This document shows, in pieces, positions 1 through 64,000 of a stretch of DNA of 64,000 nt. Below the pieces are notes generated by a model. The model was not told the DNA's origin. It saw only the letters and a list, made by a program, of their open reading frames with translations, and ran no database searches. Position 1 is the stretch's first letter. Every line of letters begins with the position of its first letter. The position numbers were made by a program, and so were the translations under genes. Source of the stretch: Bdellovibrio sp. 22V (lineage in GTDB: Bacteria > Bdellovibrionota > Bdellovibrionia > Bdellovibrionales > Bdellovibrionaceae); assembly GCF_030169785.1 (NCBI RefSeq), contig NZ_CP125854.1, positions 1,922,001-1,986,000 on the forward strand. Reading direction: 5' to 3'.

Positions 1-141
1 TGGCCTCTTCTTTTCTTTGCAAGAATGAGTGTGTCGTTCGGGTTCTGGGCGACCCTTTTGATTTGGTCTTTGGTGGCCGTCAGCGCTTATGAACTCTATC
101 GCCGTGTGATCGTAGGCCGACGTTATAGAGGAGAGCCGTGA
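1..141 (+). CDS. C-terminal end of a membrane protein (5' truncated by window edge)
   Basis: The first frame is open from base 1 to a TGA at 139-141. The 46 visible residues contain a Phe/Leu/Trp-rich membrane segment (FWATLLIWSLVAVSAY) followed by an Arg-rich tail (YRRVIVGRRYRGEP) that would sit in the cytoplasm under the positive-inside rule. The stop overlaps the ATG of the next gene (TGATG), so the two are probably co-translated. Too little is visible to name a family. Confidence 0.6.
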   Translation, partial: WPLLFFARMSVSFGFWATLLIWSLVAVSAYELYRRVIVGRRYRGEP

Positions 142-1241
142 TGACTTGGAAAAACTATTTCATCGCTCTTCTTGCCGTCACAGCTTTTCAATCTTCCTGG
201 GCGCAAGAAACCGAGTCAGCTCCCCAAGAGCCGCCGTTTGTCCAAGAGGAAAACGAATTTGAAACTCTGCCGGAACAACATCAGTCTTTAGAGGCTGTCG
301 AAGGCGATGACGTTTTAAGTATCGAAGACGAACTCCAGCAAGCCGAGCCCGAAAAAAAGAGCACGGTGAACCTGAATGAACAGCTGCAAGAATCAGAAAA
401 GAAACAAGAAGACGAATTGATCTTCGAAGAGCCCCAAGCCACGCCGATCGTGGAAGAGCCTTCCGTTCCTGAAGCGCCTGTTGTAGAGGTGAAGCCTTTG
501 CCGAAATCTCGTCCAGGCAAGGCGGTTCGTCGCTCCGCTAAAGGGGGCGTCGAGTATATCGAGCATCCGCAAGCAGCCAAAGGTTTGCTGACGATCACCA
601 AAGAAGGCGCCTACATTTATAAGACCAAAGAAGGCGAAGAGCATGACAAGAGCGGAACATTCCGCGTCGGCATGATTGATCCGCCAAAAATCACTTCGGC
701 CGACGGTACGACGACTTTTGATTCAATGTATTCAGGTTCGCAGCAGCCGATGTTTATGTTCGATTACGAATGGCAGCCTTTCAATCATTACGGAAAGCTG
801 GGCGTGCAATTCGGTGGCGGGATCATGCTTGCTAACGGAAACGGACGCTTTATCGAAGGCGATCACGTCGGTGAAGAGGCCAAAGAGAAATACACCTTCA
901 TCGCAATTCCGTTGAATTTAGGAGTCGTCTATCGCTTGGAGTGGATGAGTCGTCAGTGGCTCGCACCCTATGTCTCGGGCGGTGGAACTTATATTGGTGT
1001 TGTCGAATATCGTGATGATGGAAAGTCGCCGTCTGTTGTGGGGACGCCAGGCGTTTATGGAGCGGGAGGTATGATGTTTAATATCTCCGCGTTGGATCGC
1101 GATACCGCTTTTACTTTGAGTTCCGAATACGGCATCGCTAATCTTTGGCTGACTTTGGAATACCGCTACCTGAATACCTTCAGTGAAGATGTTGACTTCA
1201 CGTCAGGTATTGCAGGGGCTGGTATTACAGTCGACTACTAA
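141..1241 (+). CDS. Secreted outer-membrane beta-barrel protein with a Glu/Pro-rich N-terminal linker
   Basis: ATG at 141 is chosen over the GTG at 138 because GAGGAG lies about 6 nt upstream and the ATG overlaps the previous stop. The product has 366 residues. Residues 1-22 are a signal peptide ending SSWAQ. Residues 25-130 are acidic and rich in Glu, Pro and Gln, typical of a disordered periplasmic or surface linker. From about residue 145 onwards alternating polar and aromatic strands with Gly turns (for example GVQFGGGIML) look like an eight-strand OmpA-type barrel, and the protein ends in Tyr, the usual barrel C-signature. No named family is recognised. The stop codon overlaps that of the convergent gene by 4 bp. 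Confidence 0.7.
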   Translation: MTWKNYFIALLAVTAFQSSWAQETESAPQEPPFVQEENEFETLPEQHQSLEAVEGDDVLSIEDELQQAEPEKKSTVNLNEQLQESEKKQEDELIFEEPQATPIVEEPSVPEAPVVEVKPLPKSRPGKAVRRSAKGGVEYIEHPQAAKGLLTITKEGAYIYKTKEGEEHDKSGTFRVGMIDPPKITSADGTTTFDSMYSGSQQPMFMFDYEWQPFNHYGKLGVQFGGGIMLANGNGRFIEGDHVGEEAKEKYTFIAIPLNLGVVYRLEWMSRQWLAPYVSGGGTYIGVVEYRDDGKSPSVVGTPGVYGAGGMMFNISALDRDTAFTLSSEYGIANLWLTLEYRYLNTFSEDVDFTSGIAGAGITVDY

Positions 1242-1498
1242 GGCTCTTGGCAACTAGCGGAAAAGATCGTTCTGTTGTGACGGAACGTTTCGATAGCTTG
1301 GCACTTAAGACCTGCATCTGAACAGTTCGCACGAACGTAAACTTGGCCGTTGTTTTCAGCCATTACGTTATTGTTTTCACACCAGCTCAAGAAAAGAACT
1401 TCGAAGTCGTCTGGACGAGAGCTGATCTCTTCTGAAGAGTTGTATTGCGCCATTGCAGGACCCGCTACCATCATCAAAGCCACGATTAATGATTTCAT
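1238..1498 (-). CDS. Small secreted Cys-containing protein, unknown function
   Basis: The start is set at the ATG at 1498 because AAGGAG lies 5 nt upstream on this strand; a further in-frame ATG at 1525 lacks such a site and would put charged residues before the signal peptide. The 86-residue product has a signal peptide cleaved after AMAQ. The mature part of about 69 residues holds four cysteines (WCENN, ANCSD, KCQA, SCQEP), suggesting two disulfides in a periplasmic or exported protein. No family is recognised. It is convergent with the barrel gene, with a 4-bp overlap of stop codons. Confidence 0.65.
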   Translation of the reverse strand: MKSLIVALMMVAGPAMAQYNSSEEISSRPDDFEVLFLSWCENNNVMAENNGQVYVRANCSDAGLKCQAIETFRHNRTIFSASCQEP

Positions 1499-1747
1499 GT
1501 TTTTCTCCTTGGATTTTTTGTTCATTTAAAAAGATGGCATGAAGTACGCTGATCCCAAGCTGCCGTCAAGGGACTATGAAAAGAGAACACTCTCAAGAGT
1601 GACCATTTCTGTCCTGTCATGTAGTCACTTCAGGAACGTCAACTTCGTTGACACTCTCATGTTGCGTTTATTTTTAGCTCAGCCTGTTCCGCTAAATTAC
1701 GTTGAATCTTCAAGAGGAAAATACCGGCTTGTGCTACAAAGACCCTC

Positions 1748-2338
1748 ATGAAAACACTTCTTCTAATTCTCGTTCATACGTTGTTCGCTACATCTGCCTT
1801 CGCTGCGCAAACTGAGTATTGTAATGATCTTCAGCGCGTGGATAATATGCCTCGCTTGAATGCGGATCAGTTTTCGCGCTTCTCAAAAGACGGGAAGAAA
1901 GTGGATCGCCTTTTGGTTTCGAAAGACCGCCGCGAGATGTATCTTATGAAGGATGAGGTTGTTCTTAAGACTTATAAAGTGGCGTTCGGTCTTCAGCCGC
2001 GCGGTCATAAGCAGTTTGAGGGCGATAATAAAACTCCGGAAGGAATTTATTATATCGACGGCAAGAACCCGCAAAGTGCTTACTACTTGAGCCTCCATGT
2101 TTCATACCCTAATAAAAGCGACGTGGAGTTTGCGCGCTCTAAAGGAAAATCTCCGGGTGGAGACATCATGGTTCACGGCTTCCCAAATCCGAGCCGTCCT
2201 GACTTTAGAAACTTCGTGCAGGGTTTTCACCCTTACAACTGGACAGCGGGCTGTATCGCTGTGACAGACTCTGAAATGTACGAGATCTACAATATCGTCG
2301 ACGTAGGCACCGTCATCGAAATCTGCAAATCCAAATAG
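1748..2338 (+). CDS. L,D-transpeptidase (YkuD family), secreted
   Basis: The 196-residue protein has a signal peptide ending AFAAQ and a YkuD catalytic domain in the C-terminal two thirds. The motif region runs from IMVHGFPN to NWTAGCIAVTD, giving the conserved His, the Gly-Cys and the nucleophilic Cys. Members form or exchange 3-3 peptide cross-links, or anchor proteins to periplasmic peptidoglycan. Predatory bdellovibrios are known to use L,D-transpeptidases on prey wall; whether this copy acts on self or prey wall cannot be read from sequence. It is monocistronic in appearance. ATG is the start, with no strong ribosome site visible. Confidence 0.85.
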   Translation: MKTLLLILVHTLFATSAFAAQTEYCNDLQRVDNMPRLNADQFSRFSKDGKKVDRLLVSKDRREMYLMKDEVVLKTYKVAFGLQPRGHKQFEGDNKTPEGIYYIDGKNPQSAYYLSLHVSYPNKSDVEFARSKGKSPGGDIMVHGFPNPSRPDFRNFVQGFHPYNWTAGCIAVTDSEMYEIYNIVDVGTVIEICKSK

Positions 2339-2404
2339 GTACCTGCTTCCCTTCGTGAGAAAAAGGTACCGGGTTACTTGTGGAGACAAAAGGAAGCTGG
2401 TACC
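2338..2404. repeat. GGTACC-centred inverted repeat between ldt and truA
   Basis: GGTACC occurs three times here (2338-2343, 2365-2370, 2399-2404). The outer copies form inverted arms, GGTACCTGCTTCC at 2338-2350 against GGAAGCTGGTACC at 2392-2404, pairing at 12 of 13 positions with a 41-nt loop. The left arm overlaps the transpeptidase stop codon. The same hexamer forms the centre of a 22-bp palindrome at 11483-11504. The role is unknown; a large terminator-like or REP-like element is possible. Confidence 0.5.
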
Positions 2405-2413
2405 TTCCGTCCC

Positions 2414-3199
2414 ATGACTAAAGTGCGATTCACGGTGGCCTATGACGGAACCGGGTTCTGCGGTTGGCAGAAACAAAAGCAAGAAGATCAAATCTCCGTA
2501 GCGCAAACGATCGAAAGAGCGTTAGAGAAAGTTTTTAACGAGAAGATTGTTTTGTTCGCTTCCGGTCGCACAGATGCCGGCGTCCATGCTCTCAATCAAG
2601 TTTGTCACTTCGAGACTTCAAGAAATTTAGATCCTGCGAAAAAGTGGGATATCTGCTGGGCTTTGAACTCTCAATTGCCTCCATCCATCGTCGTGAAAAA
2701 GGCGTGGTTGGCGCCCCAGGATTTTCATGCGACGTTGTCGGCGACTCACAAGACTTATCGCTATTTGATCATCAATCGCCCCCGCCCGAGTGCGCATTTG
2801 AACCGTTATGCAGAGTGGGCTCGACTGCCTATCCAAATCGAGCACTTGCAAGAGAGTTCGAAGTTTCTTTTGGGAAATCATGACTTTAAGAGCTTTCAAT
2901 CCGTAGGTACGCCGGTTAAGGATACGATCCGCGAAATCTATCAAGCGGACTGGGAATGGCGCAAACCGGGGGTTCTGCAGTTCACGGTAACTGGGAGTGG
3001 GTTCCTTAAACAGATGGTACGTAACATCGTCGGGACTTCTTTGATGATCGAGAAAAAAGGTCAAAATCCTAGCAAAATCAAAGAGATAATGGATTTAAAA
3101 GACCGCCGCCAAGCCGGTCCTCCGGCGCCCGCTCAAGGCCTTTATTTAATGCGCGTTTATTATCCACAGGACCTTGACAATAGGTGTATAGAACTTTAA
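2414..3199 (+). CDS. truA: tRNA pseudouridine(38-40) synthase TruA
   Basis: TruA converts uridine to pseudouridine at positions 38-40 of the tRNA anticodon stem-loop. Starting at the ATG at 2414 gives 261 residues, the usual family length, with VRFTVAYDGTGFCGWQ at the N-terminus; a TTG at 2378 would add 12 atypical residues. The catalytic Asp lies in SGRTDAGVHA, and the C-terminal domain carries the usual FLKQMVRNIVGT motif. No good Shine-Dalgarno is seen at the ATG. It lies 109 bp upstream of rplM, a common bacterial arrangement (truA-rplM-rpsI). Confidence 0.95.
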   Translation: MTKVRFTVAYDGTGFCGWQKQKQEDQISVAQTIERALEKVFNEKIVLFASGRTDAGVHALNQVCHFETSRNLDPAKKWDICWALNSQLPPSIVVKKAWLAPQDFHATLSATHKTYRYLIINRPRPSAHLNRYAEWARLPIQIEHLQESSKFLLGNHDFKSFQSVGTPVKDTIREIYQADWEWRKPGVLQFTVTGSGFLKQMVRNIVGTSLMIEKKGQNPSKIKEIMDLKDRRQAGPPAPAQGLYLMRVYYPQDLDNRCIEL

Positions 3200-3202
3200 A
3201 AC
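3174..3202 (+). promoter_or_regulatory. Possible sigma-70 promoter for rplM-rpsI
   Basis: A perfect TTGACA (3174-3179) is followed after 17 bp by TAAAAC (3197-3202), which is a weak -10. It lies over the last codons of truA and about 110 bp before rplM, leaving room for a ribosomal-protein leader. Only the -35 is strong, so the call is tentative. Confidence 0.35.
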
Positions 3203-3308
3203 ATCCCTTCCCGCAAAATAGTGTAAGAGCCCGTTGTAAACTCAAACAAAATTTTGCCGAACAGGCAGACGGTAAAACTGACTGTTCAATAAGAAACTGG
3301 AGACCCTA

Positions 3309-3752
3309 ATGAAAACTTTCAATGCAAAAGCAGAAGAAGTTGAAAGAAAATGGTGGATCATCGACGCCGCTGACCAAAAAGTCGGCCGTGTTGCGACTAC
3401 TGTAGCTACTATCCTTCGTGGAAAAAACAAAGCTATCTACACTCCGAACGTTGATACTGGTGACTTCGTTGTTATCATCAACACGGACAAGATGGAGCTT
3501 TCTGGAACTAAATGGGATGACAAAAAATACTACCGTCACTCTCGTTTCTTCGGTTCTTTGAAAGAGATGACTGCAGCTCAAGCGAAAGAGAAAGATTCAA
3601 CTTTCATCATTCACGAAGCTGTTCGCGGAATGCTTCCTACAAACAAGCTTTCTCGTCAAATCATCATGAAAATGAAGGCTTACACTGGTGCTGAGCATCC
3701 TCATGCTGCTCAAAAGCCAGCTGTTTACACTATCCCTTCTAAAAAGAAGTAA
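3309..3752 (+). CDS. rplM: 50S ribosomal protein L13
   Basis: This is a 147-residue protein of normal L13 length. Recognisable segments are KWWIIDAADQKVGRVAT near the N-terminus, NTDKMELSG in the middle and the region around AVRGMLPTNKLSR towards the C-terminus. L13 binds 23S rRNA early in large-subunit assembly. GGAG precedes the ATG by 7 nt. Codon choice is uniform, as expected for a highly expressed gene. rpsI follows after 14 bp, forming the conserved rplM-rpsI operon. Confidence 0.97.
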   Translation: MKTFNAKAEEVERKWWIIDAADQKVGRVATTVATILRGKNKAIYTPNVDTGDFVVIINTDKMELSGTKWDDKKYYRHSRFFGSLKEMTAAQAKEKDSTFIIHEAVRGMLPTNKLSRQIIMKMKAYTGAEHPHAAQKPAVYTIPSKKK

Positions 3753-3766
3753 TCGGGAGATAGACA

Positions 3767-4165
3767 ATGGCAGCAGCAGATAAATTCTATTATGCAACTG
3801 GAAGAAGAAAAACGAGCTCTGCGCGCGTTTTCTTGAAACCTGGTAAAGGTAACATCACAATCAACGGTAAAAAAGCCGATGAGTACTTGAGCCGTATGCA
3901 ATCACGCATGGTGATCGTACAGCCTCTAGACCTTTTGGCTCAAACTGGTAAGTTCGACGCAAAAATCACTGTTTCTGGTGGTGGTGAGTCTGGACAAGCT
4001 GGTGCGATCCGTTTGGGTATCACTCGCGCTTTGATCGCTTTCAACCCAGAGTTCAAAGGAACTCTTAAGAAAGCAGGATTTGTTATGCGTGACCCTCGTA
4101 TGGTTGAGCGTAAGAAATACGGTAAAGCAGGTGCACGCCGTAGATTCCAATACTCTAAACGTTAA
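3767..4165 (+). CDS. rpsI: 30S ribosomal protein S9
   Basis: This 132-residue protein has the S9 N-terminal motif [13 protein letters not shown], the [14 protein letters not shown] segment and the invariant basic tail ending RRRFQYSKR, whose last Arg reaches the ribosomal P site near tRNA. GGGAG lies before the ATG. It is co-transcribed with rplM and followed by a strong intrinsic terminator. Confidence 0.97.
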
Positions 4166-4191
4166 TCGTTTCGAGTTATCGGAGAAGAAAA

Positions 4192-4220
4192 GGGAAGCTG
4201 TTTCAGCTTCCCTTTTTTTT
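4192..4220 (+). terminator. Rho-independent terminator of rplM-rpsI
   Basis: A perfect 9-bp stem, GGGAAGCTG (4192-4200) with CAGCTTCCC (4204-4212), has a TTT loop and is followed by eight T residues. It starts 26 bp after the rpsI stop. Confidence 0.92.
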
Positions 4221-4403
4221 TGCTCCGGCCCTCAACCCCTTCGGGGCAGTCGCGCAAAAAGGCTTTCCTGGCATTTTTGTCTTTCTTAGGTCAATGCGGC
4301 CACGATCTTCATTCGAATTTGTTTATTATAGTGTGCAAATTGTAATTTTCCTCTGATTGATTGCAATGTTCGTGGATGATAACTCCTATTTCGAAGGGGC
4401 TTC

Positions 4404-5753
4404 ATGGGCATAATCAGAGAGATCATTTCAGTATTGCTTTGCAGTTCGGCGGTTCATGCGCAAGAGCCCGTTACGACGACTGTCGTAGAAAAGAAAACTG
4501 TCGAAGAGCGATTGGCAGAGCTGGAAGCCCAGCAAAGTTTGAATTACTTTTCCTTTAGCGGAACTCTTGTCACTTCTTATGACGACCTTCGTGCTGAAGA
4601 AACCTATCCTGTGAAACGCGATCACGATGCCTTGGATTACTTGCGTCTGCGCTTCTCTCTGAATATTGATGCTGAAGTGAATCCACAGGTGAAGGTGTAT
4701 TCGCGCACGACCGTCACGAAGTTTTTCAATCGTTGGCAACAACAAGGTAATAGCGGCGTCTTCAATGAAGACTTAGAAATCGCTTACTCCGAAGCGGGCA
4801 GCCAAGTTTATCTTGAACGGGCTTATGCGGATCTTTCTCCTATGGGAAGCGATTGGACTCTTTCTGTGGGTCGTTTGCCGACGATTCATGGTTCGCCCAG
4901 CAACTTCTGGGATTTGCTTCCTCGTTCGGGAACTTATGCGATGATGTCGTACAATTCGATTTTGGACGGCATTGCCGGGACATATCGCTTGGATCGTTAT
5001 CTTGCGGAAGGCAATCAATGGGCTTTGCGCCTTTTGTACACGCCGTTCACTTCGGTTAACGGTGGAACTCCGGGAGGTGCCGATGGCTTTCTGAATCCTC
5101 CGCGGCAAGATACTAATGCGGGAACTCCGACGGGAAGTGTGACGAACACGATCATGGATTTGATTTCGTTTCAGTCGGACTACTCTTCCAAAAATGTCGA
5201 TTTCACGAATCAGTTGGGATTTATTTTGCAGGGTTACCAACTCACGGATTTACCTATTCCTTCGGGAGCGGGAACTTCGAATTTAAATATTCTTTATCGT
5301 GCAGCGACAGCTTCGGTAGAACTCGATGGTCTTGGGCAGAGCGGTTTCGATATTTCATTGAATTTTAGTTACAACCAGAACGAGAGCCGCGGTTTCTTTA
5401 ACGGGCCCGGAACAGGTTTCGGCACAGTGAAAGAGTCCGACACGATTTACGGAAATCTTGCTTTGATTTCTACGCGCTATCGTTGGGAGAAATGGTCGCT
5501 TGGCTATGAGTGGTTGGAGGCTTCCAAAAACTCTGTGTATTTCTCTGGAGCAGAAGAAGATTTGACCGACTTCTACCGCACAAATGGTGTCGGCCATCAC
5601 GTCTATGTCACAAAAAAATGGATGAGCTACGTCACTCTTCGTGGCGGTTATCGTCTGCAGCAGTTGACGAATTTGCCGGTGTTTTTGGGACCGGCGGCCC
5701 CGACAGATCGTAAGGTTGAAACGTTGTACGTCAATATGAGAACGGACTTTTAA
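4404..5753 (+). CDS. Outer-membrane beta-barrel (porin-like, DUF3373-type) protein
   Basis: The 449-residue protein has a signal peptide ending VHAQ, then a short helical coiled-coil segment (TVEERLAELEAQQ), and a large barrel domain beginning near residue 50 with FSFSGTLVTSY. Features typical of the DUF3373/porin group are LRLRFSLNIDAEVNPQVK, the VGRLP segment followed by HGSPSNFWD, and a terminal Phe (MRTDF). It probably forms a trimeric or monomeric pore, with the coiled coil reaching towards peptidoglycan. The substrate is unknown. The next small gene starts 5 bp after its stop and is probably co-transcribed. Confidence 0.75.
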   Translation: MGIIREIISVLLCSSAVHAQEPVTTTVVEKKTVEERLAELEAQQSLNYFSFSGTLVTSYDDLRAEETYPVKRDHDALDYLRLRFSLNIDAEVNPQVKVYSRTTVTKFFNRWQQQGNSGVFNEDLEIAYSEAGSQVYLERAYADLSPMGSDWTLSVGRLPTIHGSPSNFWDLLPRSGTYAMMSYNSILDGIAGTYRLDRYLAEGNQWALRLLYTPFTSVNGGTPGGADGFLNPPRQDTNAGTPTGSVTNTIMDLISFQSDYSSKNVDFTNQLGFILQGYQLTDLPIPSGAGTSNLNILYRAATASVELDGLGQSGFDISLNFSYNQNESRGFFNGPGTGFGTVKESDTIYGNLALISTRYRWEKWSLGYEWLEASKNSVYFSGAEEDLTDFYRTNGVGHHVYVTKKWMSYVTLRGGYRLQQLTNLPVFLGPAAPTDRKVETLYVNMRTDF

Positions 5754-5758
5754 GTGTT

Positions 5759-6001
5759 ATGAAGAGGGTATTAGGAACACTTCTTATTCTAATCTCATTG
5801 GTGCCTCGTGCTTACGCTGGCAAGGTGGAGTCCGTCCAGGAAGCCTTGGTCAAACAATGTCAGAGAAAAGTTTCGAACGAAGAGGCGTTGTCTTTGGTCC
5901 GCTCGCTCTATTTGAGTTGTATTCCGGGCACGTTAGTAAAGGTCGACGAAACTTGTAAGGTGATTTGTTTGAAGCCGAATTCAGGTGTAATTGGCCGATA
6001 A
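5759..6001 (+). CDS. Small secreted protein with four cysteines
   Basis: The 80-residue product has a signal peptide ending AYAG and a mature part of about 60 residues with four Cys (KQCQR, LSCIPG, ETCKV, VICLK), consistent with two disulfides. It follows the porin-like gene by 5 bp and shares its terminator, so it may be an accessory or co-regulated periplasmic protein. No family is recognised. Confidence 0.6.
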   Translation: MKRVLGTLLILISLVPRAYAGKVESVQEALVKQCQRKVSNEEALSLVRSLYLSCIPGTLVKVDETCKVICLKPNSGVIGR

Positions 6002-6032
6002 AAAAAGAGATCCTTTTGCAGGATCTCTTTTT
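6002..6032. terminator. Bidirectional intrinsic terminator between convergent genes
   Basis: AAAAAGAGATCC (6002-6013) pairs perfectly with GGATCTCTTTTT (6021-6032) around a 7-nt loop. The A/T flanks give a T-run on either strand, so it can serve the plus-strand operon ending at 6001 and the minus-strand gene ending at 6056. Confidence 0.9.
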
Positions 6033-6055
6033 AATTGAACTCGCGAAATAAAAAA

Positions 6056-6439
6056 CTATTTGCAAGACAATGGGTAGATGTTGCCGTTGGCAGCCAAGAA
6101 ACCGCCGAACGTGCCATCAGCTTCTTTGCCTAGAGCCAAGAAGCCTGTGTTTTTGATAACGCCATCTTCTTGAGCAGACTTGTCAGTCAAAGCCAAAAGT
6201 TGAAGGTAGCCAGCGCCGATTTGTGCAGCCACTGTGCCTTTTTCCATTTGCGAGAAGAATACAGATTGTTTGCTTTTTTCGTTCAAGTTCACCATCACGA
6301 AATCAACAGATTGATCGTCTGCTAGATCGATGTTCAAAGATACGAAAGTGCTTTCAGGAACTGCGCATTTCAAAACAGTTGTGTCTGCCATTGCAGAGGA
6401 ACCCATAAGAATCAACGCTGCCATAACTAGCTTTTTCAT
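6056..6439 (-). CDS. Secreted protein of unknown function
   Basis: The 127-residue product has a signal peptide ending SAMAD, and a mature domain with two Cys (LKCAVPE near the start, PLSCK at the end) that could close a single long disulfide. GGAGGG lies 6 nt before the ATG. No family is recognised. Short alternating strands suggest a small beta-rich periplasmic domain. Confidence 0.65.
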   Translation of the reverse strand: MKKLVMAALILMGSSAMADTTVLKCAVPESTFVSLNIDLADDQSVDFVMVNLNEKSKQSVFFSQMEKGTVAAQIGAGYLQLLALTDKSAQEDGVIKNTGFLALGKEADGTFGGFLAANGNIYPLSCK

Positions 6440-6673
6440 TAAAACCCTCCATTTAGGTGTTCGGCTAGGAAGGCTATTTCACGAGGGGCGGGGGCGCAAT
6501 GCAAATGCAACGCAATATCCGTTCGAGTGGATGAAAAATTGGCGGAAACTGACCGCAGTGTCCAACTAGAGAAAGGTCCGTTTTCGCTGGGAATTAACGG
6601 ACACCTTAACAGATCTTGTCTATTCTTTAATTAGAGTACGTTAAGGAAAATTCGAATAGATAAGGGACATCTT

Positions 6674-8485
6674 GTGAAGTGGATATTAGCATCTTTGATT
6701 TATGCCGCCGGACTTTCACTTGCTTACGCACAGACTCCGCCGGTCGCCGCGGAAACAACAGAAAGTAAAAATGAAAGCAAGCATCCCGAATTCAATCGTC
6801 CTATTTTTTTCTCGGTGATGGACCGAGAGCTCAAAATAAAAAATCCCCGCGTTGAGTATGATCTGAAAAAATCCAAAGGTTCGAAATTAGAAATTGGTTC
6901 TCTGACTTTTTCGAATGATTCGTTTGTCGCGAAATTGGAAAACGATGCTTTGAATTTTACGTGGGATAAGCAACTTGTCTCCTCCGGGGAAATTTCCATT
7001 ATCAATCAACAGGGTAAAGAGCTGTGGAAGCAAAAAGCCGAAGGTGAAGGTGCCTGGTCTTTTAATGATTTGAAAGGAAGTAAAGCTCCACAATGGAAAG
7101 ATGGCGAGAAGTTCCGTTTCTGTCTGCGCACTGAAGTGGAAAAGGGCTACAGCGGCATGTGCACACAGTGGTATGGAATGGAGATTAATGACAGCGGCAT
7201 GCAGATGGGACTGGCAAAGTCTTCGGCTTCTCCGCGTGTGATTTTGCAAAACGAAGAAAAGAAATTGCAGGGTTCAGAGGAAGTTGCTGTCGGAGCACCC
7301 GTGCAATTTTTGGCGACTCTCAATTCAGAAGCAACCTACGAATTTGTTTCTGAACCTTTACCTTTAGTTGTTAAAGACATGATTCAATCTGAAAAACCAG
7401 AGATGGTGACTCTCACGGGAGAGATGCCGGCGCCTCTTGGAGTTGAGACAAAAACACTGGTGGGAAATGATTATGGCAAAGTCACAAAGCTTCTAGGGTT
7501 TCAAAGAACCATCGACATCACGAATGACTTGTGGCAGGCAGACATCGTTCAGAAGAATGCACAGCTGCACATTCCGGGAAAAGCGGGCGGGGTGTTCACT
7601 TATCAGATTGAAATCACGGATCCTCCTCGTCAGAAAGACCGCCGTTTTATTTCTGAAAAAACTTTGACCGGGACTTATCTTTCTAAAGACAAAATGATGT
7701 ACAAGGACATGGAGGACAATCTTCATGTTTGGGAATTCGAAGCTCCGCAGAAATACGCGAAGAACACGGTGATGTTGGATATTACGGGCGAAAAATCCAC
7801 GCATCAGGGATATTTGGATATTTATCGTGGCGGAGCGGGCGAGGCCAGTCTGCGTCTTACGGGTGTTGTCACGAATGACGGCGAATATGTGATTATGGGT
7901 GAAGGCCACGTTTCGTGGTGGTTCAACGATCTGTTTGGCTGGCAGAATTATTATTTGTCGAAGCAAAGATGGGGAGTCACAGCGAAATATTTTACGTCCT
8001 TGAATCAGTTGCCAGCTTCCGATTCCACAGGAGCTTCAGAAGATGTCGATTTGAAAGTGATGGATGCCGATCTTCGTTACAGATTTAATCCCGGTCTTTG
8101 GGAAAAGGATGAAGCGCTCGGATTGATTCTGGCTTATGAAGCAGTCACTCTCGGCGAGTTCAATATTCCAAAAGTGGGTGCGGGAATTTTTTGGGCGCGC
8201 TCGATGCCCAAAGGTATCGACACCGTATTTAGTAAAATTCCGTTTATGAATTACCCGAAATGGGTCGACATGGAATTTATTAAATACATTCAGTCGATGG
8301 ATAGCGACGTGTCGCTGGGTGACGATTACGTCCTTAATTTTCACGGCAAAGTCATGTGGACGCCGCGCTTTTTTGGCGAAGCTGGCTTTGGAATTAAAAG
8401 TTATTACTTTGAAAAAGACTCTGACGGCTCCGGCGCGAAGCTTTCAACTTTTTACGGCACGCTAGGGATGGGTATTAATTTCTGA
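6674..8485 (+). CDS. Large secreted outer-membrane protein, beta-rich N-part and C-terminal barrel
   Basis: The GTG start at 6674 is supported by AAGGG 7 nt upstream and gives a signal peptide ending LAYAQ. The 603-residue product has an Ig-like or beta-sandwich N-terminal half (about residues 40-380, including a segment with SLTFSNDSFVAKL) and a barrel-like C-terminal half from about residue 390 with repeated Gly/aromatic strands, ending in Phe (MGINF). No family is recognised. It is followed immediately by a sensor kinase with no gap, so the two could be co-expressed, for example as sensor and envelope target; this is inference from spacing only. Confidence 0.65.
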   Translation: MKWILASLIYAAGLSLAYAQTPPVAAETTESKNESKHPEFNRPIFFSVMDRELKIKNPRVEYDLKKSKGSKLEIGSLTFSNDSFVAKLENDALNFTWDKQLVSSGEISIINQQGKELWKQKAEGEGAWSFNDLKGSKAPQWKDGEKFRFCLRTEVEKGYSGMCTQWYGMEINDSGMQMGLAKSSASPRVILQNEEKKLQGSEEVAVGAPVQFLATLNSEATYEFVSEPLPLVVKDMIQSEKPEMVTLTGEMPAPLGVETKTLVGNDYGKVTKLLGFQRTIDITNDLWQADIVQKNAQLHIPGKAGGVFTYQIEITDPPRQKDRRFISEKTLTGTYLSKDKMMYKDMEDNLHVWEFEAPQKYAKNTVMLDITGEKSTHQGYLDIYRGGAGEASLRLTGVVTNDGEYVIMGEGHVSWWFNDLFGWQNYYLSKQRWGVTAKYFTSLNQLPASDSTGASEDVDLKVMDADLRYRFNPGLWEKDEALGLILAYEAVTLGEFNIPKVGAGIFWARSMPKGIDTVFSKIPFMNYPKWVDMEFIKYIQSMDSDVSLGDDYVLNFHGKVMWTPRFFGEAGFGIKSYYFEKDSDGSGAKLSTFYGTLGMGINF

Positions 8486-8526
8486 AGAGAAACATAACGC
8501 TTATCCATATTTTCTGGCTCAATCAG

Positions 8527-10773
8527 TTGATCATGACTCTGATCCTTCTACTTGTGATCGGGGTCTACGGTACGCATTTATACATCTCTGAACAACGTTC
8601 TGTGCGTGAGCGCATGGAGCCCGCCCTTACGCGGGAAGTGGATCGTCTTAATAATGATTTTATCAGCTTGGAAGCCAACGTTCTTCGTTTAAAGAGTATG
8701 GTGGATCTTTTTGAAGTCATGCCGGCCTCCTTACGCAAAGAAAAGTTTCGCAGTTTCGCGGCAACTTCAATTGCGCCACATCCGCATCAGTTTAATACTT
8801 ATTTCGCCTTGGGACCGCGCCTGTCCCAAGAGTACTTTGGCAGAAAATCTTACGTCTTTGTCGTGCATCGCGATTACTCTCTGTTTGCGAGTCCGAAGTA
8901 CAATGATCCGAAATATTTTGTTTCCGAAGAATTCAATGCTCCGGGATACGATACGGATCCCGAGATGCAGTGGTGGGCGATGAATGAAAACAGCCCCGGC
9001 ATTAATTACTCCGATTTTTATTTCGACAAGGGCTACATGGAAAAGATCATGTTCAGCACCACAACCGGAATATACAAAAATGGCAAACTTGAGGCCGTTG
9101 TCGGGGTCGATACCTTATCAAGCGATATTGCGCACCGCTTGGAAGCATTCAAGCTTGGAGAAACCGGCGGCTTAATGATTGTCGATAATCACGGACGTCC
9201 GTTATTGCCGTTGATTGCGAAGAACTTGCCGCTGATTGATTACCGTTATCTGCGGGCGTTCAGTAAGTCGGAGTTTAAGAATCTTCCGAAAATTTCGCAG
9301 AAAGTGATTAATCTGCAGGGAGCTCGTCTGCAAGACTTTCTGGGGGCCGACGGGAAGACATACATCACTTATTCGAAATCTATTAAAGGCCGTCCTTGGC
9401 ACTTGGTGATTTTTCAGGAAAAAACGGAAGCGTACTCAAATCTTTATTTCCGTCTCGTCTTTTTCGGTTTTGTCGCCTTCGGAGCTTATTTCCTTTTAAC
9501 GTTGATGGTGTGGTTGACGGGAAAGTACATCGTCAATAACGACAGAGCCGTTTTGAATGAACTGAAAGAATCCCGGGATCGCGCGGAAGCGGCGATGCGT
9601 GCGAAGACCTTATTTCTTTCGACGATGAGTCATGAAATTCGAACGCCTCTTAATTCAATGTTGGGCTCGGCCGAACTTATTAAAGAGGGACCTTTGACGG
9701 CGGAACAGAAAGGGTGGCTGCATTCTTTGGAAAGTGCCGGCGAGACCCTGTTGGGAATGTTGAACAATATTCTCGATTTTTCGAAATTCGAGTCGGGCCG
9801 AATGCAGTTGGAAAGCCGCGAATTTTTGCTGAGCGATCTGGTTCGGGATCTTGAAGCCTTGGTTGCGACAGAAGTGATGCGCAAAGGGTTGAAATTTTCT
9901 TTACGCTGCCCTGAAGACGACCGCTGGGTGATTGGCGATTCACTAAGATTAAAACAAGTCCTGATGAATCTTCTGGGGAACGCCGTGAAGTTCACGGACC
10001 GCGGCAGTGTGGAATTTAGTTTGCAACCTCTGCCTGGAACAACTGCGGAGAATGAAATCTTTTTGTTTGAAGTGAAAGACACCGGTATCGGAATCGCAAA
10101 GGACAATCTGGAAAAAATATTCGATGAGTTTGGCCAGGAGGATTCGTCGGTCACTCGGCGTTTTGGCGGTACGGGATTAGGGCTTAGTATTTCACAAAAG
10201 ATCGTTGAAACAATGGGGGGCGAGCTTCGCTGCGAAAGCCAGCAGTTCGTGGGCTCCCGGTTTTTCTTTGCGATTGAAATGCCCAGCCGCCGCGCAGAAC
10301 CGTGGAGCGCTCGGCGCATGATTCTGCAAGATCCCGTTGTCGTAGAAAAGAAATGGGAAGGATCGTCCTGTCACCGAATTTTGATTGTGGATGATATGGA
10401 AGAGAATCATACGCTGCTCAAGGCATATATAAAAAGATTCGAGAGCATCAGTATTGATTCCGCCTATAACGGTTACGAAGCCATAGAGTTGTGGGAAAAG
10501 GGCTCTTACGACCTGATCTTTATGGACGTACAGATGCCAAAGATTTCCGGCCTGGATACGATTCGCAAACTGCGACAGATCGAACGAATGCAAAACCGCC
10601 GACGGACGCCTATCGTTGTGATTTCTGCGAACAACTTTTTAGAAGATATAGAAAAAAGTGTTCAGGCGGGAGCCGACGAACATTGCGGAAAACCTGTGCG
10701 CAAGCAAACTGTCATCGAGATCGTGCAAAAGTACTGCAGTACAGAGCCCGAACCGGTACCTGCTAACTCTTAG
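8527..10773 (+). CDS. Hybrid sensor histidine kinase with periplasmic Cache domain and receiver domain
   Basis: Domains in order: TM1 (about residues 3-20), a periplasmic dCache-like sensor (about 25-295, with the VVGVDTLSSDIAHRL strand typical of the fold), TM2 (about 308-335), HisKA with phospho-acceptor His in STMSHEIRTPLN, HATPase with NLLGNAVKFTD (N box), DTGIGIA (G1) and GGTGLGLSIS (G2), and a C-terminal REC domain with acidic pocket ILIVDDM and acceptor Asp in IFMDVQMP. It senses a small extracellular ligand, unidentified, and relays phosphate internally to its receiver. The start is uncertain: 8527 is TTG and 8533 ATG, but the frame stays open to 8479 and an extra KRNITLIHIFWLNQ segment would fit a CTG start at 8482 that overlaps the previous stop. 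Confidence 0.92.
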   Translation: MIMTLILLLVIGVYGTHLYISEQRSVRERMEPALTREVDRLNNDFISLEANVLRLKSMVDLFEVMPASLRKEKFRSFAATSIAPHPHQFNTYFALGPRLSQEYFGRKSYVFVVHRDYSLFASPKYNDPKYFVSEEFNAPGYDTDPEMQWWAMNENSPGINYSDFYFDKGYMEKIMFSTTTGIYKNGKLEAVVGVDTLSSDIAHRLEAFKLGETGGLMIVDNHGRPLLPLIAKNLPLIDYRYLRAFSKSEFKNLPKISQKVINLQGARLQDFLGADGKTYITYSKSIKGRPWHLVIFQEKTEAYSNLYFRLVFFGFVAFGAYFLLTLMVWLTGKYIVNNDRAVLNELKESRDRAEAAMRAKTLFLSTMSHEIRTPLNSMLGSAELIKEGPLTAEQKGWLHSLESAGETLLGMLNNILDFSKFESGRMQLESREFLLSDLVRDLEALVATEVMRKGLKFSLRCPEDDRWVIGDSLRLKQVLMNLLGNAVKFTDRGSVEFSLQPLPGTTAENEIFLFEVKDTGIGIAKDNLEKIFDEFGQEDSSVTRRFGGTGLGLSISQKIVETMGGELRCESQQFVGSRFFFAIEMPSRRAEPWSARRMILQDPVVVEKKWEGSSCHRILIVDDMEENHTLLKAYIKRFESISIDSAYNGYEAIELWEKGSYDLIFMDVQMPKISGLDTIRKLRQIERMQNRRRTPIVVISANNFLEDIEKSVQAGADEHCGKPVRKQTVIEIVQKYCSTEPEPVPANS

Positions 10774-10788
10774 ACAGAGTTAAGTTTT
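10764..10788 (+). terminator. Weak intrinsic terminator after the kinase gene
   Basis: TAACTCT (10764-10770) and AGAGTTA (10776-10782) pair around a 5-nt loop that contains the stop codon, followed by AGTTTTT. The 7-bp AT-rich stem is marginal. It overlaps the putative -35 of a FliA-like promoter. Confidence 0.4.
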
Positions 10789-10807
10789 TAACACCTTATC
10801 CCGATAT
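10781..10807 (+). promoter_or_regulatory. Possible sigma-28 (FliA) promoter of the lipoprotein gene
   Basis: TAAGTTTT (10781-10788) and CCCGATAT (10800-10807) are separated by exactly 11 bp. Each half matches 6 of 8 positions of the enterobacterial FliA consensus (TAAAGTTT, GCCGATAA). It lies about 70 bp before the GTG start. It is weaker than the csrA site but has the same geometry. Confidence 0.35.
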
Positions 10808-10874
10808 TACGCCTATCAGAGGGCGGAATGGATCTTGCCTTTATTCATATTGATACGTGAAAAAAGGGGGATTT

Positions 10875-11450
10875 GTGAAAAGAGGTTTGGCACTAATATC
10901 AGTTCTGTGTCTCATTTTAGGATTCCAGAACTGTAGCCAAAGCGCTTTTAATCCGGCTGGATTAGAAGCCAATGAAGTTTCTATCTCTTTGCCTCCTTCG
11001 GTTGAAGGTGAAGAGCCAAGTTCTTCCAAAGTAACTTACGTCGAAATCCCGAACATGCAAGATCAGAGCAGTGGTATTGCAGCGAAAGCCAGCGAGTTGA
11101 CTCCTTATCGCCTTGTTATCTCAACGGCGACGGGCCGAATTCAGCTTATGGATGATGCCAATGAAATCTTGCAAGAGAAATGTTTAAGCTCCAGTGATCT
11201 GCAAGAGTTGCAAACGATCCTTAGCGGTTCTTCTGTGTGCGCGCAGCCTGAAGTCGAGGCTGACATGTGTGCGGCGAGATACACTCCGCCTTATGCGTCT
11301 CTTTACGCAAATGAAAAACGTGTAAATCTGGGGGAAGCGAGGGATTCTTGTGGCAAAGGCCGCAAAGATCTTTGCGGAGGCCTCACAGAAGTATTTCAAG
11401 CTTATATAAGTCACGTAAAGTCCGGTTGGACTTCGATGAATTGCGAATAA
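10875..11450 (+). CDS. Putative lipoprotein with Asn at the -1 lipobox position
   Basis: The GTG at 10875 is chosen because a GGGGG run lies 4 nt upstream; a GTG at 10857 would add six residues without a site. Residues 1-17 form a hydrophobic signal ending LGFQN followed by Cys 18, a non-canonical lipobox. The mature domain of about 170 residues contains seven further Cys, mostly in the C-terminal half (KCLSS, VCAQ, MCAAR, SCGKG, LCGG, NCE), indicating a disulfide-stabilised envelope protein. No known family. A strong terminator follows at once. Confidence 0.6.
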   Translation: MKRGLALISVLCLILGFQNCSQSAFNPAGLEANEVSISLPPSVEGEEPSSSKVTYVEIPNMQDQSSGIAAKASELTPYRLVISTATGRIQLMDDANEILQEKCLSSSDLQELQTILSGSSVCAQPEVEADMCAARYTPPYASLYANEKRVNLGEARDSCGKGRKDLCGGLTEVFQAYISHVKSGWTSMNCE

Positions 11451-11480
11451 AAAAGGCCCCTGCAAAGGGCCTTTTCTTTT
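11451..11480 (+). terminator. Intrinsic terminator of the lipoprotein gene
   Basis: AAAAGGCCC (11451-11459) pairs with GGGCCTTTT (11467-11475) around CTGCAAA, with a T-rich tail. It begins directly after the stop codon. Confidence 0.9.
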
Positions 11481-11482
11481 AT

Positions 11483-11504
11483 AGGAAAAAGGTACCTTTT
11501 TCCT
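11483..11504. terminator. 22-bp perfect palindrome, probable alaS terminator, centred on GGTACC
   Basis: AGGAAAAAGGT (11483-11493) is the exact reverse complement of ACCTTTTTCCT (11494-11504). It overlaps the alaS stop codon and sits 3 bp from the terminator of the convergent lipoprotein gene. The GGTACC core is shared with the 2338-2404 element. Confidence 0.55.
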
Positions 11505-14226
11505 AAACTCCTAAAAGAGATTTTACTTTGTTGAAAGCGTCGTTCAGGTTGCCACGGTTCGGAGCAGCCCCTTGCGCAAAGTCAGGTCGACCGCCGCCTT
11601 TACCGCCCATCACCGCTGCGACTTCCTTCAGAAGATCGCCGGCTTTAGCTTCACCGGAAATATCCTTGGAAACGCTCACGATAATCGGGTGTGAACCTTC
11701 ACCTTGACCGACAACAACGACAACACCATTTTGAATTTTGTTTTTCAAGTGGTCCGTGACTTCAGCAAGAACTTGTCTGTCGTCCAATGCAAGATCCGCA
11801 AGCACCAACTTCGCTGAAGAGCCGGACTTCGTTTTGAAGTTCAAAGCTTTCGCCGCAAGATCGTCGACATTCACTTGTCCGCCTTGCAACTTCTTCATCT
11901 CTTTTTCCATCTGCTTGATTTGCTCTTTCAGGGACTCCACGCGATTTGCCAAAGTGGACGTTTCGCCTGTCGCCTCTAAATGCTTCAAGTAGTGCGGGCT
12001 TTTTTGCAAGCCTGCGGAAGCCAAAGCGTCGTCGAAGTGTTGGATTGAGTTCATAGCGTAACGAACGGCTCCGTCACCCGTGATAGCTTCAACACGGCGA
12101 ACGCCCGCGCTGACGCCGGCTTCAGAAATGATTTTGAATAAACGGATTTGTGACGTGTTTTTCACGTGCGTACCGCCGCAAAGCTCGCAAGAAAAATCAC
12201 CCATCGTCAATACGCGAACCTTGTCGCCGTATTTTTCACCGAAAAGAGCCATTGCCCCTTTTTCGTTCGCTTCTTTCGGACTCATGATTTCCACTTTAAC
12301 TTCATTCGCTTGCGCGATTTGCTCGTTTACAAGATCTTCGATCTGCTTAATCTCTTCCGCAGTTAAAGGCTTGTTGTGAGTAAAGTCGAAACGCGTTTTT
12401 TGCGAGTCCACCAAAGAACCCGCTTGAGTTACGTGAGGCCCCAAGACTTTACGAAGCGCCGAATGCAACAAGTGCGTTGCGGAGTGATTGCTCATCGTAT
12501 TGCGGCGCTCGAAAGGATTCACGATCGTATCAACGCTCGCGCCGACTTTGAAGTCTCCGTGTTCGATCTCGACGTGGTGAAGAACCACGTCGTCGATTTT
12601 TGTCGTGTTCACAACTTTCGCGCGAGAAGGACCTTCCATGATGTAACCAACGTCACCCACTTGACCGCCGCCTTCACCGTAGAATGAAGTTTGATCCAGG
12701 ATAATAACGCCTGTTTCACCTTGCTTCAAGACCGTCGTGACTTCGTGGCCGTTAGAAAGAGCCGTGATGCGTCCGCCGTCGGCAAAACCCTCATAGCCTG
12801 TGAACTTCACGGATTTTCCAGACGCCGCATAGTCTTTTGCGAATTTGATCAAGTGCTGTTCATCCGCACCCAAAGCTTTTCCTTTCCAGGACGCTTTGGA
12901 TTTTGCACGATTGGCTTCCATTTCTTTTTCGAAAGCGGCTTCGTTAACTTCGATACCGTTTTCGTTTGCGATCACGCGAGTTAAGTCTGCAGGGAAACCG
13001 TAAGTATCGTACATACGGAATACCACTTCACCGGAAAGCTCTTTGATGCCTTTGGCTTTTGCTTTCGCCAATTCGTCCATCAAGATGTCTGTTCCTTTAT
13101 CTAAAGTGCTGATGAAGCGATCTTCTTCATCGCGGATCGTGTTCAAGATATGATCGCGGCGGTCTTTCAATTCCGGATAAACAGAGCCCATGCTTTCGAT
13201 CAAAGCTTCCGCCATCGCCGGCAAGAAAGATTTATCGGCAGAAAGTTTACGGCCATAGCGAATCGCACGTCTCATGATACGGCGAAGAACATAACCGCGT
13301 CCTTCGTTGGAAGGAAGGGCACCATCCGCAATCAAGAAAGAAGTGGAACGGCAATGATCCGCGAGAACGCGCAAGGCCGATGTTCTTTCCATCACCTCTT
13401 TGTTTTTCGCCAAAACTTCTTTGTCGGTGACGTATTCAAGATTTCCAATCTTGCAAGCGCGCTCGATCATCGGCATGAACAAATCAGTGTCGTAGTTGTT
13501 GAACTTGCCCTGCATCGCCGCGACAACGCGCTCAAGGCCCGAACCTGTATCCACAGAAGGTTTTGGAAGCGGAGTCAAAGTTCCTGGAGGATTTTCAAAA
13601 TACTGCATGAATACCAAGTTCCAGATTTCCACGAAGCGGTCTTCGCCAGCGGCAATACCTTTGTAAGGATCCGAGATAGTACCGGCTTTAGGGCCGTGAT
13701 CGTAGAAGATTTCCGTACATGGACCGCAAGGACCTGTGTCACCCATTTTCCAGAAGTTGTCAGAGTCAAAGCGGAAGATCCGTTCTTTAGGAACGCCTTC
13801 CTGTTGATGCCAGATATCCGCGGCTTCATCATCGGACAAGTGAACTGTCACATAAAGCTTTTCCTTGGGAATGTTCAGCTCTTTCGTCAAAAACTCCCAA
13901 GCAAAGTGGATCGCGTCTTTTTTAAAGTAATCGCCGAAAGAAAAATTCCCCAACATTTCAAAGAACGTGTGGTGACGAGCGGTGAAACCCACGTTTTCCA
14001 AGTCATTGTGCTTACCGCCGGCGCGCACGCACTTTTGCACGGTGACGGCACGGTTGTAGCCGCGCTTCTCAAGACCCAAGAAAGTATTCTTAAACTGGTT
14101 CATTCCGGCGTTCGCAAAAAGAAGGGTCGGATCATTTTCAGGAATCAAAGAAGAAGAGGGCACATGTGTGTGACCTTTCTTTTTAAAATACTCCACGAAG
14201 GCATTGCGGATATCAGAGCTTTTCAT
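11503..14226 (-). CDS. alaS: Alanyl-tRNA synthetase
   Basis: The 907-residue class II synthetase charges tRNA-Ala. Order: catalytic domain from residue 1 with the conserved TLLFANAGMNQFK and RHHTFFEMLGNFSFGDY segments, the tRNA-recognition region, an editing domain that removes mischarged Ser/Gly with zinc ligands in HSATHLLH and CELCGGTH, an oligomerisation helix near residues 740-780, and the C-Ala domain with GKGGGRPDFAQG. All expected motifs are intact and the length is standard. Its ATG lies inside the 3' end of recX (14-bp overlap), so alaS is translated from the recX message, as in many bacteria. Confidence 0.97.
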   Translation of the reverse strand: MKSSDIRNAFVEYFKKKGHTHVPSSSLIPENDPTLLFANAGMNQFKNTFLGLEKRGYNRAVTVQKCVRAGGKHNDLENVGFTARHHTFFEMLGNFSFGDYFKKDAIHFAWEFLTKELNIPKEKLYVTVHLSDDEAADIWHQQEGVPKERIFRFDSDNFWKMGDTGPCGPCTEIFYDHGPKAGTISDPYKGIAAGEDRFVEIWNLVFMQYFENPPGTLTPLPKPSVDTGSGLERVVAAMQGKFNNYDTDLFMPMIERACKIGNLEYVTDKEVLAKNKEVMERTSALRVLADHCRSTSFLIADGALPSNEGRGYVLRRIMRRAIRYGRKLSADKSFLPAMAEALIESMGSVYPELKDRRDHILNTIRDEEDRFISTLDKGTDILMDELAKAKAKGIKELSGEVVFRMYDTYGFPADLTRVIANENGIEVNEAAFEKEMEANRAKSKASWKGKALGADEQHLIKFAKDYAASGKSVKFTGYEGFADGGRITALSNGHEVTTVLKQGETGVIILDQTSFYGEGGGQVGDVGYIMEGPSRAKVVNTTKIDDVVLHHVEIEHGDFKVGASVDTIVNPFERRNTMSNHSATHLLHSALRKVLGPHVTQAGSLVDSQKTRFDFTHNKPLTAEEIKQIEDLVNEQIAQANEVKVEIMSPKEANEKGAMALFGEKYGDKVRVLTMGDFSCELCGGTHVKNTSQIRLFKIISEAGVSAGVRRVEAITGDGAVRYAMNSIQHFDDALASAGLQKSPHYLKHLEATGETSTLANRVESLKEQIKQMEKEMKKLQGGQVNVDDLAAKALNFKTKSGSSAKLVLADLALDDRQVLAEVTDHLKNKIQNGVVVVVGQGEGSHPIIVSVSKDISGEAKAGDLLKEVAAVMGGKGGGRPDFAQGAAPNRGNLNDAFNKVKSLLGV

Positions 14227-14686
14227 AAATAACCTTTCTTACGGTCTCGGAATCAAATCCTCGCGAAGCTAAAAGACGGCCGACTTTGGCTTTGTCTTCG
14301 CGAGAAAACTTGTGATCTTCATCATACTTATTTTTGACAATTGAGAGAGCCTTTTCAAGCTCCAAGTCGCGGTCGCTTTCCACAGCAGGCAAACCTTTTT
14401 CACGGAGGTAGTTGTTGATGTAGTAAATGCCTTTATTGCGACGATGGAGCATCTCGGCCATACGATGGGCGAGGTCCGCGGGGTCTCCCAGCCAGTTGTT
14501 GTCTTTGGCGAACTCAATGGCTTCGTCCACGACATCGCCGACCCGTTCGTCGTCTGAGAACTTTTCTCGCAATTTTTTGCGCAACTCTTTTTCGGAGTGG
14601 TCCCGGCGGGCTAAAAGATCCATCACTTTTCTTTTAGCGGCTTGTCGGGTTTTTTGCGGGTCTTTCTCTTCTGGCATGGGTGCCAT
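14213..14686 (-). CDS. recX: RecX-family regulatory protein
   Basis: The 157-residue protein is rich in charged helices, with the RecX pattern of repeated three-helix modules: RKVMDLLARRDHSEKELRKKL near the start, then DEAIEFAKDNNWL and a C-terminal module with RLLASRGFDSETVRKVI. RecX binds along the RecA filament groove and limits RecA activity. Here recX is not next to recA (about 5 kb away on the opposite strand) but sits upstream of alaS with overlapping ends. ATG at 14686 is used; an ATG three codons in is also possible. Confidence 0.85.
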   Translation of the reverse strand: MAPMPEEKDPQKTRQAAKRKVMDLLARRDHSEKELRKKLREKFSDDERVGDVVDEAIEFAKDNNWLGDPADLAHRMAEMLHRRNKGIYYINNYLREKGLPAVESDRDLELEKALSIVKNKYDEDHKFSREDKAKVGRLLASRGFDSETVRKVIYEKL

Positions 14687-14700
14687 TATTACTCTGTTTT

Positions 14701-15846
14701 TTAGCCCTTGCGAAGAACAATTTCGGTCAGCTCACAATATGTTCCGAGTCGCAAACGAGGCCCCCAATACCCGGTGCCCTGATTGACATAGAGCTGCAAA
14801 TTCCCGATGCGATAAAGGCCTTTGGCGTACTTCTCAAAGAAAACAATCAGCCAATTCCATGGGAAGAACTGTCCGCCGTGGGTATGGCCGGAAAGTTGTA
14901 AGTCGATACCGATCTTTTCCGAATGTTTAGCCAGTGACGGCTGGTGCGACAAAAGAACTTTGAAACTGCCCGGCTTTAACTGACTTTGGACGGCTTTAAA
15001 ATCCGGGCCAGGCTGCCCAAAGTGGCCCGCGGCAGGATCAGGAATTCCCGCTATCTGCAAACTCGCGGTGCCCTTGCGGATCTCGGCAGTTTCATTCAGA
15101 AGAACTTTAAATCCCAAATCGCGGAAAGACTGAAGGCCGCGCTGCACGTCCCAGTAGTATTCGTGATTGCCTGGAACGTAATAAATGCCATACTGGGCTT
15201 GAAGTCCGCTGAGAATTTTGAATTCCTCTTGATGTTTTTCACTGAAACTGTCCAGAATGTCGCCTGTAAAAACGATGACGTCCGGATTCATTTCGCGAAC
15301 TCGCCCCACAAGTTTCGACACGAAAGAAACGGGCAGACTCGGACTGATATGCAAATCCGTGATATGAACGATGCGGAGGTTCTCTAGATCCGGCGACAGA
15401 TTCTTAAAAGACAAAGTCACTTTTTTAAGACGAGGTCCCGCCTGTACAATGATATTTCCAAGAACCAGAAGGGCCACCGGTAAAGTGAGCAGCGCCGCCG
15501 TCGCCTGCGAACTGTAAAGATTTTCAATCAACGGCTTTGTCGCGATCAAATTTTCCGCAAAGGCAAAGATGTCGCGAAGAATGACGAAGCTGACGAGGAA
15601 ATTAATGTAAGCCATGACCATCAGGGAACCATTCAAAAAGAAATCCCGCCATGGTTTGTGGTCCAGATTCTTTTCTTTCCAGAAAAATAAAAAAGTCCCG
15701 ATCACCATGGAAAACAGCATCGCAAGAAACGCGACAATGGCGCTGGTCCCCATCCATGTCAAATCTGTAAAGCGAGTCAGTTGATGGGAAACATAGATGA
15801 AAATAGCGAGAATCAATGTGCTGGCAATGGTTCTAAATAAACCCAT
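14701..15846 (-). CDS. Membrane-anchored metallophosphoesterase (YkoQ/YaeI-like)
   Basis: The start at 15846 (MGLFRT) is preferred because the longer reading frame has no signal-like sequence and runs across the divergent promoter region. The 381-residue product has about four N-terminal membrane helices (to residue 140), then a calcineurin-like phosphoesterase domain with all metal motifs: HITDLHIS (DxH), FTGDILD (GD), PGNHEYYW (GNHE), LLSHQPS and SGHTHGGQF (GHTH). Relatives cleave phosphodiester or pyrophosphate groups of envelope lipids such as UDP-diacylglucosamine. recX begins 14 bp downstream on the same strand. Confidence 0.88.
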   Translation of the reverse strand: MGLFRTIASTLILAIFIYVSHQLTRFTDLTWMGTSAIVAFLAMLFSMVIGTFLFFWKEKNLDHKPWRDFFLNGSLMVMAYINFLVSFVILRDIFAFAENLIATKPLIENLYSSQATAALLTLPVALLVLGNIIVQAGPRLKKVTLSFKNLSPDLENLRIVHITDLHISPSLPVSFVSKLVGRVREMNPDVIVFTGDILDSFSEKHQEEFKILSGLQAQYGIYYVPGNHEYYWDVQRGLQSFRDLGFKVLLNETAEIRKGTASLQIAGIPDPAAGHFGQPGPDFKAVQSQLKPGSFKVLLSHQPSLAKHSEKIGIDLQLSGHTHGGQFFPWNWLIVFFEKYAKGLYRIGNLQLYVNQGTGYWGPRLRLGTYCELTEIVLRKG

Positions 15847-15953
15847 AACAAGGGGATACCACGCTTTGCTGATTTTGCACAGGTGATTGTAAAAACACAG
15901 TTCGGTGGTCGCGCTTGAAAGGTGTAATATTAGAGAATCTCTGGAGGTGCTGC

Positions 15954-17642
15954 ATGAGTTTTCGCAATGGTTTCGAACAAGCGAGAGACTTTCTAATCTT
16001 GCATCGTTCAGATTACGCCCATGCATACAGTCATTTTCAGTGGCCGCAGTTTGAGGAGTTTAACTGGGCCCTCGATTATTTTGATTCAATGGCCGAAGGA
16101 AATAAAAACTTGGCCCTATGGATAGTGAAAGAAAATGGCGAAGAAGAAAAGTATTCCTTTCACGATATGTATGAACGCTCCAATCAGGCGGCCAACTTTC
16201 TGCGAAGGCATGGCATCCAAAAGGGCGATTCCCTCTTTTTATTGATCGAAAACAATGTGGCTCTTTGGGAGATTATGTTGGGCGCAATGAAACTGGGCGC
16301 CGTTCTTGTGCCGACAAATCCGCTTTTGTCGCAACAAGAACTTAAGGATCGCTTGGATCGCGAAAAAATCAAACTGATCGCGACCTCATCCCGCCACGCG
16401 GGTAAGTTTGACGTGTCCCAATCAAGCATTGTTCCTCTGTTAGTCGACGGTGAAATGCCGGGATGGATTTCTTACGAACAATGCCGCTCCGAAAGTATGG
16501 ATTTCGAGACGTCAGAAAAGACAAAAGCCACAGATCCCCTTTTCCACTACTTTACCTCCTCGAACACGGTGAAGCCTCGCATAGTGGAACATACTTATGC
16601 GGGATTTCCGATTGGCCATCTCTCCACTATGTATTGGATGGGTTTGCGGCCGGGCGATGTGCATTTTGGTGTGAACTCGACGGGATGGGCGATGCATGAC
16701 TGGAACAATTTTATTGCTCCTTGGAATGCCGAGGCGACTATTTTTATCCTTGTCTCCGAGCGCTTTAATGCGAAACTTGTTTTAGATACCTTAAGTGAGT
16801 ATCCAATCACGACGTTCTGTGCTCCGCCAACGGTGTGGAGGATTTTAGTGCAAGAAGATTTGTCGTCGTACGATCAGCATCTGCGCGAGGCGATCAGCAC
16901 GGGCGAGTCTTTGGATGCCGAAGTCATTTCGAAAGTTTATAAAGCGTGGAAAATTTTTGTTCGGGACGGTTATGGGCAAACGGAAACGCCTACTTTGATC
17001 GGTATTCCGCCGGAAGAAAAGGACAGCTTCGGAACGATGGGCAAACCGTTGCCGGGTTTTAAAATCACTTTGCTTGATGAACAAAAACAAGAAACGGATG
17101 CAGGCGAAGTGTGCGTCTTGCTTAAAGACCATCCCTGGGGAATCATGTCCGGCTTGGATTCAACGCAAGATTACTATCACACGGGAGATTCGGCCTATAT
17201 CGATAAGGCGGGGAACTATACTTTCAGTGAGCGCATCGACGGTTTGTTTAAATCGTCGGATTATCGCATCAGTCCTTATGAGCTGGAACACGTGCTGAAG
17301 GATTTCGGCACGATTCGTGACGTGGTGGTGATCCCTAGTCCAGATCCTATTCGCGAGTATGTTCCCAAAGCGATCGTCACTTTGGTGAAAGGTGTTGAAC
17401 CTACTAAGGAATTGGCTTTGGATATTATGAACTTTTCGCGACTACGACTTTCGCCGTTTAAACGAATTCGTCGCGTGGAATTTTTAGAGGTTCCCAAAAA
17501 TACCGCAGGTGAAGTGCAACGGGCCGAGTTGATCGCGATGGAAAAGGACAAACGTTTCCGTGGCGAAAAGGGGCCTTACGAATTTTGGGAAGAAGATGCT
17601 AAAATCAGTTTGCCGGAAACCTGGGCTCAGGAACTGCCTTAA
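15954..17642 (+). CDS. Acyl-CoA synthetase-like (ANL superfamily) protein with altered catalytic motifs
   Basis: ATG at 15954 has GGAGG 8 nt upstream and yields 562 residues. It aligns by eye with the acetyl-CoA-synthetase-like subfamily through HLSTMYWMGLRPGD (about 222-235), TTFCAPPTVWRIL, DGYGQTET (about 338-345), YYHTGDSAY and FKSSDYRISPYELE. Two functional sites depart from consensus: the P-loop reads TSSNTVKPR (201-209) instead of TSGTTGxPK, so its Lys is Arg and both Gly are lost, and the A10 motif reads NTAGEVQR (516-523), with Glu 520 where the catalytic adenylation Lys should be. It is probably impaired in acyl-adenylate formation, or has a changed role. The protein is full length and not a broken gene. 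Confidence 0.85.
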   Translation: MSFRNGFEQARDFLILHRSDYAHAYSHFQWPQFEEFNWALDYFDSMAEGNKNLALWIVKENGEEEKYSFHDMYERSNQAANFLRRHGIQKGDSLFLLIENNVALWEIMLGAMKLGAVLVPTNPLLSQQELKDRLDREKIKLIATSSRHAGKFDVSQSSIVPLLVDGEMPGWISYEQCRSESMDFETSEKTKATDPLFHYFTSSNTVKPRIVEHTYAGFPIGHLSTMYWMGLRPGDVHFGVNSTGWAMHDWNNFIAPWNAEATIFILVSERFNAKLVLDTLSEYPITTFCAPPTVWRILVQEDLSSYDQHLREAISTGESLDAEVISKVYKAWKIFVRDGYGQTETPTLIGIPPEEKDSFGTMGKPLPGFKITLLDEQKQETDAGEVCVLLKDHPWGIMSGLDSTQDYYHTGDSAYIDKAGNYTFSERIDGLFKSSDYRISPYELEHVLKDFGTIRDVVVIPSPDPIREYVPKAIVTLVKGVEPTKELALDIMNFSRLRLSPFKRIRRVEFLEVPKNTAGEVQRAELIAMEKDKRFRGEKGPYEFWEEDAKISLPETWAQELP

Positions 17643-17688
17643 AAATTCTCTCTGACTTTGTGTCAAAGTTCTTGTTACTCTTTAGTGA

Positions 17689-18477
17689 GTGACAAAGTTG
17701 GCTTTGATCTTTTTTTGTTGGAGTCTTGGCTTTCTTCCGCAGGTCTACGCAAAGAACTGCGAAAGACGCTTCCGTATTTCAATTAACAATCAGCCTCCTG
17801 TCTATTTCGCGAGTTCTCAAGGAGCGAAAGGTCTTTCCGTCGAGTTGTTGCGTGAAGTGGAGTCACGCTTGAACTGTCCGTTTCATTTAGAACCCGTCGA
17901 TATCCCCCGGGCTTACGAAGATTTCAAAAGTTATCGTTCGGATATGTATGCTTTCAGCGGTCCCGATCTTAATTGGGAAAAATACGGAAATTACATTCCG
18001 CTTTACAAAGCCGCGCGACTGCTGATCGTGTCTAAATCCGTTTATGTTCCGGGTAAAAAAATTCTTGGCTATTTGAAAGACCCAAAAATTAAATTCGTGG
18101 ATCACACGGGAGGAAGATTCTTTTACCTTCCTCATGAAACTCTGGAGTTGGAGGAGCAAGGTCGTCTTGTGCGCAGACCCAGTCCCGCGTTGATTTACGA
18201 TTATCTTATCAACGGCAAAGCGCAGGCGTCTTTTTCGTCGCCGACGTTTCAAAAATATTATTCTGAAACAAAAAAGTTTGGCGATAAAATCGTCGCTATC
18301 CGGGATCCTGAAAGCCGGTTCGAAATCGGCATGTACACTTCGAAGAAAAGGGTTTCTGCCGTCGAAGTAGAGAAAATAAAAAAAATCGTTCGACAGATGC
18401 AAGAGGACGGTACTCTTCGCAAAATCGTTTCCAGATACGTTCAGCCGGAAGATCTGGTGTACTACCAGGATCTGTGA
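17689..18477 (+). CDS. Periplasmic solute-binding protein (SBP family 3-like)
   Basis: The GTG start gives 262 residues with a signal peptide ending VYAK. The fold pattern is that of bacterial extracellular solute-binding family 3: ISINNQPPVYFA at strand 1, GLSVELLREVESRL for helix 1, a central PALIYDYLINGKAQA segment, and a C-terminal helix KKIVRQMQEDGTLRKIVSRY. Such proteins bind amino acids or other small ligands. No ABC permease genes are adjacent, as is common for stand-alone copies in this group that may feed a sensor. It could equally be a member with no transport role. Confidence 0.75.
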   Translation: MTKLALIFFCWSLGFLPQVYAKNCERRFRISINNQPPVYFASSQGAKGLSVELLREVESRLNCPFHLEPVDIPRAYEDFKSYRSDMYAFSGPDLNWEKYGNYIPLYKAARLLIVSKSVYVPGKKILGYLKDPKIKFVDHTGGRFFYLPHETLELEEQGRLVRRPSPALIYDYLINGKAQASFSSPTFQKYYSETKKFGDKIVAIRDPESRFEIGMYTSKKRVSAVEVEKIKKIVRQMQEDGTLRKIVSRYVQPEDLVYYQDL

Positions 18478-18544
18478 CGAATCTTCTTCTGACGCTTATC
18501 ATTTTGCTTTGCATCCGAAATGGGGAGAGCGTACCTCCTAAACT

Positions 18545-19024
18545 ATGCGCAACTTCTTGATTCATCTCGCAACTTTGTTTGGCCTGGGCCGTCTTTCAAA
18601 AGCGCCAGGAACGATCGCGACTTTGGCGACTATTCCTTTGGCGATGCTTTTGTTAAAAGCGGGGCCTTTCTTTCATATGGCGGCGATTGTTTTGCTGCTC
18701 CCAGTCGGAATCGCGGCCTGCGAGTTTTATGAGCAGGATAAAGGCGGTCACGATCACAAAGAGGTCGTAATCGATGAGGTTTTGGGTTTTCTTATTACCA
18801 TGGTCTGGTTGCCTTTGACATGGCAAGCCATTTTAATCGGGTTTGTCCTTTTTAGATTACTGGACATTACAAAGCCTTTATTCATAGGATATTTAGATAA
18901 GAAGATCCAAGGAGGTCTTGGAGTGATGGTGGACGATGTGGCCGCGGGGATAATTGCGGGTCTCATCATGCAAGTTCTCTACACTCAAACCAACTGGTTA
19001 GGTTCTCAAGTGGTGGTTCTGTAA
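18545..19024 (+). CDS. pgpA: Phosphatidylglycerophosphatase A
   Basis: The 159-residue inner-membrane enzyme dephosphorylates phosphatidylglycerol phosphate in phospholipid synthesis. Signature segments are GRLSKAPGTIATLATIP near the N-terminus, DHKEVVIDEVLGFL, FRLLDITKPLFI and GGLGVMVDDVAAG, with Asp/Glu metal ligands present. Three to four membrane helices are predicted. Its stop is directly abutted by the ATG of the CinA-like gene, giving the common pgpA-cinA-recA order. Confidence 0.93.
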   Translation: MRNFLIHLATLFGLGRLSKAPGTIATLATIPLAMLLLKAGPFFHMAAIVLLLPVGIAACEFYEQDKGGHDHKEVVIDEVLGFLITMVWLPLTWQAILIGFVLFRLLDITKPLFIGYLDKKIQGGLGVMVDDVAAGIIAGLIMQVLYTQTNWLGSQVVVL

Positions 19025-19507
19025 ATGAGCCTTCGCGATGAGAAACTGCAAGAACTCATTCGATCCCTTCGCGACCAAAAACTCACAGTGAGTTTTGCGG
19101 AAAGTTGTACTGGAGGTGCACTTTCTAGTTTTCTAACAGAGCAAGCAGGCGTGTCCGACATCTTTTTAGGCTCTGTGGTTTCTTACTCTAACGAGGCGAA
19201 GGTGGATCTTCTGGGGGTCCGTCGAGACACTCTCATGCAAGAGGGTGCGGTGAGCGAAAGTGTCGCTCGTCAAATGGCGCACGGAGTGCGTCGACAGCTT
19301 AAAACTGACTGGTCTGTGGCGATCACAGGTATCGCAGGTCCGAGTGGTGGAACACCCACGAAGCCTGTTGGGACTGTATGCATTGCCGTTGTTGGACCGA
19401 ACTTTGAAGACTCGCGAAAGGAACTCTTTTCGGGAGATCGCAAAGCCATCCAACAAGCATCCGTCGACTATTCAGTAAATTGGCTGTGTGAAATTCTCGA
19501 CAAATAA
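19025..19507 (+). CDS. pncC: CinA C-terminal domain protein (nicotinamide-nucleotide amidase)
   Basis: The 160-residue stand-alone CinA C-terminal domain deamidates NMN to nicotinic acid mononucleotide in pyridine nucleotide recycling. Diagnostic segments are VSFAESCTGGALS (catalytic Ser region), GSVVSYSNEAKVDLLGV, GAVSESVARQMA and ITGIAGPSGGTPTKPVGTV. The N-terminal MoCF-like domain of full CinA is absent. It starts on the base after the pgpA stop and lies 45 bp upstream of recA. Confidence 0.93.
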   Translation: MSLRDEKLQELIRSLRDQKLTVSFAESCTGGALSSFLTEQAGVSDIFLGSVVSYSNEAKVDLLGVRRDTLMQEGAVSESVARQMAHGVRRQLKTDWSVAITGIAGPSGGTPTKPVGTVCIAVVGPNFEDSRKELFSGDRKAIQQASVDYSVNWLCEILDK

Positions 19508-19552
19508 AATTGCGGCCCCGGCTGCTAGAAAATAACTATTAAGGAGATTCAG

Positions 19553-20683
19553 ATGGCAAATGCTTCTGTAGACAGTAAAGCTAACAACGAAAAAATCAAA
19601 GCCTTGGAATTGGCTGTTTCGACAATCGAAAAGCAATTCGGTAAAGGTTCCATCATGCGTTTGGGCGCGAACGAAAGTCTTGTCAAAGACGTTGAAGCGA
19701 TCAGCACAGGTGCATTGAGCTTGGATATCGCTCTAGGTATCGGCGGTCTTCCAAAAGGCCGTATCGTTGAGATCTATGGCCCTGAATCTTCAGGTAAAAC
19801 AACAATCGCTCTTTCTGCAATTGCGCAAGCTCAGAAAAAAGGCGGCGTTGTTGCTTTCGTCGATGCGGAACACGCCTTGGATGTTAACTACGCTCGTAAA
19901 TTGGGTGTGAACACAGAAGATCTTTTGATCTCTCAACCAGACACAGGTGAACAAGCTTTGGAAATTACAGAAACTCTTGTTCGCTCTGGCGCGATCGACG
20001 TCTTGGTTGTCGACTCCGTAGCGGCATTGGTTCCTCGTGCGGAGATCGAAGGTGAGATGGGTGATTCTCACGTAGGTCTTCAAGCGCGTTTGATGTCTCA
20101 AGCTCTTCGTAAATTGACTGCGGCTATCAACCGTTCCAACACACTTGTTATCTTCATCAACCAAATTCGTATGAAGATCGGTGTTATGTTCGGTAACCCT
20201 GAAACAACAACGGGTGGTAACGCTTTGAAGTTCTACTCTTCAGTGCGTTTGGATGTACGCCGTGTAGGCGCGATCAAGAACGGCGAAGACGTGATCGGAA
20301 ACCGCACAGCTGTTAAAGTTGTGAAAAATAAAATGGCTCCTCCTTTCACAAAAACGGAATTCGACTTGATGTACGGTGAAGGTATCTCTGAAGAAGGTGA
20401 TATCTTGGATTTGGCAGTGACTGCAAACATGGTTGAAAAATCAGGTGCATGGTTCTCCATCAATGGCGAGCGTATGGGTCAAGGTCGCGACCAAGCTAAG
20501 AACTTCTTGAAAGAGCACCCAGAATACAAAACGGAACTTCGCGCGAAGATCTTGGCTGCAAACGGTATCGGTAAACTTTTGATGGATGCGAATAATCCTG
20601 AAAATGCAGAGCACATGAATGAAGAAGCTCCTGCAGAAACAGAAGATGCAGCACCTAAGAAAGCGAAAAAAGGAAAACACTAG
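19553..20683 (+). CDS. recA: Recombinase RecA
   Basis: The 376-residue strand-exchange ATPase is also the coprotease for LexA. Walker A is GPESSGKTT (near residue 75), Walker [10 protein letters not shown], and the L2 loop includes [17 protein letters not shown]. The tail is acidic then Lys-rich ([20 protein letters not shown]), longer than the E. coli tail. AAGGAG precedes the ATG by 8 nt. The 45-bp gap to pncC has no TTACnnnGTAA palindrome, the LexA box I recall for Bdellovibrio, so SOS control from this gap is not evident. An intrinsic terminator follows. Confidence 0.98.
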
Positions 20684-20714
20684 TTTTCCACTTTCAAAGT
20701 GAATAGCTCTAAAA

Positions 20715-20742
20715 GGCTCGGTGAAAACCGGGCTTTTTTTTT
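20715..20742 (+). terminator. Intrinsic terminator of recA
   Basis: GCTCGG (20716-20721) pairs with CCGGGC (20728-20733, one G-T pair) around TGAAAA, followed by nine T residues. Confidence 0.88.
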
Positions 20743-20761
20743 GCTCGCTCTCGTCGGCCTT

Positions 20762-21490
20762 TTAAGAAATGCCGTTGTAGCGTTTTGAGCGTGGCTTGAT
20801 GTCTTCTTCAAGAATTTCTTCGCTTCGTAAGCGCATGAAAAGATCGCACAGTTCTTCGCAGCCATTGTTTTTGGCAGAATGATTTTCTAAAGCTTCTTGG
20901 AGCCAAGGTGTGCGTTGATTTAGTTTGTCGGCAATCCAAGCCGTGGGTGTCCAATATTTTTCGAGAGCATATTTAAGATCGGGAACGTAAAGGCTGACGC
21001 CGTCCCATTTTTTTCTTAGGTAGACCATCCCGATGAAATTGATATCGAAGAAAATCAGCAGCGGATAACACCACCACCAATTTAAACCGCGAATGACATT
21101 GCTCCATTCGCCGAGGCCCATGATGTCTGGAAATTTCCAGCGTCCTGTTTCGTCATTAAGATTGTTTTGGTGAAAGAAACCTCTTTTGAGCATTTGTTTA
21201 AGCCACGCTTTGATTTCTGATTTTTCCCCGACGATGGCTAAAGCGAGAATAATTCGACTGGTTTGATCGCGGCTCATACAGCGGGGATTGGTGTCCCATG
21301 TGTCGCCATAGGGAGAGCGGCGAAAAACCCCTGGCTTTACAATCAGATACTTTTTAATTCTTTGAGCGATTTCAGTGGCAAGAATGCGTGCACCCAGAAG
21401 TGCATACAGAGCGCTGGCAAGACCCGTACGGTGAGCAGAGTCACCGTTGCTGCCGTCGGCTTGAACGTATAGACCATAATCGTCAATCAT
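20762..21490 (-). CDS. Conserved-looking cytoplasmic protein of unknown function
   Basis: The 242-residue protein has no signal peptide. It starts with the polar, Gly-rich segment DDYGLYVQADGSNGDSAHRTG and contains many Trp and Tyr (for example GLNWWWCY, KYWTPTAW). Helical segments around residues 23-50 and 75-110 and the GDTWDTN and RDQTSR motifs recall an alpha/alpha-toroid enzyme, but no family is recognised and no catalytic residues can be assigned. One hydrophobic stretch (LLIFFDINFIGMVYL) could be a core strand/helix rather than a membrane segment. Confidence 0.6.
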   Translation of the reverse strand: MIDDYGLYVQADGSNGDSAHRTGLASALYALLGARILATEIAQRIKKYLIVKPGVFRRSPYGDTWDTNPRCMSRDQTSRIILALAIVGEKSEIKAWLKQMLKRGFFHQNNLNDETGRWKFPDIMGLGEWSNVIRGLNWWWCYPLLIFFDINFIGMVYLRKKWDGVSLYVPDLKYALEKYWTPTAWIADKLNQRTPWLQEALENHSAKNNGCEELCDLFMRLRSEEILEEDIKPRSKRYNGIS

Positions 21491-21547
21491 GATTCTTTAT
21501 TCTAGCGTGTTTGCGGACGACGGCAGATTTGTTTTTAGGTCGGCTGT

Positions 21548-21979
21548 TTACTGACAGATAAATCCGGGAACGCCGTTGTAACTTTTGAAGTTGTAATAAG
21601 CGCGAACGTCGAGGTCATTGATAAAAAGCTGTCCTGTATAACGAACGAAGACACCGTTTTTAATTTCTGGATATAAACGTAAGTAGACATATCCACCGGC
21701 ATCGCCGCGAAGATTAATGTCGTCGTACGTAATCTCGGGAGTGATTGTGACGTCTTGGCGGGTATAACCTTGTGTTGTGCCAGGATGACTGATTTTCAAA
21801 GCTGCTGGCCAGTTGTAAGTGCCGATGAAAGGCTTAAGTGGATCAATTGAGCGAGAAAAAACAATTTCGATTTTCGTGTCGTCAGTAAAGCTCGGAATAC
21901 AAGTCAGTCTTTGAATTGAAGCCGCGTGGCCTGTGACAGCGCTGAGTACAAGTGCGAAGATGGCGATAAACAGTTTCAT
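21548..21979 (-). CDS. Secreted protein of unknown function
   Basis: The start at 21979 is supported by AAGGAG 6 nt upstream; an upstream ATG would add seven non-signal residues. The 143-residue product has a signal peptide ending GHAAS and a beta-rich mature domain with a Cys near each end (LTCIPS, FICQ), fitting one disulfide joining the termini. No family is recognised. A similar two-Cys, single-domain layout occurs in the secreted proteins at 1238-1498 and 6056-6439. Confidence 0.65.
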   Translation of the reverse strand: MKLFIAIFALVLSAVTGHAASIQRLTCIPSFTDDTKIEIVFSRSIDPLKPFIGTYNWPAALKISHPGTTQGYTRQDVTITPEITYDDINLRGDAGGYVYLRLYPEIKNGVFVRYTGQLFINDLDVRAYYNFKSYNGVPGFICQ

Positions 21980-22055
21980 TTTTTCTCCTTGCCTAGACAA
22001 AGCGGTCTAGCGGGGGCAGCCCTGTCTTGGCAATAGAAAAAATTGTATTAAAAAC

Positions 22056-24275
22056 TCATTGAGAAACCGCGAAAACCGTATCGAGCGATTCAACACGAGA
22101 TTCCAGGTAATCAAGAACAAATGCAGAACTGCCGCCTTGTTTGAGATGGGCCAAGGCTTGCTGTATCGCTCTTAGCGCTTGTTCGCGAGAGAGCGGGCTT
22201 TTCTGCCCCAATAAGAGCTCTGATTGCAAATGTTTTTCGAACAGAGAGATTCGGTAAAGAACGTCTTTTTCGAAAACATTCAGTCCTCCGTGGGCCTTCA
22301 TGTAGGTTTCAAAATCAATACAACGATAGGCAAGCTCTTTGAGGTTGCAGTCTTTTCTGTCCAAGCCATTCATTTTGCAGTTTCTTGCTTCGGAAGATTT
22401 ATAAAAACGGAAGATTTCTTCGCGGGTTTGCAACTCATAGGGAGCGCTTCGGTGTACGCCATTTTTCGTGAAGCCAAGTCCTTCTCCGGCATAAGTATAT
22501 CCATGAACTTCGGAAAGAAAGGCGGCGGGTAGCAAGCGACCGTGACGATCAAAACGGCGAAGAGCAACGATGTCGCCTTTTTGCATTTGTTCCAAGGGAA
22601 CATTTTCACACAAAGGTGAATCCATCAAGAATGCGAACTCAGAACCGTAGGTGTGGTGAACGCCCTTCGCAAGACCTGCTAAGTATGTGGAGGAGTTCCA
22701 GCAATTCGGTCCATCGGATTTTGCAAACCGACCCTTTAGAAAATCCATCTTTCCTTTTAAAAGCGCCGCTTTCAAATCGACATACCCTCCGGAGCGCACG
22801 GGTGCTGGTGTCGGCATCACCTGCGCGGTTTGCACGAAGAGCTCACGCACCTCTGTCGCTTTAAGATGAGGAAGCTCGGTCCACAGTTGGGCAACCAAAT
22901 TTGCCATATAAGGCGAAGCCATGGATGTTCCTGAATGCGCGATCAAACCTCCGCCGAGGCTTGCTGCGAGAATATCGACTCCGGGAGCAAGAATGTCGAC
23001 GTTGGCTTTTCCGAAGTTGCTGAAGTACGCCATCTTTGCATTCTGCGGAGTCACCTTTGCGATCTCGGAAGCATCCAAGGCACCGACTTTTAAAACATTG
23101 GGTTGCGTGAAGCTTGCGGGATACTGTCGGTTTTTCGATTGGTCGAGATCTTGTTCTGAATTTCCCGCGGCGACAACGAAAAGAGTTTCCGGATTTTCAT
23201 CAATCATTCGCTTGTAAGCTTTGATTGCATCACGCAGACCAAGAAGATCTTTGTTGTCGTGAGGCAGGCCCAAACTCATATTCACAATTTTCACATGATG
23301 CTTTTTCAGGAAGGCGGAGATTTTATCAATGTAGGAAGCTTGCGTATAGTCTCCGGCGAATCCGATCAGGGCCGCATTGTCGAGTCCGCGAATAGCGATG
23401 TGGGCGACGTGAGTTCCATGGGACAACGGACGATGATCTTTCGCCATGCTTGTGGAAGACTCTGTGGGAAGACTGACATTCTTCACTTGTTCCCAGCCGA
23501 AGTTATCATCAACCCAACCATTTCCGTCGTTGTCGATGCCATCGACGGGCTCTAGCGGATTGTTCCACCACTTGGCTGCGAGTTCGCTGTGATTGTAATC
23601 GAAACCGGAATCGATAATAGCGATCAGAAACTTGTGCGGATTTTCCCGTTGACGCTTTAAAACTTCAATTTCAGCGGCGGTTTTACCGGCACGGCGAAGT
23701 GAGTTTGCAACGTCGTACTTTTCATAAAGGGAAAACTGCGAAATAATTTTTCCATCTTTGTTTTTTTCAACAAAGGCGGCCGGTTTTTCCGAATCGTCTT
23801 GATAGGTAAAATTAATGAAGGACAGCAGTTCTTCATTTTTGTTCAAATAGTCTTTTTGCACGACGCGGAAAGGCTTCAGGGTTTCGTAATGCTCCACCCA
23901 TTCCAGTGTAAAAGGCGCTTTATCCGAATAGACCCACCGTTTCAGGCGAAGGGAAGTCTCTGTCGAGTTGTTCTTTTTGTCGAGGCCGGTCCATTCCTCT
24001 TTGTTTTCAATTCGTCCAAAGGATTCTTTTTCTACGGAAAGTTTGCTCTTAATAACGTGACCTTGTTGGGGATAAGAATAGCGCAGCCACGTAGAGAATT
24101 TACCTTCGATGTTGTAGTAGCGTTGTTCAACAAGTTCACCATCGCGATAGTAAGATTCGTTGGCGACAACGCCGTTATCAAACTTTTCCTTGATCACGTC
24201 AAAGGCTGCATACAAGGTTTGCGATCCCAAAATGAGACAAACAAAGACGCTGTTGCAAAGGGCTGAAAATGGCAT
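22056..24275 (-). CDS. Secreted subtilisin-like (S8) serine protease with C-terminal Cys/His hydrolase-like domain
   Basis: The start at 24275 has GAGG 6 nt upstream and opens a signal peptide (MPFSAL... ending LYAA); the longer frame would bury it. In this 739-residue numbering the triad is Asp222 (IAIIDSGFDYN), His286 (SHGTHVAHI) and Ser451 (SGTSMASP), with oxyanion Asn372 (AAGNS). Residues 25-210 form an N-terminal region that may be a propeptide or antitoxin-repeat-like beta domain. After the protease, residues 520-620 contain GPNCWN (Cys525), GDIVALR and EVHGYTY (His591), the order of a papain-like NlpC/CHAP hydrolase. Likely exported and relevant to prey degradation; the last point is inference. 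It is divergent from the P450 gene. Confidence 0.88.
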   Translation of the reverse strand: MPFSALCNSVFVCLILGSQTLYAAFDVIKEKFDNGVVANESYYRDGELVEQRYYNIEGKFSTWLRYSYPQQGHVIKSKLSVEKESFGRIENKEEWTGLDKKNNSTETSLRLKRWVYSDKAPFTLEWVEHYETLKPFRVVQKDYLNKNEELLSFINFTYQDDSEKPAAFVEKNKDGKIISQFSLYEKYDVANSLRRAGKTAAEIEVLKRQRENPHKFLIAIIDSGFDYNHSELAAKWWNNPLEPVDGIDNDGNGWVDDNFGWEQVKNVSLPTESSTSMAKDHRPLSHGTHVAHIAIRGLDNAALIGFAGDYTQASYIDKISAFLKKHHVKIVNMSLGLPHDNKDLLGLRDAIKAYKRMIDENPETLFVVAAGNSEQDLDQSKNRQYPASFTQPNVLKVGALDASEIAKVTPQNAKMAYFSNFGKANVDILAPGVDILAASLGGGLIAHSGTSMASPYMANLVAQLWTELPHLKATEVRELFVQTAQVMPTPAPVRSGGYVDLKAALLKGKMDFLKGRFAKSDGPNCWNSSTYLAGLAKGVHHTYGSEFAFLMDSPLCENVPLEQMQKGDIVALRRFDRHGRLLPAAFLSEVHGYTYAGEGLGFTKNGVHRSAPYELQTREEIFRFYKSSEARNCKMNGLDRKDCNLKELAYRCIDFETYMKAHGGLNVFEKDVLYRISLFEKHLQSELLLGQKSPLSREQALRAIQQALAHLKQGGSSAFVLDYLESRVESLDTVFAVSQ

Positions 24276-24475
24276 GGTCACCTCAGCGATGGGAGTTGCA
24301 ATGTAAGTGCCCCCAGAGCTAAAAACAGTTTTATCTGATCGAAGCTGACCGTCTAAACTTCTGACACTCTCCCATTTTGGTCGCTGTTTGACTCGTGTCA
24401 TTTTTACGAATGTGTTTCTGCATGTTTTTCATGTCACGGTCGTCGCAGAGAAGAAAAAAAGCGATAGTTAAAACT

Positions 24476-25750
24476 ATGGCTCAGCAAATTCCGCAGGCAG
24501 CATTTGATTCGACGGTTTCGCTTTTGCGAGATCCCTATCATTTTATTTCGCGCACTTGCCAAGACATGAATACGCCCGTGTTTCAAACGCGCGTGCTTTT
24601 ACGCAATACGATTTGCATGACGGGCGTCGAGGCCGCGCAGTTTTTTTATGACGAAAAAAACTTTATTCGCAAAGGCGGAATGCCGGAGCCCATCGTGGCG
24701 ACTTTGCTAGGTAAAAAAGGAGTGCAAAGCCTTGATGATGTGGCACACAGACATCGCAAAAAGATGTTCATGTCTTTTATGACGGACGAAAGCGTGCAAA
24801 AGCTCGTTCTTCTGACGGAGAAGCACTGGGATAAAACTGTCCCCGTGTGGATGAAGATGAAGCACATAAATCTTTATGATGAATATATTCGTATTCTTAC
24901 GCAAAGTGTGTGCGAGTGGGCGGGAATTCCGTTGGAACCTGCGGAAGTTTCGGTGCGCAGTGAAGATCTTCGGGCGATGTTTGACGACGCGGGCTCGGCG
25001 GGCCTGCGGCATCTTCATTCGCGACGAGCCAGAAAGAATGCGGAAGCTTGGATCAGCAACATCATTCGACAAGTGCGCAAGGCCCAGCGCAGTGTGGAAC
25101 CGAATTCGCCTGTGGGTGTGATCGCGTGGCATCAAGAAATGGATGGCCGTCTTTTGGATGACAAAACCGCGGCCGTAGAAATTCTTAATCTTTTGCGCCC
25201 GACGGTGGCTGTTGCTGTCTACCTGACTTTTGCAACTCATGCTTTGTATGTGCATCCCGAGTGCCGCGCTAAAGTTCATGACGACACTTATTTAGATTAT
25301 TTTGTGCAGGAGATTCGCCGTTTCTATCCGTTCTTCCCCGCTGTCGCAGCAAAGGTGCGTGAGGATATTGAATGGCAGGGGTATTCCTTCAAGAAGGGGA
25401 CCCGCACGATACTTGATCTTTATGGTATTAATCACGATGCGAATTTATGGTATGAGCCCCGCAAATTTATTCCGGAAAGATTCGCGACGTGGAATGGCAG
25501 CCCCTATAGCTTCGTCCCGCAAGGCGGAGGCGATCATTATACTCAACATCGCTGCCCGGGAGAGAAAATCACTTTAGAGTTGTTGCGAATGGCGACTCGT
25601 TATTTAAGGGAGACGATTTCTTATGCGGTTCCGAGACAAGATTTTCAACTGGAAGAAAATCGGCTTCCTGCTTTACCAAGAAGCCGGTTTATTATCAGTC
25701 ATGTGCAGCTTAAGCTAAGGCCTTCTGAACATCCTCAGCAATATCTCTAG
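24476..25750 (+). CDS. CYP152-family cytochrome P450, fatty-acid peroxygenase type
   Basis: ATG at 24476 gives 424 residues starting MAQQIPQ. CYP152 hallmarks are present: LLRPTVAVAVY with the Arg that binds the fatty-acid carboxylate, the ExxR helix (QEIRRFYPFFP), and the haem-binding loop PQGGGDHYTQHRCPGEKIT with axial Cys. Members use hydrogen peroxide directly to hydroxylate or decarboxylate fatty acids without a reductase. At the position that is His85 in the decarboxylase OleT, this protein has Gln (KGVQSLDD), as in the hydroxylase P450-BSbeta, so hydroxylation is the better guess. Its 3' end overlaps the convergent glutathione peroxidase by 41 bp. Confidence 0.92.
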   Translation: MAQQIPQAAFDSTVSLLRDPYHFISRTCQDMNTPVFQTRVLLRNTICMTGVEAAQFFYDEKNFIRKGGMPEPIVATLLGKKGVQSLDDVAHRHRKKMFMSFMTDESVQKLVLLTEKHWDKTVPVWMKMKHINLYDEYIRILTQSVCEWAGIPLEPAEVSVRSEDLRAMFDDAGSAGLRHLHSRRARKNAEAWISNIIRQVRKAQRSVEPNSPVGVIAWHQEMDGRLLDDKTAAVEILNLLRPTVAVAVYLTFATHALYVHPECRAKVHDDTYLDYFVQEIRRFYPFFPAVAAKVREDIEWQGYSFKKGTRTILDLYGINHDANLWYEPRKFIPERFATWNGSPYSFVPQGGGDHYTQHRCPGEKITLELLRMATRYLRETISYAVPRQDFQLEENRLPALPRSRFIISHVQLKLRPSEHPQQYL

Positions 25751-26195
25751 GCTCTTCTTGTGGAGCATAGCGCTTGATCACTTTGCCGTCCTTGCCAACC
25801 AGGAATTTTGTAAAATTCCATTTAATCATTTCAGTGCCAAGGATTCCTGGAGCAGATTCTTTTAGCCATTGGAAAAGAGGATCCGCGTTGTCTCCATTTA
25901 CATCCACCTTTGCCATCACGGGAAACTTCACGCCATAGTTGAGTTCGCAGAACTGTTGAATCTCTTGATTGTTGCCGGGCTCTTGCGCGCCAAATTGGTT
26001 GCATGGAAAGCCAAGAACTGTGAAACCTTTGCCTTTGTACTTTTCGTAAAGTTCCTCGAGGCCTTTATACTGCGGAGTGAATCCGCATTTGCTCGCCACA
26101 TTCACGACCAGCACGACTTGGTCTTTGAAATTTTCAAGAGGAACGGAAGAACCGTCGGCGGATTTAACGGCGAATGAATGCAATGTTTTACTCAT
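25710..26195 (-). CDS. Glutathione peroxidase family protein (Cys type)
   Basis: The 161-residue thioredoxin-fold peroxidase reduces hydrogen peroxide or lipid hydroperoxides, in bacteria usually with thioredoxin. Motifs: NVASKCGFTPQY with peroxidatic Cys, LGFPCNQFGAQEPG with the active-site Gln and a second Cys, and WNFTKFLV with the active-site Trp and Asn. Length and motifs are standard. It overlaps the peroxide-using P450 tail-to-tail by 41 bp, an arrangement that couples a peroxide remover and a peroxide consumer in space if not in regulation. Confidence 0.93.
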   Translation of the reverse strand: MSKTLHSFAVKSADGSSVPLENFKDQVVLVVNVASKCGFTPQYKGLEELYEKYKGKGFTVLGFPCNQFGAQEPGNNQEIQQFCELNYGVKFPVMAKVDVNGDNADPLFQWLKESAPGILGTEMIKWNFTKFLVGKDGKVIKRYAPQEEPRDIAEDVQKALA

Positions 26196-26285
26196 GGTGT
26201 TTCTCCTTCAGGAAAGATGCTTCAAAGCATACCACTCCTTCTTGTTTCTGGCCATGAGTCCTCCAGGTGAACTGAAAAGGACGCA

Positions 26286-26302
26286 AATCTCATAATGAGA
26301 TT
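26286..26302. promoter_or_regulatory. 17-bp perfect palindrome upstream of secreted paralogue A
   Basis: AATCTCAT-A-ATGAGATT has 8-bp arms around one base, in the 210-bp divergent gap between the peroxidase and the first tandem paralogue. It could be a dimeric repressor site or a small hairpin. No regulator can be assigned. Confidence 0.45.
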
Positions 26303-26338
26303 GTGAGAGCGAATAAAACGGGGTTTATAGTTAAGATC

Positions 26339-26352
26339 TCGTAAAATTACGA
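26339..26352. promoter_or_regulatory. 14-bp palindrome upstream of secreted paralogue A
   Basis: TCGTAA-AA-TTACGA is a perfect palindrome located 37 bp after the 26286-26302 palindrome and 54 bp before the ATG. Half-sites differ from those of the first element, so they are probably for different proteins or are fortuitous AT-rich symmetry. Confidence 0.35.
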
Positions 26353-26389
26353 AATTCTATTATGAGAAACTTTAGCGAACTAGACTACG

Positions 26390-26398
26390 TTCCGATAG
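26390..26398 (+). promoter_or_regulatory. TTCCGATAG element 7 nt before paralogue A start
   Basis: The core TTCCGATA is shared with the upstream regions of paralogue B (27972) and the fibre gene (47792). It matches the FliA -10 at 6 of 8 positions in the form TCCGATAG, but no good -35 is found 11 bp upstream. The ATG at 26406 lacks a clear Shine-Dalgarno, so a very short leader is possible. Confidence 0.35.
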
Positions 26399-26405
26399 GA
26401 ATACC

Positions 26406-27917
26406 ATGGGGATCAGGTATTTTTTGGCAATCACCATAGTGGGGCTTGTGCTCTCGCCTTTGCAAGGTCATGCGGATTCTTATGCCGCATGCCACACGAC
26501 ATGCAATGCACGACATCCTAACAATCCTTCCGCGATGTATGAAAACTGTTTACAGGATTGTTATGGAAGCATGAACACTGTTGATCTTCCCGAAGTAGGG
26601 CCCCTCCCTCCTTCTAGACCATCTGACCTCGGTTCGCAAAACACGCGTACCAACGGCAACGGCAATAATCAAAACCAGAACCGCAATCAAAATCAAGGCG
26701 GAAACCAAAATCAACAGCAAGCGAACCAGTGTGTTCAGCAGTTTGAAGCGTTGTTATCTCAGTGCAACTCGCAAGTCGATGAAACCTCTTACCAGTGTGA
26801 TGAAAAAAACGATTCAGGTATGACGGGAGTTGCAGACACCGCTTCGCAGATTGCTCTTTTGATGGGGCAGCAAACGGCGGCGAGTGTGCAAGCCGCGTGC
26901 GGAAAGATGGGGGATTTGTCTCAGGCAGCGCAAGGTGCGGTGGCAGCGTATCGTTTGAATTGCAGTAACTCGATTAAGACATGCCGGGAAACTTGCGATG
27001 CTCCGAAAAACTATGTGAACTCGAACGCAACTTGTTTCAATGGTGGTGCAGGCGCTGCCAATAACGGTGTCTATGCATTGTCGCGCGCGCAGTCCGCTCG
27101 CGATCGTTGCAATAATTTCGATTCGAAAGTTCAACAAGCACAACAAGCTATTCAGAACTATGGAGCGACGGCGGCGAATGCTTCTCAGTGTGAGGAGCAA
27201 ACCAAAGGCGAAGCTACGCCACCGCCGGATGTGTGTAAGCAAAATCCTCAGATCGCAGGATGTACACCTGCGGGTCCCATTGATTGTTCAAAACCTGAAA
27301 TGGCGACAAATAAAGTGTGTGTATGTTCGAAAACTCCCACAGACCCTATGTGTACAAACTTAGGTAAAGCTTCCGACGTTATGGTTGGTGGAGGCTCCTT
27401 TGATCCTGCATCGCGCTTGAATTCGGGATCCAGCGATGACTTCGGTGGTGATATTCCCGACACGCCGGCCATCTCGCACGGCAAATTGCCAAGCGGTGGA
27501 CCCGGTGAAGCTGTCGACGGAAAACAAGGCGCCGGAGCTGATCTTGCGACGAATCCGGGGAGTGGCAGCAGTCTTGCCGGTGCGGGCGGAGGTCGAAGTG
27601 GTGCCGGTGGTGGTGCTGCTGACAACGCGACAGGTGGTGGTTCCGGCTTCTATGGTGGAGGCAGCGGCGGCGGTGTCTTCGGAGGTGGCGGCGGAGGCGG
27701 CGGCGCTCGAGGTGCCGCGGGCTCTTACGGTAAAGTCGGCGCGAATGGAAAAGCGCCGGGTGCAGATCTTCGTCAGTTTCTTCCAGGCGGAAAATTTGAT
27801 CCGCGACGAGGAGTTGCGGGAGTGTCAGGACCTGATGGCATCACGGGACCTCACTCAAATATTTGGCAAAAGATTCAGAATCGATATCAAGTGGTCAGCC
27901 CTTCGTTGATCCCTTGA
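26406..27917 (+). CDS. Secreted Cys-rich/Gly-rich surface protein, tandem paralogue A
   Basis: The 503-residue protein has a signal peptide ending GHAD. Modules: a small Cys module (about 25-60, four Cys), an Asn/Gln-rich low-complexity linker (about 78-105), a helical Cys core (about 107-305, starting QCVQQFEALL, with QNYGATAANASQCEEQT and PPPDVCKQNPQIAGC), a long Gly/Ser-rich segment (about 375-445), and a conserved C-terminal tail with LRQFLPGGKFDPRRG and NIWQKIQNRYQV. It shares the core, Gly region and tail with the next gene, but the N-terminal module differs. Nothing identifies an enzyme; an exported structural, adhesive or fibre-associated role is inferred. Confidence 0.75.
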   Translation: MGIRYFLAITIVGLVLSPLQGHADSYAACHTTCNARHPNNPSAMYENCLQDCYGSMNTVDLPEVGPLPPSRPSDLGSQNTRTNGNGNNQNQNRNQNQGGNQNQQQANQCVQQFEALLSQCNSQVDETSYQCDEKNDSGMTGVADTASQIALLMGQQTAASVQAACGKMGDLSQAAQGAVAAYRLNCSNSIKTCRETCDAPKNYVNSNATCFNGGAGAANNGVYALSRAQSARDRCNNFDSKVQQAQQAIQNYGATAANASQCEEQTKGEATPPPDVCKQNPQIAGCTPAGPIDCSKPEMATNKVCVCSKTPTDPMCTNLGKASDVMVGGGSFDPASRLNSGSSDDFGGDIPDTPAISHGKLPSGGPGEAVDGKQGAGADLATNPGSGSSLAGAGGGRSGAGGGAADNATGGGSGFYGGGSGGGVFGGGGGGGGARGAAGSYGKVGANGKAPGADLRQFLPGGKFDPRRGVAGVSGPDGITGPHSNIWQKIQNRYQVVSPSLIP

Positions 27918-27952
27918 TCGTGTCTCTTTTTGAGACACTCAGGAACGTTCTT

Positions 27953-27980
27953 TTAAGTTCGTCCTCATATGTTCCGATAA
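27953..27980 (+). promoter_or_regulatory. Possible FliA promoter of secreted paralogue B
   Basis: TTAAGTTC (27953-27960, 6 of 8 to the FliA -35) and TCCGATAA (27973-27980, 7 of 8 to the -10) are 12 bp apart, one more than the usual 11. The ATG lies 9 nt after the -10, so the transcript would have almost no leader. Confidence 0.45.
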
Positions 27981-27989
27981 ACTCGGAGC

Positions 27990-29450
27990 ATGGGGAATGT
28001 TTTCTATTCAGTAATACTCTTAGCGATCAGTCTTTTCACTTTTCCTGAAGACGCGTATGCCCGTTGTCGAGCTCAATGTGCTGAAGGTTTTAAATGCGTA
28101 TACAATTCTCGAGGGCATGAAATGTGTGAACCGGAGCGCCGTGATGAATGCACACGGCAGCTCGGCGAGTGCTATCCTGGATATAGTGCGCGACTTAATA
28201 GCGCGGGCTCGTGCGAATGTCTTCCAAATTCAAACAACAATAATAATAACAATAACAACAATACAGCTATTGACTGTCGTACGCAGTTCAACAATCTGTT
28301 GCAATCTTGCCAAACGCAAATTCAGGAAACGTCTTATACCTGTGATGAAAAAAATGATTCTGGTATGAACGGTGTTGCTGATACGGCTTCGCAAGTTTCT
28401 CTTTTATTCGGCCAGCAAACGGCGGCAAGTATTCAAGCCGCTTGTTCAAGAATGGCGGGTTTAACCCAAGCGGCGCAAGGTGCAGTGGCTGCGTATCGAT
28501 TGTTATGCAGTAGTTCCATTGGCCAGTGTCGATCGACTTGTGCGGCAGCGGCGGATTTTATTCGTGCGAATCCAAATTGTTCGCCTGTAAGTGCAGAGAA
28601 TGTGCAAATGTTGTCTTCTGCGGAATCGCAGGCAAAACGTTGCGACGACTTCCAGTCTAAAGTGGCGGAAGCGCAACAAGCGATTCAAAACTATGGCGCG
28701 ACGGCTGCGAATGCGGCTCAGTGTGAAGAGCAAACAAGCGGAGACGCAACACCGCCACCTGATGTCTGTAAACAGAACCCACAAATTGCGGGTTGTACGC
28801 CAACGGGACCGATCGATTGTTCAAAGCCGGAAATGGCGACGAATAAAATCTGTGTGTGTACGAAGACTCCGACAGATCCGATATGTATTACTCAAGCAAA
28901 ACCGGATACCAGTGTTGGCGTTGGCGGCAGCATCGACTCGTCATCGCGAAAACTTGCAGCAAGCACAGGCGATAGCGGTCTTGGGGATATTCCCGGTTTG
29001 CCAGGTTTAGAGCATGGCAAATTGCCAAGTGGCGGAAGCGGCGAAGCCGTCGACGGAAAACAAGGTGCCGGCGCAAATCTGGGTTCTGATGGCGGCGGCA
29101 GCGGCGGCGGTCCCTCTGGAAGAGGCGGCGGTGGCGCGGCAGGTGAAGACGATTCACAAGCTGTCACAGCGGGTTTCTATGGCGGAGGCAGTGGCGCTGG
29201 TGGAGCCTTCGGCGGCGGATCAGGTCGCTACGGTGCGGGCGCAGCTGGAAATTATGCAGGGGCGGCAGGAGCAAACGGTCAGGCTGGAAATGGTCCTGAC
29301 TTACGAAGATTTTTACCTGGTGGTCAATTCGATCCTAAACGCGGTCTTTCAGGAATGGGCGGCCCGGATGGAATCACAGGACCGCATACAAATATCTGGC
29401 AAAAGATTCAGAACCGCTACAGAGTGATGAGTCCTTCACTTCTGCCATAA
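27990..29450 (+). CDS. Secreted Cys-rich/Gly-rich surface protein, tandem paralogue B
   Basis: The 486-residue protein has a signal peptide ending DAYA. The N-terminal module (about 25-78) has eight Cys and differs from paralogue A. An uninterrupted run of ten Asn, encoded by AAC/AAT repeats near 28232-28261, links it to the shared core (IDCRTQFNNLL onward, with QNYGATAANAAQCEEQT), the Gly-rich region and the tail ending YRVMSPSLLP. The core is close in sequence to paralogue A, so the pair arose by tandem duplication with the tip exchanged or diverged. Function unknown; exported. It converges on lysC with an 8-bp gap. Confidence 0.75.
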   Translation: MGNVFYSVILLAISLFTFPEDAYARCRAQCAEGFKCVYNSRGHEMCEPERRDECTRQLGECYPGYSARLNSAGSCECLPNSNNNNNNNNNNTAIDCRTQFNNLLQSCQTQIQETSYTCDEKNDSGMNGVADTASQVSLLFGQQTAASIQAACSRMAGLTQAAQGAVAAYRLLCSSSIGQCRSTCAAAADFIRANPNCSPVSAENVQMLSSAESQAKRCDDFQSKVAEAQQAIQNYGATAANAAQCEEQTSGDATPPPDVCKQNPQIAGCTPTGPIDCSKPEMATNKICVCTKTPTDPICITQAKPDTSVGVGGSIDSSSRKLAASTGDSGLGDIPGLPGLEHGKLPSGGSGEAVDGKQGAGANLGSDGGGSGGGPSGRGGGGAAGEDDSQAVTAGFYGGGSGAGGAFGGGSGRYGAGAAGNYAGAAGANGQAGNGPDLRRFLPGGQFDPKRGLSGMGGPDGITGPHTNIWQKIQNRYRVMSPSLLP

Positions 29451-29458
29451 GCGCCATC

Positions 29459-30646
29459 TTAAATAAGTTGATGCAAGCTTTCGATAACTTGTTTGCGAAG
29501 GGGAGCATCAACTAAAACAGTCACGCTCATCGCGCTCATCATAAGTTTGCGGCTATTCAATTTTCTATCTGAAAGAATATTCAAAACTTGTTGCGTGATT
29601 TGCGGCGACGTTGCGCCCGTGCACGTCAATGTCACTGTTGAGAAATCCGTGGGTTGCAGTGAAAAATCAGGATGATTCAAAAGTTCTCGTTTCACGGCGC
29701 CAACAATTTCTTGCGGACCCGTCAAAAGCATCTCGGTTTTCTCGTGATTCATTTCGCAGTGAAGTAGCTGCGGGAATGCGATCTGCTTGTCGTCGAAAAG
29801 CGTTTGCAGATTTTTAAGAGCGGTTGCTGGATTTTTTTCTTTGCAAAGAATGCCGACCACAGTTTCGTGGGAGTTCAAAGAAAGAGCTTTGCAGGATTCA
29901 AACATATTCGATCCTTTTTTAACAATCGTTCCATCGGAAGTTTTACTTGAAGCAGGGCCAATGTACAAAGTGACGTCGCGAAGTTTTGCGAGTTCCACCG
30001 AACGGTAGTGCAAAACTTTGGCGCCCCAGAAAGTCATCTCCATCAACTGATCATAGCTGAGTTCTTGCAAAGGACGCGCGGTCTTCACAACATTAGGATC
30101 GGCCGTGAATACTGCGGGAACGTCTTTAAGTATCTCGCAGCGTTCAGCATTAAAGGCCGCCGCCATTGCGACAGCAGAAGTGTCAGAGCCGCCACGACCC
30201 AATGTCGTGATTTCTTTTGTCACAGGGGAAACACCCTGAAAGCCCGCGAGGATAACAACTTTATTGTTTTTTAAAGCTTCTTCCACACGGAACGGTTTGA
30301 CGTCTTGAATGAAAGCATTGACGTGGGATTCGTCGGTGAAAATGCCAGCCTGACTTCCTGTGAAGCTGATCGCGGGACAACCCAGGTCATTGAGCGCCAT
30401 GCTCATCAGCGACATACTGATTCTTTCGCCGACCGTGAGAAGCATATCCATCTCGCGGCGTTGTGGATGTCCGGAAACTTGGTTTGCCAGATCAATCAAA
30501 GAGTTCGTGGTTTTCCCCATGGCGCTGACAACGATCACCAGGGAGTTTTCTTTAGCTTGTTCAGAAATTCTTGCGGCGACGGATTTGATCTTTTCGGGAT
30601 CAGCTAAGGTCGCTCCACCATATTTTTGAACAATTAAGGGTTTCAT
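29459..30646 (-). CDS. lysC: Aspartate kinase
   Basis: The 395-residue enzyme phosphorylates aspartate, the first step to lysine, diaminopimelate, threonine and methionine. The kinase domain begins VQKYGGATLAD (KxGG motif) and contains FTGSQAGI, TLGRGGSDTSAVA and EILKDVPAVFTADP. The C-terminal third carries two ACT domains for allosteric control, starting near TVVGILCKEK. Its ATG overlaps the stop of the upstream lytic transglycosylase (ATGA), tying supply of diaminopimelate to a wall hydrolase in one transcript. Confidence 0.95.
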   Translation of the reverse strand: MKPLIVQKYGGATLADPEKIKSVAARISEQAKENSLVIVVSAMGKTTNSLIDLANQVSGHPQRREMDMLLTVGERISMSLMSMALNDLGCPAISFTGSQAGIFTDESHVNAFIQDVKPFRVEEALKNNKVVILAGFQGVSPVTKEITTLGRGGSDTSAVAMAAAFNAERCEILKDVPAVFTADPNVVKTARPLQELSYDQLMEMTFWGAKVLHYRSVELAKLRDVTLYIGPASSKTSDGTIVKKGSNMFESCKALSLNSHETVVGILCKEKNPATALKNLQTLFDDKQIAFPQLLHCEMNHEKTEMLLTGPQEIVGAVKRELLNHPDFSLQPTDFSTVTLTCTGATSPQITQQVLNILSDRKLNSRKLMMSAMSVTVLVDAPLRKQVIESLHQLI

Positions 30647-31599
30647 TCCAAGGCCACTTTCCGATTCTGATAGACATAGGATGAAACAAGTCTTCCGGCC
30701 CCTTTAGGAACGCGGATGAAGTGCTTCTCCACTTGGCGAGGAATGTAACCTAAATAGAGTTCGGCGTTCAAATCTTTTAATGACTTTCTCGTGATGCCTA
30801 AATGGTCGGCGAGAGGTCCCAAATCTGTGCCACCCGGCACGAGGACAACCTCGTACTCCAGTGGATCCATTTTCTCTAAGTCGCGAAATCCGTAAAGATT
30901 TGGGGCTTTCGCGATCAACATTGCGGCCAGGATTTTAGGTACGTATTCTTGTGTCTCTTCCGGTAAAGCTTTGAGTTGTATGAGAGACCAGTAATCTTTC
31001 GTGCCGTATTTTTTAATCTGTCGACGCAGACCGTTTTCACCCATGTTGTAACTTGCAGCGACCAGATACCATGAGCCGAACTCAGAATAAAGATCACGCA
31101 AGTAGCGCGTGGCTGCCAAGGTCGACTTTTTCAAATCGCGGCGCTCATCCAACCACCAACTTTTACTTAAACCATAGCGTGAACCTGTCGCTTCGATGAA
31201 TTGCCAGGGGCCGACGGCATCCGCGGTGCTGATGGCGTTGGGAGCAAAACCGCTTTCGATCATCACCATGTAAGCTAAATCCAAAGGAAGACCTGCGCGT
31301 TTCAGTTCTTCTTGAATAAACGGCATGTACTTATAGGAACGCTGCAACCATTCGCGGAACCATTTGTTCCCGCGGCTTTGATAATACGCGACCCACTTGC
31401 TGACTTTTTTGTTATAAGTGACGGGCAAATCAAAAATCAGATTGTCAGACTGTGCGTGCGTTGAACGTGCCGTCAGAGTTTTTAATTTTTCCTTCAATGT
31501 GAGCGCGGGTGCAGGCGCCGCCACAGTTGCAGGGCGGTTTTCTGCTTGCGCAAACGAAGATAATGTCAGGGCGAAAATCAGGGCGGCACACGTTCTCAT
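30643..31599 (-). CDS. Membrane-bound lytic murein transglycosylase (MltD-like, SLT domain)
   Basis: Starting at 31599 gives 318 residues with a signal peptide ending AQAEN; the longer frame begins far upstream without signal-like sequence. The SLT domain (about 105-225) has the catalytic Glu in MVMIESGFAPNA, the AVGPWQFI motif and the YNMGENGLRR motif typical of family 1 lytic transglycosylases. The C-terminal 80 residues (GGTDLGPLADHLGITRKSLKDLN) look like one LysM peptidoglycan-binding repeat. It cleaves glycan strands to 1,6-anhydro products. It is divergent from the flagellar operon. Confidence 0.9.
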   Translation of the reverse strand: MRTCAALIFALTLSSFAQAENRPATVAAPAPALTLKEKLKTLTARSTHAQSDNLIFDLPVTYNKKVSKWVAYYQSRGNKWFREWLQRSYKYMPFIQEELKRAGLPLDLAYMVMIESGFAPNAISTADAVGPWQFIEATGSRYGLSKSWWLDERRDLKKSTLAATRYLRDLYSEFGSWYLVAASYNMGENGLRRQIKKYGTKDYWSLIQLKALPEETQEYVPKILAAMLIAKAPNLYGFRDLEKMDPLEYEVVLVPGGTDLGPLADHLGITRKSLKDLNAELYLGYIPRQVEKHFIRVPKGAGRLVSSYVYQNRKVALE

Positions 31600-31779
31600 G
31601 AATTCAATTATGAAGCCGATTCTTTGACACTGTCGACAAAGAACTGACAACACTCTGGCACCATCGACAAAGGTCAATGCTCGGTCAGATCCAAAAAAAC
31701 TTGAGTCCATAATTTTCTTTCTCGACAGAAGTCGAGCTTGGGAGCTTTTTCCTAGACTAAAATCCGTCCTGTCAAAACA

Positions 31780-31795
31780 TGGCACACGCCTTGCT
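31780..31795 (+). promoter_or_regulatory. Sigma-54 promoter of the flgF operon
   Basis: TGGCAC (31780-31785), five bases (ACGCC), TTGCT (31791-31795) matches the -24/-12 consensus TGGCAC-N5-TTGCW at every fixed position. It is 26 bp before the flgF ATG, with GTGGAGG as ribosome site between. Expression should need RpoN and a bacterial enhancer-binding protein not encoded in this window. Confidence 0.9.
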
Positions 31796-31821
31796 TTCCA
31801 ACAAAGTGTGGAGGAGTGTGA

Positions 31822-32637
31822 ATGGGAACAAAAGGCGTATATTCAGCCCTAAGTGGAGCGATGGCTCAAAGTTTAAAGTTGGATACGATTGCCAATAACT
31901 TGGCGAACGTGAACACTCCCGCGTTCAAACGCGACCAGCAACTCTTCCAGGAATATTTAACGGCTAACGAAAAACCTCCAGAGACGACACAGATTCCCCG
32001 CGACGTGGCTTCCATTGAAAGCTTCTATAACATGCAAGGTGGCGACAAAAGTTATGTCGACACCAAAGGCACATTCACTGATTTCTCGCAAGGCGGTTTG
32101 AAGCCGACAGGGAATGCTTTGGATGTCGCGATTGACGGCAAAGGATTTTTTGAGATCGCAACTCCAGGCGGAGTGAAACTGACTCGTGCAGGTAATTTTA
32201 CGTTGGATGGCAACGGTCAACTGGTTACGAAAGAAGGTTATCCGGTTTTGAGTGCCGGTGAACCTGGCGCTGATCCCGCGACACGTGTGATTCGTACAAC
32301 GGGCGCAGGTCCTTTGACGATCTCTGATAACGGAGAAGTTTTCGAAGGGACCGAAGCCATCGGTCGTCTTTCGCTTGTGAACGTCAATAATGTCGATTCT
32401 TTGCAAAAAGTCGGCGGATCTCTTTATACATTCAAAGCAAACAGCACTCCTGATATGACCAATATTAACAATCCAAGCTTGAAGCAGGGGTTTCTGGAAA
32501 CGTCGAATGTCAATATCGTGCAAGAGATGACAGATATGATCTCCACCAATCGTATCTTCGAGAGCACGCAGAAAGCCATCAGCGCTTATGATCAGATGGC
32601 TGATAAAATGGTCAACGTGGTGGGAAAAACTAATTAA
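31822..32637 (+). CDS. flgF: Flagellar basal-body rod protein FlgF
   Basis: The 271-residue proximal-rod protein has the N-terminal rod/hook motif (LKLDTIANNLANVNTPAFKR), a middle GFFEIATPGGVKLTRAGNF segment and the C-terminal axial helix with SNVNIVQEMTDMI. It starts with MGTKGVYSALSGAM as in other FlgF proteins. First gene of the operon, directly downstream of the sigma-54 promoter; flgG follows after 28 bp. Confidence 0.95.
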   Translation: MGTKGVYSALSGAMAQSLKLDTIANNLANVNTPAFKRDQQLFQEYLTANEKPPETTQIPRDVASIESFYNMQGGDKSYVDTKGTFTDFSQGGLKPTGNALDVAIDGKGFFEIATPGGVKLTRAGNFTLDGNGQLVTKEGYPVLSAGEPGADPATRVIRTTGAGPLTISDNGEVFEGTEAIGRLSLVNVNNVDSLQKVGGSLYTFKANSTPDMTNINNPSLKQGFLETSNVNIVQEMTDMISTNRIFESTQKAISAYDQMADKMVNVVGKTN

Positions 32638-32665
32638 TTAAAAGTATAAACGGAAGGATTCGTGA

Positions 32666-33451
32666 ATGCTTAAGAGTTTGAATACAGCAGCAACGGGCAT
32701 GGCGGCACAACAGACGAATATGGATGTTATCGCCAATAACATCGCCAACGTTTCAACGGCGGGTTTTAAAAGATCTCGTGCTGAGTTTGAAGATCTCATG
32801 TATCAAACGCAGAAGGAACCGGGCACAGCCACAGGGATGAATTCTTATTCTCCGAATGGCGTGCAAACAGGTTTGGGCGTTCGCACAGCCGCGATCCAAA
32901 AAGATTTTGCGGGTGGAAATGCGCAAGTCACAAAAAATCCTTTGGATATTCAAATCGAGGGCTCCGGCTTTTTCCAAATTCTGACTCCAGATGGGCAGGT
33001 TGCTTACACGCGTGATGGCGCTTTCAAAAAAGATCCGCAAGGTCGTATTGTTGATAAAAATGGAAATGCTTTGCAGCCGGAAATCACGGTTCCGCCTGAT
33101 GTTTCGGGAATTGAAGTGGCTCCGAATGGCGAAGTGCGCGTGATTCAAGGTTTGAGCGACGCTCCGACGACAATCGGTCAGATTGACATCGTGAACTTTG
33201 TCAATCCGGCGGGCCTCAAAGCTTTGGGTAAAAATCTTTTCGCGCAAACTCCATCCAGCGGGCAAGCAATTGCGTCTCGCCCTGGTTTGAATGGTACTGG
33301 TTATCTTGCGCAAGGACAGCTGGAGTCGAGCAACGTGAACATCGTCGACGAGATGGTGAACATGATCACGTCGCAAAGAGCTTACGAAACAAATTCTAAA
33401 GTAATCCAAGCATCCGATCAGATGCTTCAGTCGATCAATAGCATGAGATAG
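32666..33451 (+). CDS. flgG: Flagellar distal rod protein FlgG
   Basis: The 261-residue length is nearly identical to the family norm. Motifs: LNTAATGMAAQQTNMDVIANNIANVST at the N-terminus (longer run described by its two parts), GFFQILTPDGQVAYTRDGAF in the middle and SSNVNIVDEMVNMI with QRAYETNSK at the C-terminus. FlgG polymerises as the distal rod through the P and L rings encoded just downstream. Confidence 0.96.
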   Translation: MLKSLNTAATGMAAQQTNMDVIANNIANVSTAGFKRSRAEFEDLMYQTQKEPGTATGMNSYSPNGVQTGLGVRTAAIQKDFAGGNAQVTKNPLDIQIEGSGFFQILTPDGQVAYTRDGAFKKDPQGRIVDKNGNALQPEITVPPDVSGIEVAPNGEVRVIQGLSDAPTTIGQIDIVNFVNPAGLKALGKNLFAQTPSSGQAIASRPGLNGTGYLAQGQLESSNVNIVDEMVNMITSQRAYETNSKVIQASDQMLQSINSMR

Positions 33452-33454
33452 TGG

Positions 33455-34387
33455 ATGAAGAAGTTCTTTTTTGTTCTCTTCTTTTTAAGTTTTAACGTCT
33501 TGGCGGGTCGCCCCGAAGTCTCCATTCCCGGAAGTGTTGAGGTTTCGCAAAGACCGCTTTTGCGTTTAAGCGATATTGCGGTCGTGACAAATGGGAATGA
33601 CGAATTGCTTTCTTTTTTGGAAAGCATCGTGATCCGCGAAGATGCCAGAGAACTTCTTTTGTCGCAAAAGCTTGAATCCCAAGAAATTCTTGGGAAAGTT
33701 CGTGCGGCGATGAAGTCGCAAGAAGGACTTAAAAAGATCAATCCTTCATTTAAAATTCCTTCCGAAGTAAAGGTCGCTTTTGCGTCGACACCGATTTCGC
33801 GCCAAGAAATGGAAAGAAGAATTATCAACGTATTGCAGGCACGTTGCCATGAATGTGAATATAAGGTGACGGTGCAGAGCACGCCCCAGCCGGCGAATAA
33901 AGACTGGCAGCTCGATTTTACGCAGCTTTCAGGCAAAGGTGGGTTCCTTTTACCGGTGCGTGACGGAGATCAGCGTCAATTAAAGTGGATCTCGGGAAAC
34001 ATTCGTGTGTCCCAATTAACCCCGGTGGCGACTCGCTTGATCTTACAAGGAGAGAGGGTTCAGCCCGAAGATATTCGCATGACTATGACCGATGTGACTT
34101 TCGCTAAGGATGGCGCGCTTCGCATCGAGGATATTCAGGGGCAGTTGGCGGCCCGCTCTCTTCCCGTTGGAACGACTATTTGGTCTTCCGATCTCAAACG
34201 TGAACCGGCAGCTAAGAGGGGACAGATTGTTAAAGCGCTTTTGGGTGACGAGAACTTTGAAATCTCCGTCAACATGGTGGCTGAAGACAACGGCTTTGTC
34301 GGAGACGTGATTAAAGTAAAAAATCTTGAAACTCAAAAAGTTCTTTCCGGCATTGTGACTGAAAAAGGTGTGGTGAAATTACAATGA
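33455..34387 (+). CDS. flgA: Flagellar P-ring assembly chaperone FlgA
   Basis: The 310-residue protein has a signal peptide ending VLAG. The C-terminal SAF-like region contains RLILQGERVQPEDIRMTMTD, GTTIWSSDL and RGQIVKALLGDENFEIS, followed by DVIKVKNLETQKVLSGIV, the conserved end of FlgA. It acts in the periplasm to help FlgI assemble. The N-terminal 140 residues are diverged. It starts 3 bp after flgG and overlaps flgH by 4 bp. Confidence 0.9.
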   Translation: MKKFFFVLFFLSFNVLAGRPEVSIPGSVEVSQRPLLRLSDIAVVTNGNDELLSFLESIVIREDARELLLSQKLESQEILGKVRAAMKSQEGLKKINPSFKIPSEVKVAFASTPISRQEMERRIINVLQARCHECEYKVTVQSTPQPANKDWQLDFTQLSGKGGFLLPVRDGDQRQLKWISGNIRVSQLTPVATRLILQGERVQPEDIRMTMTDVTFAKDGALRIEDIQGQLAARSLPVGTTIWSSDLKREPAAKRGQIVKALLGDENFEISVNMVAEDNGFVGDVIKVKNLETQKVLSGIVTEKGVVKLQ

Positions 34388-35124
34388 TGATGCGATGGAG
34401 TGTTTTAGTACTAATGGTGTTGTCGACAGGATGCGCGACGATGAACGATTTGTGGTCTTCATTGAATTCTCCCGCTGAATCAGCGCCCCTGGAGAACATC
34501 AAATCCGCACCTCGTTATTCAGATAATCAAAACATGGGTGTGCCGACCGACCGTCAGTACAAACGCATGACTCGCAATCGTCTTGAAGAGGAATCGGATC
34601 TAGGCAGCAGCGCCGGATCGACATGGGTGATGGAAGGCCAAGGCGCTTATCTTTTCGCGCAAAACAAAATGCGTCGTGAAGGCGATTTACTGAACGTGAA
34701 ATTGGACGGCCCGGCTTTGAAACAAGTAGAAACGAAAGTTTCCGTGATCAAAAAATTGTTGAAGCAGTTGGAAGAACAACAACAGCAACAACTGAACAAT
34801 TCCTTGGCGCAAAACGGAGATGACCCTTCTCGCGCACCGGCTTCCGAGCAGAAAAAGCCAGAGCCTGTGAAAGAGGAAAAGGACGACAAAGAAGGTCTCG
34901 CCGATGTTGAGAACATTCCAACACGCATCGTGGAAAAGTTGGCTGACGGAAATTATCGTATCAAAGGGCAGCAGCCTTTTATGATCGGCAAACGTGAATA
35001 CAAAGTGATCGTGACGGGCTTGATCCGTCCGGAAGATTTCAATGACCAAGGAATCACATCCGAAAAACTTTTAGATCCTCAGTACGACGTGGTCAGCATC
35101 AGAAGGAACGCACGCAATGAATAG
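34384..35124 (+). CDS. flgH: Flagellar L-ring lipoprotein FlgH with a charged, Gln-rich insertion
   Basis: The 246-residue protein has a good lipobox (LSTGC). FlgH core strands are WVMEGQGAYLFAQNKMRREGDLLNVKL before and PTRIVEKLADGNYRIKGQQ after a central segment. That segment (about residues 118-180) is a helical, Gln/Glu/Lys-rich stretch (QLEEQQQQQLNN) with Pro and acidic residues, replacing the usual Ser/Gly-rich loop. FlgH forms the outer-membrane bushing. ATG triplet repeats at the start allow three possible start codons; the first overlaps the flgA stop. Confidence 0.88.
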   Translation: MMMRWSVLVLMVLSTGCATMNDLWSSLNSPAESAPLENIKSAPRYSDNQNMGVPTDRQYKRMTRNRLEEESDLGSSAGSTWVMEGQGAYLFAQNKMRREGDLLNVKLDGPALKQVETKVSVIKKLLKQLEEQQQQQLNNSLAQNGDDPSRAPASEQKKPEPVKEEKDDKEGLADVENIPTRIVEKLADGNYRIKGQQPFMIGKREYKVIVTGLIRPEDFNDQGITSEKLLDPQYDVVSIRRNARNE

Positions 35125-36124
35125 AATTTTTGGAATCATCACTCTGACGGCTTTGTTTGTTGTGATCGCGTTTGAATCCGCGAATGCAGCTCGCTTGAAA
35201 GACATCGCAAGCATTCGCGGTGTGCGCGAAAATCAATTGATCGGTTACGGTATCGTGGTCGGTCTTAAAGGTACGGGCGACGGAAAAAACGAATTCATGA
35301 GCAAAAGTGTCGTGCGGATGTTCGACAAATTGGGAATGAAGTTGGACTCTCCAGAGTTCGCGAGTAAAAACGTGGCGGCCGTTATCGTTACAGCGACAAT
35401 GCCGGCATTTGGTAAATCGGGAAATCCAATTGATATCACAGTGAGTGCCATCGGTGACGCTTCGTCTTTGCAGGGAGGAACGCTGTTGCAAACTCCGCTG
35501 CGTGCAGCGAATGAACAGGTTTACGCTGTCGCACAAGGAAGCATTGTGATTGGCGGCGATGGTAAAGATTCGCATACGACAGCAGGTCGTATCCCAAATG
35601 GTGCGATCATCGAAAGAGACATGACAGCGGATTTTGCTTCTCGCAAGATGTACCGTCTGACATTGATCAATCCGGACTTCACGACGGCGGCGCGCACGAT
35701 TCTGACAATCAACAAAGAATTGGGCGGTCACTACGCCTCCGCGAAAGATGCGGGAACGATCGATATCATCACGCCTTTTGCCTATGAAAATCGTGGCGTG
35801 GAATTGTTGGCGACGATTGAATCAATCGAAATCAATCCTGACATGAAAGCGCGTGTCGTTGTGAATGAAAAAACCGGCACAATCGTGATCGGTGATAAAG
35901 TGAAGATTTCTAGAGTTGCGATTTCGCACGGGTCTCTCGCAGTGAAAGTGGGAGAAGGCAAAAAAGGCAGCGAAGAAAAAGTAGCAGTTCTCGAAAGTGG
36001 CGTGAGTGTTGGTGAGCTTGTGCAGGCTCTGAACAAGCTCGGAGTCACGCCTAAAGACCTGATTACTATACTTCAGTCCATCAAGTCAGCTGGAGCTTTG
36101 CACGGGGAACTCGAAGTATTATGA
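35117..36124 (+). CDS. flgI: Flagellar P-ring protein FlgI
   Basis: The 335-residue protein has a signal peptide ending ANAAR and the very conserved opening RLKDIASIRGVRENQLIGYG. Further motifs: VGLKGTGDGK, KNVAAVIVTATMPAF, GTLLQTPLRAANEQVYAVAQG and the end VTPKDLITILQSIKSAGALHGELEVL (described in parts). It forms the periplasmic ring around the rod. Its start overlaps flgH by 8 bp. Confidence 0.96.
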   Translation: MNRIFGIITLTALFVVIAFESANAARLKDIASIRGVRENQLIGYGIVVGLKGTGDGKNEFMSKSVVRMFDKLGMKLDSPEFASKNVAAVIVTATMPAFGKSGNPIDITVSAIGDASSLQGGTLLQTPLRAANEQVYAVAQGSIVIGGDGKDSHTTAGRIPNGAIIERDMTADFASRKMYRLTLINPDFTTAARTILTINKELGGHYASAKDAGTIDIITPFAYENRGVELLATIESIEINPDMKARVVVNEKTGTIVIGDKVKISRVAISHGSLAVKVGEGKKGSEEKVAVLESGVSVGELVQALNKLGVTPKDLITILQSIKSAGALHGELEVL

Positions 36125-36418
36125 AATTTGTGTTTCGAAATGACACAGTATTTAATAGAATTGTAAGTAATGTTTCAGACACATGGACGTGTTTGGAACG
36201 CGGGGAGGGTGAGGAAGAGATCGCGAACCATGGAAGGTCAAGAGTCAAAAGTTTCTCGCAGGAAACAGGAGCAATAGGTCAGCAAAGATCATGGAATGGT
36301 CGAATTGAGCCGAAGCTGCACTCTAAGAGTCAAGCACAGGAAGTGCATGATTCTCCGACTCAACTCCCCTTTTTTTCTCTTTCTTCAAGTACAGCAAAAA
36401 GCACAGTGAGATTTGACT
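36125..36418 (+). other. 294-bp gap inside the flagellar operon
   Basis: No convincing gene: a 101-codon frame covering it overlaps the flgI stop, has unlikely composition and no family resemblance. The gap contains no perfect intrinsic terminator and no recognisable sigma-54 or sigma-28 site. It holds a pyrimidine-rich stretch (36363-36387) shortly before flgJ. It may carry a weak internal promoter or be the remnant of a lost gene; flgJ has only a weak GTGAG ribosome site. Confidence 0.5.
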
Positions 36419-37162
36419 ATGTCTAATCTTGGTGGCTCTTCCGGTTCTTCCGGAAACTTCAAAGCCTTTGATTCTAAGTTCATGAACAAACCTGTTCAGA
36501 AATCTCCCGAGCAAAAACTCCGGGAAGTTTCTGATATGTACGAAAAACATTTTCTTCGCGAAATGACAAAGGCGATGCGCTCGACAGTTCATGAAAGCGG
36601 ATTTGTAAAGAGCAACCAAGCTGAAAAAATTTTTCGCGAACAACTCGATGAACACTACGTTGAAAAGTGGGGCGAACGCGGCGGTATCGGATTGTCCGAT
36701 ATGATCTACACACAGCTCGTAGAAAAATTTGGCGCGATGATGGGAATCAAAGCGCCAGTGACCAAACCGCAGGGGCCGCTTCCTCTCGACAAGAAGAGTG
36801 AATACACCGCTCATCAGTTTCAGCATCCTGGGAAAAAACAAGCTGTCTCTTATCGCATTGATCGCGGCGAAGCCGGCGGTGCGGAAGCGTTAGCTGGCGC
36901 GGAAGCTGGAGCAGTGAAAGCGCCATGGGACGGAGTTCTTCTTGGGAAGAAATCTTTAGCGGACAACCAAACAATGATTGAGATTCAACACGACAATGGT
37001 CTTAAAAGTCAGATGGTATTCAAAGGCGGAATGTCAAAAGTTTCGACAGGCGAAAAACTGCAAGCTGGCGACACCCTTGGGTTTTTAAGTTCCGAAGCAA
37101 AATCGCTCTATTGGACAGTGGAACAAGGTGAAGAACCTGGACCAGAAACTGTCTCAGAATGA
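36419..37162 (+). CDS. flgJ: FlgJ-type rod-binding protein with degenerate M23-like C-terminal domain
   Basis: ATG at 36419 gives 247 residues. Residues 30-105 are the rod-binding (rod cap) domain: EQKLREVSDMYEKHFLREM and QAEKIFREQLDEHYVEKW with GGIGLSDMIYTQL. The muramidase domain of enterobacterial FlgJ is missing. Instead, residues 165-240 resemble a LytM/M23 fold (APWDGVLLGKK, MIEIQHDNGLKSQMVFKG, VSTGEKLQAGDTLGFL), but the position of the catalytic HxH reads YWTVEQ and the first His is absent, so metal binding is not expected. It probably caps the rod and binds wall without cutting it. Confidence 0.82.
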   Translation: MSNLGGSSGSSGNFKAFDSKFMNKPVQKSPEQKLREVSDMYEKHFLREMTKAMRSTVHESGFVKSNQAEKIFREQLDEHYVEKWGERGGIGLSDMIYTQLVEKFGAMMGIKAPVTKPQGPLPLDKKSEYTAHQFQHPGKKQAVSYRIDRGEAGGAEALAGAEAGAVKAPWDGVLLGKKSLADNQTMIEIQHDNGLKSQMVFKGGMSKVSTGEKLQAGDTLGFLSSEAKSLYWTVEQGEEPGPETVSE

Positions 37163-37241
37163 TTTGGTGGAAATGTCTCATTGTGGTACTATGAAATGAA
37201 TAAGAAGAGTGTTTTCTGACACTCGATGAGGAGGCTCTCAA

Positions 37242-37571
37242 ATGAAGATCACGCACAACAAAGTCGGACAAAATTTGAATCTTACTGATTCTGCTCGCTC
37301 CGACAAAGCTGAGGGCATTAAGAATAAAGCAACTGGTGCGACAAACAAAGCGGATGTACTGAGTTCATCAACTCTGGGTGAATCATCTCGCGTTGAACTT
37401 TCTCCTCGCGCTCAAGAAGCAAAACGCATCAAGGAACTTGCGACAGCAGCTCCGGATGTTGATGAAGCGAAAGTGGCGAAGTTCAGACAACTGATCGACG
37501 ATGGCAAATACAAAATCGACGCCAAAGCTATCGCTGACCGTATGGTCGACGAGCATTTGGAGATTAAGTAA
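37242..37571 (+). CDS. flgM: Anti-sigma-28 factor FlgM
   Basis: The 109-residue protein starts MKITHNKVGQNL and has the sigma-binding C-terminal half: RVELSPRAQEAKRI, then VDEAKVAKFRQLIDDGKYKIDAKAIADRM, the classic FlgM helix pattern (quoted in parts). FlgM holds FliA inactive until exported through the finished hook-basal body. GAGGAGG lies 8 nt upstream. Its presence supports FliA-dependent promoters elsewhere in the window. Confidence 0.92.
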   Translation: MKITHNKVGQNLNLTDSARSDKAEGIKNKATGATNKADVLSSSTLGESSRVELSPRAQEAKRIKELATAAPDVDEAKVAKFRQLIDDGKYKIDAKAIADRMVDEHLEIK

Positions 37572-37629
37572 CTCTAATCAAACTTTCCGCCTTCGCTAAA
37601 GCTTCGGCGGGAGCATCAAGGATGATGAA

Positions 37630-38151
37630 ATGATGGACGCAACTGTAGAAAGAGCGTTTCACAAGTTAGAAGCAAACCTCGAAGAGCTCACAAAAATCTA
37701 TCGTTCTCTTCTCGATATCGTACGCAAAGAAAAAGAAATTCTCCTTAAAGCGGATCGCGATGCTTTGGACGAAAGCAACAAACTCAAAGAAGAATTGTTG
37801 TTCAAACTTCGCGCTCAGGATTCTTTGCGTTCTCGTTATGCGATGGAGCTGGCGACTCTGGTAGGTGCAGATGTTGAAAATCCACGTTTGTTGGAACTTG
37901 CGCAAAAGTTGGCAGGTTCCCCGGCGGCGGATCGTCTTCGCACCCAACATGCCGCTTTGGACATGTTGATCAAACGAATCACCGAGATTAACAAAGAGAA
38001 CGAAGAATACACGAAGTCGGCATTGGGCACTTTGAATGGCGCCTTGAACGACATCAAAGACACTCTCTCCGGCAAGAAAACTTACGGAGGCAAAGGCCAG
38101 TACAAACAAGGCCCGCAAGTGTCCGGTAATTTTGTAAGTAAAGAAGCTTAA
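37630..38151 (+). CDS. flgN: FlgN-family chaperone for FlgK/FlgL
   Basis: The 173-residue all-helical, coiled-coil protein matches FlgN in length, in helix pattern (YRSLLDIVRKEKEILLKADRD near the start, given by its key residues) and in position between flgM and flgK. FlgN keeps the hook-filament junction proteins export-competent. The C-terminal 25 residues (Gly/Lys/Gln-rich) look disordered. AAGGA precedes the ATG pair at 37630/37633. Confidence 0.85.
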   Translation: MMDATVERAFHKLEANLEELTKIYRSLLDIVRKEKEILLKADRDALDESNKLKEELLFKLRAQDSLRSRYAMELATLVGADVENPRLLELAQKLAGSPAADRLRTQHAALDMLIKRITEINKENEEYTKSALGTLNGALNDIKDTLSGKKTYGGKGQYKQGPQVSGNFVSKEA

Positions 38152-38152
38152 G

Positions 38153-38188
38153 GGCCGTACGGCCGCAGTGCCGCAGGGGCGGAGCCCC
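38153..38188. repeat. GC-rich hairpins in the flgN-flgK spacer
   Basis: Two perfect elements lie 11 bp apart: GGCCGTACGGCC (38153-38164) and GGGGC-GGA-GCCCC (38176-38188). The second exposes GGA in a 3-nt loop, the sequence CsrA prefers, 37 nt before the flgK ATG. The spacer is much richer in GC than its surroundings and shares the short CTGAAGCAG string with the flgK-flgL spacer. Confidence 0.55.
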
Positions 38189-38224
38189 GAAGGCTGAAGC
38201 AGTAACCCCAGAGATGAGGATAGG

Positions 38225-39631
38225 ATGTCTAAAATCTCGGCTATGATGGATACGGGTAAGCGCTCTCTGATGAACTCTCAGACGGCGTTGCAAACGGTCG
38301 GTCATAACATCGCCAACAAATCGACAGAGGGCTTCTCTCGCCAGAGAGTCGAACTCATGACGAATCAGCCGATCAGTGAAGGCAATCTTCAAATCGGTAT
38401 GGGCGCGCGTGCAGGGGTCGTCACTCGTGTTAATAATCCTTGGTTAGAAAAACAAATCCAAAAAGAAGGCACAAGCATGGGGTATCAAGATTCCCGCACC
38501 AATGCTTTGAGCCGAGTTGAACAGATTTACAATGAACAGGCGAACAAAGGATTGAATCAGTACATGACTGATTTCTTCAACTCCTTCCGTGAGCTTTCCA
38601 ATAATCCTGAAAGTTTGGCATCGCGAACGATGGTTCGTGAATCTGCCGTGGCGCTGGCGAAAGATTTCAGCCGCGTCGTCGGTCAACTGAAAGACGTTCA
38701 GGAAGATATCGACGGACAAATCAAGACGACGGTTGAAGAGATCAATCAAGTGACAAAAGAAATCGCTTCTCTGAATGAAAAAATTCAGATGGTCGAAATT
38801 CAAAACACTCCTGCCAATGATGAAAGAGACCGCCGTGATCTTTTGCTTAAGAAATTAGGCGAAAAAATTGATATCTCATGGGCGGAAGGTAAAGACGGCA
38901 TGGTCACAGTGACTGCCGGTCGTACAGGTATTCTGGTTTCAGGTAGTGGCGCCTCAGAATTGAAAGCGCAACAAACGGAAGACCGTGATCGCGTGGAAGT
39001 TTTCTTCGTGGGCACGGGAGCTCCGGCAAATATCACAAAGCAGATTACAGGCGGCCGTATTGGTGGTGCCCTGGATGTGCGTGACAACGTGATCGAAGAT
39101 CTTTTGCAGCATGTGGATGCGATGGCCTACACGCTAGCGAAGGAAGTCAATAAGGCACATATTGAGGGTTTCGATAAAAGCGGACGCCCGGGGGTTTTGT
39201 TCTTCGAAATGCCGGCGGCTGAAAAGGGTGCAGCGACGGCGATCGCTGTGAATAAAACTATCTTCAACGACGTCGGCAGAATCGCAGCGGGCGCTCAAGC
39301 GGGTGCGACGGGCGATAACACTGTTGCCAACGTGATTTCCTCTTTGCAATACCGTCAGGTTATGGGCGATGGAACGTCGACGTTGGATGACTACTACAAC
39401 ACGCAAGTGGGACAGATCGGTGCCATCGCGCAAAGAGCCGTGAAGGCGCAAGAATCGCAAAAGAATGTTTTGAGTCAGCTCACAAACATTCGCGAAAGCA
39501 TTAGCGGTGTTTCTTTGGACGAAGAAACAACAAAGATGATCGAGTTCCAAAAGACTTACGATGCGTCGGCACGACTTATTAAAACAGCCGACGAAATGCT
39601 TGATACGGTTTTGAATCTTAAGAGATTATAA
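38225..39631 (+). CDS. flgK: Flagellar hook-filament junction protein FlgK
   Basis: The 468-residue protein has the conserved N-terminal axial segment (SQTALQTVGHNIANKSTEGF, cited from the NSQTALQ region), the INQVTKEIASLNEKI helix and the C-terminal NIRESISGVSLDEETTKMI segment, then FQKTYDASARLIKTADEMLDTVLNL in parts. It is shorter than E. coli FlgK (547 residues), with the reduction in the exposed middle domain. A GAGGATAGG ribosome site precedes the ATG. Confidence 0.94.
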   Translation: MSKISAMMDTGKRSLMNSQTALQTVGHNIANKSTEGFSRQRVELMTNQPISEGNLQIGMGARAGVVTRVNNPWLEKQIQKEGTSMGYQDSRTNALSRVEQIYNEQANKGLNQYMTDFFNSFRELSNNPESLASRTMVRESAVALAKDFSRVVGQLKDVQEDIDGQIKTTVEEINQVTKEIASLNEKIQMVEIQNTPANDERDRRDLLLKKLGEKIDISWAEGKDGMVTVTAGRTGILVSGSGASELKAQQTEDRDRVEVFFVGTGAPANITKQITGGRIGGALDVRDNVIEDLLQHVDAMAYTLAKEVNKAHIEGFDKSGRPGVLFFEMPAAEKGAATAIAVNKTIFNDVGRIAAGAQAGATGDNTVANVISSLQYRQVMGDGTSTLDDYYNTQVGQIGAIAQRAVKAQESQKNVLSQLTNIRESISGVSLDEETTKMIEFQKTYDASARLIKTADEMLDTVLNLKRL

Positions 39632-39699
39632 GGGGCGGTAGCCCGCAGAGCGTAGCGACGGAGTCGGGGCGGTAGCCCGCAGAGTGTAGCGACGGAGTC
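39632..39699 (+). repeat. Tandem 34-bp direct repeat in the flgK-flgL spacer
   Basis: Two adjacent 34-bp copies (39632-39665 and 39666-39699), beginning GGGGCGGTAGCCCGCAG and ending GACGGAGTC, differ at one base (C to T in GAGCGTAG/GAGTGTAG). Each contains short inverted segments (CGGTAGCCCG). The repeat starts at the base after the flgK stop and ends 29 bp before flgL. Confidence 0.85.
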
Positions 39700-39728
39700 G
39701 TGAAACTGAAGCAGAGAAAAAGGATAAA

Positions 39729-40811
39729 ATGAGAATCGCGGATAAAATGGCTTTCAATCAAGTGAATCAGAATCTGACGAAGAATCGTTCAGATATGGCT
39801 GACTTGCAGAACCAAGCTGCGACTCAAAAGCGTATCAACAAACCTTCGGACGATCCTTTGGCTTCCGCTCGCGTGCTTGCAGCCCGTACGGAAGAGCGAG
39901 GCAACTCTCAGTTCATTAAAAATATCAATAATGCGCGCTCTTTCTTGGAGTTCTCGGATCAGTCTCTCGGGGAACTTTCGGAAATTCTTGTGCGTGCGAA
40001 AGAGCTCGCTATCAGCCAGTCGAATGATGCCAGCGGAAACTCAGAGTCCCGCATGGTGACGGCTTCTGAAGTCGGTCAGATTTACAATCAGGCTGTGCAA
40101 ATCGGAAATCGCAAACTGGGCGAGCGCTATATTTTCGGCGGTTATAAAACGCAAACAATGCCGTTCAATCAAGCCGGAGAATACTTCGGTGATGACGGCG
40201 ACATGAAGATCCAAACTCACAAAGACTCTTTCGTTGCCATGAACATTTCAGGCAATAAGGTGTTTTTGGGGAAAGGCCTTGGCGGAGACGGAATCGTTCG
40301 TCCTCGTTACGAATCTCCAACAACTGTGGATCAGTTGAAAGAGTTCCAGCAGGAAGAAATCAATCGCCAAGAGACCAATCAGGAAGTTGAAAGCAATTAT
40401 CTTGAAACCCGCGGCCCGGCTTCTGAGCGCCGTTCCAGCCGTACAGACAAGCAAGACCCGGTGACGGGTGGTGCGGGGATCAATCTTTTCAGTACATTGA
40501 GAAATCTGGAAGTATCTTTACGCACGAACGATAAAGAGGGCGTACAAGAAACATTGGACGCCTTGGATCAGGCGATCTCTCAGGTCGTTCTGGCTCGTTC
40601 TGAGGTTGGGTCCAGAATTATGGCCGTGAATAATACCATGGATTCCCTGCAAAAGGCCGTGGTGGATAATAAGGTCACAGCGTCCCAGCTCGAAGATGCG
40701 GATGCTTTCCAGGTTATTTCGGATATCAATAAGACCGATAGCACCCTCAAAGCGACCCTCGAAACGTCGGGAAAGCTTATTCAGCCAAGCCTTCTTGACT
40801 TTCTCAGATAA
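39729..40811 (+). CDS. flgL: Flagellar hook-filament junction protein FlgL
   Basis: The 360-residue protein starts MRIADKMAFNQVNQNLTKNR and has the flagellin-like N-terminal domain (INKPSDDPLASARVLAARTE, ELSEILVRAKELAISQSND) and C-terminal domain (LEVSLRTNDKEGV, ARSEVGSRIMAVNNTMDSLQ). The central part, with a charged run near residues 215-245 (QETNQEVESNY and RRSSRTDKQD), is longer than in enteric FlgL. It is the last structural flagellar gene before csrA. Confidence 0.93.
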   Translation: MRIADKMAFNQVNQNLTKNRSDMADLQNQAATQKRINKPSDDPLASARVLAARTEERGNSQFIKNINNARSFLEFSDQSLGELSEILVRAKELAISQSNDASGNSESRMVTASEVGQIYNQAVQIGNRKLGERYIFGGYKTQTMPFNQAGEYFGDDGDMKIQTHKDSFVAMNISGNKVFLGKGLGGDGIVRPRYESPTTVDQLKEFQQEEINRQETNQEVESNYLETRGPASERRSSRTDKQDPVTGGAGINLFSTLRNLEVSLRTNDKEGVQETLDALDQAISQVVLARSEVGSRIMAVNNTMDSLQKAVVDNKVTASQLEDADAFQVISDINKTDSTLKATLETSGKLIQPSLLDFLR

Positions 40812-40821
40812 AAATAATACC

Positions 40822-40848
40822 TACAGTTCCGCTTAAAACTGCCGATAA
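40822..40848 (+). promoter_or_regulatory. Sigma-28 (FliA) promoter of csrA
   Basis: TACAGTTC (40822-40829; 6 of 8 to TAAAGTTT), exactly 11 bp, then GCCGATAA (40841-40848; 8 of 8). The expected start of transcription near 40855 gives a leader of about 17 nt containing AAAGGAG before the csrA ATG. It lies in the 60-bp flgL-csrA gap. Confidence 0.85.
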
Positions 40849-40871
40849 CGACTGCAGCAAAAGGAGTTGTC

Positions 40872-41099
40872 ATGCTGGTTCTCACACGGAAGTTGGGTGA
40901 AAGCATCGCTATCGATGACCACATTAAAATCAGAGTTGTTCAAATCAAGGGTAAACAGGTCCGTTTAGGTATCGAAGCGCCCAAAGACACGAAAATCCAC
41001 CGCGAAGAAGTTTACGTCGCTATTCAGGAACAAAACCAGCAATCTGCTAGTGTCCCTGCCGATAAAACGCGCAGCGTGGCAAAGCTCCTTAAGCCTTAA
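40872..41099 (+). CDS. csrA: Carbon storage regulator CsrA
   Basis: The 75-residue RNA-binding dimer starts MLVLTRKLGESIAIDD and contains VRLGIEAPKDTKIHREEVY, the strands and helix with the key RNA-binding Arg region. A 20-residue polar tail (QSASVPADKTRSVAKLLKP) extends the usual 60-residue core. It binds GGA motifs in leaders, typically blocking translation. In fliW-bearing bacteria CsrA activity is antagonised by FliW, encoded next door. A FliA promoter precedes it. Confidence 0.96.
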   Translation: MLVLTRKLGESIAIDDHIKIRVVQIKGKQVRLGIEAPKDTKIHREEVYVAIQEQNQQSASVPADKTRSVAKLLKP

Positions 41100-41107
41100 T
41101 TTCTCAA

Positions 41108-41136
41108 AACCCGCTACCAGCACGCTGAAGCGGGTT
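41108..41136 (+). promoter_or_regulatory. Hairpin after csrA
   Basis: AACCCGCT (41108-41115) pairs with AGCGGGTT (41129-41136) around a 13-nt loop. No T-run follows, so it is more likely an mRNA 3'-end stabiliser or attenuator than a classic terminator. Confidence 0.5.
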
Positions 41137-41195
41137 GTCATGCCCTCTAGAATTTAATTGAGTCTCCCTAGATTTAGGTCCAGATTTATAAGTGT

Positions 41196-41239
41196 ATTCA
41201 CCCCCGGACTGCCTTGGTGTGTCTAAAATATGGGTGAAT
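41196..41239 (+). promoter_or_regulatory. Long-loop hairpin in the fliW leader, with GGA in the loop
   Basis: ATTCACCC (41196-41203) pairs with GGGTGAAT (41232-41239). The 28-nt loop contains CCGGACT, and the fliW ribosome site itself is GGGAGGATGA, giving two further GGA triplets. This spacing of GGA sites over a leader is compatible with CsrA control of fliW. Confidence 0.4.
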
Positions 41240-41262
41240 CCTGAGCTTCTTTGGGAGGATGA

Positions 41263-41790
41263 ATGATCATTTCGACATCGCGCTTCGGCCAAGTTGAGCT
41301 GAAACAAGAAGATGTTTTGACGTTTCCAGAAGGCCTTTTAGGCTTTGCGGATTTACGCAAGTTCGTTCTCCTCGATGATCCAAATGACGAAATCTTCGCA
41401 TGGTTGCAAAGCTGTGAAGCGCCTCAAATCGCATTCCCGGTTCTTGAGCCCGAGCTTTTTGCTCCTCAATACAAAGCCAATTTAACAAAGAGTGATTCAG
41501 AAGCTTTGAAGCTAACGAATACAGAGAAAGCTCGTTATTTCTCTATCGTCACAATTCCAGATGATCCAACACAAATGACAGCAAACTTGAAAGCGCCGGT
41601 TGTTATCAACGTGGCAGACAGAATTGCTCGTCAGTGCGTTCTTCAAGACAATAATTTGGCAATCCGCGAACCGATCTTCACGAAGCTGCAACAACGTGTT
41701 GTGCAGAATCCTGCGGTAGCGATCAAGAATCAGTCTTCTGGTATTGATGTCGCGACGAAGTTGCACGTTGTTCGCGACGCTGAACTTTAA
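41263..41790 (+). CDS. fliW: Flagellar assembly factor FliW
   Basis: The 175-residue protein has the FliW opening ISTSRFGQVELKQEDVLTFPEG and LLGFADLRKFVLLDD (in parts), then SIVTIPDDPTQMTANLKAPVVIN and a C-terminal extension of about 30 residues. FliW binds CsrA and flagellin in a partner switch, releasing flagellin translation when flagellin is exported. It is in its usual place beside csrA and followed by a strong terminator. Confidence 0.94.
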   Translation: MIISTSRFGQVELKQEDVLTFPEGLLGFADLRKFVLLDDPNDEIFAWLQSCEAPQIAFPVLEPELFAPQYKANLTKSDSEALKLTNTEKARYFSIVTIPDDPTQMTANLKAPVVINVADRIARQCVLQDNNLAIREPIFTKLQQRVVQNPAVAIKNQSSGIDVATKLHVVRDAEL

Positions 41791-41815
41791 TCCGCGTATT
41801 TTCAATAGAAATTAT

Positions 41816-41849
41816 AAAAGGCTTCAATCGAAAGATTGAGGCCTTTTTT
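41816..41849 (+). terminator. Intrinsic terminator of fliW
   Basis: GGCTTCAATC (41820-41829) pairs with GATTGAGGCC (41834-41843; one G-T pair) around a GAAA tetraloop and is followed by TTTTTT. Confidence 0.92.
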
Positions 41850-41914
41850 GTATCTTCAAATATCCTTTAATCATTTCTTAGTTTATTGTTTGAGCGTTCT
41901 TGGAGGTTCAAATA

Positions 41915-44722
41915 ATGAAGAAATGGTTGTTGTTGGCTCTCACTATGGTGAGTTCTCCTTCATATGCAGTCCTCGATTTGTCGCAAAGTTCCCCGTCGCT
42001 AAAGTGGTACAGCATTTCGAATGACGTGGTTCAGGTCGTCTATCCGGAATCAATGCAGCCGGAGTCTGTCTACATCGCGAATTTGATCGAGCATTATTCT
42101 CATGTCGTTGGAAAAACATATCTGATCGATCAGCCCGAAAAGTTTACGCTGATTTTACGACCTGAGATGGCGGAGCCCAATGGTTTCGTCACTCTCGCGC
42201 CGCGAAGAAGCGAATGGTTTTCAGCGACGAACTATTTTCCATTGGTGAGTTCTACAGAGTGGTATCAAACGCTTTCGATCCACGAATATCGTCACGTAAA
42301 TCAATTCGATTACTACAACCGTTCCACGGCGCGGTGGTTTTATTATTTGATGGGCGATATGGGTCGGCAGTTTGCGGTGTTTTTCTCGTTGCCCTCTTGG
42401 TACATGGAAGGAGACGCCGTTTGGACCGAGACCAAGTACACGGATGCGGGCCGGGGTCGTTCTCCGCGTTTTATCGCTCGCATGAAAGCCTTGGTGTTGA
42501 GCGAGAAAATTCCAACTTATGATCAGTTCGTCAATGGCAGTTACAATACGGATCTTCCTAATCAGTATGTCTATGGTTACGCGTTGATTTCTTATGCGAC
42601 AATCAAGTACGGGGAAGATATCTGGCATCGCGTGCTTACGGACATGGCGGAGTTTCCGCATCCATTCCGTTTATATAACTCCTTTGAACGCGTGACCGGG
42701 CAAACTTTCGAAGATTTTTATGTCGAAGCGATGAACGATCTTCGTCAAAAGTGGTCTAAAGATGCTCCCGGAGCACAGATTGCCGAAGATTTCCGTGAAG
42801 AGACAGCGCCATTCAAAGTCGGCGACAGTTTGTATTTCGTAAACCGCACTCTGGATGCCTCTTCCGCAATTTATAAAAAGGTTGGCAACCAATCCGAAAA
42901 AGTCGCGGAACTTAATTTCAATCGCGAGATTATGGAGATAAGTGTGGGAACGCGCTTTGCCATTTACACAGAGTATCTGCCGCATTTTCGTTATGCCGAC
43001 AAAGGTTATTCGGATCTTGTGTTAATGGATTTGCAAAGTGGCGCACGAACGAAAATCACTTCGGGCCAACGCCTTTACAATCCTAGCTTCAACGGTGCTG
43101 AAAATAAAATCATTGCAGTGGAGTTCACTCCCGGGCAAAGCTGGCATATCGCGGAATTTGATCTCAATGGAAAAAAATTGCAAAGTTTTCCGTTAGCCGA
43201 AGGCAAAGCGCTTGAAGCGCGCTATACGGACGAAGATCACGCTGCGGTTTTGTTGAATTCCAGAACCGGTGAAAGATCTATCGTCTCTGTTGATTTGAAA
43301 CAAAGAAAAATCGTGAAACAGATGGTGCCGCCCTCACGCAATCTTTTGACGGCACTTTACGTGGATAAAAATCACAATCTGCTTTTTGAAGCCCAGTACA
43401 AAGGAAGCAACGAGATTTTCAAACTCGACAGTCAAGGCCTTGCTCGTTGTACCTTTACGAAGTTAGGAGCGTTCACGCCGTCTTCGGATGGAACGTCTTT
43501 CTATTTCAGCAATATGGATACTTACGGTGCAAAAATTTCTGAGGGACCTCTTTCGTCTTGTGAGAGTTTCCCGATGGATGAACTTGTGAATTTTAAGTAT
43601 CTTGGTGATACGCCGTCAGACAACTACAATAAATTTGCTCCGCAGCCTTTCCCGGAGCAGGCGGAGCTTTTTACAAAGAATGCCGCTCAATACAAACCCG
43701 AAGAGCACGGTGATTTCGACAAGCGTCTGGCGATTCCTCATACTTGGGGCATCATGGTCGGTCGCGGTGGAGGATTGGGGGTTGAGGCGGACAACTATCT
43801 GCGCACTCTGAGCTGGGCGGCTTTTTCGGGAACGGACGCGGAAGAAGGCCAGTCTTTTTTCAATCTTAGTTTTGACGTGAAGAAGTATTATCCTTTGTTC
43901 AGCTTTGAAGTCGAACAGCGCAACCGCAAAGTGGAGTTCTACGATACCGATGACGAACTTGCATGGAGCGAAAAATCGGCAGGGCTTTCGGTCGTTCTTC
44001 CCTACGTTAAGAAATATGGTCTTTACAATGTGACGACGGCGCTTTCTTTAGGCGGAAGTTACGCAGACGCTGCGGAGTATGAATTCAACAAAACGGAAAT
44101 CGATGGCGGCAACTTCTTCTACAAATCATTTGGGCAGTTCTCTTTCGTGTGGAATAAAGATCCTCACCATCGTTCCATCATGGAGCCGTGGCTTTTGGGT
44201 TACAACATTCGCTATGACAAAGCCGAGCAGCCCTCCGTGCCGCAAAACTCAGGCGATCGACTTTTGCAGCAAGCGGTTTTAAAAACGCCGGGAGCTTTTG
44301 CTAACGACGGTTTTATGTTCAGTTATGATCAGCAAAAACAGGAAAGTTCGCCGACAGCTTACAGATTCCAGCCGAATGTGGCATTGGGTGTGGGTTCGGC
44401 GTTCTCGCGTGGTTATGCGTATGAAGATGTCCCCGGTTATTATAAAATTTCAGGGAACTACGTTTTCCCGTGGACGTATCCTGACTGGGATTTCGGCGGT
44501 TGGTACTATTTGAAGAGATTGTACTCAACAGTCTTCTACGACTCGACAGAGATCGACGACACAGAACTTCCCTCGACTTTGAACAGTTACGGTGCGGAGT
44601 TGCTGTTCGAATCCCGCTTCTTAAGATTGCTCCCGATCACCTTCGGTGGTCGAGTCGTTCACACTCTTGAAGACAATGTCGTCAAAGGACAATTCTTCCT
44701 GGCGACGTCTCTCACACTATAA
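41915..44722 (+). CDS. Outer-membrane protein with HEXXH metallopeptidase domain, beta-propeller and C-terminal barrel
   Basis: ATG at 41915 follows GGAGG and starts a signal peptide ending SYAV (935 residues). Residues 25-270 form a gluzincin-like domain with H123-E-Y-R-H127 (SIHEYRHVNQ) and a candidate third ligand Glu165 (WYMEGDAVW). Residues about 285-570 contain repeated four-strand blades (DLVLMDLQSGARTKIT, NKIIAVEFTPGQSWHIAEFD) like a TolB/PD40 propeller. Residues about 600-935 look like a BamA/D15-type barrel ending in Leu after LATSLTL. The enzyme would be tethered to the outer membrane, facing periplasm or surface. No single family covers all three parts. Confidence 0.8.
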   Translation: MKKWLLLALTMVSSPSYAVLDLSQSSPSLKWYSISNDVVQVVYPESMQPESVYIANLIEHYSHVVGKTYLIDQPEKFTLILRPEMAEPNGFVTLAPRRSEWFSATNYFPLVSSTEWYQTLSIHEYRHVNQFDYYNRSTARWFYYLMGDMGRQFAVFFSLPSWYMEGDAVWTETKYTDAGRGRSPRFIARMKALVLSEKIPTYDQFVNGSYNTDLPNQYVYGYALISYATIKYGEDIWHRVLTDMAEFPHPFRLYNSFERVTGQTFEDFYVEAMNDLRQKWSKDAPGAQIAEDFREETAPFKVGDSLYFVNRTLDASSAIYKKVGNQSEKVAELNFNREIMEISVGTRFAIYTEYLPHFRYADKGYSDLVLMDLQSGARTKITSGQRLYNPSFNGAENKIIAVEFTPGQSWHIAEFDLNGKKLQSFPLAEGKALEARYTDEDHAAVLLNSRTGERSIVSVDLKQRKIVKQMVPPSRNLLTALYVDKNHNLLFEAQYKGSNEIFKLDSQGLARCTFTKLGAFTPSSDGTSFYFSNMDTYGAKISEGPLSSCESFPMDELVNFKYLGDTPSDNYNKFAPQPFPEQAELFTKNAAQYKPEEHGDFDKRLAIPHTWGIMVGRGGGLGVEADNYLRTLSWAAFSGTDAEEGQSFFNLSFDVKKYYPLFSFEVEQRNRKVEFYDTDDELAWSEKSAGLSVVLPYVKKYGLYNVTTALSLGGSYADAAEYEFNKTEIDGGNFFYKSFGQFSFVWNKDPHHRSIMEPWLLGYNIRYDKAEQPSVPQNSGDRLLQQAVLKTPGAFANDGFMFSYDQQKQESSPTAYRFQPNVALGVGSAFSRGYAYEDVPGYYKISGNYVFPWTYPDWDFGGWYYLKRLYSTVFYDSTEIDDTELPSTLNSYGAELLFESRFLRLLPITFGGRVVHTLEDNVVKGQFFLATSLTL

Positions 44723-44730
44723 AAAGAAAA

Positions 44731-44761
44731 AAAGGCGGCCTTAAAAAAGCTGCCTTTTTTA
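44731..44761 (+). terminator. Intrinsic terminator after the metallopeptidase-barrel gene
   Basis: AAAGGCGGC (44731-44739) pairs with GCTGCCTTT (44749-44757; one G-T pair) and continues into T residues. It begins 9 bp after the stop. Confidence 0.85.
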
Positions 44762-44899
44762 TTTTTACCAATCTGGCCGCGGACACAAACGGCGATGCTC
44801 TCTGGAAGAGATCAAAAAGTTCATTTATAAGTCTTGAAAAACCAGCTTCTTACTTGAGAAGCCCTCATTTCAGTCCGATCTTGATAATGGGGGGAACTC

Positions 44900-45835
44900 A
44901 TGAAGCGTCCTGGAAACGGCGGATTTATGATCATTCAAGCTTTGATGGCGGCCATGCTGCTTGGAATCTTGGGGTTGGCGTTTGCAGGTTTAGTGAAAGA
45001 TATGTGGCTTGAGAGTCAGACTTTGCAAAGTAAAAGCAATGAGCTTTCTCTGGTGCAGGCTTTACGTCAGCAGATTTCCACACCCGGTCTTTGCAATGCT
45101 TCATTCGATGTGGGGAATAGAAGTTTTAATCCGTCTGCTTCCACGCGCAATATCAGTGTGCGTCTGAATTCCTCTAATGCCGGGAGTGCCGTTACTCAAG
45201 GCGCGACTTTGCAAAACTGGAGTCTCACGGTTTTGTCGATGCGACTGGAAAATATCGCCGTCGCGATCAGCTCCTTTGCTGGAGAGACTTTGTACGTTGG
45301 TGATATGGCTTTGCAAGTGCAGGCAACCAGCGGCCGCAAGAACACTTACAAAGAGAAAACTCTCGGTAAACTTTTTTTAAAAGTCAGTGATGCGACCAAT
45401 ACGATCACCGGTTGTTTTGCCAGTGAATATGGATCGGGAGTTGCCAGCTCGGCCTGTGCAAGTCTCGGAGGGACTTATAATCAGGCGACCTCGGTCTGTG
45501 ACATGTCGAGCTTAAAGCAACGTTTGCTGGCGTCTGTGGGGCAATGTCCTGAAGGAGAAACAACAACGGGCTTTGATTCACAAGGCAAGATGTTGTGTGG
45601 CGTTCCCGTGAGTGCTCCGTCAAACTATCAGTGCAGGGGCAGTGCGAGGTTGGGATGTACTGATTTTTCAGCGAGTATGTATAACAACTACCCATTGACC
45701 GCGAACTGCTGCCCCTCAGGTAAGGTGGGATGCGAGAAAATCGGAGGCGCCCACAAGTCGGGAAGTTGCGGGCCTCATGGCGACAGATCTGAAGTGTATC
45801 AAGATTATATTTGCACATGCAAAGGTGTGCAGTAG
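44900..45835 (+). CDS. Type IV pilin-like (pseudopilin) protein with large Cys-rich C-terminal domain
   Basis: The 311-residue protein has a short basic leader KRPGNGG followed by the prepilin cleavage pattern G-F and a long hydrophobic helix (FMIIQALMAAMLLGILGLAF). Position +5, normally Glu, is Gln. After the helix comes a beta-rich head, then a Cys-rich C-terminal third with about 14 Cys (for example LTANCCPSGKVGCEKIGG, SGSCGPHGD, ICTCKGVQ) likely disulfide-bonded. It may be a minor pseudopilin that caps a fibre or a substrate of the prepilin peptidase only. GGGGGG precedes the ATG. It is not flanked by pilus genes. Confidence 0.75.
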   Translation: MKRPGNGGFMIIQALMAAMLLGILGLAFAGLVKDMWLESQTLQSKSNELSLVQALRQQISTPGLCNASFDVGNRSFNPSASTRNISVRLNSSNAGSAVTQGATLQNWSLTVLSMRLENIAVAISSFAGETLYVGDMALQVQATSGRKNTYKEKTLGKLFLKVSDATNTITGCFASEYGSGVASSACASLGGTYNQATSVCDMSSLKQRLLASVGQCPEGETTTGFDSQGKMLCGVPVSAPSNYQCRGSARLGCTDFSASMYNNYPLTANCCPSGKVGCEKIGGAHKSGSCGPHGDRSEVYQDYICTCKGVQ

Positions 45836-45910
45836 GTCTCGTCTCTAAGCGATCAGAATATATTTGCCATCCTTGACCCTGCGATTTTGTCGATGGGAGC
45901 ATGATTTCTT

Positions 45911-46681
45911 ATGGCACATTGGCAGGATGACTTCTTAAATCTTTTGCGCGAATACTATCAAAATCAAAAAAGAAAAAATCCTCGCTACTCGATGCGGGCG
46001 ATGGCAAAACATCTCGATATTGCCCCAGGTCCAGCATCGGCTCTCATCAAAGGTTCCAAAGTTTGGAATATTTCCGAAGAGTGGGCGATAAGTGTCCTTA
46101 AAAAAATGAATCTTAAACCGACTCAGCGAAAAAGAATTTTGGCCCGCATGGGAATCAAATCTTCTGAAGTTGAGATTAAAACCATTCAAGATCTCTCGGG
46201 GCTTGCCATCGATCATTGGGCCTATTGGCCCGTGCTGTGTAGTTATGATGTTCCTACTCTGGCGGGTTCAGAAAATAAAATGGCACAAAAACTGGGAGTG
46301 ACTCAGGCCGAAATCAAAATGATTGTTCAAGATCTGTTGCGCCGGCGTTTTTTGGTTAAAGAAGCCGACGGAACTATCAAGCGACCTGTCGAGTATCTGG
46401 CGACGACGGACGACATATCAAGCGAAACGATCCGTCTGCTACATAAGGCGAATTTGGATCTGGCAAAAAAAGCTTTAGAGCAAGTGCCGGTTCTGCAGCG
46501 TGAGTTTCAAACCATCACGGTGGCGGGAAGCTCTGAGGCAATTCAAGAGATTAAAAAAGAGATCCGGGATTTCACGGATAAGCTCGCCCATATTCTCAAT
46601 CGAGATCAGGGGAACGATCATGTTTTTCGTTTATCAGTGCAACTATTTCCCGTGGATTTAGGAGAAGTCGATGTTCATTAA
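45911..46681 (+). CDS. TIGR02147-type (DUF4423) putative transcriptional regulator
   Basis: The 256-residue protein has the group pattern: LLREYYQNQKRKNPRYSMRAM with a helix-turn-helix-like KHLDIAPGPASALIKGSK, the middle AIDHWAYWPVLC segment, and the C-terminal ATTDDISSETIRLLHKANLDLAKKAL block ending FRLSVQLFPVD (all cited in parts). These proteins are abundant in Fibrobacteres and Bdellovibrio and are thought to regulate neighbouring genes. Its end overlaps the next gene by 11 bp, so the secreted protein downstream is an obvious candidate partner or target. Confidence 0.8.
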   Translation: MAHWQDDFLNLLREYYQNQKRKNPRYSMRAMAKHLDIAPGPASALIKGSKVWNISEEWAISVLKKMNLKPTQRKRILARMGIKSSEVEIKTIQDLSGLAIDHWAYWPVLCSYDVPTLAGSENKMAQKLGVTQAEIKMIVQDLLRRRFLVKEADGTIKRPVEYLATTDDISSETIRLLHKANLDLAKKALEQVPVLQREFQTITVAGSSEAIQEIKKEIRDFTDKLAHILNRDQGNDHVFRLSVQLFPVDLGEVDVH

Positions 46682-47753
46682 ATCTGTTTTCGTATTAATG
46701 CTTTTGTGGTCTGTTTCTGCCACGGCCTATGTGCGGATCGGGAACGGCGGCGAAGGTGTTTTAGAAAACGGACAGATTTACGTTCGTGATTTGTATGAAC
46801 AAAAATCTCACTTAAACCCTTGGTTCGGAACCAAGAGTTCGATTTCCTTGCGTGAAGCCTGGAATAAAACAAACTTAGAGAAATATTTTTCTGAAGAACG
46901 AAGTTTGGTCCTTCGTAAACTTACGGACATTGAAAATGTTTATCCCGGCTTGGGCTTCGCAACCTTAGAGGCTCTTGATAAATACGTTTATCTTTTTGTC
47001 GACAAACTAGAATTGCTTGAAAATGACAGTCCTTCCGTTCCGGATTCCCAAAGGGTGCAAATCGCGATTCGTCGTTACAAGACGGTTTACATATCCAACG
47101 CTGCTTGGAAAAAGATGAGTCCGGAATCCAAGGCAGCATTGCTGATCCATGAAGGGGTCTATGGTTTGGCGCGGGTGACTTGCAATCAAAACATCTGTGA
47201 ACAAAAATCACGGGAGGTTCGCCCTGTCGTGGGGCAGTTGTTTTTTTCTGTTCCTGAAATTGATCTGAAAAAAAGTTTTCATGATGTTCTGGAAATAAAA
47301 TCACTGGAAAATCTATGTGCTTTGCCCCTCGCGTGGTTTCAGTTTTCCGTTGTTTCAGAGAACGACAGAACTCACGTTTATCAGAGTTTTCAGTCGCAGT
47401 ATCACGCCTTCTTGGAAGATCTAAAAAAGGACGTTCAGAAAGTTTGCCAGATTGCTGACCAATACAAAGACAATAAAGTTGTTGTGATGTACGACAGTCA
47501 AATTTTTCTGCAGTCCTTAGATGTCAACATTTACACGATGGATATCCAAGGAGATTTGCAAACTCAGCAGGGATTTTTTACGAGGAGATTGCAGAATCAC
47601 GGGCGTAAATTTATTTCCTTTGCCAGCGTGGATCATTGCGAAACACGCGTATTGCATTTGATTCATCAATCTTTAATGACTCAAAAGAAAATGGCGGGAA
47701 TAGATCCTTCCGTCGTCTGTGCCAGCGCTCTTTCTCATAGATCAAAAAAGTGA
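46671..47753 (+). CDS. Secreted protein with degenerate HE motif, unknown function
   Basis: The 360-residue protein has a signal peptide ending SATAY and a mature N-terminus RIGNGGEGVLENGQIYVRDLYE. The conserved-looking segment AALLIHEGVYGLARV resembles an HEXXH helix with the second His replaced (HEGVYG), so metalloprotease activity is doubtful. Five or more Cys lie in the second half. From memory, similar GNGG/LIHE proteins recur in Bdellovibrio genomes without a known role. GGAG precedes the ATG, which lies inside the regulator gene. Confidence 0.65.
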   Translation: MFIKSVFVLMLLWSVSATAYVRIGNGGEGVLENGQIYVRDLYEQKSHLNPWFGTKSSISLREAWNKTNLEKYFSEERSLVLRKLTDIENVYPGLGFATLEALDKYVYLFVDKLELLENDSPSVPDSQRVQIAIRRYKTVYISNAAWKKMSPESKAALLIHEGVYGLARVTCNQNICEQKSREVRPVVGQLFFSVPEIDLKKSFHDVLEIKSLENLCALPLAWFQFSVVSENDRTHVYQSFQSQYHAFLEDLKKDVQKVCQIADQYKDNKVVVMYDSQIFLQSLDVNIYTMDIQGDLQTQQGFFTRRLQNHGRKFISFASVDHCETRVLHLIHQSLMTQKKMAGIDPSVVCASALSHRSKK

Positions 47754-47773
47754 ATTGATTTGAGCCTCCTCCT

Positions 47774-47800
47774 TAAGGGGGCGTAAGATCTTTCCGATAA
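47774..47800 (+). promoter_or_regulatory. Possible FliA promoter of the fibre gene
   Basis: TCCGATAA (47793-47800) matches the FliA -10 at 7 of 8 positions. The segment exactly 11 bp upstream, TAAGGGGG (47774-47781), matches only TAA and one G of the -35. The ATG at 47809 is 8 nt after the -10 and has no Shine-Dalgarno, so a leaderless or near-leaderless mRNA would result. Confidence 0.4.
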
Positions 47801-47808
47801 GTATACAA

Positions 47809-50800
47809 ATGAATAACTGGTACGTTTCGGGAATATTTGTTTATTTGTTTTGCTATGCCCTCTCGGCTTTTGCTGTTCCAGGGGCATTAACATATCAAGG
47901 TCGAATAAAAAATGCGGACGGACTTCCTTTAGAAATAAATGGAGTGAAGTTTGAGTTTGCCGTGGTCAATCCTACCGGCAGTTGTATTCTCTATCGTGAA
48001 ACTTCCGGCTCTTTGGATATGCGAAATTCGGGAGGGGTGTTTGATGTTCCGATTGGCCCGGGAACAAAGAACTATCCTGCAGATCCTGGTTTTAAGTTGT
48101 TAGATAGTTTCGCCAACAGCACCACTTTTAATTGTGAAGGCGGCGGTACTTACACTCCTCTGACAGATGATAAGCGCCTTTTACGCGTGCAATTTTATGA
48201 CGGCACGGGATGGAAGTTAATCAGTCCAGACAGCGAGATCCGCTCGGTTCCTTTTGCGGGACACGCGAAGATCGCGCAAACCGCGAATTCTTTGGGAAGT
48301 AACGTTGTCAGTGATTTTGTACTGAAATCTTCTGTACCGCTGTGTGCTGCCGGACAATACCTACGTCACATCGCCCCTTTGGGAACTTTCGAGTGTGCGG
48401 CTCCTTCTGTTGCGGGAGGGAATGTCACAGGAAATATCGCCGGCAGCTCCGCAGGCTTCACAGGGAATTTGAGTGGCGATGTTTCGGGAACTCAAGCTGC
48501 GACGAGTGTAGATAAAATCAAAGGTGTCGCGCTGGACATGACGGGCATCGCTTCAGGGAAAGTTCTGAAATACAATGGCACAAGCTGGATTCCAAGTGAT
48601 GATAGTGGGACTGTAGGTGGCATCACGACGTTGAATGGAGATGTCTCTTCAACAGGCAATCCCACTGCCACAGTCACTTTGAATGACAGTACTGTGACCT
48701 CCGCAAAGATTGTCGACGGTACTATTGTCGATGCAGACATTTCCAGTAGCGCTGGCATTGCGGATTCTAAACTTGCGACGATTTCATCCGCAGGCAAGGT
48801 TTCCGGAAATGCCATCACGTCTGGAACTATTGGTGGTTCTACGACAGTGAATACGTCAGGCTCTGTCACGGCAAACAGCATGTCGACGGGAACTCTGGGT
48901 GTTAATAATTTGCAGGTGTATAAAACCGGAAATGGCAACAAGGTCACAATCACGGTGCCGGCAGGGTTGTCGTCAGACTATTCATTGCAATTGCCATCAA
49001 GTGCGGGGACTTCGGGACAAGTCTTGTCGACAGATGGCAGTGGGATTTTATCTTGGATAAATCCCGCTACGGGTTCGGTGACCTCAGTAACAGCAACAGC
49101 GCCATTGGCCAGCAGTGGAGGAGCCACTCCGGTCATTTCCTTAAACACCTCGGGTGTGCAAACAGGACAAACTCTTTTGTATAATGGAACTCAGTGGAAT
49201 GTGCAGTATTTTGGCATGGGACAGTTGCGTTCGACCGTCACAGGAACTTCCCAAATTCCTGCATCTTGTTCGACGGCAGATAAGACTCTCACTTGGAGTG
49301 CAATCACAGATTCATTTTCTTGTACGACGATTGCAATCGCCAATACGCAAGTCACGGGACTGGGAACAGCTTCCACAAAAAATTTCGGCACATCAGCGGG
49401 AAACCTCGTTGAACTTGATGGCTCTGCAAAAATTCCGGTTTCACTTCTTCCCCAAGGAGCTGGTGGAACTCTGGTCGACGGAGGAAATGCCACAGGTGCC
49501 GCGATTTCTGTGGGAACGAATGATGCCAACGCTCTGTCTTTAGAAACCAACAATGCTGTTCGAATGACAATCACCTCGGCAGGCAATATTGGAGTCGGCA
49601 CAGAGGCACCCCAGCACTTCATGCATCTTTCTAAAGATGGAGATTTAAGTACGATTTTGGATTCTTATGGAGGCAGTGCCGGTTTGGTGATGCGAAAAAC
49701 TTCAGGCACAAAAGCGGCTCCGACGGCAACGTTGAGCGGAGCGGATCTCGGAGTTTTAGTTTTCGGCGGCTACGGCGCTTCAAGTTTTCATTCTTACTCT
49801 GCTGCGAAAGTTTCCGCTATTGCCAATGAAAATTTCACGGATGCCACGGGAGCGGCTTCATTGGTATTTTCTACGCGAGGACCCAATGATCTTTCTGCCT
49901 CTGACGAAAGAATGAGAATCACACCCACTGGTGACGTTGGTATTGGCACATCGATTCCTGGTGCAAAATTGGAAGTTCAAACCGGAAATATTCGCTCCTC
50001 TCGAAGCGCTGGTGTTTCTAATCAATATGCCGAGATTCAGGGAGGAGATCCCGGCGGGATTTATTTTGTTGGTCATACGGATGAAAGCAATAAAAAGCTC
50101 CTGCGATTTAGATCTCTGCATAATTCCGGCGGCACTCCCAGCGGTGCTCTCGGATTTTTATTTGAACTAGGTCCTACTTCCGCTCCGATAGAAGTGATGA
50201 GAATCACTGAAGAGGGCCATGTGGGCATCGGGACGGCAGCGCCTACGGCTCCATTAAATGTTGTGGAAAGCACGGATATCACCAGTGCGGTCGACGGTGG
50301 TGCCATTCTTATTCATACGGGAGCGACTCACCAAATGCGTATTGACTCAAATGAAATTCAAACTTCTTTAAGTGGTGCTGCTTCCAGTTTGGCCATAAAT
50401 CCTTTCGGTGGCGTCGTTCAGGTTGGAGCTGTCTTTCAGCCACTGACTGATAATAGCTTTACTCTTGGATCGGCCGCGCGACGCTGGTCCGCTGTTTACG
50501 CCACGAACGGAACCATTCAGACTTCCGATCGCCGTCTTAAAAAAGACATTCAGGATTTAAACGTGGGTCTTCGTTTTATAAACTCTCTGCGTCCTGTGAG
50601 TTTCAAGTGGCGTTCCGATGAACCGTCTTCTGCGCCAACTCACTGGGGCTTGATCGCTCAGGAGTTGCATGACCAAGTAAATCGGGAAGGAACCGATAAT
50701 GTCGGAGTCGTTTCTAAAAAGGACGATTATTACGGTGTTAATTACTCTGAACTTGTCGGACCCTTGATCAATGCGGTGAAGGAACTGGATGTCGCTTGTA

Positions 50801-50970
50801 AAATGAGTGAGCAACAAAATAAAAGTCTGAGTGCACGACTGGCTTCTCAAGATCGTCGTCTGGCGAGCGTTGAAGAAGATGTACTTTCACTTAAAAAAGA
50901 GAATGCGGAATTAAAAGCTCGACTTCAGAGGTTGGAGCGTGTGCTTGCAAAGCAGTCCCGCTCAAAGTAA
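47809..50970 (+). CDS. Chimeric trimeric fibre protein with C-terminal endosialidase-type chaperone (MAT-like)
   Basis: The 1053-residue protein has a signal peptide ending SAFAV, then an N-terminal domain (GALTYQGRIKNADG to PIGPGTKN), Ser/Thr/Gly-rich repetitive shaft strands like phage tail fibres (ADISSSAGIADSKLATIS, VTSVTATAPLASSGG), several GVGTEAP/GIGTAAP repeats, and a peptidase S74 intramolecular chaperone starting TSDRRLKKDI (self-cleaving Ser906), with a coiled-coil end (ENAELKARLQRLERVL). S74 chaperones trimerise fibres and then cut themselves off. Bdellovibrio MAT proteins have this plan and bind prey surface glycans. No adhesin tip domain can be identified by eye. Confidence 0.88.
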   Translation: MNNWYVSGIFVYLFCYALSAFAVPGALTYQGRIKNADGLPLEINGVKFEFAVVNPTGSCILYRETSGSLDMRNSGGVFDVPIGPGTKNYPADPGFKLLDSFANSTTFNCEGGGTYTPLTDDKRLLRVQFYDGTGWKLISPDSEIRSVPFAGHAKIAQTANSLGSNVVSDFVLKSSVPLCAAGQYLRHIAPLGTFECAAPSVAGGNVTGNIAGSSAGFTGNLSGDVSGTQAATSVDKIKGVALDMTGIASGKVLKYNGTSWIPSDDSGTVGGITTLNGDVSSTGNPTATVTLNDSTVTSAKIVDGTIVDADISSSAGIADSKLATISSAGKVSGNAITSGTIGGSTTVNTSGSVTANSMSTGTLGVNNLQVYKTGNGNKVTITVPAGLSSDYSLQLPSSAGTSGQVLSTDGSGILSWINPATGSVTSVTATAPLASSGGATPVISLNTSGVQTGQTLLYNGTQWNVQYFGMGQLRSTVTGTSQIPASCSTADKTLTWSAITDSFSCTTIAIANTQVTGLGTASTKNFGTSAGNLVELDGSAKIPVSLLPQGAGGTLVDGGNATGAAISVGTNDANALSLETNNAVRMTITSAGNIGVGTEAPQHFMHLSKDGDLSTILDSYGGSAGLVMRKTSGTKAAPTATLSGADLGVLVFGGYGASSFHSYSAAKVSAIANENFTDATGAASLVFSTRGPNDLSASDERMRITPTGDVGIGTSIPGAKLEVQTGNIRSSRSAGVSNQYAEIQGGDPGGIYFVGHTDESNKKLLRFRSLHNSGGTPSGALGFLFELGPTSAPIEVMRITEEGHVGIGTAAPTAPLNVVESTDITSAVDGGAILIHTGATHQMRIDSNEIQTSLSGAASSLAINPFGGVVQVGAVFQPLTDNSFTLGSAARRWSAVYATNGTIQTSDRRLKKDIQDLNVGLRFINSLRPVSFKWRSDEPSSAPTHWGLIAQELHDQVNREGTDNVGVVSKKDDYYGVNYSELVGPLINAVKELDVACKMSEQQNKSLSARLASQDRRLASVEEDVLSLKKENAELKARLQRLERVLAKQSRSK

Positions 50971-50990
50971 TCCGGATACTTTGGCGGTTT

Positions 50991-52214
50991 TTAGGCATTC
51001 TCAAGTTGGGGTAATGATTTCTCGGTTTTGGCGCCTAAGCGTTTGAGGTCTTCGACCTGGTCAATAAGGTTGCCGCGGCCCTCGGAGACTTTCTTAAGAA
51101 CGTCCTCGTGTGCTTTTTGCGCGGCCCCCAATTTTTCCCCAAGGTTTTGCAGATCTTTAAGAAGGCCGGCGAATTTTTCGTAAAGAAGACCTCCGCGTTT
51201 CGCGATTTCCAAAGCGTTTTTCTCTTGGCGATCTTGTTTCCATAAAGCCGCCACCGTGCGAAGAGTTGCTAAAAGTGTCGTTGGACTTACGATCGCAACG
51301 TTTCTTTCCCACGCGTATTGGAAAAGCTCTGGTTTCAATTTAAACGCCAAGGCGAACGCAGGTTCCAACGGCATAAAGAGGATCACAAAATCAGGCGAGA
51401 TCAGCTTGTCCGCGGCGTGATATTTTTTCTCTGAAAGTCCGTCGATGTGCTTTTTCAAAGATTCGACATGCAGTTTAGCCGCGCGCTCTTGATCTTCAGA
51501 AGTTTCCGCTGACGAGTATTGTTCGTAAGCGATCAAGGTCATCTTGGAGTCGACGATCAGATGTTTTTCGTCGGGAAGATTCACAATCACGTCAGGACGA
51601 AGAATCTGGCCGTCATCACCGCGCAAATCCATATCCGTTCCCTGAATAATATATTCATCGCCTTTGCGCAGACCAGAGCGCTCCAAAATATTTTCAAGAA
51701 TCAACTCGCCCCAGTTTCCTTGTGTCTTCACTTCACCTTTAAGAGCTTTGGTGAGGTTCTGAGTTTCCGCCGACATGACTTTGTTCAGCTCCATCAACTT
51801 CGTCAGCTCGCCGCGAAGAACGCCGCGCTCGGAACGCTCGGTTGAGTAAGTTTCTTCCACTTTCTTTTCGAAATCCTTGATACGTTCTTTAAGAGGTTCA
51901 AGAACCGAAGCGATGTTTTTATGATTCTGATCTGTGAATTTCGCGGATTTTTCTTCGAAGATTTTTTGCGCGACCACTTCAAACTGCACGTTCATGCGGT
52001 TTGCCAGCTCTTCTTGTTGTTTGCGGGCTTCGGTCATTAAAGATTTTTGCTCTTGGATGCTTTGTGAGAGGAGGTCGTTTTTCATTTGCAGTGCTTGAAC
52101 GTCGGCCTGCAAAGAGGCTTTTTCCGCGGCGGATTGGGCTTTATTTTTAAAATAAACCACAACACCTGAAATAAGTGCGCCTGCAATAAAAGCTATAACG
52201 GTTCCGAGAGTCAT
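50991..52214 (-). CDS. rmuC: RmuC-family DNA recombination protein
   Basis: The start at 52214 has AGGAGG 5 nt upstream. The 407-residue protein has one N-terminal membrane helix (TVIAFIAGALISGVVVYF), a coiled coil of about 110 residues and the RmuC nuclease-like domain with GNWGELILENILERSGL, RPDVIVNLPDEKHLIVDSKM and FMPLEPAFALAF. RmuC proteins limit recombination at inverted repeats and take part in genome defence in some bacteria. It is divergent from menA. Confidence 0.92.
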   Translation of the reverse strand: MTLGTVIAFIAGALISGVVVYFKNKAQSAAEKASLQADVQALQMKNDLLSQSIQEQKSLMTEARKQQEELANRMNVQFEVVAQKIFEEKSAKFTDQNHKNIASVLEPLKERIKDFEKKVEETYSTERSERGVLRGELTKLMELNKVMSAETQNLTKALKGEVKTQGNWGELILENILERSGLRKGDEYIIQGTDMDLRGDDGQILRPDVIVNLPDEKHLIVDSKMTLIAYEQYSSAETSEDQERAAKLHVESLKKHIDGLSEKKYHAADKLISPDFVILFMPLEPAFALAFKLKPELFQYAWERNVAIVSPTTLLATLRTVAALWKQDRQEKNALEIAKRGGLLYEKFAGLLKDLQNLGEKLGAAQKAHEDVLKKVSEGRGNLIDQVEDLKRLGAKTEKSLPQLENA

Positions 52215-52319
52215 AAAGTCCTCCTGCCCATTCCTTTTGCCTCTAGAATTTCTTTTGGTCACGAGAAAAAAGAATGATACAAATTGAGTGGAAATTAACC
52301 CCAACAATGCGATGCAAAA

Positions 52320-53207
52320 ATGACTTCTGCGACTCAAATTAAAAGTATTCTCCTCGCTTTTCGTCCCAAAACATTAACAGCGGCTCTGGTGCCTTGTGTG
52401 GCAGGAACCGCTCTGGTCAAAGCCATCGGTCTTTCTTGGGACGGATGGGTTTTGTTCTACGCTTTGATGGCGTCCTTTCTGATTCAGATCGGAACGAACT
52501 TGGTGAACGACGCTGTTGATTTTAAAAAAGGCGCTGACACCGAAAAGCGCATCGGTCCCCAGCGCATCACGCAAGCGGGAATTCTTTCTGCAAATCAGGT
52601 CATGGCTTTAGGCTCTCTCTGTTTTGCTCTTGCCATTCTTTGCGGAATTCCGCTGGTGATGAAAGGCGGATGGGTGATCGTTGCTATCGGCTTGGCGTCC
52701 GTGTTGATGGGATATGCTTATACGGCGGGCCCGTTTCCTTTGGCTTATCTCGGTTTGGGCGATCTGTTCGTGATTTTGTTCTTCGGGCTTCTTGCGGTGA
52801 TGGGTATTGTTTTCTTGAACACCGGATCCTGGCTTTCAGAGGCGTTTGTCCTTGGTTTGCAAATCGGCTTGCATGCGACAGTCCTTATTGCCATCAACAA
52901 CTTGCGCGACGCTAAAGGCGACGTGCTTGTGAACAAAAGAACTCTTGCCGTTCGTTTTGGCGAAAAGTTTTCCCGCTGTGAAATTGCGGCCCTTTGTTTC
53001 TTGCCATTTGTACTGAATATTTACTGGTGGACGGAAGGCTATAAAATTCCGGCAATCACTTCGATGTTTGCGTTACCTCTGGCGATTAAAGTCACAAAAA
53101 ATGTTTTCAATACCGAGCCGGGACCGGTTTATAATAAGTTCCTGGGACAAGCAGCCGGTCTGCACATGGTCTTTGGACTTCTTCTTGCGATAGGATTTGC
53201 TCTTTAA
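52320..53207 (+). CDS. menA: 1,4-dihydroxy-2-naphthoate polyprenyltransferase MenA
   Basis: The 295-residue UbiA-superfamily membrane enzyme attaches the polyprenyl tail to DHNA to make demethylmenaquinone. It has about eight to nine helices, the first Asp motif in GTNLVNDAVDFKKGAD, and the second in INNLRDAKGDVLVNKRTLA. RPKTLTAALVPCVAG at the N-terminus is typical. Its last base is shared with the ATG of menC (TAATG). It is the first gene of a menA-menC-menE-ferredoxin operon; menD, menB and menF are not in the window. Confidence 0.95.
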   Translation: MTSATQIKSILLAFRPKTLTAALVPCVAGTALVKAIGLSWDGWVLFYALMASFLIQIGTNLVNDAVDFKKGADTEKRIGPQRITQAGILSANQVMALGSLCFALAILCGIPLVMKGGWVIVAIGLASVLMGYAYTAGPFPLAYLGLGDLFVILFFGLLAVMGIVFLNTGSWLSEAFVLGLQIGLHATVLIAINNLRDAKGDVLVNKRTLAVRFGEKFSRCEIAALCFLPFVLNIYWWTEGYKIPAITSMFALPLAIKVTKNVFNTEPGPVYNKFLGQAAGLHMVFGLLLAIGFAL

Positions 53208-54193
53208 TGAAAATCAGCTACAGCCCGTACACTCTAAAACCGACCCAATCTTTGAATGCCGCTTCGAAACCGGCACCGCGCGAAGGGGTTTTGTTAAAAG
53301 TGGAATGGGCCGACGCCGTCGGTTATGCCGATCTTCATCCCTGGCCCGAGCTGGGCGATCTTGCGCTTGACGAACAACTCTCGTTGTTGCGCCAGGGAAA
53401 AATCACGTCGCAAGCGGAACAAAGTATTTGGCTTGCTCGCCGTGATGCTCTTCTTCGCAAAGATAAAAAGAATATTTTCGATCAAGGGGAGCGCGTAAAA
53501 AACAATGCGCTTCTCACGGACTTCGCCGCATTAAAGCCCGGTTATTTGGACGAGCTGAAAAAAGAAGGCTTCACCACTCTCAAAGTTAAAGTCGGACGAA
53601 ATTTAAAAGAGGAAGCCGAAATTCTCACACACATTGCAGCGGCTGGTTTTAAGATTCGTTTGGATTTTAATGCATTGGGAAGTTGGCAGATTTTTGAAAA
53701 GTTTATTGGAAACTTGCCTCTGACGGTGAAAGCACTGATCGAGTACGTCGAAGACCCGTTTCCTTTCGAAATCGGTGCGTGGTCTGAGGCGCAAAAGCTC
53801 GTCAAGATTGCTTTGGATAATCAATACGACAAGGTTCCGTGGGAGCGTTTGCAAAAAGCTCCGTTTGATGTCGTTATTATTAAACCTGCAAAAACGGACG
53901 TGGATAAAGCTGTTGAGCGCTGCTTGAAATGGAATTTGAAAGCCGCCGTCACAAGCTACATGGATCACCCTGTGGGAGTGGCGCACGCCGTTGGCATCGC
54001 CATGGAGTTGAAAGAAAAATACAGCGACATGATTTTAGAGTGCGGCTGTCTGACTCATCGTTTGTATCAAATGGATGTTTTTTCTGCCGAGATTTCGACT
54101 CAAGGACCGTATCTTCTTAAAGTCAAAGGCACAGGTGTGGGCTTTGATAAGATTTTGGGGGGATTGCCGTGGCATCAACTCAAAATGCGATAA
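53207..54193 (+). CDS. menC: o-Succinylbenzoate synthase (enolase superfamily)
   Basis: The 328-residue protein fits the divergent OSBS branch. Catalytic features: TLKVKVG (general acid/base Lys), metal ligands in RLDFNA, IEYVEDPFP and ALDNQ, and the opposing Lys in VIIKPAK. It dehydrates SHCHC to o-succinylbenzoate in menaquinone synthesis. Its position between menA and menE supports the assignment over other enolase-family racemases. It overlaps menE by 25 bp. Confidence 0.9.
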   Translation: MKISYSPYTLKPTQSLNAASKPAPREGVLLKVEWADAVGYADLHPWPELGDLALDEQLSLLRQGKITSQAEQSIWLARRDALLRKDKKNIFDQGERVKNNALLTDFAALKPGYLDELKKEGFTTLKVKVGRNLKEEAEILTHIAAAGFKIRLDFNALGSWQIFEKFIGNLPLTVKALIEYVEDPFPFEIGAWSEAQKLVKIALDNQYDKVPWERLQKAPFDVVIIKPAKTDVDKAVERCLKWNLKAAVTSYMDHPVGVAHAVGIAMELKEKYSDMILECGCLTHRLYQMDVFSAEISTQGPYLLKVKGTGVGFDKILGGLPWHQLKMR

Positions 54194-55332
54194 CTCTAAG
54201 CTCTCAGGATAACGAAATTCTTCTGAATCCGCGCTGGCCGCGTGAAGACTATGAAAGTTTGTGGCAGCTAGCGAAGTCGCAGCAAGAAGAACGAAATCTG
54301 CAAGGTCATGTGTGGATTGCAACATCGGGTTCGACAGCGGACTCGAAGTCTTCGATTAAACTTGTGGCGTTGAGTAAAGAAGCCCTTGTGCAGTCCGCTC
54401 AATCTGTAAACTTCCATTTACAAAGCCACGCTGGTGATGTTTGGACCCAAGTTCTTCCGCACTTTCATGTTGGAGGACTCGGAATTGCCGTGCGCGCTTC
54501 TTTGTCTGGCGCAAAGGTTGTTCCTGCATTGAAAGAAGAGCGTTGGAACGCTGAACATTTTTATAAAACTCTTATCGCGGAGAAGTGCACCCTTTCGGCT
54601 TTAGTTCCCACGCAAGTGTATGATCTTGTTGTGCATGGTTTTAAAGCGCCGGCAACAATGCGAGCGATTGTGGTTGGTGGTGGCGCTTTCGAGCCGGAGC
54701 TTTATAAAAAAGCGCGCTCACTTGGCTGGCCGGTTCTTCCCAGTTACGGAATGACGGAAACGGCTTCGCAAATCGCAACCGCGTCTTTGCAGTCTCTTTC
54801 ACAAGAGGACTTTCCAGAAATGACTTTGCTTTCCCACGCAGACGCCAGAAAAAACCTGCAAGGTTTTTTGGAAGTCACTGCGAATTCTCTGTTCACGTGT
54901 TATGCGCAAAACGGAGATCATGGCGGGCATTCCTGGGACCCTAAAAAGAACGGCTGGTTCCAAACCGAAGACAAAGGCGACGTTATCAATCGTGGTCTGC
55001 ATATTTTAGGTCGCAGTAAGGACTATATAAAGATCGGCGGTGAGGGAACAAACCTCGCTCGATTACGCGCAGTTTTGGAAAACGAAGCCATTCTGCTGAA
55101 TCCCCATTGGTCTGGAAAAGTGGTCTTGCTCGATATGCCCTCTGACAGATTGGGAAGCGAAATACATCTTGTGAGCCTTTTGTCAGAGAGTGAAACCCAG
55201 CATGTAGTAGAGCTTTTCGACAGGAAGGTGCTTCCTTTCGAAAAAGTGCGTAAAATTTATTATATAAATGAGATCCCCCGAAGTGACCTTGGTAAAGTTT
55301 TGTGGGGAGAGTTGCGGAGAGTATTATGTTGA
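54169..55332 (+). CDS. menE: o-Succinylbenzoate-CoA ligase
   Basis: The GTG start lies inside menC. At 387 residues it is short for an ANL ligase but near the compact MenE size. Motifs: P-loop TSGSTADSKSSIKLVALS, which carries a few extra residues before the Lys, the aromatic LPHFHVGGLG, SYGMTETASQ, FQTEDKGDVI, GRSKDYIKIGGE and the catalytic Lys in SDLGKVLW. It activates o-succinylbenzoate with ATP and CoA. Unlike the ANL homologue at 15954-17642, the C-terminal Lys is intact. Confidence 0.9.
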   Translation: MASTQNAITLSSQDNEILLNPRWPREDYESLWQLAKSQQEERNLQGHVWIATSGSTADSKSSIKLVALSKEALVQSAQSVNFHLQSHAGDVWTQVLPHFHVGGLGIAVRASLSGAKVVPALKEERWNAEHFYKTLIAEKCTLSALVPTQVYDLVVHGFKAPATMRAIVVGGGAFEPELYKKARSLGWPVLPSYGMTETASQIATASLQSLSQEDFPEMTLLSHADARKNLQGFLEVTANSLFTCYAQNGDHGGHSWDPKKNGWFQTEDKGDVINRGLHILGRSKDYIKIGGEGTNLARLRAVLENEAILLNPHWSGKVVLLDMPSDRLGSEIHLVSLLSESETQHVVELFDRKVLPFEKVRKIYYINEIPRSDLGKVLWGELRRVLC

Positions 55333-55649
55333 AAGCAGAAGAAACACCTTGGTCTCAGGGAATTGTGTTGATCTGTACGAAATGTCATAAGTCTATTAGC
55401 TCATCTTCTTTAAAAGAAGAGGGGAACAGCGGTGAGAACTTAAAAACTTTTTTGAAGAAGAGCCTGAAAGAAACGGGGGATCTCTCTAAAGTTCGTGTGG
55501 TGACGACCAGTTGCCTTGACGTCTGTATTGATGATTATCAAGCCGTGACTTACGCGCCGGTGGAAGGTGAAACTCAAACCTTCACGGTCCATCCAGAGAA
55601 GGACCGTGAAGAGTTGCTAAATTTTATTCGCGATGAGATTAACGATTAG
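55326..55649 (+). CDS. Thioredoxin-like [2Fe-2S] ferredoxin domain protein
   Basis: ATG at 55326 overlaps the menE stop by 7 bp and gives 107 residues. The Cys pattern (ICTKCHKS early, TTSCLDVC after about 60 residues) with VLICTKCHK and VRVVTTSCLDVCIDDYQAV strands matches small thioredoxin-fold ferredoxins, which ligate a [2Fe-2S] cluster with four Cys. Its operon position suggests it serves menaquinone synthesis or its redox chemistry, but no such role is established. It ends with a 4-bp convergent overlap. Confidence 0.82.
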   Translation: MLKAEETPWSQGIVLICTKCHKSISSSSLKEEGNSGENLKTFLKKSLKETGDLSKVRVVTTSCLDVCIDDYQAVTYAPVEGETQTFTVHPEKDREELLNFIRDEIND

Positions 55650-57562
55650 TTGAAAAGACCAGTGAAATAATCTCCGATGAGGCCATTCGTGCCACTGGTG
55701 TTGATATTCACCGTCACGCCATTCAGGCTGTCGGTTTGAATATAGAAGACACCCGCGCCCATGCCATTCGCAATAGTCACAGAGCTTGAATACATGGGAG
55801 TTGTACAAGTAGAGTCGACAAACGTTCGGCTCGATTGACTTGGCGAGAAGCCCACCGTTAATGGAATCGTGATGTTGTAAGTGGCGACATACGTGTTACC
55901 GAGATCATCGGAAAGTCCGATCGAAACGGGCTGGCACCCGCCGGCTGTTAAATTAGACATGTAAATTTTCGATTTAGTTGGCGCCAACTTCATCACGAAG
56001 TCGGGATTATGCGCCGTCAAACCTGCAGCTGAAATATTAAATTTATAAGTGCCGCTCGCTGTCGCAGTCGGTTTAAAGTAAATCTCCATAGAACTGCTTT
56101 GCGCCGCAAGCGTCACTTTATTTGTCGTCACAGAACTGCAGGTGCTGTCATGATAGAACGAGCCTGCGCCGGCATCCAACGTCGCGAGGTTGACGTCTGT
56201 CGGTGTTGATACCGGAACTTGGGTGTTGTTGTTGTTTGTTGTCACGACACGGAAGCGTTGACACATTCCGCGGTCCATAAAGCGCGGGCCCCAGAGCTGA
56301 ACAGTCGTCGGTGACGTGCTGGAGCTGAGATCCACGCGCATCTCAAACGGTTTTGCATCGTAAGTAAACGAGCCCGAGGCCGTCATAAAACTAAGATTGA
56401 AGCTATTGAAACTGCCCGTGTCCGCTGCTGACGGAACATATTTTATATATCCTGTCAGAGTCGAAGTGTAACTTGCGAAGCTGTAAGAAGAAACAGCCGT
56501 CGAGCAGTTCGAGTCATCATAAAACTGAACTTGCGGAGAAGATGAAGAGGCGGTGAGCGTGCCAGGAAATTGATCGTAGGCATCACCCTTATCATAATTG
56601 CGCGCACGAATTTTAAATGGATAACAAATGCTCTTTGCAATCTGATGGGGGTTTTCTTCAAGTTCAAGGAAACGGTAAGTAGATCCGGCCGAAGATTCAC
56701 GCAAAGTCACGGCAATATAGGACGACGAAACCGTCAATGCAGAGGGAGAGGAAAGTTTAAATTCCAACAGGCCGTCAAGAGGCGCGTCTGGAAATCTGTA
56801 AACGACATCAATGCCATCGGTACCTGCAGGGATCGTGAAAGTTTGTGCGGCATTGGCGTTGTTATAGCAGTCCTGCCAGCTTTTAAAGGCAGACACCTGA
56901 GGGTAAGTGGTATCAGAGACCTTTTTGTCCAAACTAAAAGAAACATCAGATGTATGTGTCGTTGTAAAGCCCGAGGAATTTCGCAAATTCACACGGAAGT
57001 TTTCACACTGAGCGGACCCGGCAAAACCACGTGGCCATGTTTTTTCCAAAGCGATGGTTGAAGCAGGACCGTTGTTGCCGCCGGTGCCTCCACCGTTGGA
57101 GCTATCAACAATCGTCAGCGTCTCTGTGTCGCCGATCAAAGTTTCACCTTTAATATAGATATAGTCGACATTGGTTCCCGATGAACCGGAAGTAATACCC
57201 CAGATATTCAATAGGTCGCCCTTTGTCAGATAAATACTGAAAGAGCCATCGGAGCAGTTGTTGTCGTTCTGTGTTCCCACAGGCAGATTTGTTCCGGTCA
57301 GATCAGGTGAAGCTGGCGCCTGATGCCATACGGATTTATCGAAGCTCACCATGAGGTTGCCGACACGTGCGTCGCACGAGCCTTGCACAAGTGCATAATT
57401 TTGCGTTTCGAAATCCTGATCAAAAGGGCTGGAGCCTTTCATCGAAGGCGCAGGCAGTTTTTTCCCCAAGGAAGAAACTTCGAGCTCCGGACTTTTGCAG
57501 TTTGTTAACAACAAGGTCGAAAACAATAAAATGCTGAGATATTTACCGCTTACGTTCTTCAT
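55646..57562 (-). CDS. Large lipoprotein with repeated Cys-containing beta domains
   Basis: The 638-residue protein has a signal ending LLLTN followed by Cys 22, a lipobox with Asn at -1. A Gly/Asn hinge (SSNGGGTGGNNG) separates an N-terminal domain from at least three beta-sandwich repeats, each carrying FYDDSNCS, FYHDSTCS or FVDSTCTT followed by a strand-rich Tyr/Ser region and a preceding Cys strand (AKSICYPFKI, DRGMCQRFRV, AGGCQPVSI). Two Cys per repeat suggest one disulfide each. An exported surface lipoprotein is likely; function is unknown. Confidence 0.72.
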   Translation of the reverse strand: MKNVSGKYLSILLFSTLLLTNCKSPELEVSSLGKKLPAPSMKGSSPFDQDFETQNYALVQGSCDARVGNLMVSFDKSVWHQAPASPDLTGTNLPVGTQNDNNCSDGSFSIYLTKGDLLNIWGITSGSSGTNVDYIYIKGETLIGDTETLTIVDSSNGGGTGGNNGPASTIALEKTWPRGFAGSAQCENFRVNLRNSSGFTTTHTSDVSFSLDKKVSDTTYPQVSAFKSWQDCYNNANAAQTFTIPAGTDGIDVVYRFPDAPLDGLLEFKLSSPSALTVSSSYIAVTLRESSAGSTYRFLELEENPHQIAKSICYPFKIRARNYDKGDAYDQFPGTLTASSSSPQVQFYDDSNCSTAVSSYSFASYTSTLTGYIKYVPSAADTGSFNSFNLSFMTASGSFTYDAKPFEMRVDLSSSTSPTTVQLWGPRFMDRGMCQRFRVVTTNNNNTQVPVSTPTDVNLATLDAGAGSFYHDSTCSSVTTNKVTLAAQSSSMEIYFKPTATASGTYKFNISAAGLTAHNPDFVMKLAPTKSKIYMSNLTAGGCQPVSIGLSDDLGNTYVATYNITIPLTVGFSPSQSSRTFVDSTCTTPMYSSSVTIANGMGAGVFYIQTDSLNGVTVNINTSGTNGLIGDYFTGLFN

Positions 57563-57660
57563 GTAGTTCTTTTCGACAAAGGTGGGGAAGCTCTAAAGAC
57601 TCAGAATGAGATTCTTCACGCTTCTAAGCAGATTGTAAGACTGCTGTCTCTTATTGAAAT

Positions 57661-57689
57661 AAAAAAGACCGAGGCAGAAATCCTCGGTC
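57661..57689 (-). terminator. Intrinsic terminator of the hemerythrin gene (minus strand)
   Basis: GACCGAGG (57667-57674) and CCTCGGTC (57682-57689) form a perfect 8-bp stem with a 7-nt loop. On the minus strand the stem is followed by the T-run formed by the A residues at 57661-57666. Confidence 0.9.
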
Positions 57690-57719
57690 TCAAGAAAGGA
57701 TAAAAAGAAAAATAAATTC

Positions 57720-58133
57720 TTAAGCGGCTTTCTTATCAGCCACTTTATCAAACATTGCGTACAGAGTTTCTTCCTCACGACGAATGCGTGTCGCAAGTGC
57801 AGAGAAAAGTTTACTGAAGTCGCGAGAAAATTCTGTCGGATCGCCGCCTTTTTCGTACTTGGCAAAAAATGCCAACGCTGCCGGAGCCAGTGTCTCCATA
57901 TCTTTGGCAAGAACATTGAGTGTGGATTGCATCGAACCGTCAGACGCGGCCGCCTTTTTTAGAACCGGATAAAGTTCGACGTCTTCATGTTTGAGATGTG
58001 CCAAAAGAGCTGCTTTCGCGGCGATCAATTTTTTGGGAGCGTCAGGATGTGCGATACCAATGTTTTTGATTTCCTCGAGCGCAGAGACGAGAACCTTGTG
58101 ATCGTTTTTAAGTTTGTTCGTAAGTTGTGCCAT
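57720..58133 (-). CDS. Hemerythrin-like (HHE) domain protein
   Basis: The 137-residue four-helix protein has ligand motifs LKNDHKVLV, AHLKHEDVELYPVL and RREEETLYAMF. The last helix has Glu where canonical hemerythrin often has His-x3-His/Asp, as in HHE-type members. Such proteins bind oxygen, nitric oxide or store iron in the cytoplasm. It stands alone, with its own terminator. Confidence 0.85.
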   Translation of the reverse strand: MAQLTNKLKNDHKVLVSALEEIKNIGIAHPDAPKKLIAAKAALLAHLKHEDVELYPVLKKAAASDGSMQSTLNVLAKDMETLAPAALAFFAKYEKGGDPTEFSRDFSKLFSALATRIRREEETLYAMFDKVADKKAA

Positions 58134-58254
58134 TTCAGTAAAGCTCCTTTGTTAATACACGTATCGACAATTAGGAATATTAAGTAAGTTAAAAAATCGA
58201 AAGATCTCCTCAATTTAGATGAACTCGAGGAATTGATCTGATAATTGTTTTATT

Positions 58255-58908
58255 ATGAGACACTTCGTAGTGCTGTTGCTTCTTCTGCTGAGTCGCCATA
58301 GTTTTGCCCAGCGATTTCCAGACCCGATTCCTGGGTTGCAGGCGGCTGTGCGTTTTTGCGCGACCCTGGATGAAGACGAGGCGATTATCGACTGTGTACA
58401 GCTTGAAAGTGCGGCGGATTGGGTGACAAAGGAAGCTTTGCCGATTTGTATTTCACAAAGTTTCGATAATGAAAAAGTCGGATGCTTGCGCAGCATTGTG
58501 AACAACGAAATTCGTGTCGAAGAAGTGCAAGTGTGCGAATCAATCAGCTTTGCGGAAGAGCAGGCGCAGTGTCTTGCAGAAATTCGCCGGCCCTTTCCCT
58601 ATCGAACACGCATCAAAGTCGATGCTCGCCCAGGTTTGCAGGCCGCATCGCGTTTGTGCCAATCCTTCTTTGGCGATGACGACAAAAAAAGATGTGTTCG
58701 TGAAATGAGTCAAGCCGAGCTCTACACTGTCGAGGCGATTCAGTTTTGTGAAAGTTTGTTTTCGGACGACGAAAAAATCGCCTGCATAGCAAAACTAAAA
58801 AATCGTTTCATAGTTCGCGAAGAAGTGACTGCCTGTGAGCGCGTTTTCGGCGACAACAGAAAATTAGAGTGCCTTGAAGGTGTGCGGCGAAAATACCGTC
58901 TTCGCTAA
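58255..58908 (+). CDS. Secreted protein made of six C-X11-C repeats in two 100-residue halves
   Basis: The 217-residue protein has a signal peptide ending SFAQ. Cys pairs are at 35/47, 65/77, 94/106, 135/147, 165/177 and 194/206, every pair separated by exactly 11 residues. The second three repeat the first three at an offset of exactly 100 residues, and PGLQAA occurs at 26-31 and 126-131. Each pair probably staples a helical hairpin (for example FCESLFSDDEKIAC). No known family. No Shine-Dalgarno is visible; TCTGATAA lies 10 nt before the ATG. Confidence 0.75.
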   Translation: MRHFVVLLLLLLSRHSFAQRFPDPIPGLQAAVRFCATLDEDEAIIDCVQLESAADWVTKEALPICISQSFDNEKVGCLRSIVNNEIRVEEVQVCESISFAEEQAQCLAEIRRPFPYRTRIKVDARPGLQAASRLCQSFFGDDDKKRCVREMSQAELYTVEAIQFCESLFSDDEKIACIAKLKNRFIVREEVTACERVFGDNRKLECLEGVRRKYRLR

Positions 58909-58932
58909 AACCCACCTCAAACGCTTAAGGTT

Positions 58933-59388
58933 CTATTTGCCCCAGCCTTTTTCGCTTTCGATTTGTTCGCGCAATTGTGCTTCAATGCGTTCTGCTGGAA
59001 TCAACGGACCTTTGCCGACGCCAGGGCAGAAGGCTTTAACATCTTTCGCCCAGGATTTGGCATTCATGACTTCCGGCCAAAAAGGCCAAGTACGACATTG
59101 AGTAGGGCGAGCTTCGTAAATTCCGCAGCTCTTGCCTTTAAGGAACATGCAATCAGGATTTTTAGGGTCTTCTTTCAGGTGCCAGATGCCGCCGGTTTTA
59201 TCGCAGTATTTGCGGGTGAAGTCAGCTGTACGCATTTTCAGATGTTTAGCGAATCGTTGGCGGTCTTCCAGGCTCAGATAAACAAAACCGTATTCGCCGT
59301 GAGAAGTGCAGCACTTTCCAGATCCAGTGCATTCGAAACGAACGCCTTCGCGCCACCATTCTTTACCCGTAAATTTGAACTCTTCCAC
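58933..59388 (-). CDS. YkgJ-family cysteine-cluster (Fe-S/Zn) protein
   Basis: The 151-residue protein has the family layout: FECTGSGKCCTSHGEYGFVYLS near the start (in parts ECTGSGKCC), a middle KYCDKTGG, DCMFLKGKSCGIYEARPTQCRTWPFWP (in parts) and a last KAFCPGVGKG. The clustered Cys suggest bound metal. Related proteins are uncharacterised or linked to metal-dependent modification. It is transcribed towards the Cys-repeat gene, with the ends 24 bp apart. Confidence 0.82.
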   Translation of the reverse strand: MEEFKFTGKEWWREGVRFECTGSGKCCTSHGEYGFVYLSLEDRQRFAKHLKMRTADFTRKYCDKTGGIWHLKEDPKNPDCMFLKGKSCGIYEARPTQCRTWPFWPEVMNAKSWAKDVKAFCPGVGKGPLIPAERIEAQLREQIESEKGWGK

Positions 59389-59480
59389 GATATTGCCCCT
59401 AAAGTTCGAACTTTACGGTGGGAGAGCCTTGACAGCAAGCAGATAAATCGCGAAGTTAACGGCTCTGTAAGGAGCCTAAA

Positions 59481-60437
59481 TTGCAGCGAAGTGTCATTGA
59501 TCTTAAAGTCTATGATCCGAAAGACTTTCCAGCCTATTTGCCGAAGCTGAACAAGCTTTATGACGATCTCTTTGCAGGTGGAAAAGGTTTTCGCGCAAAA
59601 CTGATTCGCATGATGTCTGCCAATCTTTCGTTGGATGCGAGGGCCGAGCTTCTTTTAGGGCAAACGATTGAGTTTATTCATAATGCCTCTCTCTTGCATG
59701 ACGATCTCATCGACCGCTCTCATTTGCGCCGTGGAAAACCGGCGGCGTGGTTGAAGTACACTCCTGAATACGCGGTCCTTGCGGGCGACTATCTTTTGGC
59801 GCGCGTGATGGTGAATCTTTCCGGTCACGGTAATATCAAACTTGTGCAGTACACAGCCGAAGTGATCTCGGATCTTTTGGAAGGGGAGTGGCTACAGGAC
59901 TCTGTGGTCGGTGACTTCTTCGTCACACTCGAACAATTGGATCGTATTCACAATTTAAAAACGGCCAGTTTGTTTAAATGGTGTATTCGCGCTCCATTCA
60001 TTGCGCAGGAAAGATACGAGGACGAACTTCATCGCACGTTAGAGGAAATGGGCACTCTGCTAGGACAGTTGTTCCAACGCAGTGATGATCTTTTGGATTA
60101 CGACATTCGTAATGACGAAGGTAAAGCCATCCTTGGAGATTTGAAATCCGGTTATTTGAATTCTTTCGGAGCATTTGTTTGCAAAGGCCGCTCCCGCCAG
60201 GAAATCGATAACATCGTAAAAAGCAAAAACCTTGAAGAGTATTACGCCGCTATCGGTGGCAAAGCGCAATTCGATCAAAAGCTACTTGAGTTCGATGAAA
60301 TGAATAAAGGCCTGATTCAGATGTACAACCATCATTTAGAGCGCTTGAAAACTTTCTTGAAACCGGGAGAAGAAAAACTGATCGATCATCTTCGTCCTCT
60401 AACTGAGATTCTTTATTGGAGAAGGAAGCCTTCGTGA
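59481..60437 (+). CDS. Polyprenyl diphosphate synthase
   Basis: TTG at 59481 is supported by AAGGAG 6 nt upstream. The 318-residue all-helical enzyme condenses isopentenyl units. The first Asp-rich motif is LLHDDLIDRS, the second QRSDDLLDYD, with GGKGFRAKLI and the KTASLFKWC segment in the usual order; Ala/Phe-type size control before the first motif cannot be read reliably. It probably makes the long tail of menaquinone. It overlaps the degenerate UbiA-like gene by 4 bp (GTGA). Confidence 0.9.
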   Translation: MQRSVIDLKVYDPKDFPAYLPKLNKLYDDLFAGGKGFRAKLIRMMSANLSLDARAELLLGQTIEFIHNASLLHDDLIDRSHLRRGKPAAWLKYTPEYAVLAGDYLLARVMVNLSGHGNIKLVQYTAEVISDLLEGEWLQDSVVGDFFVTLEQLDRIHNLKTASLFKWCIRAPFIAQERYEDELHRTLEEMGTLLGQLFQRSDDLLDYDIRNDEGKAILGDLKSGYLNSFGAFVCKGRSRQEIDNIVKSKNLEEYYAAIGGKAQFDQKLLEFDEMNKGLIQMYNHHLERLKTFLKPGEEKLIDHLRPLTEILYWRRKPS

Positions 60438-61501
60438 GCGAGTTGATTACGCTTTCTAAGAACTCGCCGGAATTCGATTCTTATCTCCTTGGAACTTTTG
60501 CGGAAGATAAACGGGCTTTGCCTGTGCAGACCCTCAATGTGAACTCCGCTTCTGAAACGGTCACGTTTCGTATTGTTTCCACACAGGGAATTAAAAAGCC
60601 GTCGGCTTTGTTAGTGCTGCTGCAGACTTTCAAAGTGCGCAGTTTCTTTTTTGTCCTTGTGCCTCTGTTTTTGGTTCTCACTAAGAATATCGTTGATCAA
60701 ACGATGCTGGATCCTTTGACCACTTTGATTGCCACGGTCGGAGTGCTGCTTGCATTCATCGCGGTGAACTTGCGCAATGATTATATGGATCACATGAAGG
60801 GTGTGGACCGTGTTTTGGATCGCAGCGGGAGCCGCGCGATCCAAAATGGCTGGGTGACGGCAGCGCAGGTGAAATCTTATTCTTCTGTGTTTTTGCTTTT
60901 GTCCATTCTTTGCGCCGTTCCTTTGGTGTTTGCGTTTCCGATTTTGGCCGTCGTTATTGCGCTGGGTTTGGCCATCGGCGTATGGGCACAGTTTAAAAAA
61001 CAAAACTCTTTTAAGTATCGTATTGGCGGCGAAGTCGCTTTGTTCGTGATGTTGGGTCCGCTTCTCACAGTCGGTTATCAGTTGGCGATGGGCGCCCCTT
61101 TTGATCAGGAAAGTGTTTGGATCGGCTGCGTGTGGGGATGGCTGGTTCTTTTCGTCGTTCATTTGCGCAACTTTGTGAATATCCTGCCAAGCAGCCAAGC
61201 TCGCTTTACGAACACCGTGACCTGGTTGGGATTTGATAAATCCCGTCGTATGATTGCGGGTTGGTGGGTTCTTTTTGTTCTCTTTAATCTCGCTTACCAT
61301 ATTTGGTTTGCAGGTTTTTATTGGGGCTTTTACCTTTCTTTGGTTCTGGCATTTATCTCTATTAACTTTGTTTTGAAGTTGAAGGCGATTTCAAGTTCCG
61401 TGGGAAGTGAACTGCGCGCCGTATTTCGTTCGGGCTTTTATCTGTTTCTTTTGACCATAGGCCTTTGGGTGTTTGAATGTCTGTGGTATCTGCTTCAGTA
61501 A
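60434..61501 (+). CDS. UbiA-like membrane protein lacking the second Asp motif
   Basis: GTG at 60434 overlaps the previous stop and gives 355 residues. A soluble N-terminal extension of about 58 residues precedes eight to nine helices. The first prenyl-diphosphate motif is intact (NLRNDYMDHMKGVD, residues 112-125), very close to MenA at 52320. The second motif, NLRDAKGD in that MenA, here reads HLRNFVNI (243-250), so both Asp are gone. True UbiA enzymes need both. It may bind polyprenyl diphosphate without transferring it, or have a changed reaction. It overlaps rsmJ by 25 bp. Confidence 0.85.
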   Translation: MSELITLSKNSPEFDSYLLGTFAEDKRALPVQTLNVNSASETVTFRIVSTQGIKKPSALLVLLQTFKVRSFFFVLVPLFLVLTKNIVDQTMLDPLTTLIATVGVLLAFIAVNLRNDYMDHMKGVDRVLDRSGSRAIQNGWVTAAQVKSYSSVFLLLSILCAVPLVFAFPILAVVIALGLAIGVWAQFKKQNSFKYRIGGEVALFVMLGPLLTVGYQLAMGAPFDQESVWIGCVWGWLVLFVVHLRNFVNILPSSQARFTNTVTWLGFDKSRRMIAGWWVLFVLFNLAYHIWFAGFYWGFYLSLVLAFISINFVLKLKAISSSVGSELRAVFRSGFYLFLLTIGLWVFECLWYLLQ

Positions 61502-62235
61502 GCGAACCGAGCCTTTGTGTGATCGGATCTGCCGAAGCGTTGGAAAAATCCCAGCGCTGGGCTGAGTTTCTAAAAGCGCCTCTAAATCCTTCTTCTTCTG
61601 AAAATTTCTTTTTTCATTTCCACGTCGAAGCCGACCGCGTGTACGTCCGGGACCGCGAAAAGCGTTTATTGGAAATCGACTTCGACAAAAATCATCTCGA
61701 CTATGAACGCAAAGGCCATCGCGGGAAAAATGAATTGATCGCGAAAGCTTTGGGAGTCGCCAAAGGTTACAGAAAGATTCTCGATCTTTCTGTCGGTCTG
61801 GCCGTGGATAGCGTCTTTTTGACTCAGCTGGGATTTGAAGTGACGGGTGTGGAAAGATCGCCGGTTTTGTATGCACTTCTGAAAGAAGCTTTCGCAAAAA
61901 CTTCCAAGGACTATCTAAAGTCTTATCAGTTGCACTTTGCCAACAGTTTGGATTTTTTGCGCGAACAAAAAGGAAAAATGGAAATAGACTGTATCTATTT
62001 CGATCCGATGTATCCGCATAAAAAGAAATCCGCTTTGCCCAAGCAAGAGATGGTGGTTTTTCGCGATCTGGTTGGTCATGACGAAGATGCCGCCGAAGTT
62101 TTGAAAGTGGCTTTGCAGTGGCCGGTGCAGCGAGTGGTGGTGAAAAGACCGGTGCATGCGGAAGAACTTCTTCCGGGAGTTCGCCATTCATACGAAGGAA
62201 AGGTGGTTCGCTATGATACTTATGTGGTTGGGTAG
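61477..62235 (+). CDS. rsmJ: 16S rRNA m2G1516 methyltransferase RsmJ
   Basis: The 252-residue SAM-dependent methyltransferase shows the RsmJ signature: KILDLSVGLAVDSVFLTQLG (SAM loop; the usual DATAG is replaced), VTGVERSPVLYALL and IYFDPMYPHKKKSALPKQEM with VFRDLVGHDEDA. It methylates guanine 1516 of 16S rRNA. Both ends overlap neighbouring genes, so the four-gene block from 59481 to 63376 is one transcription unit. Confidence 0.92.
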   Translation: MSVVSASVSEPSLCVIGSAEALEKSQRWAEFLKAPLNPSSSENFFFHFHVEADRVYVRDREKRLLEIDFDKNHLDYERKGHRGKNELIAKALGVAKGYRKILDLSVGLAVDSVFLTQLGFEVTGVERSPVLYALLKEAFAKTSKDYLKSYQLHFANSLDFLREQKGKMEIDCIYFDPMYPHKKKSALPKQEMVVFRDLVGHDEDAAEVLKVALQWPVQRVVVKRPVHAEELLPGVRHSYEGKVVRYDTYVVG

Positions 62236-63376
62236 TTTTGTCCTGATGATGTTTGGTCTTACGGAATCACAAAAGCGCGCGGCTGTGGTGTTCTCTGGAT
62301 TGCAAAAAAGATTTTTAGATAAAGGTTTCGAGACATCCTTGGGATTGCAATTCATTCGCGCTTTGGATCTTGTGATTTTGGAGGCCTCCCCGCAGAAGTC
62401 TTTGTACACCGGAATGGCTTTGTACAATCTACGCATTCTGAATCTCAGTGGCAGTGTTCTTATCATGGGTCTTAGCACGCTAGGCGCCTGGTGGGCGTTG
62501 CTCCTGGGGCTTTTGTTTTTGAGTTTTAACGGAATGTTCCTCTTGGGAATTTGTTCTTTGGGTTTAGTGACAGTGTGGCTGACTCCAAAAACGAAAAATA
62601 TTTTGCAATGGATTCTGGCGACAGGTTTGTTTTTGATTGGCGGCGAGCTGATGTTGCGCCAATCCAGTATTTTGCAAACGACATTGGGACAAAGTGATTT
62701 GGCGTTCTTTCTTGCGGACGGTCGTTTTCCCGCTGTTTTGAGTCTGTTGGTGGCGGGACTGCTTTTAAGTTTTGTGATTCGTATGGAGTTCTGGTCGATG
62801 GCGTTGGCTCTGGGCCTTCTTGTGACCAATACGATTTCTTTTAACGGAGCTCTCGGTTTGGTGACGGGTGAGCGCGCTGCTAGAATGATTCTTTTCTGGT
62901 GGCACACACGTTCATTGAACCAAGATTGTCGCCGTATTGGCTGGCAACTGAGTGTCGCTTCCATCATCGGTGTCGTCGTGGGATTTTTAATCGCTGGCGA
63001 AGCTCGGAATGCTTTTTATTTCAGTTTTTCGTCGGACATGTCTTCGGTTCAGGATAGAACTCTGCAGTTCATTATTTTATTTTCCGTGATTCTGATTTTT
63101 CAGTGGATTGCCCAAATGGTATGGGGTCATTTCGGCAGCCGAGTTAAAGTCGATGAACTTCAGGACGCAAAATATTTTCCTCCTTTCTGGATTTCAACAG
63201 AGATGGTATCTCCTGCGGCGATGTCGTGGGGAAAAGATCGCGTCCATAAAAGACTCAATGAAGTGCGCTATCACTTGCAGGGGCTGAATTCTTTAAAAGA
63301 AGGACAAGTGCCAGAGCACATTCAGAAACGGTTGAAAGAAGAAGAGCAGCAGCTCAGTCGCATCCATCTGGAGTAG
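62213..63376 (+). CDS. Polytopic membrane protein, possibly a distant Na/Pi-cotransporter relative
   Basis: ATG at 62213 inside rsmJ, after AGGTGG, gives 387 residues. About eight membrane helices lie between residues 1 and 310, including LLLGLLFLSFNGMFLLG and ILATGLFLIGGELMLRQSS. The Gly/Ser pattern and the RQSS motif faintly recall NptA-type Na/Pi proteins (QSS motifs), but the full signature is missing. The C-terminal 80 residues are a soluble helical tail (HIQKRLKEEEQQLSRI). Function unknown. Confidence 0.6.
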   Translation: MILMWLGSFVLMMFGLTESQKRAAVVFSGLQKRFLDKGFETSLGLQFIRALDLVILEASPQKSLYTGMALYNLRILNLSGSVLIMGLSTLGAWWALLLGLLFLSFNGMFLLGICSLGLVTVWLTPKTKNILQWILATGLFLIGGELMLRQSSILQTTLGQSDLAFFLADGRFPAVLSLLVAGLLLSFVIRMEFWSMALALGLLVTNTISFNGALGLVTGERAARMILFWWHTRSLNQDCRRIGWQLSVASIIGVVVGFLIAGEARNAFYFSFSSDMSSVQDRTLQFIILFSVILIFQWIAQMVWGHFGSRVKVDELQDAKYFPPFWISTEMVSPAAMSWGKDRVHKRLNEVRYHLQGLNSLKEGQVPEHIQKRLKEEEQQLSRIHLE

Positions 63377-63442
63377 CTCGACGAAGGGCCAAGGGTTCCG
63401 CCGTTGATGACACCTTGTTTTTAGCTCTCTACAATAGACGGC

Positions 63443-64000
63443 ATGGCAAACGATAACGACTCTAAAGAACGTATTTCAGAACTTGAACACGAACTCGCGG
63501 TGAAAGAGGCGGAACTTCACCGTTATCGTTTGGAGCTTTCTAAGGCCAATGCCGCTCTTGAAAAAATGATTTCGCAAATCAGTCAGGAATTGAAACTCGC
63601 GCAGACGATGCAAAAGTTTCTTTCTCCAACTGAGCTTCCCAATGTTCAAGGTTTTGAATTCAGCACAAAGTTTTTGCCCGGCACGCGATCGGGCGGTGAT
63701 TACTTTGATATTTTTGAACACGAAGACAAGCTCAAGTTTGGAATCCTCGTTTCCAGCGCCAGCGGGTATTCTTTATCCTCGTTGTTGCTTTCGATGATTA
63801 TTAAGATTTCCTCGCAAATGGAAGCGCGTCGTGGACTCGAGGCGCATAAAGTTGTTGCTCTACTGGCGAAAGAAGTCGTGCCGAGTATTCAGAACGAAGA
63901 CAAAGCGAGTCTCTTTTATGGAGTTGTGGATCGCCGCAATTATGAGATGCAATATTGTTCTGTCGGCGTGATCGACGGGTTCTTGCAAGTCTATGGTCAG
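63443..64000 (+). CDS. PP2C/SpoIIE-type phosphatase-like protein with coiled coil (3' truncated by window edge)
   Basis: The 186 visible residues begin with a coiled coil (about 8-55), then the RsbU/SpoIIE pattern LAQTMQKFLSPTELPNVQG and LPGTRSGGDYFDIF, whose GGDYFD (84-89) is the first metal motif. The second motif, normally GDVSGHG, reads SSASGYS (104-110): the Asp is Ser105. Phosphatase activity is therefore doubtful unless compensated, and the protein may act as a binding partner in anti-sigma or partner-switch control. TACAAT lies 7 nt before the ATG. Confidence 0.82.
   Translation, partial: MANDNDSKERISELEHELAVKEAELHRYRLELSKANAALEKMISQISQELKLAQTMQKFLSPTELPNVQGFEFSTKFLPGTRSGGDYFDIFEHEDKLKFGILVSSASGYSLSSLLLSMIIKISSQMEARRGLEAHKVVALLAKEVVPSIQNEDKASLFYGVVDRRNYEMQYCSVGVIDGFLQVYGQ

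Follow-up and report, generated by a model that had tools for sequence, protein, structure and literature searches.

Bdellovibrio bacteriovorus encodes 15 subtilisin-like proteins, many of which carry extra domains (PMC2605481), and other secreted proteases, including the subtilase Bd2269, have been described to rise at prey exit (PMC12546842). Surveys of cell-wall enzymes in predators rest on annotation terms and Pfam (e.g., PMC11656739), and the main text of that survey contains neither “NlpC” nor “papain”. For papain-type enzymes, the third catalytic residues listed in a section of PMC10318531 are Asn, Gln, Asp, Glu, Ser, Cys and His, and that section lists no Lys. Finally, in the permuted NlpC/P60 enzymes of the LRAT and YaeF/YiiX groups His precedes Cys in the chain (PMC3142127).

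A chain that appears to join a subtilisin to an enzyme of the NlpC/P60 type is encoded in the window analysed here, a stretch of 64,000 nucleotides from Bdellovibrio sp. 22V, whose genome consists of one contig of 3,601,631 bases. The open reading frame runs on the minus strand, like all features of the chain given below, from 24275 to 22056 and comprises 740 codons including the stop, i.e., 739 amino acids. An in-frame ATG upstream of this start would yield 781 amino acids; the start at 24275 was taken because the N-terminus then resembles a signal peptide and is aligned by eye with the orthologues, among which L010-L016 have N-termini resembling that of the window protein (by eye). The putative signal peptide (approximately residues 1-23; 24207..24275) was assigned by eye as a hydrophobic N-terminus ending in LYAA. 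Taken as a whole, the protein is probably a secreted, active subtilisin combined with an active NlpC/P60-fold cysteine amidase or endopeptidase of a new family, which would likely cut peptidoglycan stem peptides.

An intact subtilisin domain with the triad Asp222/His286/Ser451 had already been proposed in a sequence-only reading of this DNA, and both the Pfam match and the motifs bear it out. Peptidase_S8 (PF00082) matches residues 216-490 (22806..23630) with an E value of 5.3e-37 and 128.1 bits against a cut-off of 21.8, the triad residues D222 (IIDSG), H286 (SHGTHVA) and S451 (HSGTSMASP) are all present together with the oxyanion Asn motif AAGN, and the domain belongs to the S8 family. The triad and AAGN motifs likewise occur in all 10 related chains inspected. 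The nearest PDB sequence to the S8 part is deseasin MCP-01 (3vv3, E 5.5e-25), and residues 218-508 of the full-length AlphaFold2 model align structurally to subtilisins. The full-length model (pLDDT 69.9, S8 part mostly below 60) is too poor for the mutual facing of the domains to be read from it. Ahead of the S8 domain lies a beta-rich region (residues 25-205; 23661..24203) with twelve predicted strands between residues 26 and 182 (pLDDT about 45-87), which may serve as a propeptide. It matches no family: Peptidase_S8 alone was significant in a Pfam search of the whole chain, with nothing for the N-terminal region.

Downstream of the S8 domain, the motifs GPNCWN (from residue 522, containing Cys525), GDIVALR (from 567; GD 568) and EVHGYTY (from 589, containing His591) lie exactly where they had been noted before. 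Pfam, searched with residues 511-739 at E values up to 10, returned 0 families, neither NlpC/P60 nor CHAP. Against the PDB, phmmer with the C-terminal domain gave nothing better than E 0.46, a 27-row family profile produced a best match no better than E 0.54, and all NCBIfam matches of the whole window protein are confined to its first 507 residues. PHROGs, searched with four proteins, gave weak matches only, to families of unknown function. Among relatives, NLPC_P60 Pfam matches were obtained for three of ten and four of ten proteins scanned, all of them weak and below the 23-bit cut-off, and by this cut-off the window domain itself falls outside NlpC/P60 (PF00877). The two best of these weak matches among the first ten proteins scanned come from freestanding paralogues in the same genome, L060 (G000:C1:1800606-1801031) and L063 (G000:C1:2658784-2659209). 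The fused protein contains no recognised peptidoglycan-binding module.

Of the profile search and structure prediction suggested by the sequence-only reading, the former gave no family match and the latter an NlpC/P60-like fold. For residues 505-739, AlphaFold2 reached a mean pLDDT of 93.1 and a pTM of 0.90 with 22 alignment rows. No Foldseek match in the PDB reached an E value of 0.001; the two closest, with E 0.013 and 0.014, were NlpC/P60-type cell-wall autolysins. When VIA-align was run on the Foldseek candidates, 3h41 came out on top (Z 9.4, 112 residues, rmsd 3.4), along with 8er5 (Z 9.4, 104 residues, rmsd 2.5), 4xcm (Z 9.3, 106 residues, rmsd 3.3) and MepS 8xup (Z 9.2, 104 residues, rmsd 3.2), and an NlpC/P60 protein also ranked first in a search of a viral library (E 1.7e-4). 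The NlpC/P60 structures align over model residues 1 to ~150, delimiting a putative papain-fold domain at residues 505-654 (22314..22763). The helical tail (model residues 161-235) resembles generic helical proteins only and forms, in the prediction, a fast-evolving C-terminal three-helix bundle (residues 665-739; 22059..22283).

In this model, helix 525-532 begins with Cys525 (22701..22703), the neighbouring core strand 589-597 contains His591 (22503..22505), and strand 600-604 ends with Lys604 (22464..22466). As modelled, Cys525 and His591, the putative nucleophile and general base, sit where the NlpC/P60 fold has its catalytic Cys and His, and Cys comes before His, the reverse of the order in the permuted LRAT and YaeF/YiiX enzymes. 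The C-terminal domain very probably has an NlpC/P60-like papain fold, and with this model and these structural neighbours the earlier guess at a papain-like fold stands. Of the two classes then named, NlpC/P60 is favoured over CHAP because the top structural rows are NlpC/P60 enzymes, whereas the CHAP structure 4ct3 appears at rank 50 (Z 6.9).

The conservation of the candidate active-site residues was assessed in a family alignment of 57 non-redundant rows, which were derived from 79 profile hits in the loci collected up to then by a 90% identity filter and a 90-residue floor. His591 and Lys604 are present in 57/57 rows, GPNC with Cys525 in 56/56 rows covering that position, Glu546 in 55/57 and Asp568 in 53/57. 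Part of the Cys525 conservation arises by construction, because 17 of the 57 rows came via a pattern scan containing GPNCWN and the 27-row seed was restricted to chains with GPNC; His591 and Lys604 were absent from every pattern that returned rows. Accordingly qualified, the expectation that homologues would conserve Cys525 and His591 held completely over these rows wherever the positions are covered. In 20 sampled weaker profile hits, inspected by eye, His occurs in 20 and Lys in 19 (Arg in L167), and all 20 have the Asn-Cys motif, which in L175 and L179 lies outside the aligned part. Eight congeneric orthologues keep the motif residues at 55-69% overall identity. Purifying selection acts on the cores of both enzymes, with dN/dS values of 0.03-0.04 for the S8 core (three close pairs) and 0.06-0.12 for the NlpC-like core (four close pairs); the C-terminal helical tail is looser (0.08-0.31, four close pairs).

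The other cysteines of the domain, C556, C633, C643 and C652 (22320..22610), are structural by prediction and would pair as C556-C652 and C633-C643. Between positions 522 and 652, five cysteines are found in 45 rows, three in seven and one in three, while one row has two and another four. C633 and C643 occur together in 43 rows, are both absent in 11 and split in three, where by alignment column only C643 is retained. For C556 and C652, 53 rows have both and three have neither, and one row combines C556 with a gap at 652. In the three rows with a single cysteine, Cys525 is the one retained. The simplest reading of these patterns is that of two disulfides and one free, presumably catalytic Cys525. 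Cys525 as a disulfide-only residue was rejected: cysteine counts fall from 5 to 3 to 1, and Cys525 is always kept where covered. Two distant relatives from genomes of the phylum of an Elusimicrobia metagenome-assembled genome (MAG), L135 and L136, lack the structural cysteines and have His-Lys at positions 603-604, which makes them a helpful outgroup for judging the third catalytic seat.

These observations bear on the view that the domain has no catalytic function and is a module stabilised by disulfides that serves peptidoglycan binding or folding. NlpC/P60 domains of this kind exist, and RipD (4jxb and 4lj1, by titles) is in the structural list. Yet, every row that covers the Cys and His positions retains both residues, and the number of cysteines is odd in 55/57 rows, with Cys525 left unpaired and standing as the sole Cys in the three 1-Cys rows; a RipD-like role is therefore highly improbable. 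Catalytic competence of the second domain, on the other hand, can be assumed with good confidence.

The third catalytic seat could be held by either of two adjacent residues. Among 30 aligned canonical NlpC/P60 rows, of which 29 are filled at this place, the third residue is His in 15, Glu in 12, Asp in one and Asn in one, and Lys in 0/29. It follows the catalytic His by 12 positions in 24/30 canonical rows, whereas the family-invariant Lys604, at or beside the third seat in the model, follows His591 by 13 in 55/57 rows and by 12 in two (L082 and L083). The profile alignment, which is gapless, pairs Thr603 with the canonical third residue. Position 603 is polar in 54/57 rows (Ser 23, Thr 15, Glu 8, Asn 3, His 3, Gln 1, Asp 1) and Ala in three, and Phe/Tyr602 suits the hydrophobic register of NlpC/P60. 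The arguments for Lys604 are its invariance while 603 varies, the canonical spacing of 12 in L082 and L083, and a two-residue turn (598-599, DSSP), which would set Lys604 on the face of His591 if there is no bulge. L082 and L083 (4725-6005) also bear C-terminal ankyrin-like repeats (by eye).

A Cys-His-Lys constellation was not accepted as a settled triad, given that the gapless alignment favours Thr603, that position 603 is mostly polar and that residue 602 fits the register. Judged from the alignments, it is likelier that the third seat belongs to the variable polar residue at 603 and that Lys604 has another role than that Lys604 holds the seat; beside the seat, the lysine would perhaps bind a substrate carboxylate. 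It is doubtful that the domain represents a Cys-His-Lys active site in a large, Bdellovibrionota-centred family, which in some predators would be combined with a subtilisin into an enzyme that digests the envelope in two steps. A search of a literature library found no paper on a Cys-His-Lys catalytic triad and, if true, Lys604 in the third seat would constitute a new type of active site.

The proposed mode of action follows the order of the chain, i.e., signal peptide, beta-rich N-terminal region, active subtilisin and NlpC/P60-fold cysteine amidase or endopeptidase. After export, the subtilisin would cut proteins, and Cys525, activated by His591, would cut amide bonds, most likely those of peptidoglycan stem peptides. 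This would take place in the prey periplasm or in that of the producing cell, and the subtilisin might cleave the linker and release the second domain. Peptidoglycan is on balance the probable substrate of the second domain, and its use against prey has about an even chance; the earlier suggestion of a prey-degrading tool is plausible. Alternatively, the second domain could be an active papain-fold enzyme on proteins (a protease, deamidase, transglutaminase-like enzyme or isopeptidase), which would assist the subtilisin in the digestion or modification of proteins of the prey. A protease as partner domain would suit such a function, the papain fold serves many chemistries, the structural neighbours include the asparagine deamidase TecA (Z 7.0, 113 aligned, rmsd 3.8), and the invariant Lys has no counterpart in the 29 canonical NlpC/P60 rows. 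However, NlpC/P60 cell-wall enzymes head the list with higher Z values, even if a fold is no proof of substrate either way, and action on proteins appears rather unlikely compared with cleavage of peptidoglycan.

Chains combining an S8 and a cysteine domain occur in 9/24 Bdellovibrio genomes searched (the window genome and eight others), at one conserved locus, and the fusion is therefore no general requirement of the genus. The same three-part chain is found in two more distant genomes: in G140, the chain L111 shows 40% identity over residues 3-692, and in a Bacteriovoracia MAG (L068) the open reading frame stops soon after the core domain. In G019 (L017), the N-terminal and S8 parts are present without the third domain. 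On the domain tree, in which 10/57 rows are fused, the fusion label needs two changes; a single origin is still compatible with the data, and the whole-chain homology in G140 would speak for one. The fusion may also serve mainly for delivery, in that the subtilisin matures itself and frees the C-terminal enzyme, which would then act alone like its freestanding relatives. This possibility concerns the mode of action and is compatible with a two-enzyme chain. Most family members are indeed freestanding open reading frames with signal-peptide-like N-termini (by eye), and the G019 chain does without the third domain; the fused order is nevertheless conserved across distant genomes, and delivery as the main purpose is unlikely.

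The surroundings of the fused gene are partly conserved. All eight orthologue regions fetched contain a glutathione-peroxidase-like neighbour followed by homologues of the plus-strand open reading frames 26406-27917 and 27990-29450, and recA lies within the fetched region in five of them (L190-L194) and not in L187-L189. These two reading frames have signal-like N-termini, are paralogous to each other, recur in relatives as two to three adjoining copies beside the fused gene, and have no match in Pfam. Adjoining the fused gene on the plus strand is a cytochrome P450-like gene (24395-25750), which tblastn found in none of the regions of 10 relatives and which therefore looks like a local insertion. 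The small downstream minus-strand reading frames 20762-21490 and 21548-21982 were likewise found by tblastn in none of the 10 regions. As candidate operon partners, all three were discarded: not found in these regions, they do not seem to belong to the system. Genome G006 is presumably that of strain HD100, and there a gene adjoining the fused orthologue codes for a 247-amino-acid 3D-domain protein. This protein would fit Bd0519, an MltA-like protein of 247 amino acids, deletion of which delays prey entry (PMC10127604). The HD100 orthologue of the fused gene is not named in the literature found by search, nor does the portion of the prey-exit protease work considered here (PMC12546842) name it.

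The cysteine domain constitutes a family without description in the libraries and literature searched, which is found mainly in Bdellovibrionota and relatives, the profile search having covered this phylum and that of the Elusimicrobia MAG. About a third of the sampled Bdellovibrionota genomes (98/290; 73/222 near-complete ones) match the 27-row profile at E 0.001 or better, as compared to 4/198 in the other phylum. A GPNCWN-pattern scan of genome contigs, which detects close relatives only, returned 65 stretches, with 21 loci confirmed; the titles of 20 refer to Bdellovibrio, Bacteriovorax, Oligoflexia and related groups, and the remaining locus belongs to an Elusimicrobia MAG. The window genome itself harbours two further freestanding loci of the domain. 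A phage origin was rejected: scanning viral contigs for relatives gave 34 stretches and 0 confirmed ones, and the PHROGs matches are weak. Canonical NlpC/P60 (PF00877) occurs in only 7/39 close relatives and was not found in the fused gene's own genome; with canonical members rare, the new family could therefore fill their role. A broad literature search returned nothing on this family among the matches listed, and the family would escape annotation-based surveys because the libraries searched fail to recognise it. The residues C525, H591, T603 and K604 are open to direct tests, and the family might supply new lytic enzymes.

Compared with known systems, the new element is, as modelled, the combination of a secreted subtilisin with an NlpC/P60-fold enzyme from a family without description in the libraries and papers searched. 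Its second domain resembles the NlpC/P60 peptidases (PF00877; MepS, CwlO, RipA, 3h41) in its predicted fold, with Cys at a helix start, a GD strand and then His on the next strand, in this order. It differs from them in staying below the Pfam cut-off, in the invariant Lys after the His strand with its longer usual spacing, in the extra cysteine pairs and in the C-terminal three-helix bundle. CHAP amidases share the order of Cys and His and a papain-type fold (LysK CHAP 4ct3, 111 aligned, rmsd 3.6), but rank structurally below NlpC/P60, and a CHAP Pfam match is absent. Vasohibins are eukaryotic proteins, and Tae3 is an effector. The Tae3 amidase, RavD and vasohibins use Cys-His-Ser triads and thus accept a hydroxyl third residue, as Thr603 or Ser would be here, whereas the section on those enzymes describes no invariant Lys (PMC10318531). 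With the S8 family and deseasin MCP-01 the fused chain shares the intact triad and the Pfam match, and it differs from them by the addition of an N-terminal beta-rich region and a C-terminal cysteine-enzyme domain.

Follow-up and report, generated by a model that had tools for sequence, protein, structure and literature searches.

How Bdellovibrio recognizes prey of very different kinds is a long-standing question. In the window, as we call the whole stretch of 64,000 nucleotides from Bdellovibrio sp. 22V that was analysed (contig NZ_CP125854.1, positions 1,922,001 to 1,986,000), a first-pass annotation singled out two tandem genes, here named A and B, as secreted paralogues in which unrelated N-terminal Cys modules are joined to a common Cys/Gly-rich body, a plan that resembles adhesins or fibres with diversifying tips. 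The locus raises the question of whether such N-terminal modules have really been exchanged and what an exchangeable front end may do for the predator.

Architecture of the A and B proteins

Both open reading frames are present in the window, and the parts of the locus are the following, all on the + strand.

26371..26397, +: FliA (sigma28)-type promoter of A, TTTAG-N16-CCGATA, one mismatch to the published consensus
26406..27917, +: gene A, exported modular protein of 503 aa
26406..26474, +: Sec signal peptide predicted from the sequence of A, approximately residues 1-23, lacking a lipobox
26475..26576, +: N-module of A, type H, CX3C-X14-CX3C, predicted alpha-hairpin
26577..26726, +: linker of A, Pro-rich and then Asn/Gln-rich by sequence, mostly with pLDDT <50
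26730..27365, +: Cys core of A, a helical bundle and a Cys-rich segment by model and alignment (16 Cys in the body)
27366..27764, +: Gly-rich region of A, of low confidence in the structure model
27765..27914, +: C-terminal tail of A (DLRQFLPGGKFDPRRGVAG..DGITGPHSNIWQKIQNRY..), homologous to the tail of operon protein T
27953..27979, +: FliA (sigma28)-type promoter of B, TTAAG-N16-CCGATA, exact match to the consensus
27990..29450, +: gene B, exported modular protein of 486 aa
27990..28061, +: Sec signal peptide predicted from the sequence of B, approximately residues 1-24, lacking a lipobox
28062..28226, +: N-module of B, type K with 8 Cys (CX3-5C..GxxC..C), modelled as beta-hairpins
28227..28271, +: linker of B, poly-Asn by sequence
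28275..29447, +: body of B, comprising the Cys core, the Gly-rich part and the tail (29298-29447)

Pairwise comparison matched A to B with E = 1e-155, and a profile of the body gave matches to 1e-140 across the class; the likeness of the two proteins is therefore not due to chance. Identity was 69% for the core, 54% for the Gly-rich region and 78% for the tail, where both proteins have the same NIWQKIQNRY, a stretch whose motif is kept in most of ~97 homologues. In contrast, the N-terminal parts showed 21% identity over half of the columns, and the N-module holds four Cys in A (C29, C33, C48 and C52) and eight in B. Both the shared body with its nearly identical tail and the unrelated front ends, as first described, were thus confirmed. 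The description of the linkers as Asn/Gln-rich or poly-Asn held for A and B but not as a constant of the family, since several members have none or a Pro/Ser/Thr-rich one. Likewise, A and B are tandem paralogues at this locus but are not the full set, because this genome has two more distant members at other places, one at 455888-457066 and a weak match at 3488161-3488709, bringing its total to four.

AlphaFold2 models of A and B were of low overall confidence (mean pLDDT 57). In both, most of the Cys core was modelled as a helical bundle (blocks with pLDDT ~57-95), and the Gly-rich part and the tail mostly stayed at pLDDT <50; in these models the body begins with an alpha-helical bundle and continues as a disordered Gly-rich stretch, with no fibrous beta-structure. 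The N-module of A was modelled as an alpha-hairpin (pLDDT up to ~84) and that of B as two beta-hairpins (pLDDT ~64-71). The models thus assign, with moderate confidence, a different fold to each N-module, and the possibility that both have the same one, raised in the first-pass annotation, was not borne out. A fold search of the model of A against the PDB returned weak matches, mostly to helical bundles, the best with E 0.17.

A lineage-specific family and the replacement of its N-modules

The annotation had not recognized the family, and neither did the databases: A and B had no match above the curated cut-offs of Pfam or NCBIfam and none in PHROGs or among PDB sequences, and no known enzyme family emerged from these collections. 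A profile built from 37 bodies found the family in 115 of the 144 genomes of the class and in two of 225 other genomes of the phylum. A single-sequence search found homologues in 65 of 100 relatives; its failure to find any in a likely epibiotic genus was an artefact of sensitivity, since the profile search detected members there. A phage or plasmid origin was discarded, because A had no match in phages or plasmids and the tail had none in viral contigs. Genomes carry one to ten copies, and tandem runs comprise two to four. Judged from these comparisons, A and B are part of a lineage-specific exported family that is new and undescribed.

The plan of a variable front end, a linker and a constant body, proposed for A and B, proved to be a family-wide rule. 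The body holds exactly 16 Cys in 55 of the 56 members of the genus (14 in the remaining one), which suggests the presence of eight disulfides. At least three classes of N-module recur, namely H (FxGCxxxC..C..C or CX3C pairs), K (CX3-5C..GxxC..C, in one to several repeats) and W (~100 aa), and further N-modules are unclassified. Two small secreted Cys proteins that look like lone N-modules adjoin family genes in locus L044 (4813-5133 and 11086-11370). Remnants include a 107-aa ORF that joins a core fragment to a tail in strain kdesi (L117 3118-3441) and a tail-only 56-aa ORF (G017:C1:1336470-1336565). The most divergent family copies are flanked by a short exported RHS repeat/DUF6531 protein assigned by Pfam (L045 10259-11716) and by proteins that look like it (L045 14110-15570 and L050 2887-4356). 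A public MAG labelled Streptomyces griseus (L123) carries a family gene of this class, and its record is probably mislabelled.

The position of family genes near the flgF-flgG operon is conserved across genera; the immediate neighbours of the members at this flagellar locus are lysC, a lytic transglycosylase and a glutathione peroxidase, and copies also occur outside it. One genome (G006) has three copies there, between a 247-aa protein and the flgF operon. Partly from these neighbours, we infer that it is B. bacteriovorus HD100, the 247-aa protein matching the MltA-like Bd0519 in length (PMC10127604) and FlgF of B. bacteriovorus being Bd0530 (PMC12546842). Searching the literature with HD100 locus numbers from around the flagellar locus yielded nothing on the family genes, and the literature searched held no localization or phenotype for family proteins. 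A cytochrome P450 (PF00067; window 24395-25750) lies beside A and B; none was seen at the corresponding position of the HD100 locus (L032). Members also occur in many uncultured genomes and in a predator genus that is likely epibiotic, which gives no support to a role in prey invasion as such; finding them in a likely epibiotic predator speaks against proteins that serve prey entry alone.

In a tree of the bodies, A and B were sisters (support 99-100) despite the type H module of the one and the type K module of the other. The bodies grouped by genome and not by N-module type, and the module labels required 17 changes on the tree, when the least possible number was 3. Forcing all type-H bodies into one clade was rejected (p-AU 1.5e-5), and so was a single clade for the strict FLGC subset of type-H bodies (p-AU 1.7e-4). 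Such a mismatch between tree and module could by itself also be explained by homogenization of the bodies. A species pair, with loci L058 and L059 (genomes G011 and G022), is more telling. Their DNA identity is 89-100% up to approximately codon 10 of the likely start, falls to 41-69% over ~225 bp that comprise the rest of the signal peptide and the N-module (41-56% in four of the five blocks), and is mostly 82-100% in the body; flanks and body are both at ~95%, and the upstream region is at 95-99%. At the protein level, identity was 37% in the N-terminal part, 97% in the core and 100% in the tail. This pair shows an outright cassette replacement of the N-module. L058 is likelier to be the changed copy, since the module of L059 resembles that of L057.

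The remaining rival for the decoupling of N-module and body is that old gene conversion homogenized the bodies of tandem genes and that no tips were exchanged. A type H module in first place and a type K module in second place do recur in arrays, as if the modules had stayed and the bodies had converged. However, fourfold sites of A and B are nearly saturated, so their divergence is old and a recent gene conversion between them is ruled out; in the L058/L059 pair only the module changed, and type-W modules are found on bodies in unrelated places. We regard homogenization as decidedly improbable, and N-module replacement as the reading to carry forward.

FliA-type promoters and a TadE/G-like operon

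The attack-phase consensus of Bdellovibrio, TTAAG-N16-CCGATA, has been assigned to FliA (PMC3627812), and FliA control has been shown for the TAD operon of B. bacteriovorus (PMC5430801). A and B both carry this element at the gene start, exactly in B and with one mismatch in A; the two sites have the same spacing and each lies ~10 bases 5′ of the start codon. A pattern search of the window found four FliA-type sites with at most one mismatch, compared to 0.84 in shuffles; sigma70 promoters and terminators were no more numerous than in shuffles. Across the genus, a site with at most one mismatch precedes 22 of the 56 family genes and 6 of the 435 neighbouring genes (Fisher p 6e-18, a value overstated because orthologues are not independent, although the spacing and position of the site are nevertheless constant), and with at most two mismatches the counts were 42/56 and 25/435. 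The family genes of G025 (loci L130 and L142), possibly the epibiotic predator B. exovorus JSS, also have a site with the same spacing upstream. These promoters suggest that A and B are made in the hunting (attack) phase. Elsewhere in the window, an exact FliA-type site (10780-10806) lies upstream of a 197-aa lipoprotein-like protein of unknown family (10857-11450).

The most conserved orthologue of the family belongs to a three-gene group, together with a TadE/G-like protein (~740 aa, PF13400 above the curated cut-off) and a third secreted protein, T, which had no Pfam match. All 18 loci with the TadE/G-like gene, from several families and two orders, hold all three genes, with a different gene order in two and a different orientation in one; since the loci were fetched for holding a family member, they show conservation of the cluster and not independent association. 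In most Bdellovibrio, the first gene of this operon has no FliA-type site upstream. In G023, two overlapping ORFs (L115 9309-11572) take the place of an intact TadE/G-like gene, owing to a frameshift or a sequencing error.

The family and protein T have a C-terminal tail in common. The C-terminus of T (LAG..NGEPIGVAADSIFLMMTRRYK) aligns in register with the family tail (VAG..PDGITGPHSNIWQKIQNRYQ). Comparison of 68 family tails with 18 tails of T, of which one was mis-cut, gave an hhalign probability of 92% and a pairwise E of 6e-7; a narrower set of tails gave a probability of 11% and an E of 0.003. When genomes were searched with their own tails, every strong match was a family member or T. 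Of the 144 genomes, 110 have both the family and T, 5 have the family without T, 16 have T without the family and 13 lack both, counts that are confounded by genome completeness and shared descent. A second copy of T in G000 (3024842-3025720) had no adjoining family match in the own-genome searches. Neighbours like tadE, tadF or tadG are found for the operon orthologue and not for A and B themselves: no Tad gene adjoins them at the flagellar locus, and neither protein has a TadE/G Pfam match. Taken together, the FliA-type promoters and the tail shared with a partner of the TadE/G-like operon point to an attack-phase envelope or pilus-associated role.

Possible function and relation to known exchangeable tips

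We give about an even chance to the reading that A and B are Sec-exported, disulfide-rich proteins of the attack-phase envelope or surface, in which the exchangeable N-module makes contacts outside and the tail docks. The order of the parts would then be an exchangeable N-module, a flexible linker, a constant helical 16-Cys body, a Gly-rich spacer and a docking tail, this last being an anchor that would fit every variant into the same receptor. Through duplication and N-module replacement, each strain would gain a tip set of its own with which to contact prey or surfaces. The receptor would probably belong to a Tad-type (TadE/G-like) apparatus or be assembled with one, because the gene of the ancestral member is flanked by those of the TadE/G-like protein and of a second protein that has this tail. 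Taken alone, use by or docking to a Tad-type apparatus is a tentative proposal, somewhat on the weaker side of even. The most complete version, a predator-lineage system in which cassette-exchanged N-terminal tips on Sec-exported eight-disulfide bodies are docked by their tails into a TadE/G-like apparatus and serve as non-pilin interchangeable tips that set prey contact, is rather doubtful. A and B may help the predator to recognize or handle prey, as putative adhesins that would be exposed at the surface, docked by the tail and bound to prey through the N-module.

The same proteins might instead be structural components of the attack-phase envelope or of the flagellar sheath, with N-modules that vary by drift under weak constraint and not by choice of ligand. 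The FliA-type promoters, the conserved position near flgF-flgG across genera and the disordered Gly-rich stretch would all fit. But sharp cassette boundaries and distinct, conserved Cys module classes are unlike drift, there are copies outside the flagellar locus, and the immediate neighbours (lysC, the lytic transglycosylase and the glutathione peroxidase) are not flagellar, which makes this explanation unlikely. More improbable still would be secretion into the prey as effectors or prey-modifying proteins, with the tail as the export signal of a dedicated route and the N-module as the active part. A conserved C-terminal tail on two different bodies does resemble a sorting signal, and secreted proteins like lone N-modules occur near family genes (L044 4813-5133); however, the N-modules are tiny Cys-bonded folds with no enzymatic family or conserved catalytic set, and all variants keep a large 16-Cys body that a mere carrier would not need. 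Envelope or surface proteins with exchangeable N-modules are the reading that we compare with known systems.

MAT fibres of B. bacteriovorus are exported, with a conserved stalk, evolutionarily exchanged tips and paralogous sets in each genome (PMC10769870). The A/B family is like them in coming from the same predator, in its export, in joining a constant part to swapped tips and in its paralogous sets per genome. However, MAT fibres are long, trimeric and beta-helical, with C-terminal tips and several ending in an S74 chaperone (PMC10769870), whereas the A/B family is predicted to be alpha-helical, is Cys-rich and varies at the N-terminus. Neither a trimeric beta-helix nor homology to phage tail fibres was found in A and B, whose core is predicted to be helical; they had no phage-fibre match in PHROGs, whereas another gene of the window (47809-50970) did. 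That gene encodes an exported protein of 1053 aa that resembles phage tail fibres and has an S74 chaperone domain (PF13884); the protein looks like a MAT fibre (PMC10769870), and an exact FliA-type site lies upstream of the gene (47773-47799).

Interchangeable disulfide-rich tips are also described for the Tip complexes (KilL-M-N) of the Kil/Tad pilus of Myxococcus, and a Bdellovibrio Tip is proposed there as well (PMC12075869). The two systems have in common a predator and disulfide-rich interchangeable tips, and the ancestral A/B family member shares its operon with a TadE/G-like protein. Kil tips, however, belong to the minor pilins and carry a prepilin site and an N-terminal alpha1 helix, whereas A and B have Sec signal peptides, no N-terminal pilin helix and no prepilin peptidase site. 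The Tad/Flp system of B. bacteriovorus (flp1-flp4) comprises FliA-controlled attack-phase genes that predation requires, namely the TAD operon (PMC5430801). The family resembles it in its FliA-type promoters, but the Flp pilins are short, unlike A and B, and the searched text of that paper names no member of the family.

Because they have no beta-helix, S74 domain or pilin helix, A and B are filed neither as MAT fibres nor as Kil tips. All in all, the principle of swappable tips is already known from these two systems, whereas the A/B family is new: it is unnamed and class-wide, its tip replacement is directly evidenced, its promoters are of the attack-phase type, an operon and a common tail connect it with a TadE/G-like protein, and it provides concrete genes and a candidate docking motif for studies of prey range and Tad function.

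Follow-up and report, generated by a model that had tools for sequence, protein, structure and literature searches.

Attack-phase promoters of Bdellovibrio bacteriovorus were mapped by Karunker 2013, and 92 of the 140 promoters carry the pattern TTAAG-N16-CCGATA, which was attributed to FliA (PMC3627812). The consensus of that regulon is identical to the one found in the present locus, and cell-surface proteins are among its targets. However, the paper has 0 mentions of leaderless transcripts and describes no downstream element. The MAT family of B. bacteriovorus displays the same signal peptide, conserved beta-rich domain and S74 C-terminus as the fibres considered below (PMC10769870); that work includes no promoter or FliA analysis, and the 5' regulatory architecture of the family is described here. 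Leaderless mRNAs of Campylobacter and Helicobacter likewise have the ATG a few nucleotides after the -10 box and no ribosome binding site, but they depend on sigma-70 and are poorly conserved between species, whereas the present cases involve sigma-28, one functional class and a conserved spacing (PMC3847290). In C. jejuni, the same dRNA-seq work mapped transcription starts 6-8 nt downstream of the sigma-28 box CGATwt (PMC3847290). Bdellovibrio promoter papers and a full-text search for "leaderless" gave no relevant description, although the wider literature could hold one. FliA control is already known, while the leaderless architecture and the GNACGT element reported below were found nowhere in the literature searched.

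The window, that is, the whole 64,000-nucleotide stretch that was analysed, corresponds to bases 1922001-1986000 of the 3.60 Mb single-contig genome of Bdellovibrio sp. 22V (the host genome), and its features are collected in Table 1. In front of the fibre gene, TCCGATAA was found at 47793-47800, leaving 8 nt before the ATG at 47809, and TAAG at 47774-47777 lies 15 nt 5' of TCCGATAA. This promoter (site C) is a perfect TTAAG-N16-CCGATA over 47773-47799. The initial annotation had given this placement, the -35 spacing and the coordinates correctly. Its FliA reading and its link to attack-phase genes were also borne out, since site C reproduces exactly the consensus determined experimentally for that phase (PMC3627812). 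The ATG was confirmed to be devoid of a preceding Shine-Dalgarno sequence. The transcription start was placed using the C. jejuni sigma-28 box-to-start distance, the gap between CCGATA and ATG being 9 nt in site C. On this basis the transcripts of genes A and B (described below) and of the fibre gene are predicted to begin about 0-3 nt before the ATG. With a predicted leader of 2 nt and no Shine-Dalgarno, the fibre mRNA would fall among leaderless messages, defined here by a leader of about ≤5 nt and no Shine-Dalgarno.

Table 1. Coordinates, within the window, of the promoters, genes and signals discussed in the text
Feature	Position	Strand	Remarks
Fibre gene FliA (sigma-28) promoter, site C	47773..47800	+	TTAAG 47773-47777, N16, CCGATAA 47794-47800
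Predicted transcription start A47807 and 2-nt leader AA	47807..47808	+	Predicted from distance, 7 nt after CGATAA
S74-type MAT-like fibre gene, 1053 aa	47809..50970	+	Signal peptide, LTYQGRI domain, C-terminal Peptidase_S74 chaperone
Downstream element GGTACGT of the fibre gene	47819..47825	+	Consensus (G/T)GNACGT; 19 nt after CCGATA
Gene A FliA promoter	26371..26398	+	TTTAG-N16-CCGATAG; one -35 mismatch; CCGATA to ATG 8 nt
Gene A; secreted product of 503 aa, family unknown; paralogous to B	26406..27917	+	No Pfam match
Gene B FliA promoter	27953..27980	+	TTAAG-N16-CCGATAA; exact over 27953-27979; CCGATA to ATG 10 nt
Gene B; secreted product of 486 aa; paralogous to A	27990..29450	+	No Pfam match
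flgM, anti-sigma-28 factor, presumed FliA partner	37242..37571	+	Pfam FlgM E 1e-16

Two further genes of the window, A and B, show the same arrangement. TTCCGATA is located at 26390 and 27972, 8 and 10 nt 5' of the ATGs at 26406 and 27990, in agreement with the positions and distances reported initially. The two genes are paralogous to each other and not to the fibre gene. The start of gene A is without a Shine-Dalgarno, and that of gene B is preceded by a GGAG only 1 nt before the ATG, too close to act. The products of the tandem pair (window 26406-29450) are Asn- and Gly-rich with conserved Cys and belong to no Pfam family; a cytochrome P450 gene (24395-25750) adjoins them.

In the window, three exact two-box sites were observed against a mean of 0.007 in 300 dinucleotide shuffles. 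When up to one -35 mismatch was allowed and an ATG was required at a gap of 6-12 nt, three sites were again obtained (shuffle mean 0.02). Neither count was attained in any of the 300 shuffles. TTCCGATA alone was not significant in the window, with 4 occurrences seen and 1.7 expected. The significance resides in the two-box match and its placement, not in TTCCGATA by itself. The exact pattern TTAAG-N16-CCGATA occurs 13 times in the whole genome, three of them within the window, and with one mismatch allowed 102 sites were found against 54 for the reversed pattern. The pattern TAA-N16-CCGATAA, with a spacer one base short, gave 10 matches against 10 in the control; TAA-N17-CCGATAA alone (11 against 9) was too weak, and the five-base -35 box was therefore adopted for the searches. 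The third exact site of the window, at 10780, is leadered. The first ATG behind it (10829, gap 22) begins an ORF of 10 codons; the TGA of this ORF overlaps the GTG (10857) at which a lipoprotein-like ORF starts (window 10780-10890). A similar promoter-to-ATG layout was seen in at least six further genomes of the genus, which suggests a coupled leader peptide. Elsewhere, two exact promoters (loci L022 and L023, at G000:C1:709564 on the minus strand and 709713 on the plus strand) face away from each other at a distance of about 150 bp and drive divergent genes.

The distance between promoter and start codon was evaluated over 66 genomes of the family. TAAG-N16-CCGATA followed by an ATG at a gap of 6-12 nt was found 226 times, against 19 for the reversed control. 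At gaps of 13-19 and 20-26 nt, the counts were 66 against 24 and 138 against 35, respectively. This indicates that a near-leaderless class and a Shine-Dalgarno-led class are both real and old. Among the exact host-genome sites located outside genes, as called by a simple codon-usage method, 7/12 are followed by a long ORF whose start codon lies 7-12 nt from CCGATA (for one of them, L022, an internal start is plausible as well), and in the remaining ones the start is mostly found at 22-24 nt, behind a Shine-Dalgarno. The short spacing is also kept in orthologues of several non-fibre genes, with, for instance, gaps of 12, 12 and 11 nt for the MSKRKKKSS protein and of 11 nt in both members of the L087/L129 pair. 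Judged from these patterns, the placement of the promoter next to the ATG is a rule and not a curiosity. A significant excess of exported proteins among the leaderless FliA genes as a whole did not emerge: by a crude hydrophobicity rule for signal peptides, 15/23 of them were scored as exported against 126/269 in the background (p = 0.13). A general sigma-70 leaderlessness was considered and rejected, as no TATAAT was detected at a gap of 6-12 nt before 400 candidate ATGs.

The fibre protein carries Peptidase_S74 at its C-terminus (profile search, E 3.8e-15) and matches solved MAT structures, including Bd2133 8ond. By homology, the fibre would be trimeric, surface-exposed and prey-binding. Its N-terminal beta-rich region is common to about 22 genes of the host genome. 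In 14 of these a CCGATA-like box is located 8-13 nt before the start (exactly 8 in 11), and about a third have a longer leader (gaps 26-46) or no clear site. The analysis was extended to a total of 98 MAT starts in the host genome and additional genomes of the genus. Promoters were selected on their box scores, blind to the gap; the counts include paralogues, which are not independent observations. A start codon and a -10 box with ≤1 mismatch were present in 88/98. The start codon lies 7-13 nt after CCGATA in 75/88 and at exactly 8 nt in 59/88. Together with the enrichment across the family, this near-invariance agrees with the near-leaderless mRNAs predicted initially.

Selection by the -10 box only gave 80 unique leaderless MAT sites. 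In these, a TTAAG-like -35 emerged at spacer 16, the spacing typical of FliA, with T at -21 in 63/80 (1.12 bits), so the leaderless MAT promoters can be read as FliA promoters. Many of the MAT -35 boxes are weak, hence some of these promoters may not belong to FliA. A second TTAAG-like box occurs 3 nt before CCGATA in about 22/80 fibre promoters (e.g. L175, L178, L180, L281). A pyrimidine directly precedes the start codon in 72/80 MAT sites (90%); in background genes the share is 57% (p = 2e-10). As transcription in bacteria tends to initiate on a purine that follows a pyrimidine, such an excess is expected if the A of the AUG is +1. It could be argued that the -10-like octamers are chance matches, with the true promoters upstream and ordinary leaders, as TTCCGATA on its own is no rarity in the window; the two-box match, the spacing enrichment over 66 genomes and the -35 emerging at spacer 16 leave this explanation with a negligible likelihood.

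Aligning the MAT paralogues revealed an element, (G/T)GNACGT, shortly after the ATG, which goes beyond the initial annotation, where it had been missed. GNACGT was found in codons 2-13 of 66/75 leaderless MAT genes, while codon shuffles gave 4.8 ± 2.1 with a maximum of 11. All three frames are represented (40, 17 and 9 genes), and depending on the frame the element encodes Gly-Thr, Trp/Arg/Leu-Tyr/Asn-Val or other residues. The element is restricted to -6..+30 around the ATG, in a single orientation, at a variable distance of 16 to 28 nt from the -10 box. In leadered MAT genes with other start sites (L186, L217, L227 and L247), it is located upstream of the start codon. No structural signature was detected around the element, the unpaired probability of the RNA being 0.52 against 0.50.

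A search for CCGATA-N14-28-GGWACGT in 24 genomes of the genus, in which start spacing was not a search criterion, gave 115 matches against 36 for the reversed pattern. The non-MAT matches examined encode sequence-unrelated secreted lipoproteins and, in the host genome, one secreted protein with a GTG start. In about 14/18 of them the start lies 7-12 nt after the box, mostly at exactly 8, and the element again appears in all frames. The occurrence in three frames, one orientation and unrelated genes argues that GNACGT is a nucleic-acid signal and not a coding constraint. Two proteins deserve separate mention. The product of L345 (G000:C1:1259271) is secreted and fibrinogen-C-like by eye, its GTG is found 8 nt after CCGATA and it carries GGAACGT; it is a candidate non-MAT adhesin. 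L158 (minus strand, about G000:C1:1818308) encodes a Kelch-repeat-like lipoprotein with a FliA -10 box and GGAACGT right after the ATG, and match strings similar to its own are present in two other genomes of the genus.

The MAT genes are paralogous and mosaic, and some neighbouring paralogues share more of their leader. The common 5' ends could thus reflect recent cassette copying or recombination among paralogues, with no regulatory meaning. Such a neutral model needs the sequence between the boxes to be conserved, whereas it is the spacing and the element that are conserved. Furthermore, common descent of the proteins cannot explain an architecture that unrelated proteins share, and copying does not fit an element in three frames. 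This explanation was already disfavoured and is considered very improbable.

Downstream enhancers of the lambda cI type provide a signal within the first codons of a leaderless mRNA. GNACGT differs in being a fixed hexamer that is limited to adhesin and lipoprotein genes. Its position is nonetheless where such enhancers were proposed, and nearly all of its carriers are leaderless, as would be expected of a ribosome contact that replaces the Shine-Dalgarno. Most other predicted leaderless FliA genes are without GNACGT, however, which indicates that it is no general requirement for leaderless translation, and in the leadered MAT genes it precedes the start codon. A role as translation enhancer is accordingly regarded as improbable.

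A DNA operator just downstream of the start, through which a transcription factor would repress or time the adhesin genes from the FliA promoter, is supported by two observations: in the four leadered genes the element tracks the promoter and not the start codon, and it is independent of frame. Against an operator stand the single orientation, the lack of a palindrome, the varying distance to the -10 box and the absence of the element from most other FliA genes. This possibility is therefore rated as rather unlikely, although ahead of an enhancer. A palindromic operator in particular was discarded, as ACGT.C was found in 17 genes but almost always in overlap with G.ACGT, so that the element lacks symmetry. 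Likewise discarded was a CsrA-type GGA site, since many elements read GGT, TGT or TGC, whereas ACGT is invariant.

The best explanation of the data is that FliA drives leaderless MAT mRNAs with an element read in trans, for which a probability of about 0.75 is estimated. Promoter, spacing, conservation and frame independence are read from the sequences, and the remaining steps are inferred. FliA RNA polymerase would transcribe the fibre gene from the consensus attack-phase promoter adjoining the ORF. The mRNA would start at the AUG or 1-3 nt before it, and would be translated without a Shine-Dalgarno as a leaderless message; leaderless mRNAs are translated by 70S initiation. The same architecture would be standard for the MAT prey-recognition fibre genes of the genus and for a group of genes encoding secreted lipoproteins. 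In most of these transcripts the directional (G/T)GNACGT would lie about 10-20 nt from the 5' end, in any frame. A trans-acting factor would read it, so that, superimposed on the FliA/FlgM switch, the adhesin repertoire may be adjusted jointly.

One FliA scores above the cut-off in the genome (281.8 bits, cut-off 189.6), and the only FlgM found (61.3 bits, cut-off 25) is encoded within the window, just upstream of FlgK. The shared FliA/FlgM switch suggested by the initial annotation thus stands as regards the FliA consensus and the presence of both factors, the switching by FlgM itself being presumptive.

As reader of the element, an sRNA or RNA-binding protein acting on the mRNA 5' end is favoured over a DNA-binding repressor. 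The directionality of the element, its non-palindromic sequence and its variable distance from the promoter speak for RNA, although the data do not discriminate between RNA and DNA. Tentatively, a dedicated post-transcriptional regulator of this kind may recognise (G/T)GNACGU near the start of leaderless adhesin mRNAs and control the whole prey-recognition repertoire at once. With equal reserve, the regulon would then be defined by a frame-independent signal inside the coding sequence.

These findings bear on how the predator deploys its many prey-recognition fibres. The near-rigid layout of FliA box, 8 nt, start codon and GNACGT offers a handle on which fibres are made, when, and through which factor. 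If true, an alternative sigma factor would be linked to a leaderless adhesin regulon. The short signal may also help to find further adhesin genes that escape homology searches; the lipoproteins and the secreted fibrinogen-C-like protein came to light by it. Taken together, this suggests a common, so far undescribed control of prey recognition.
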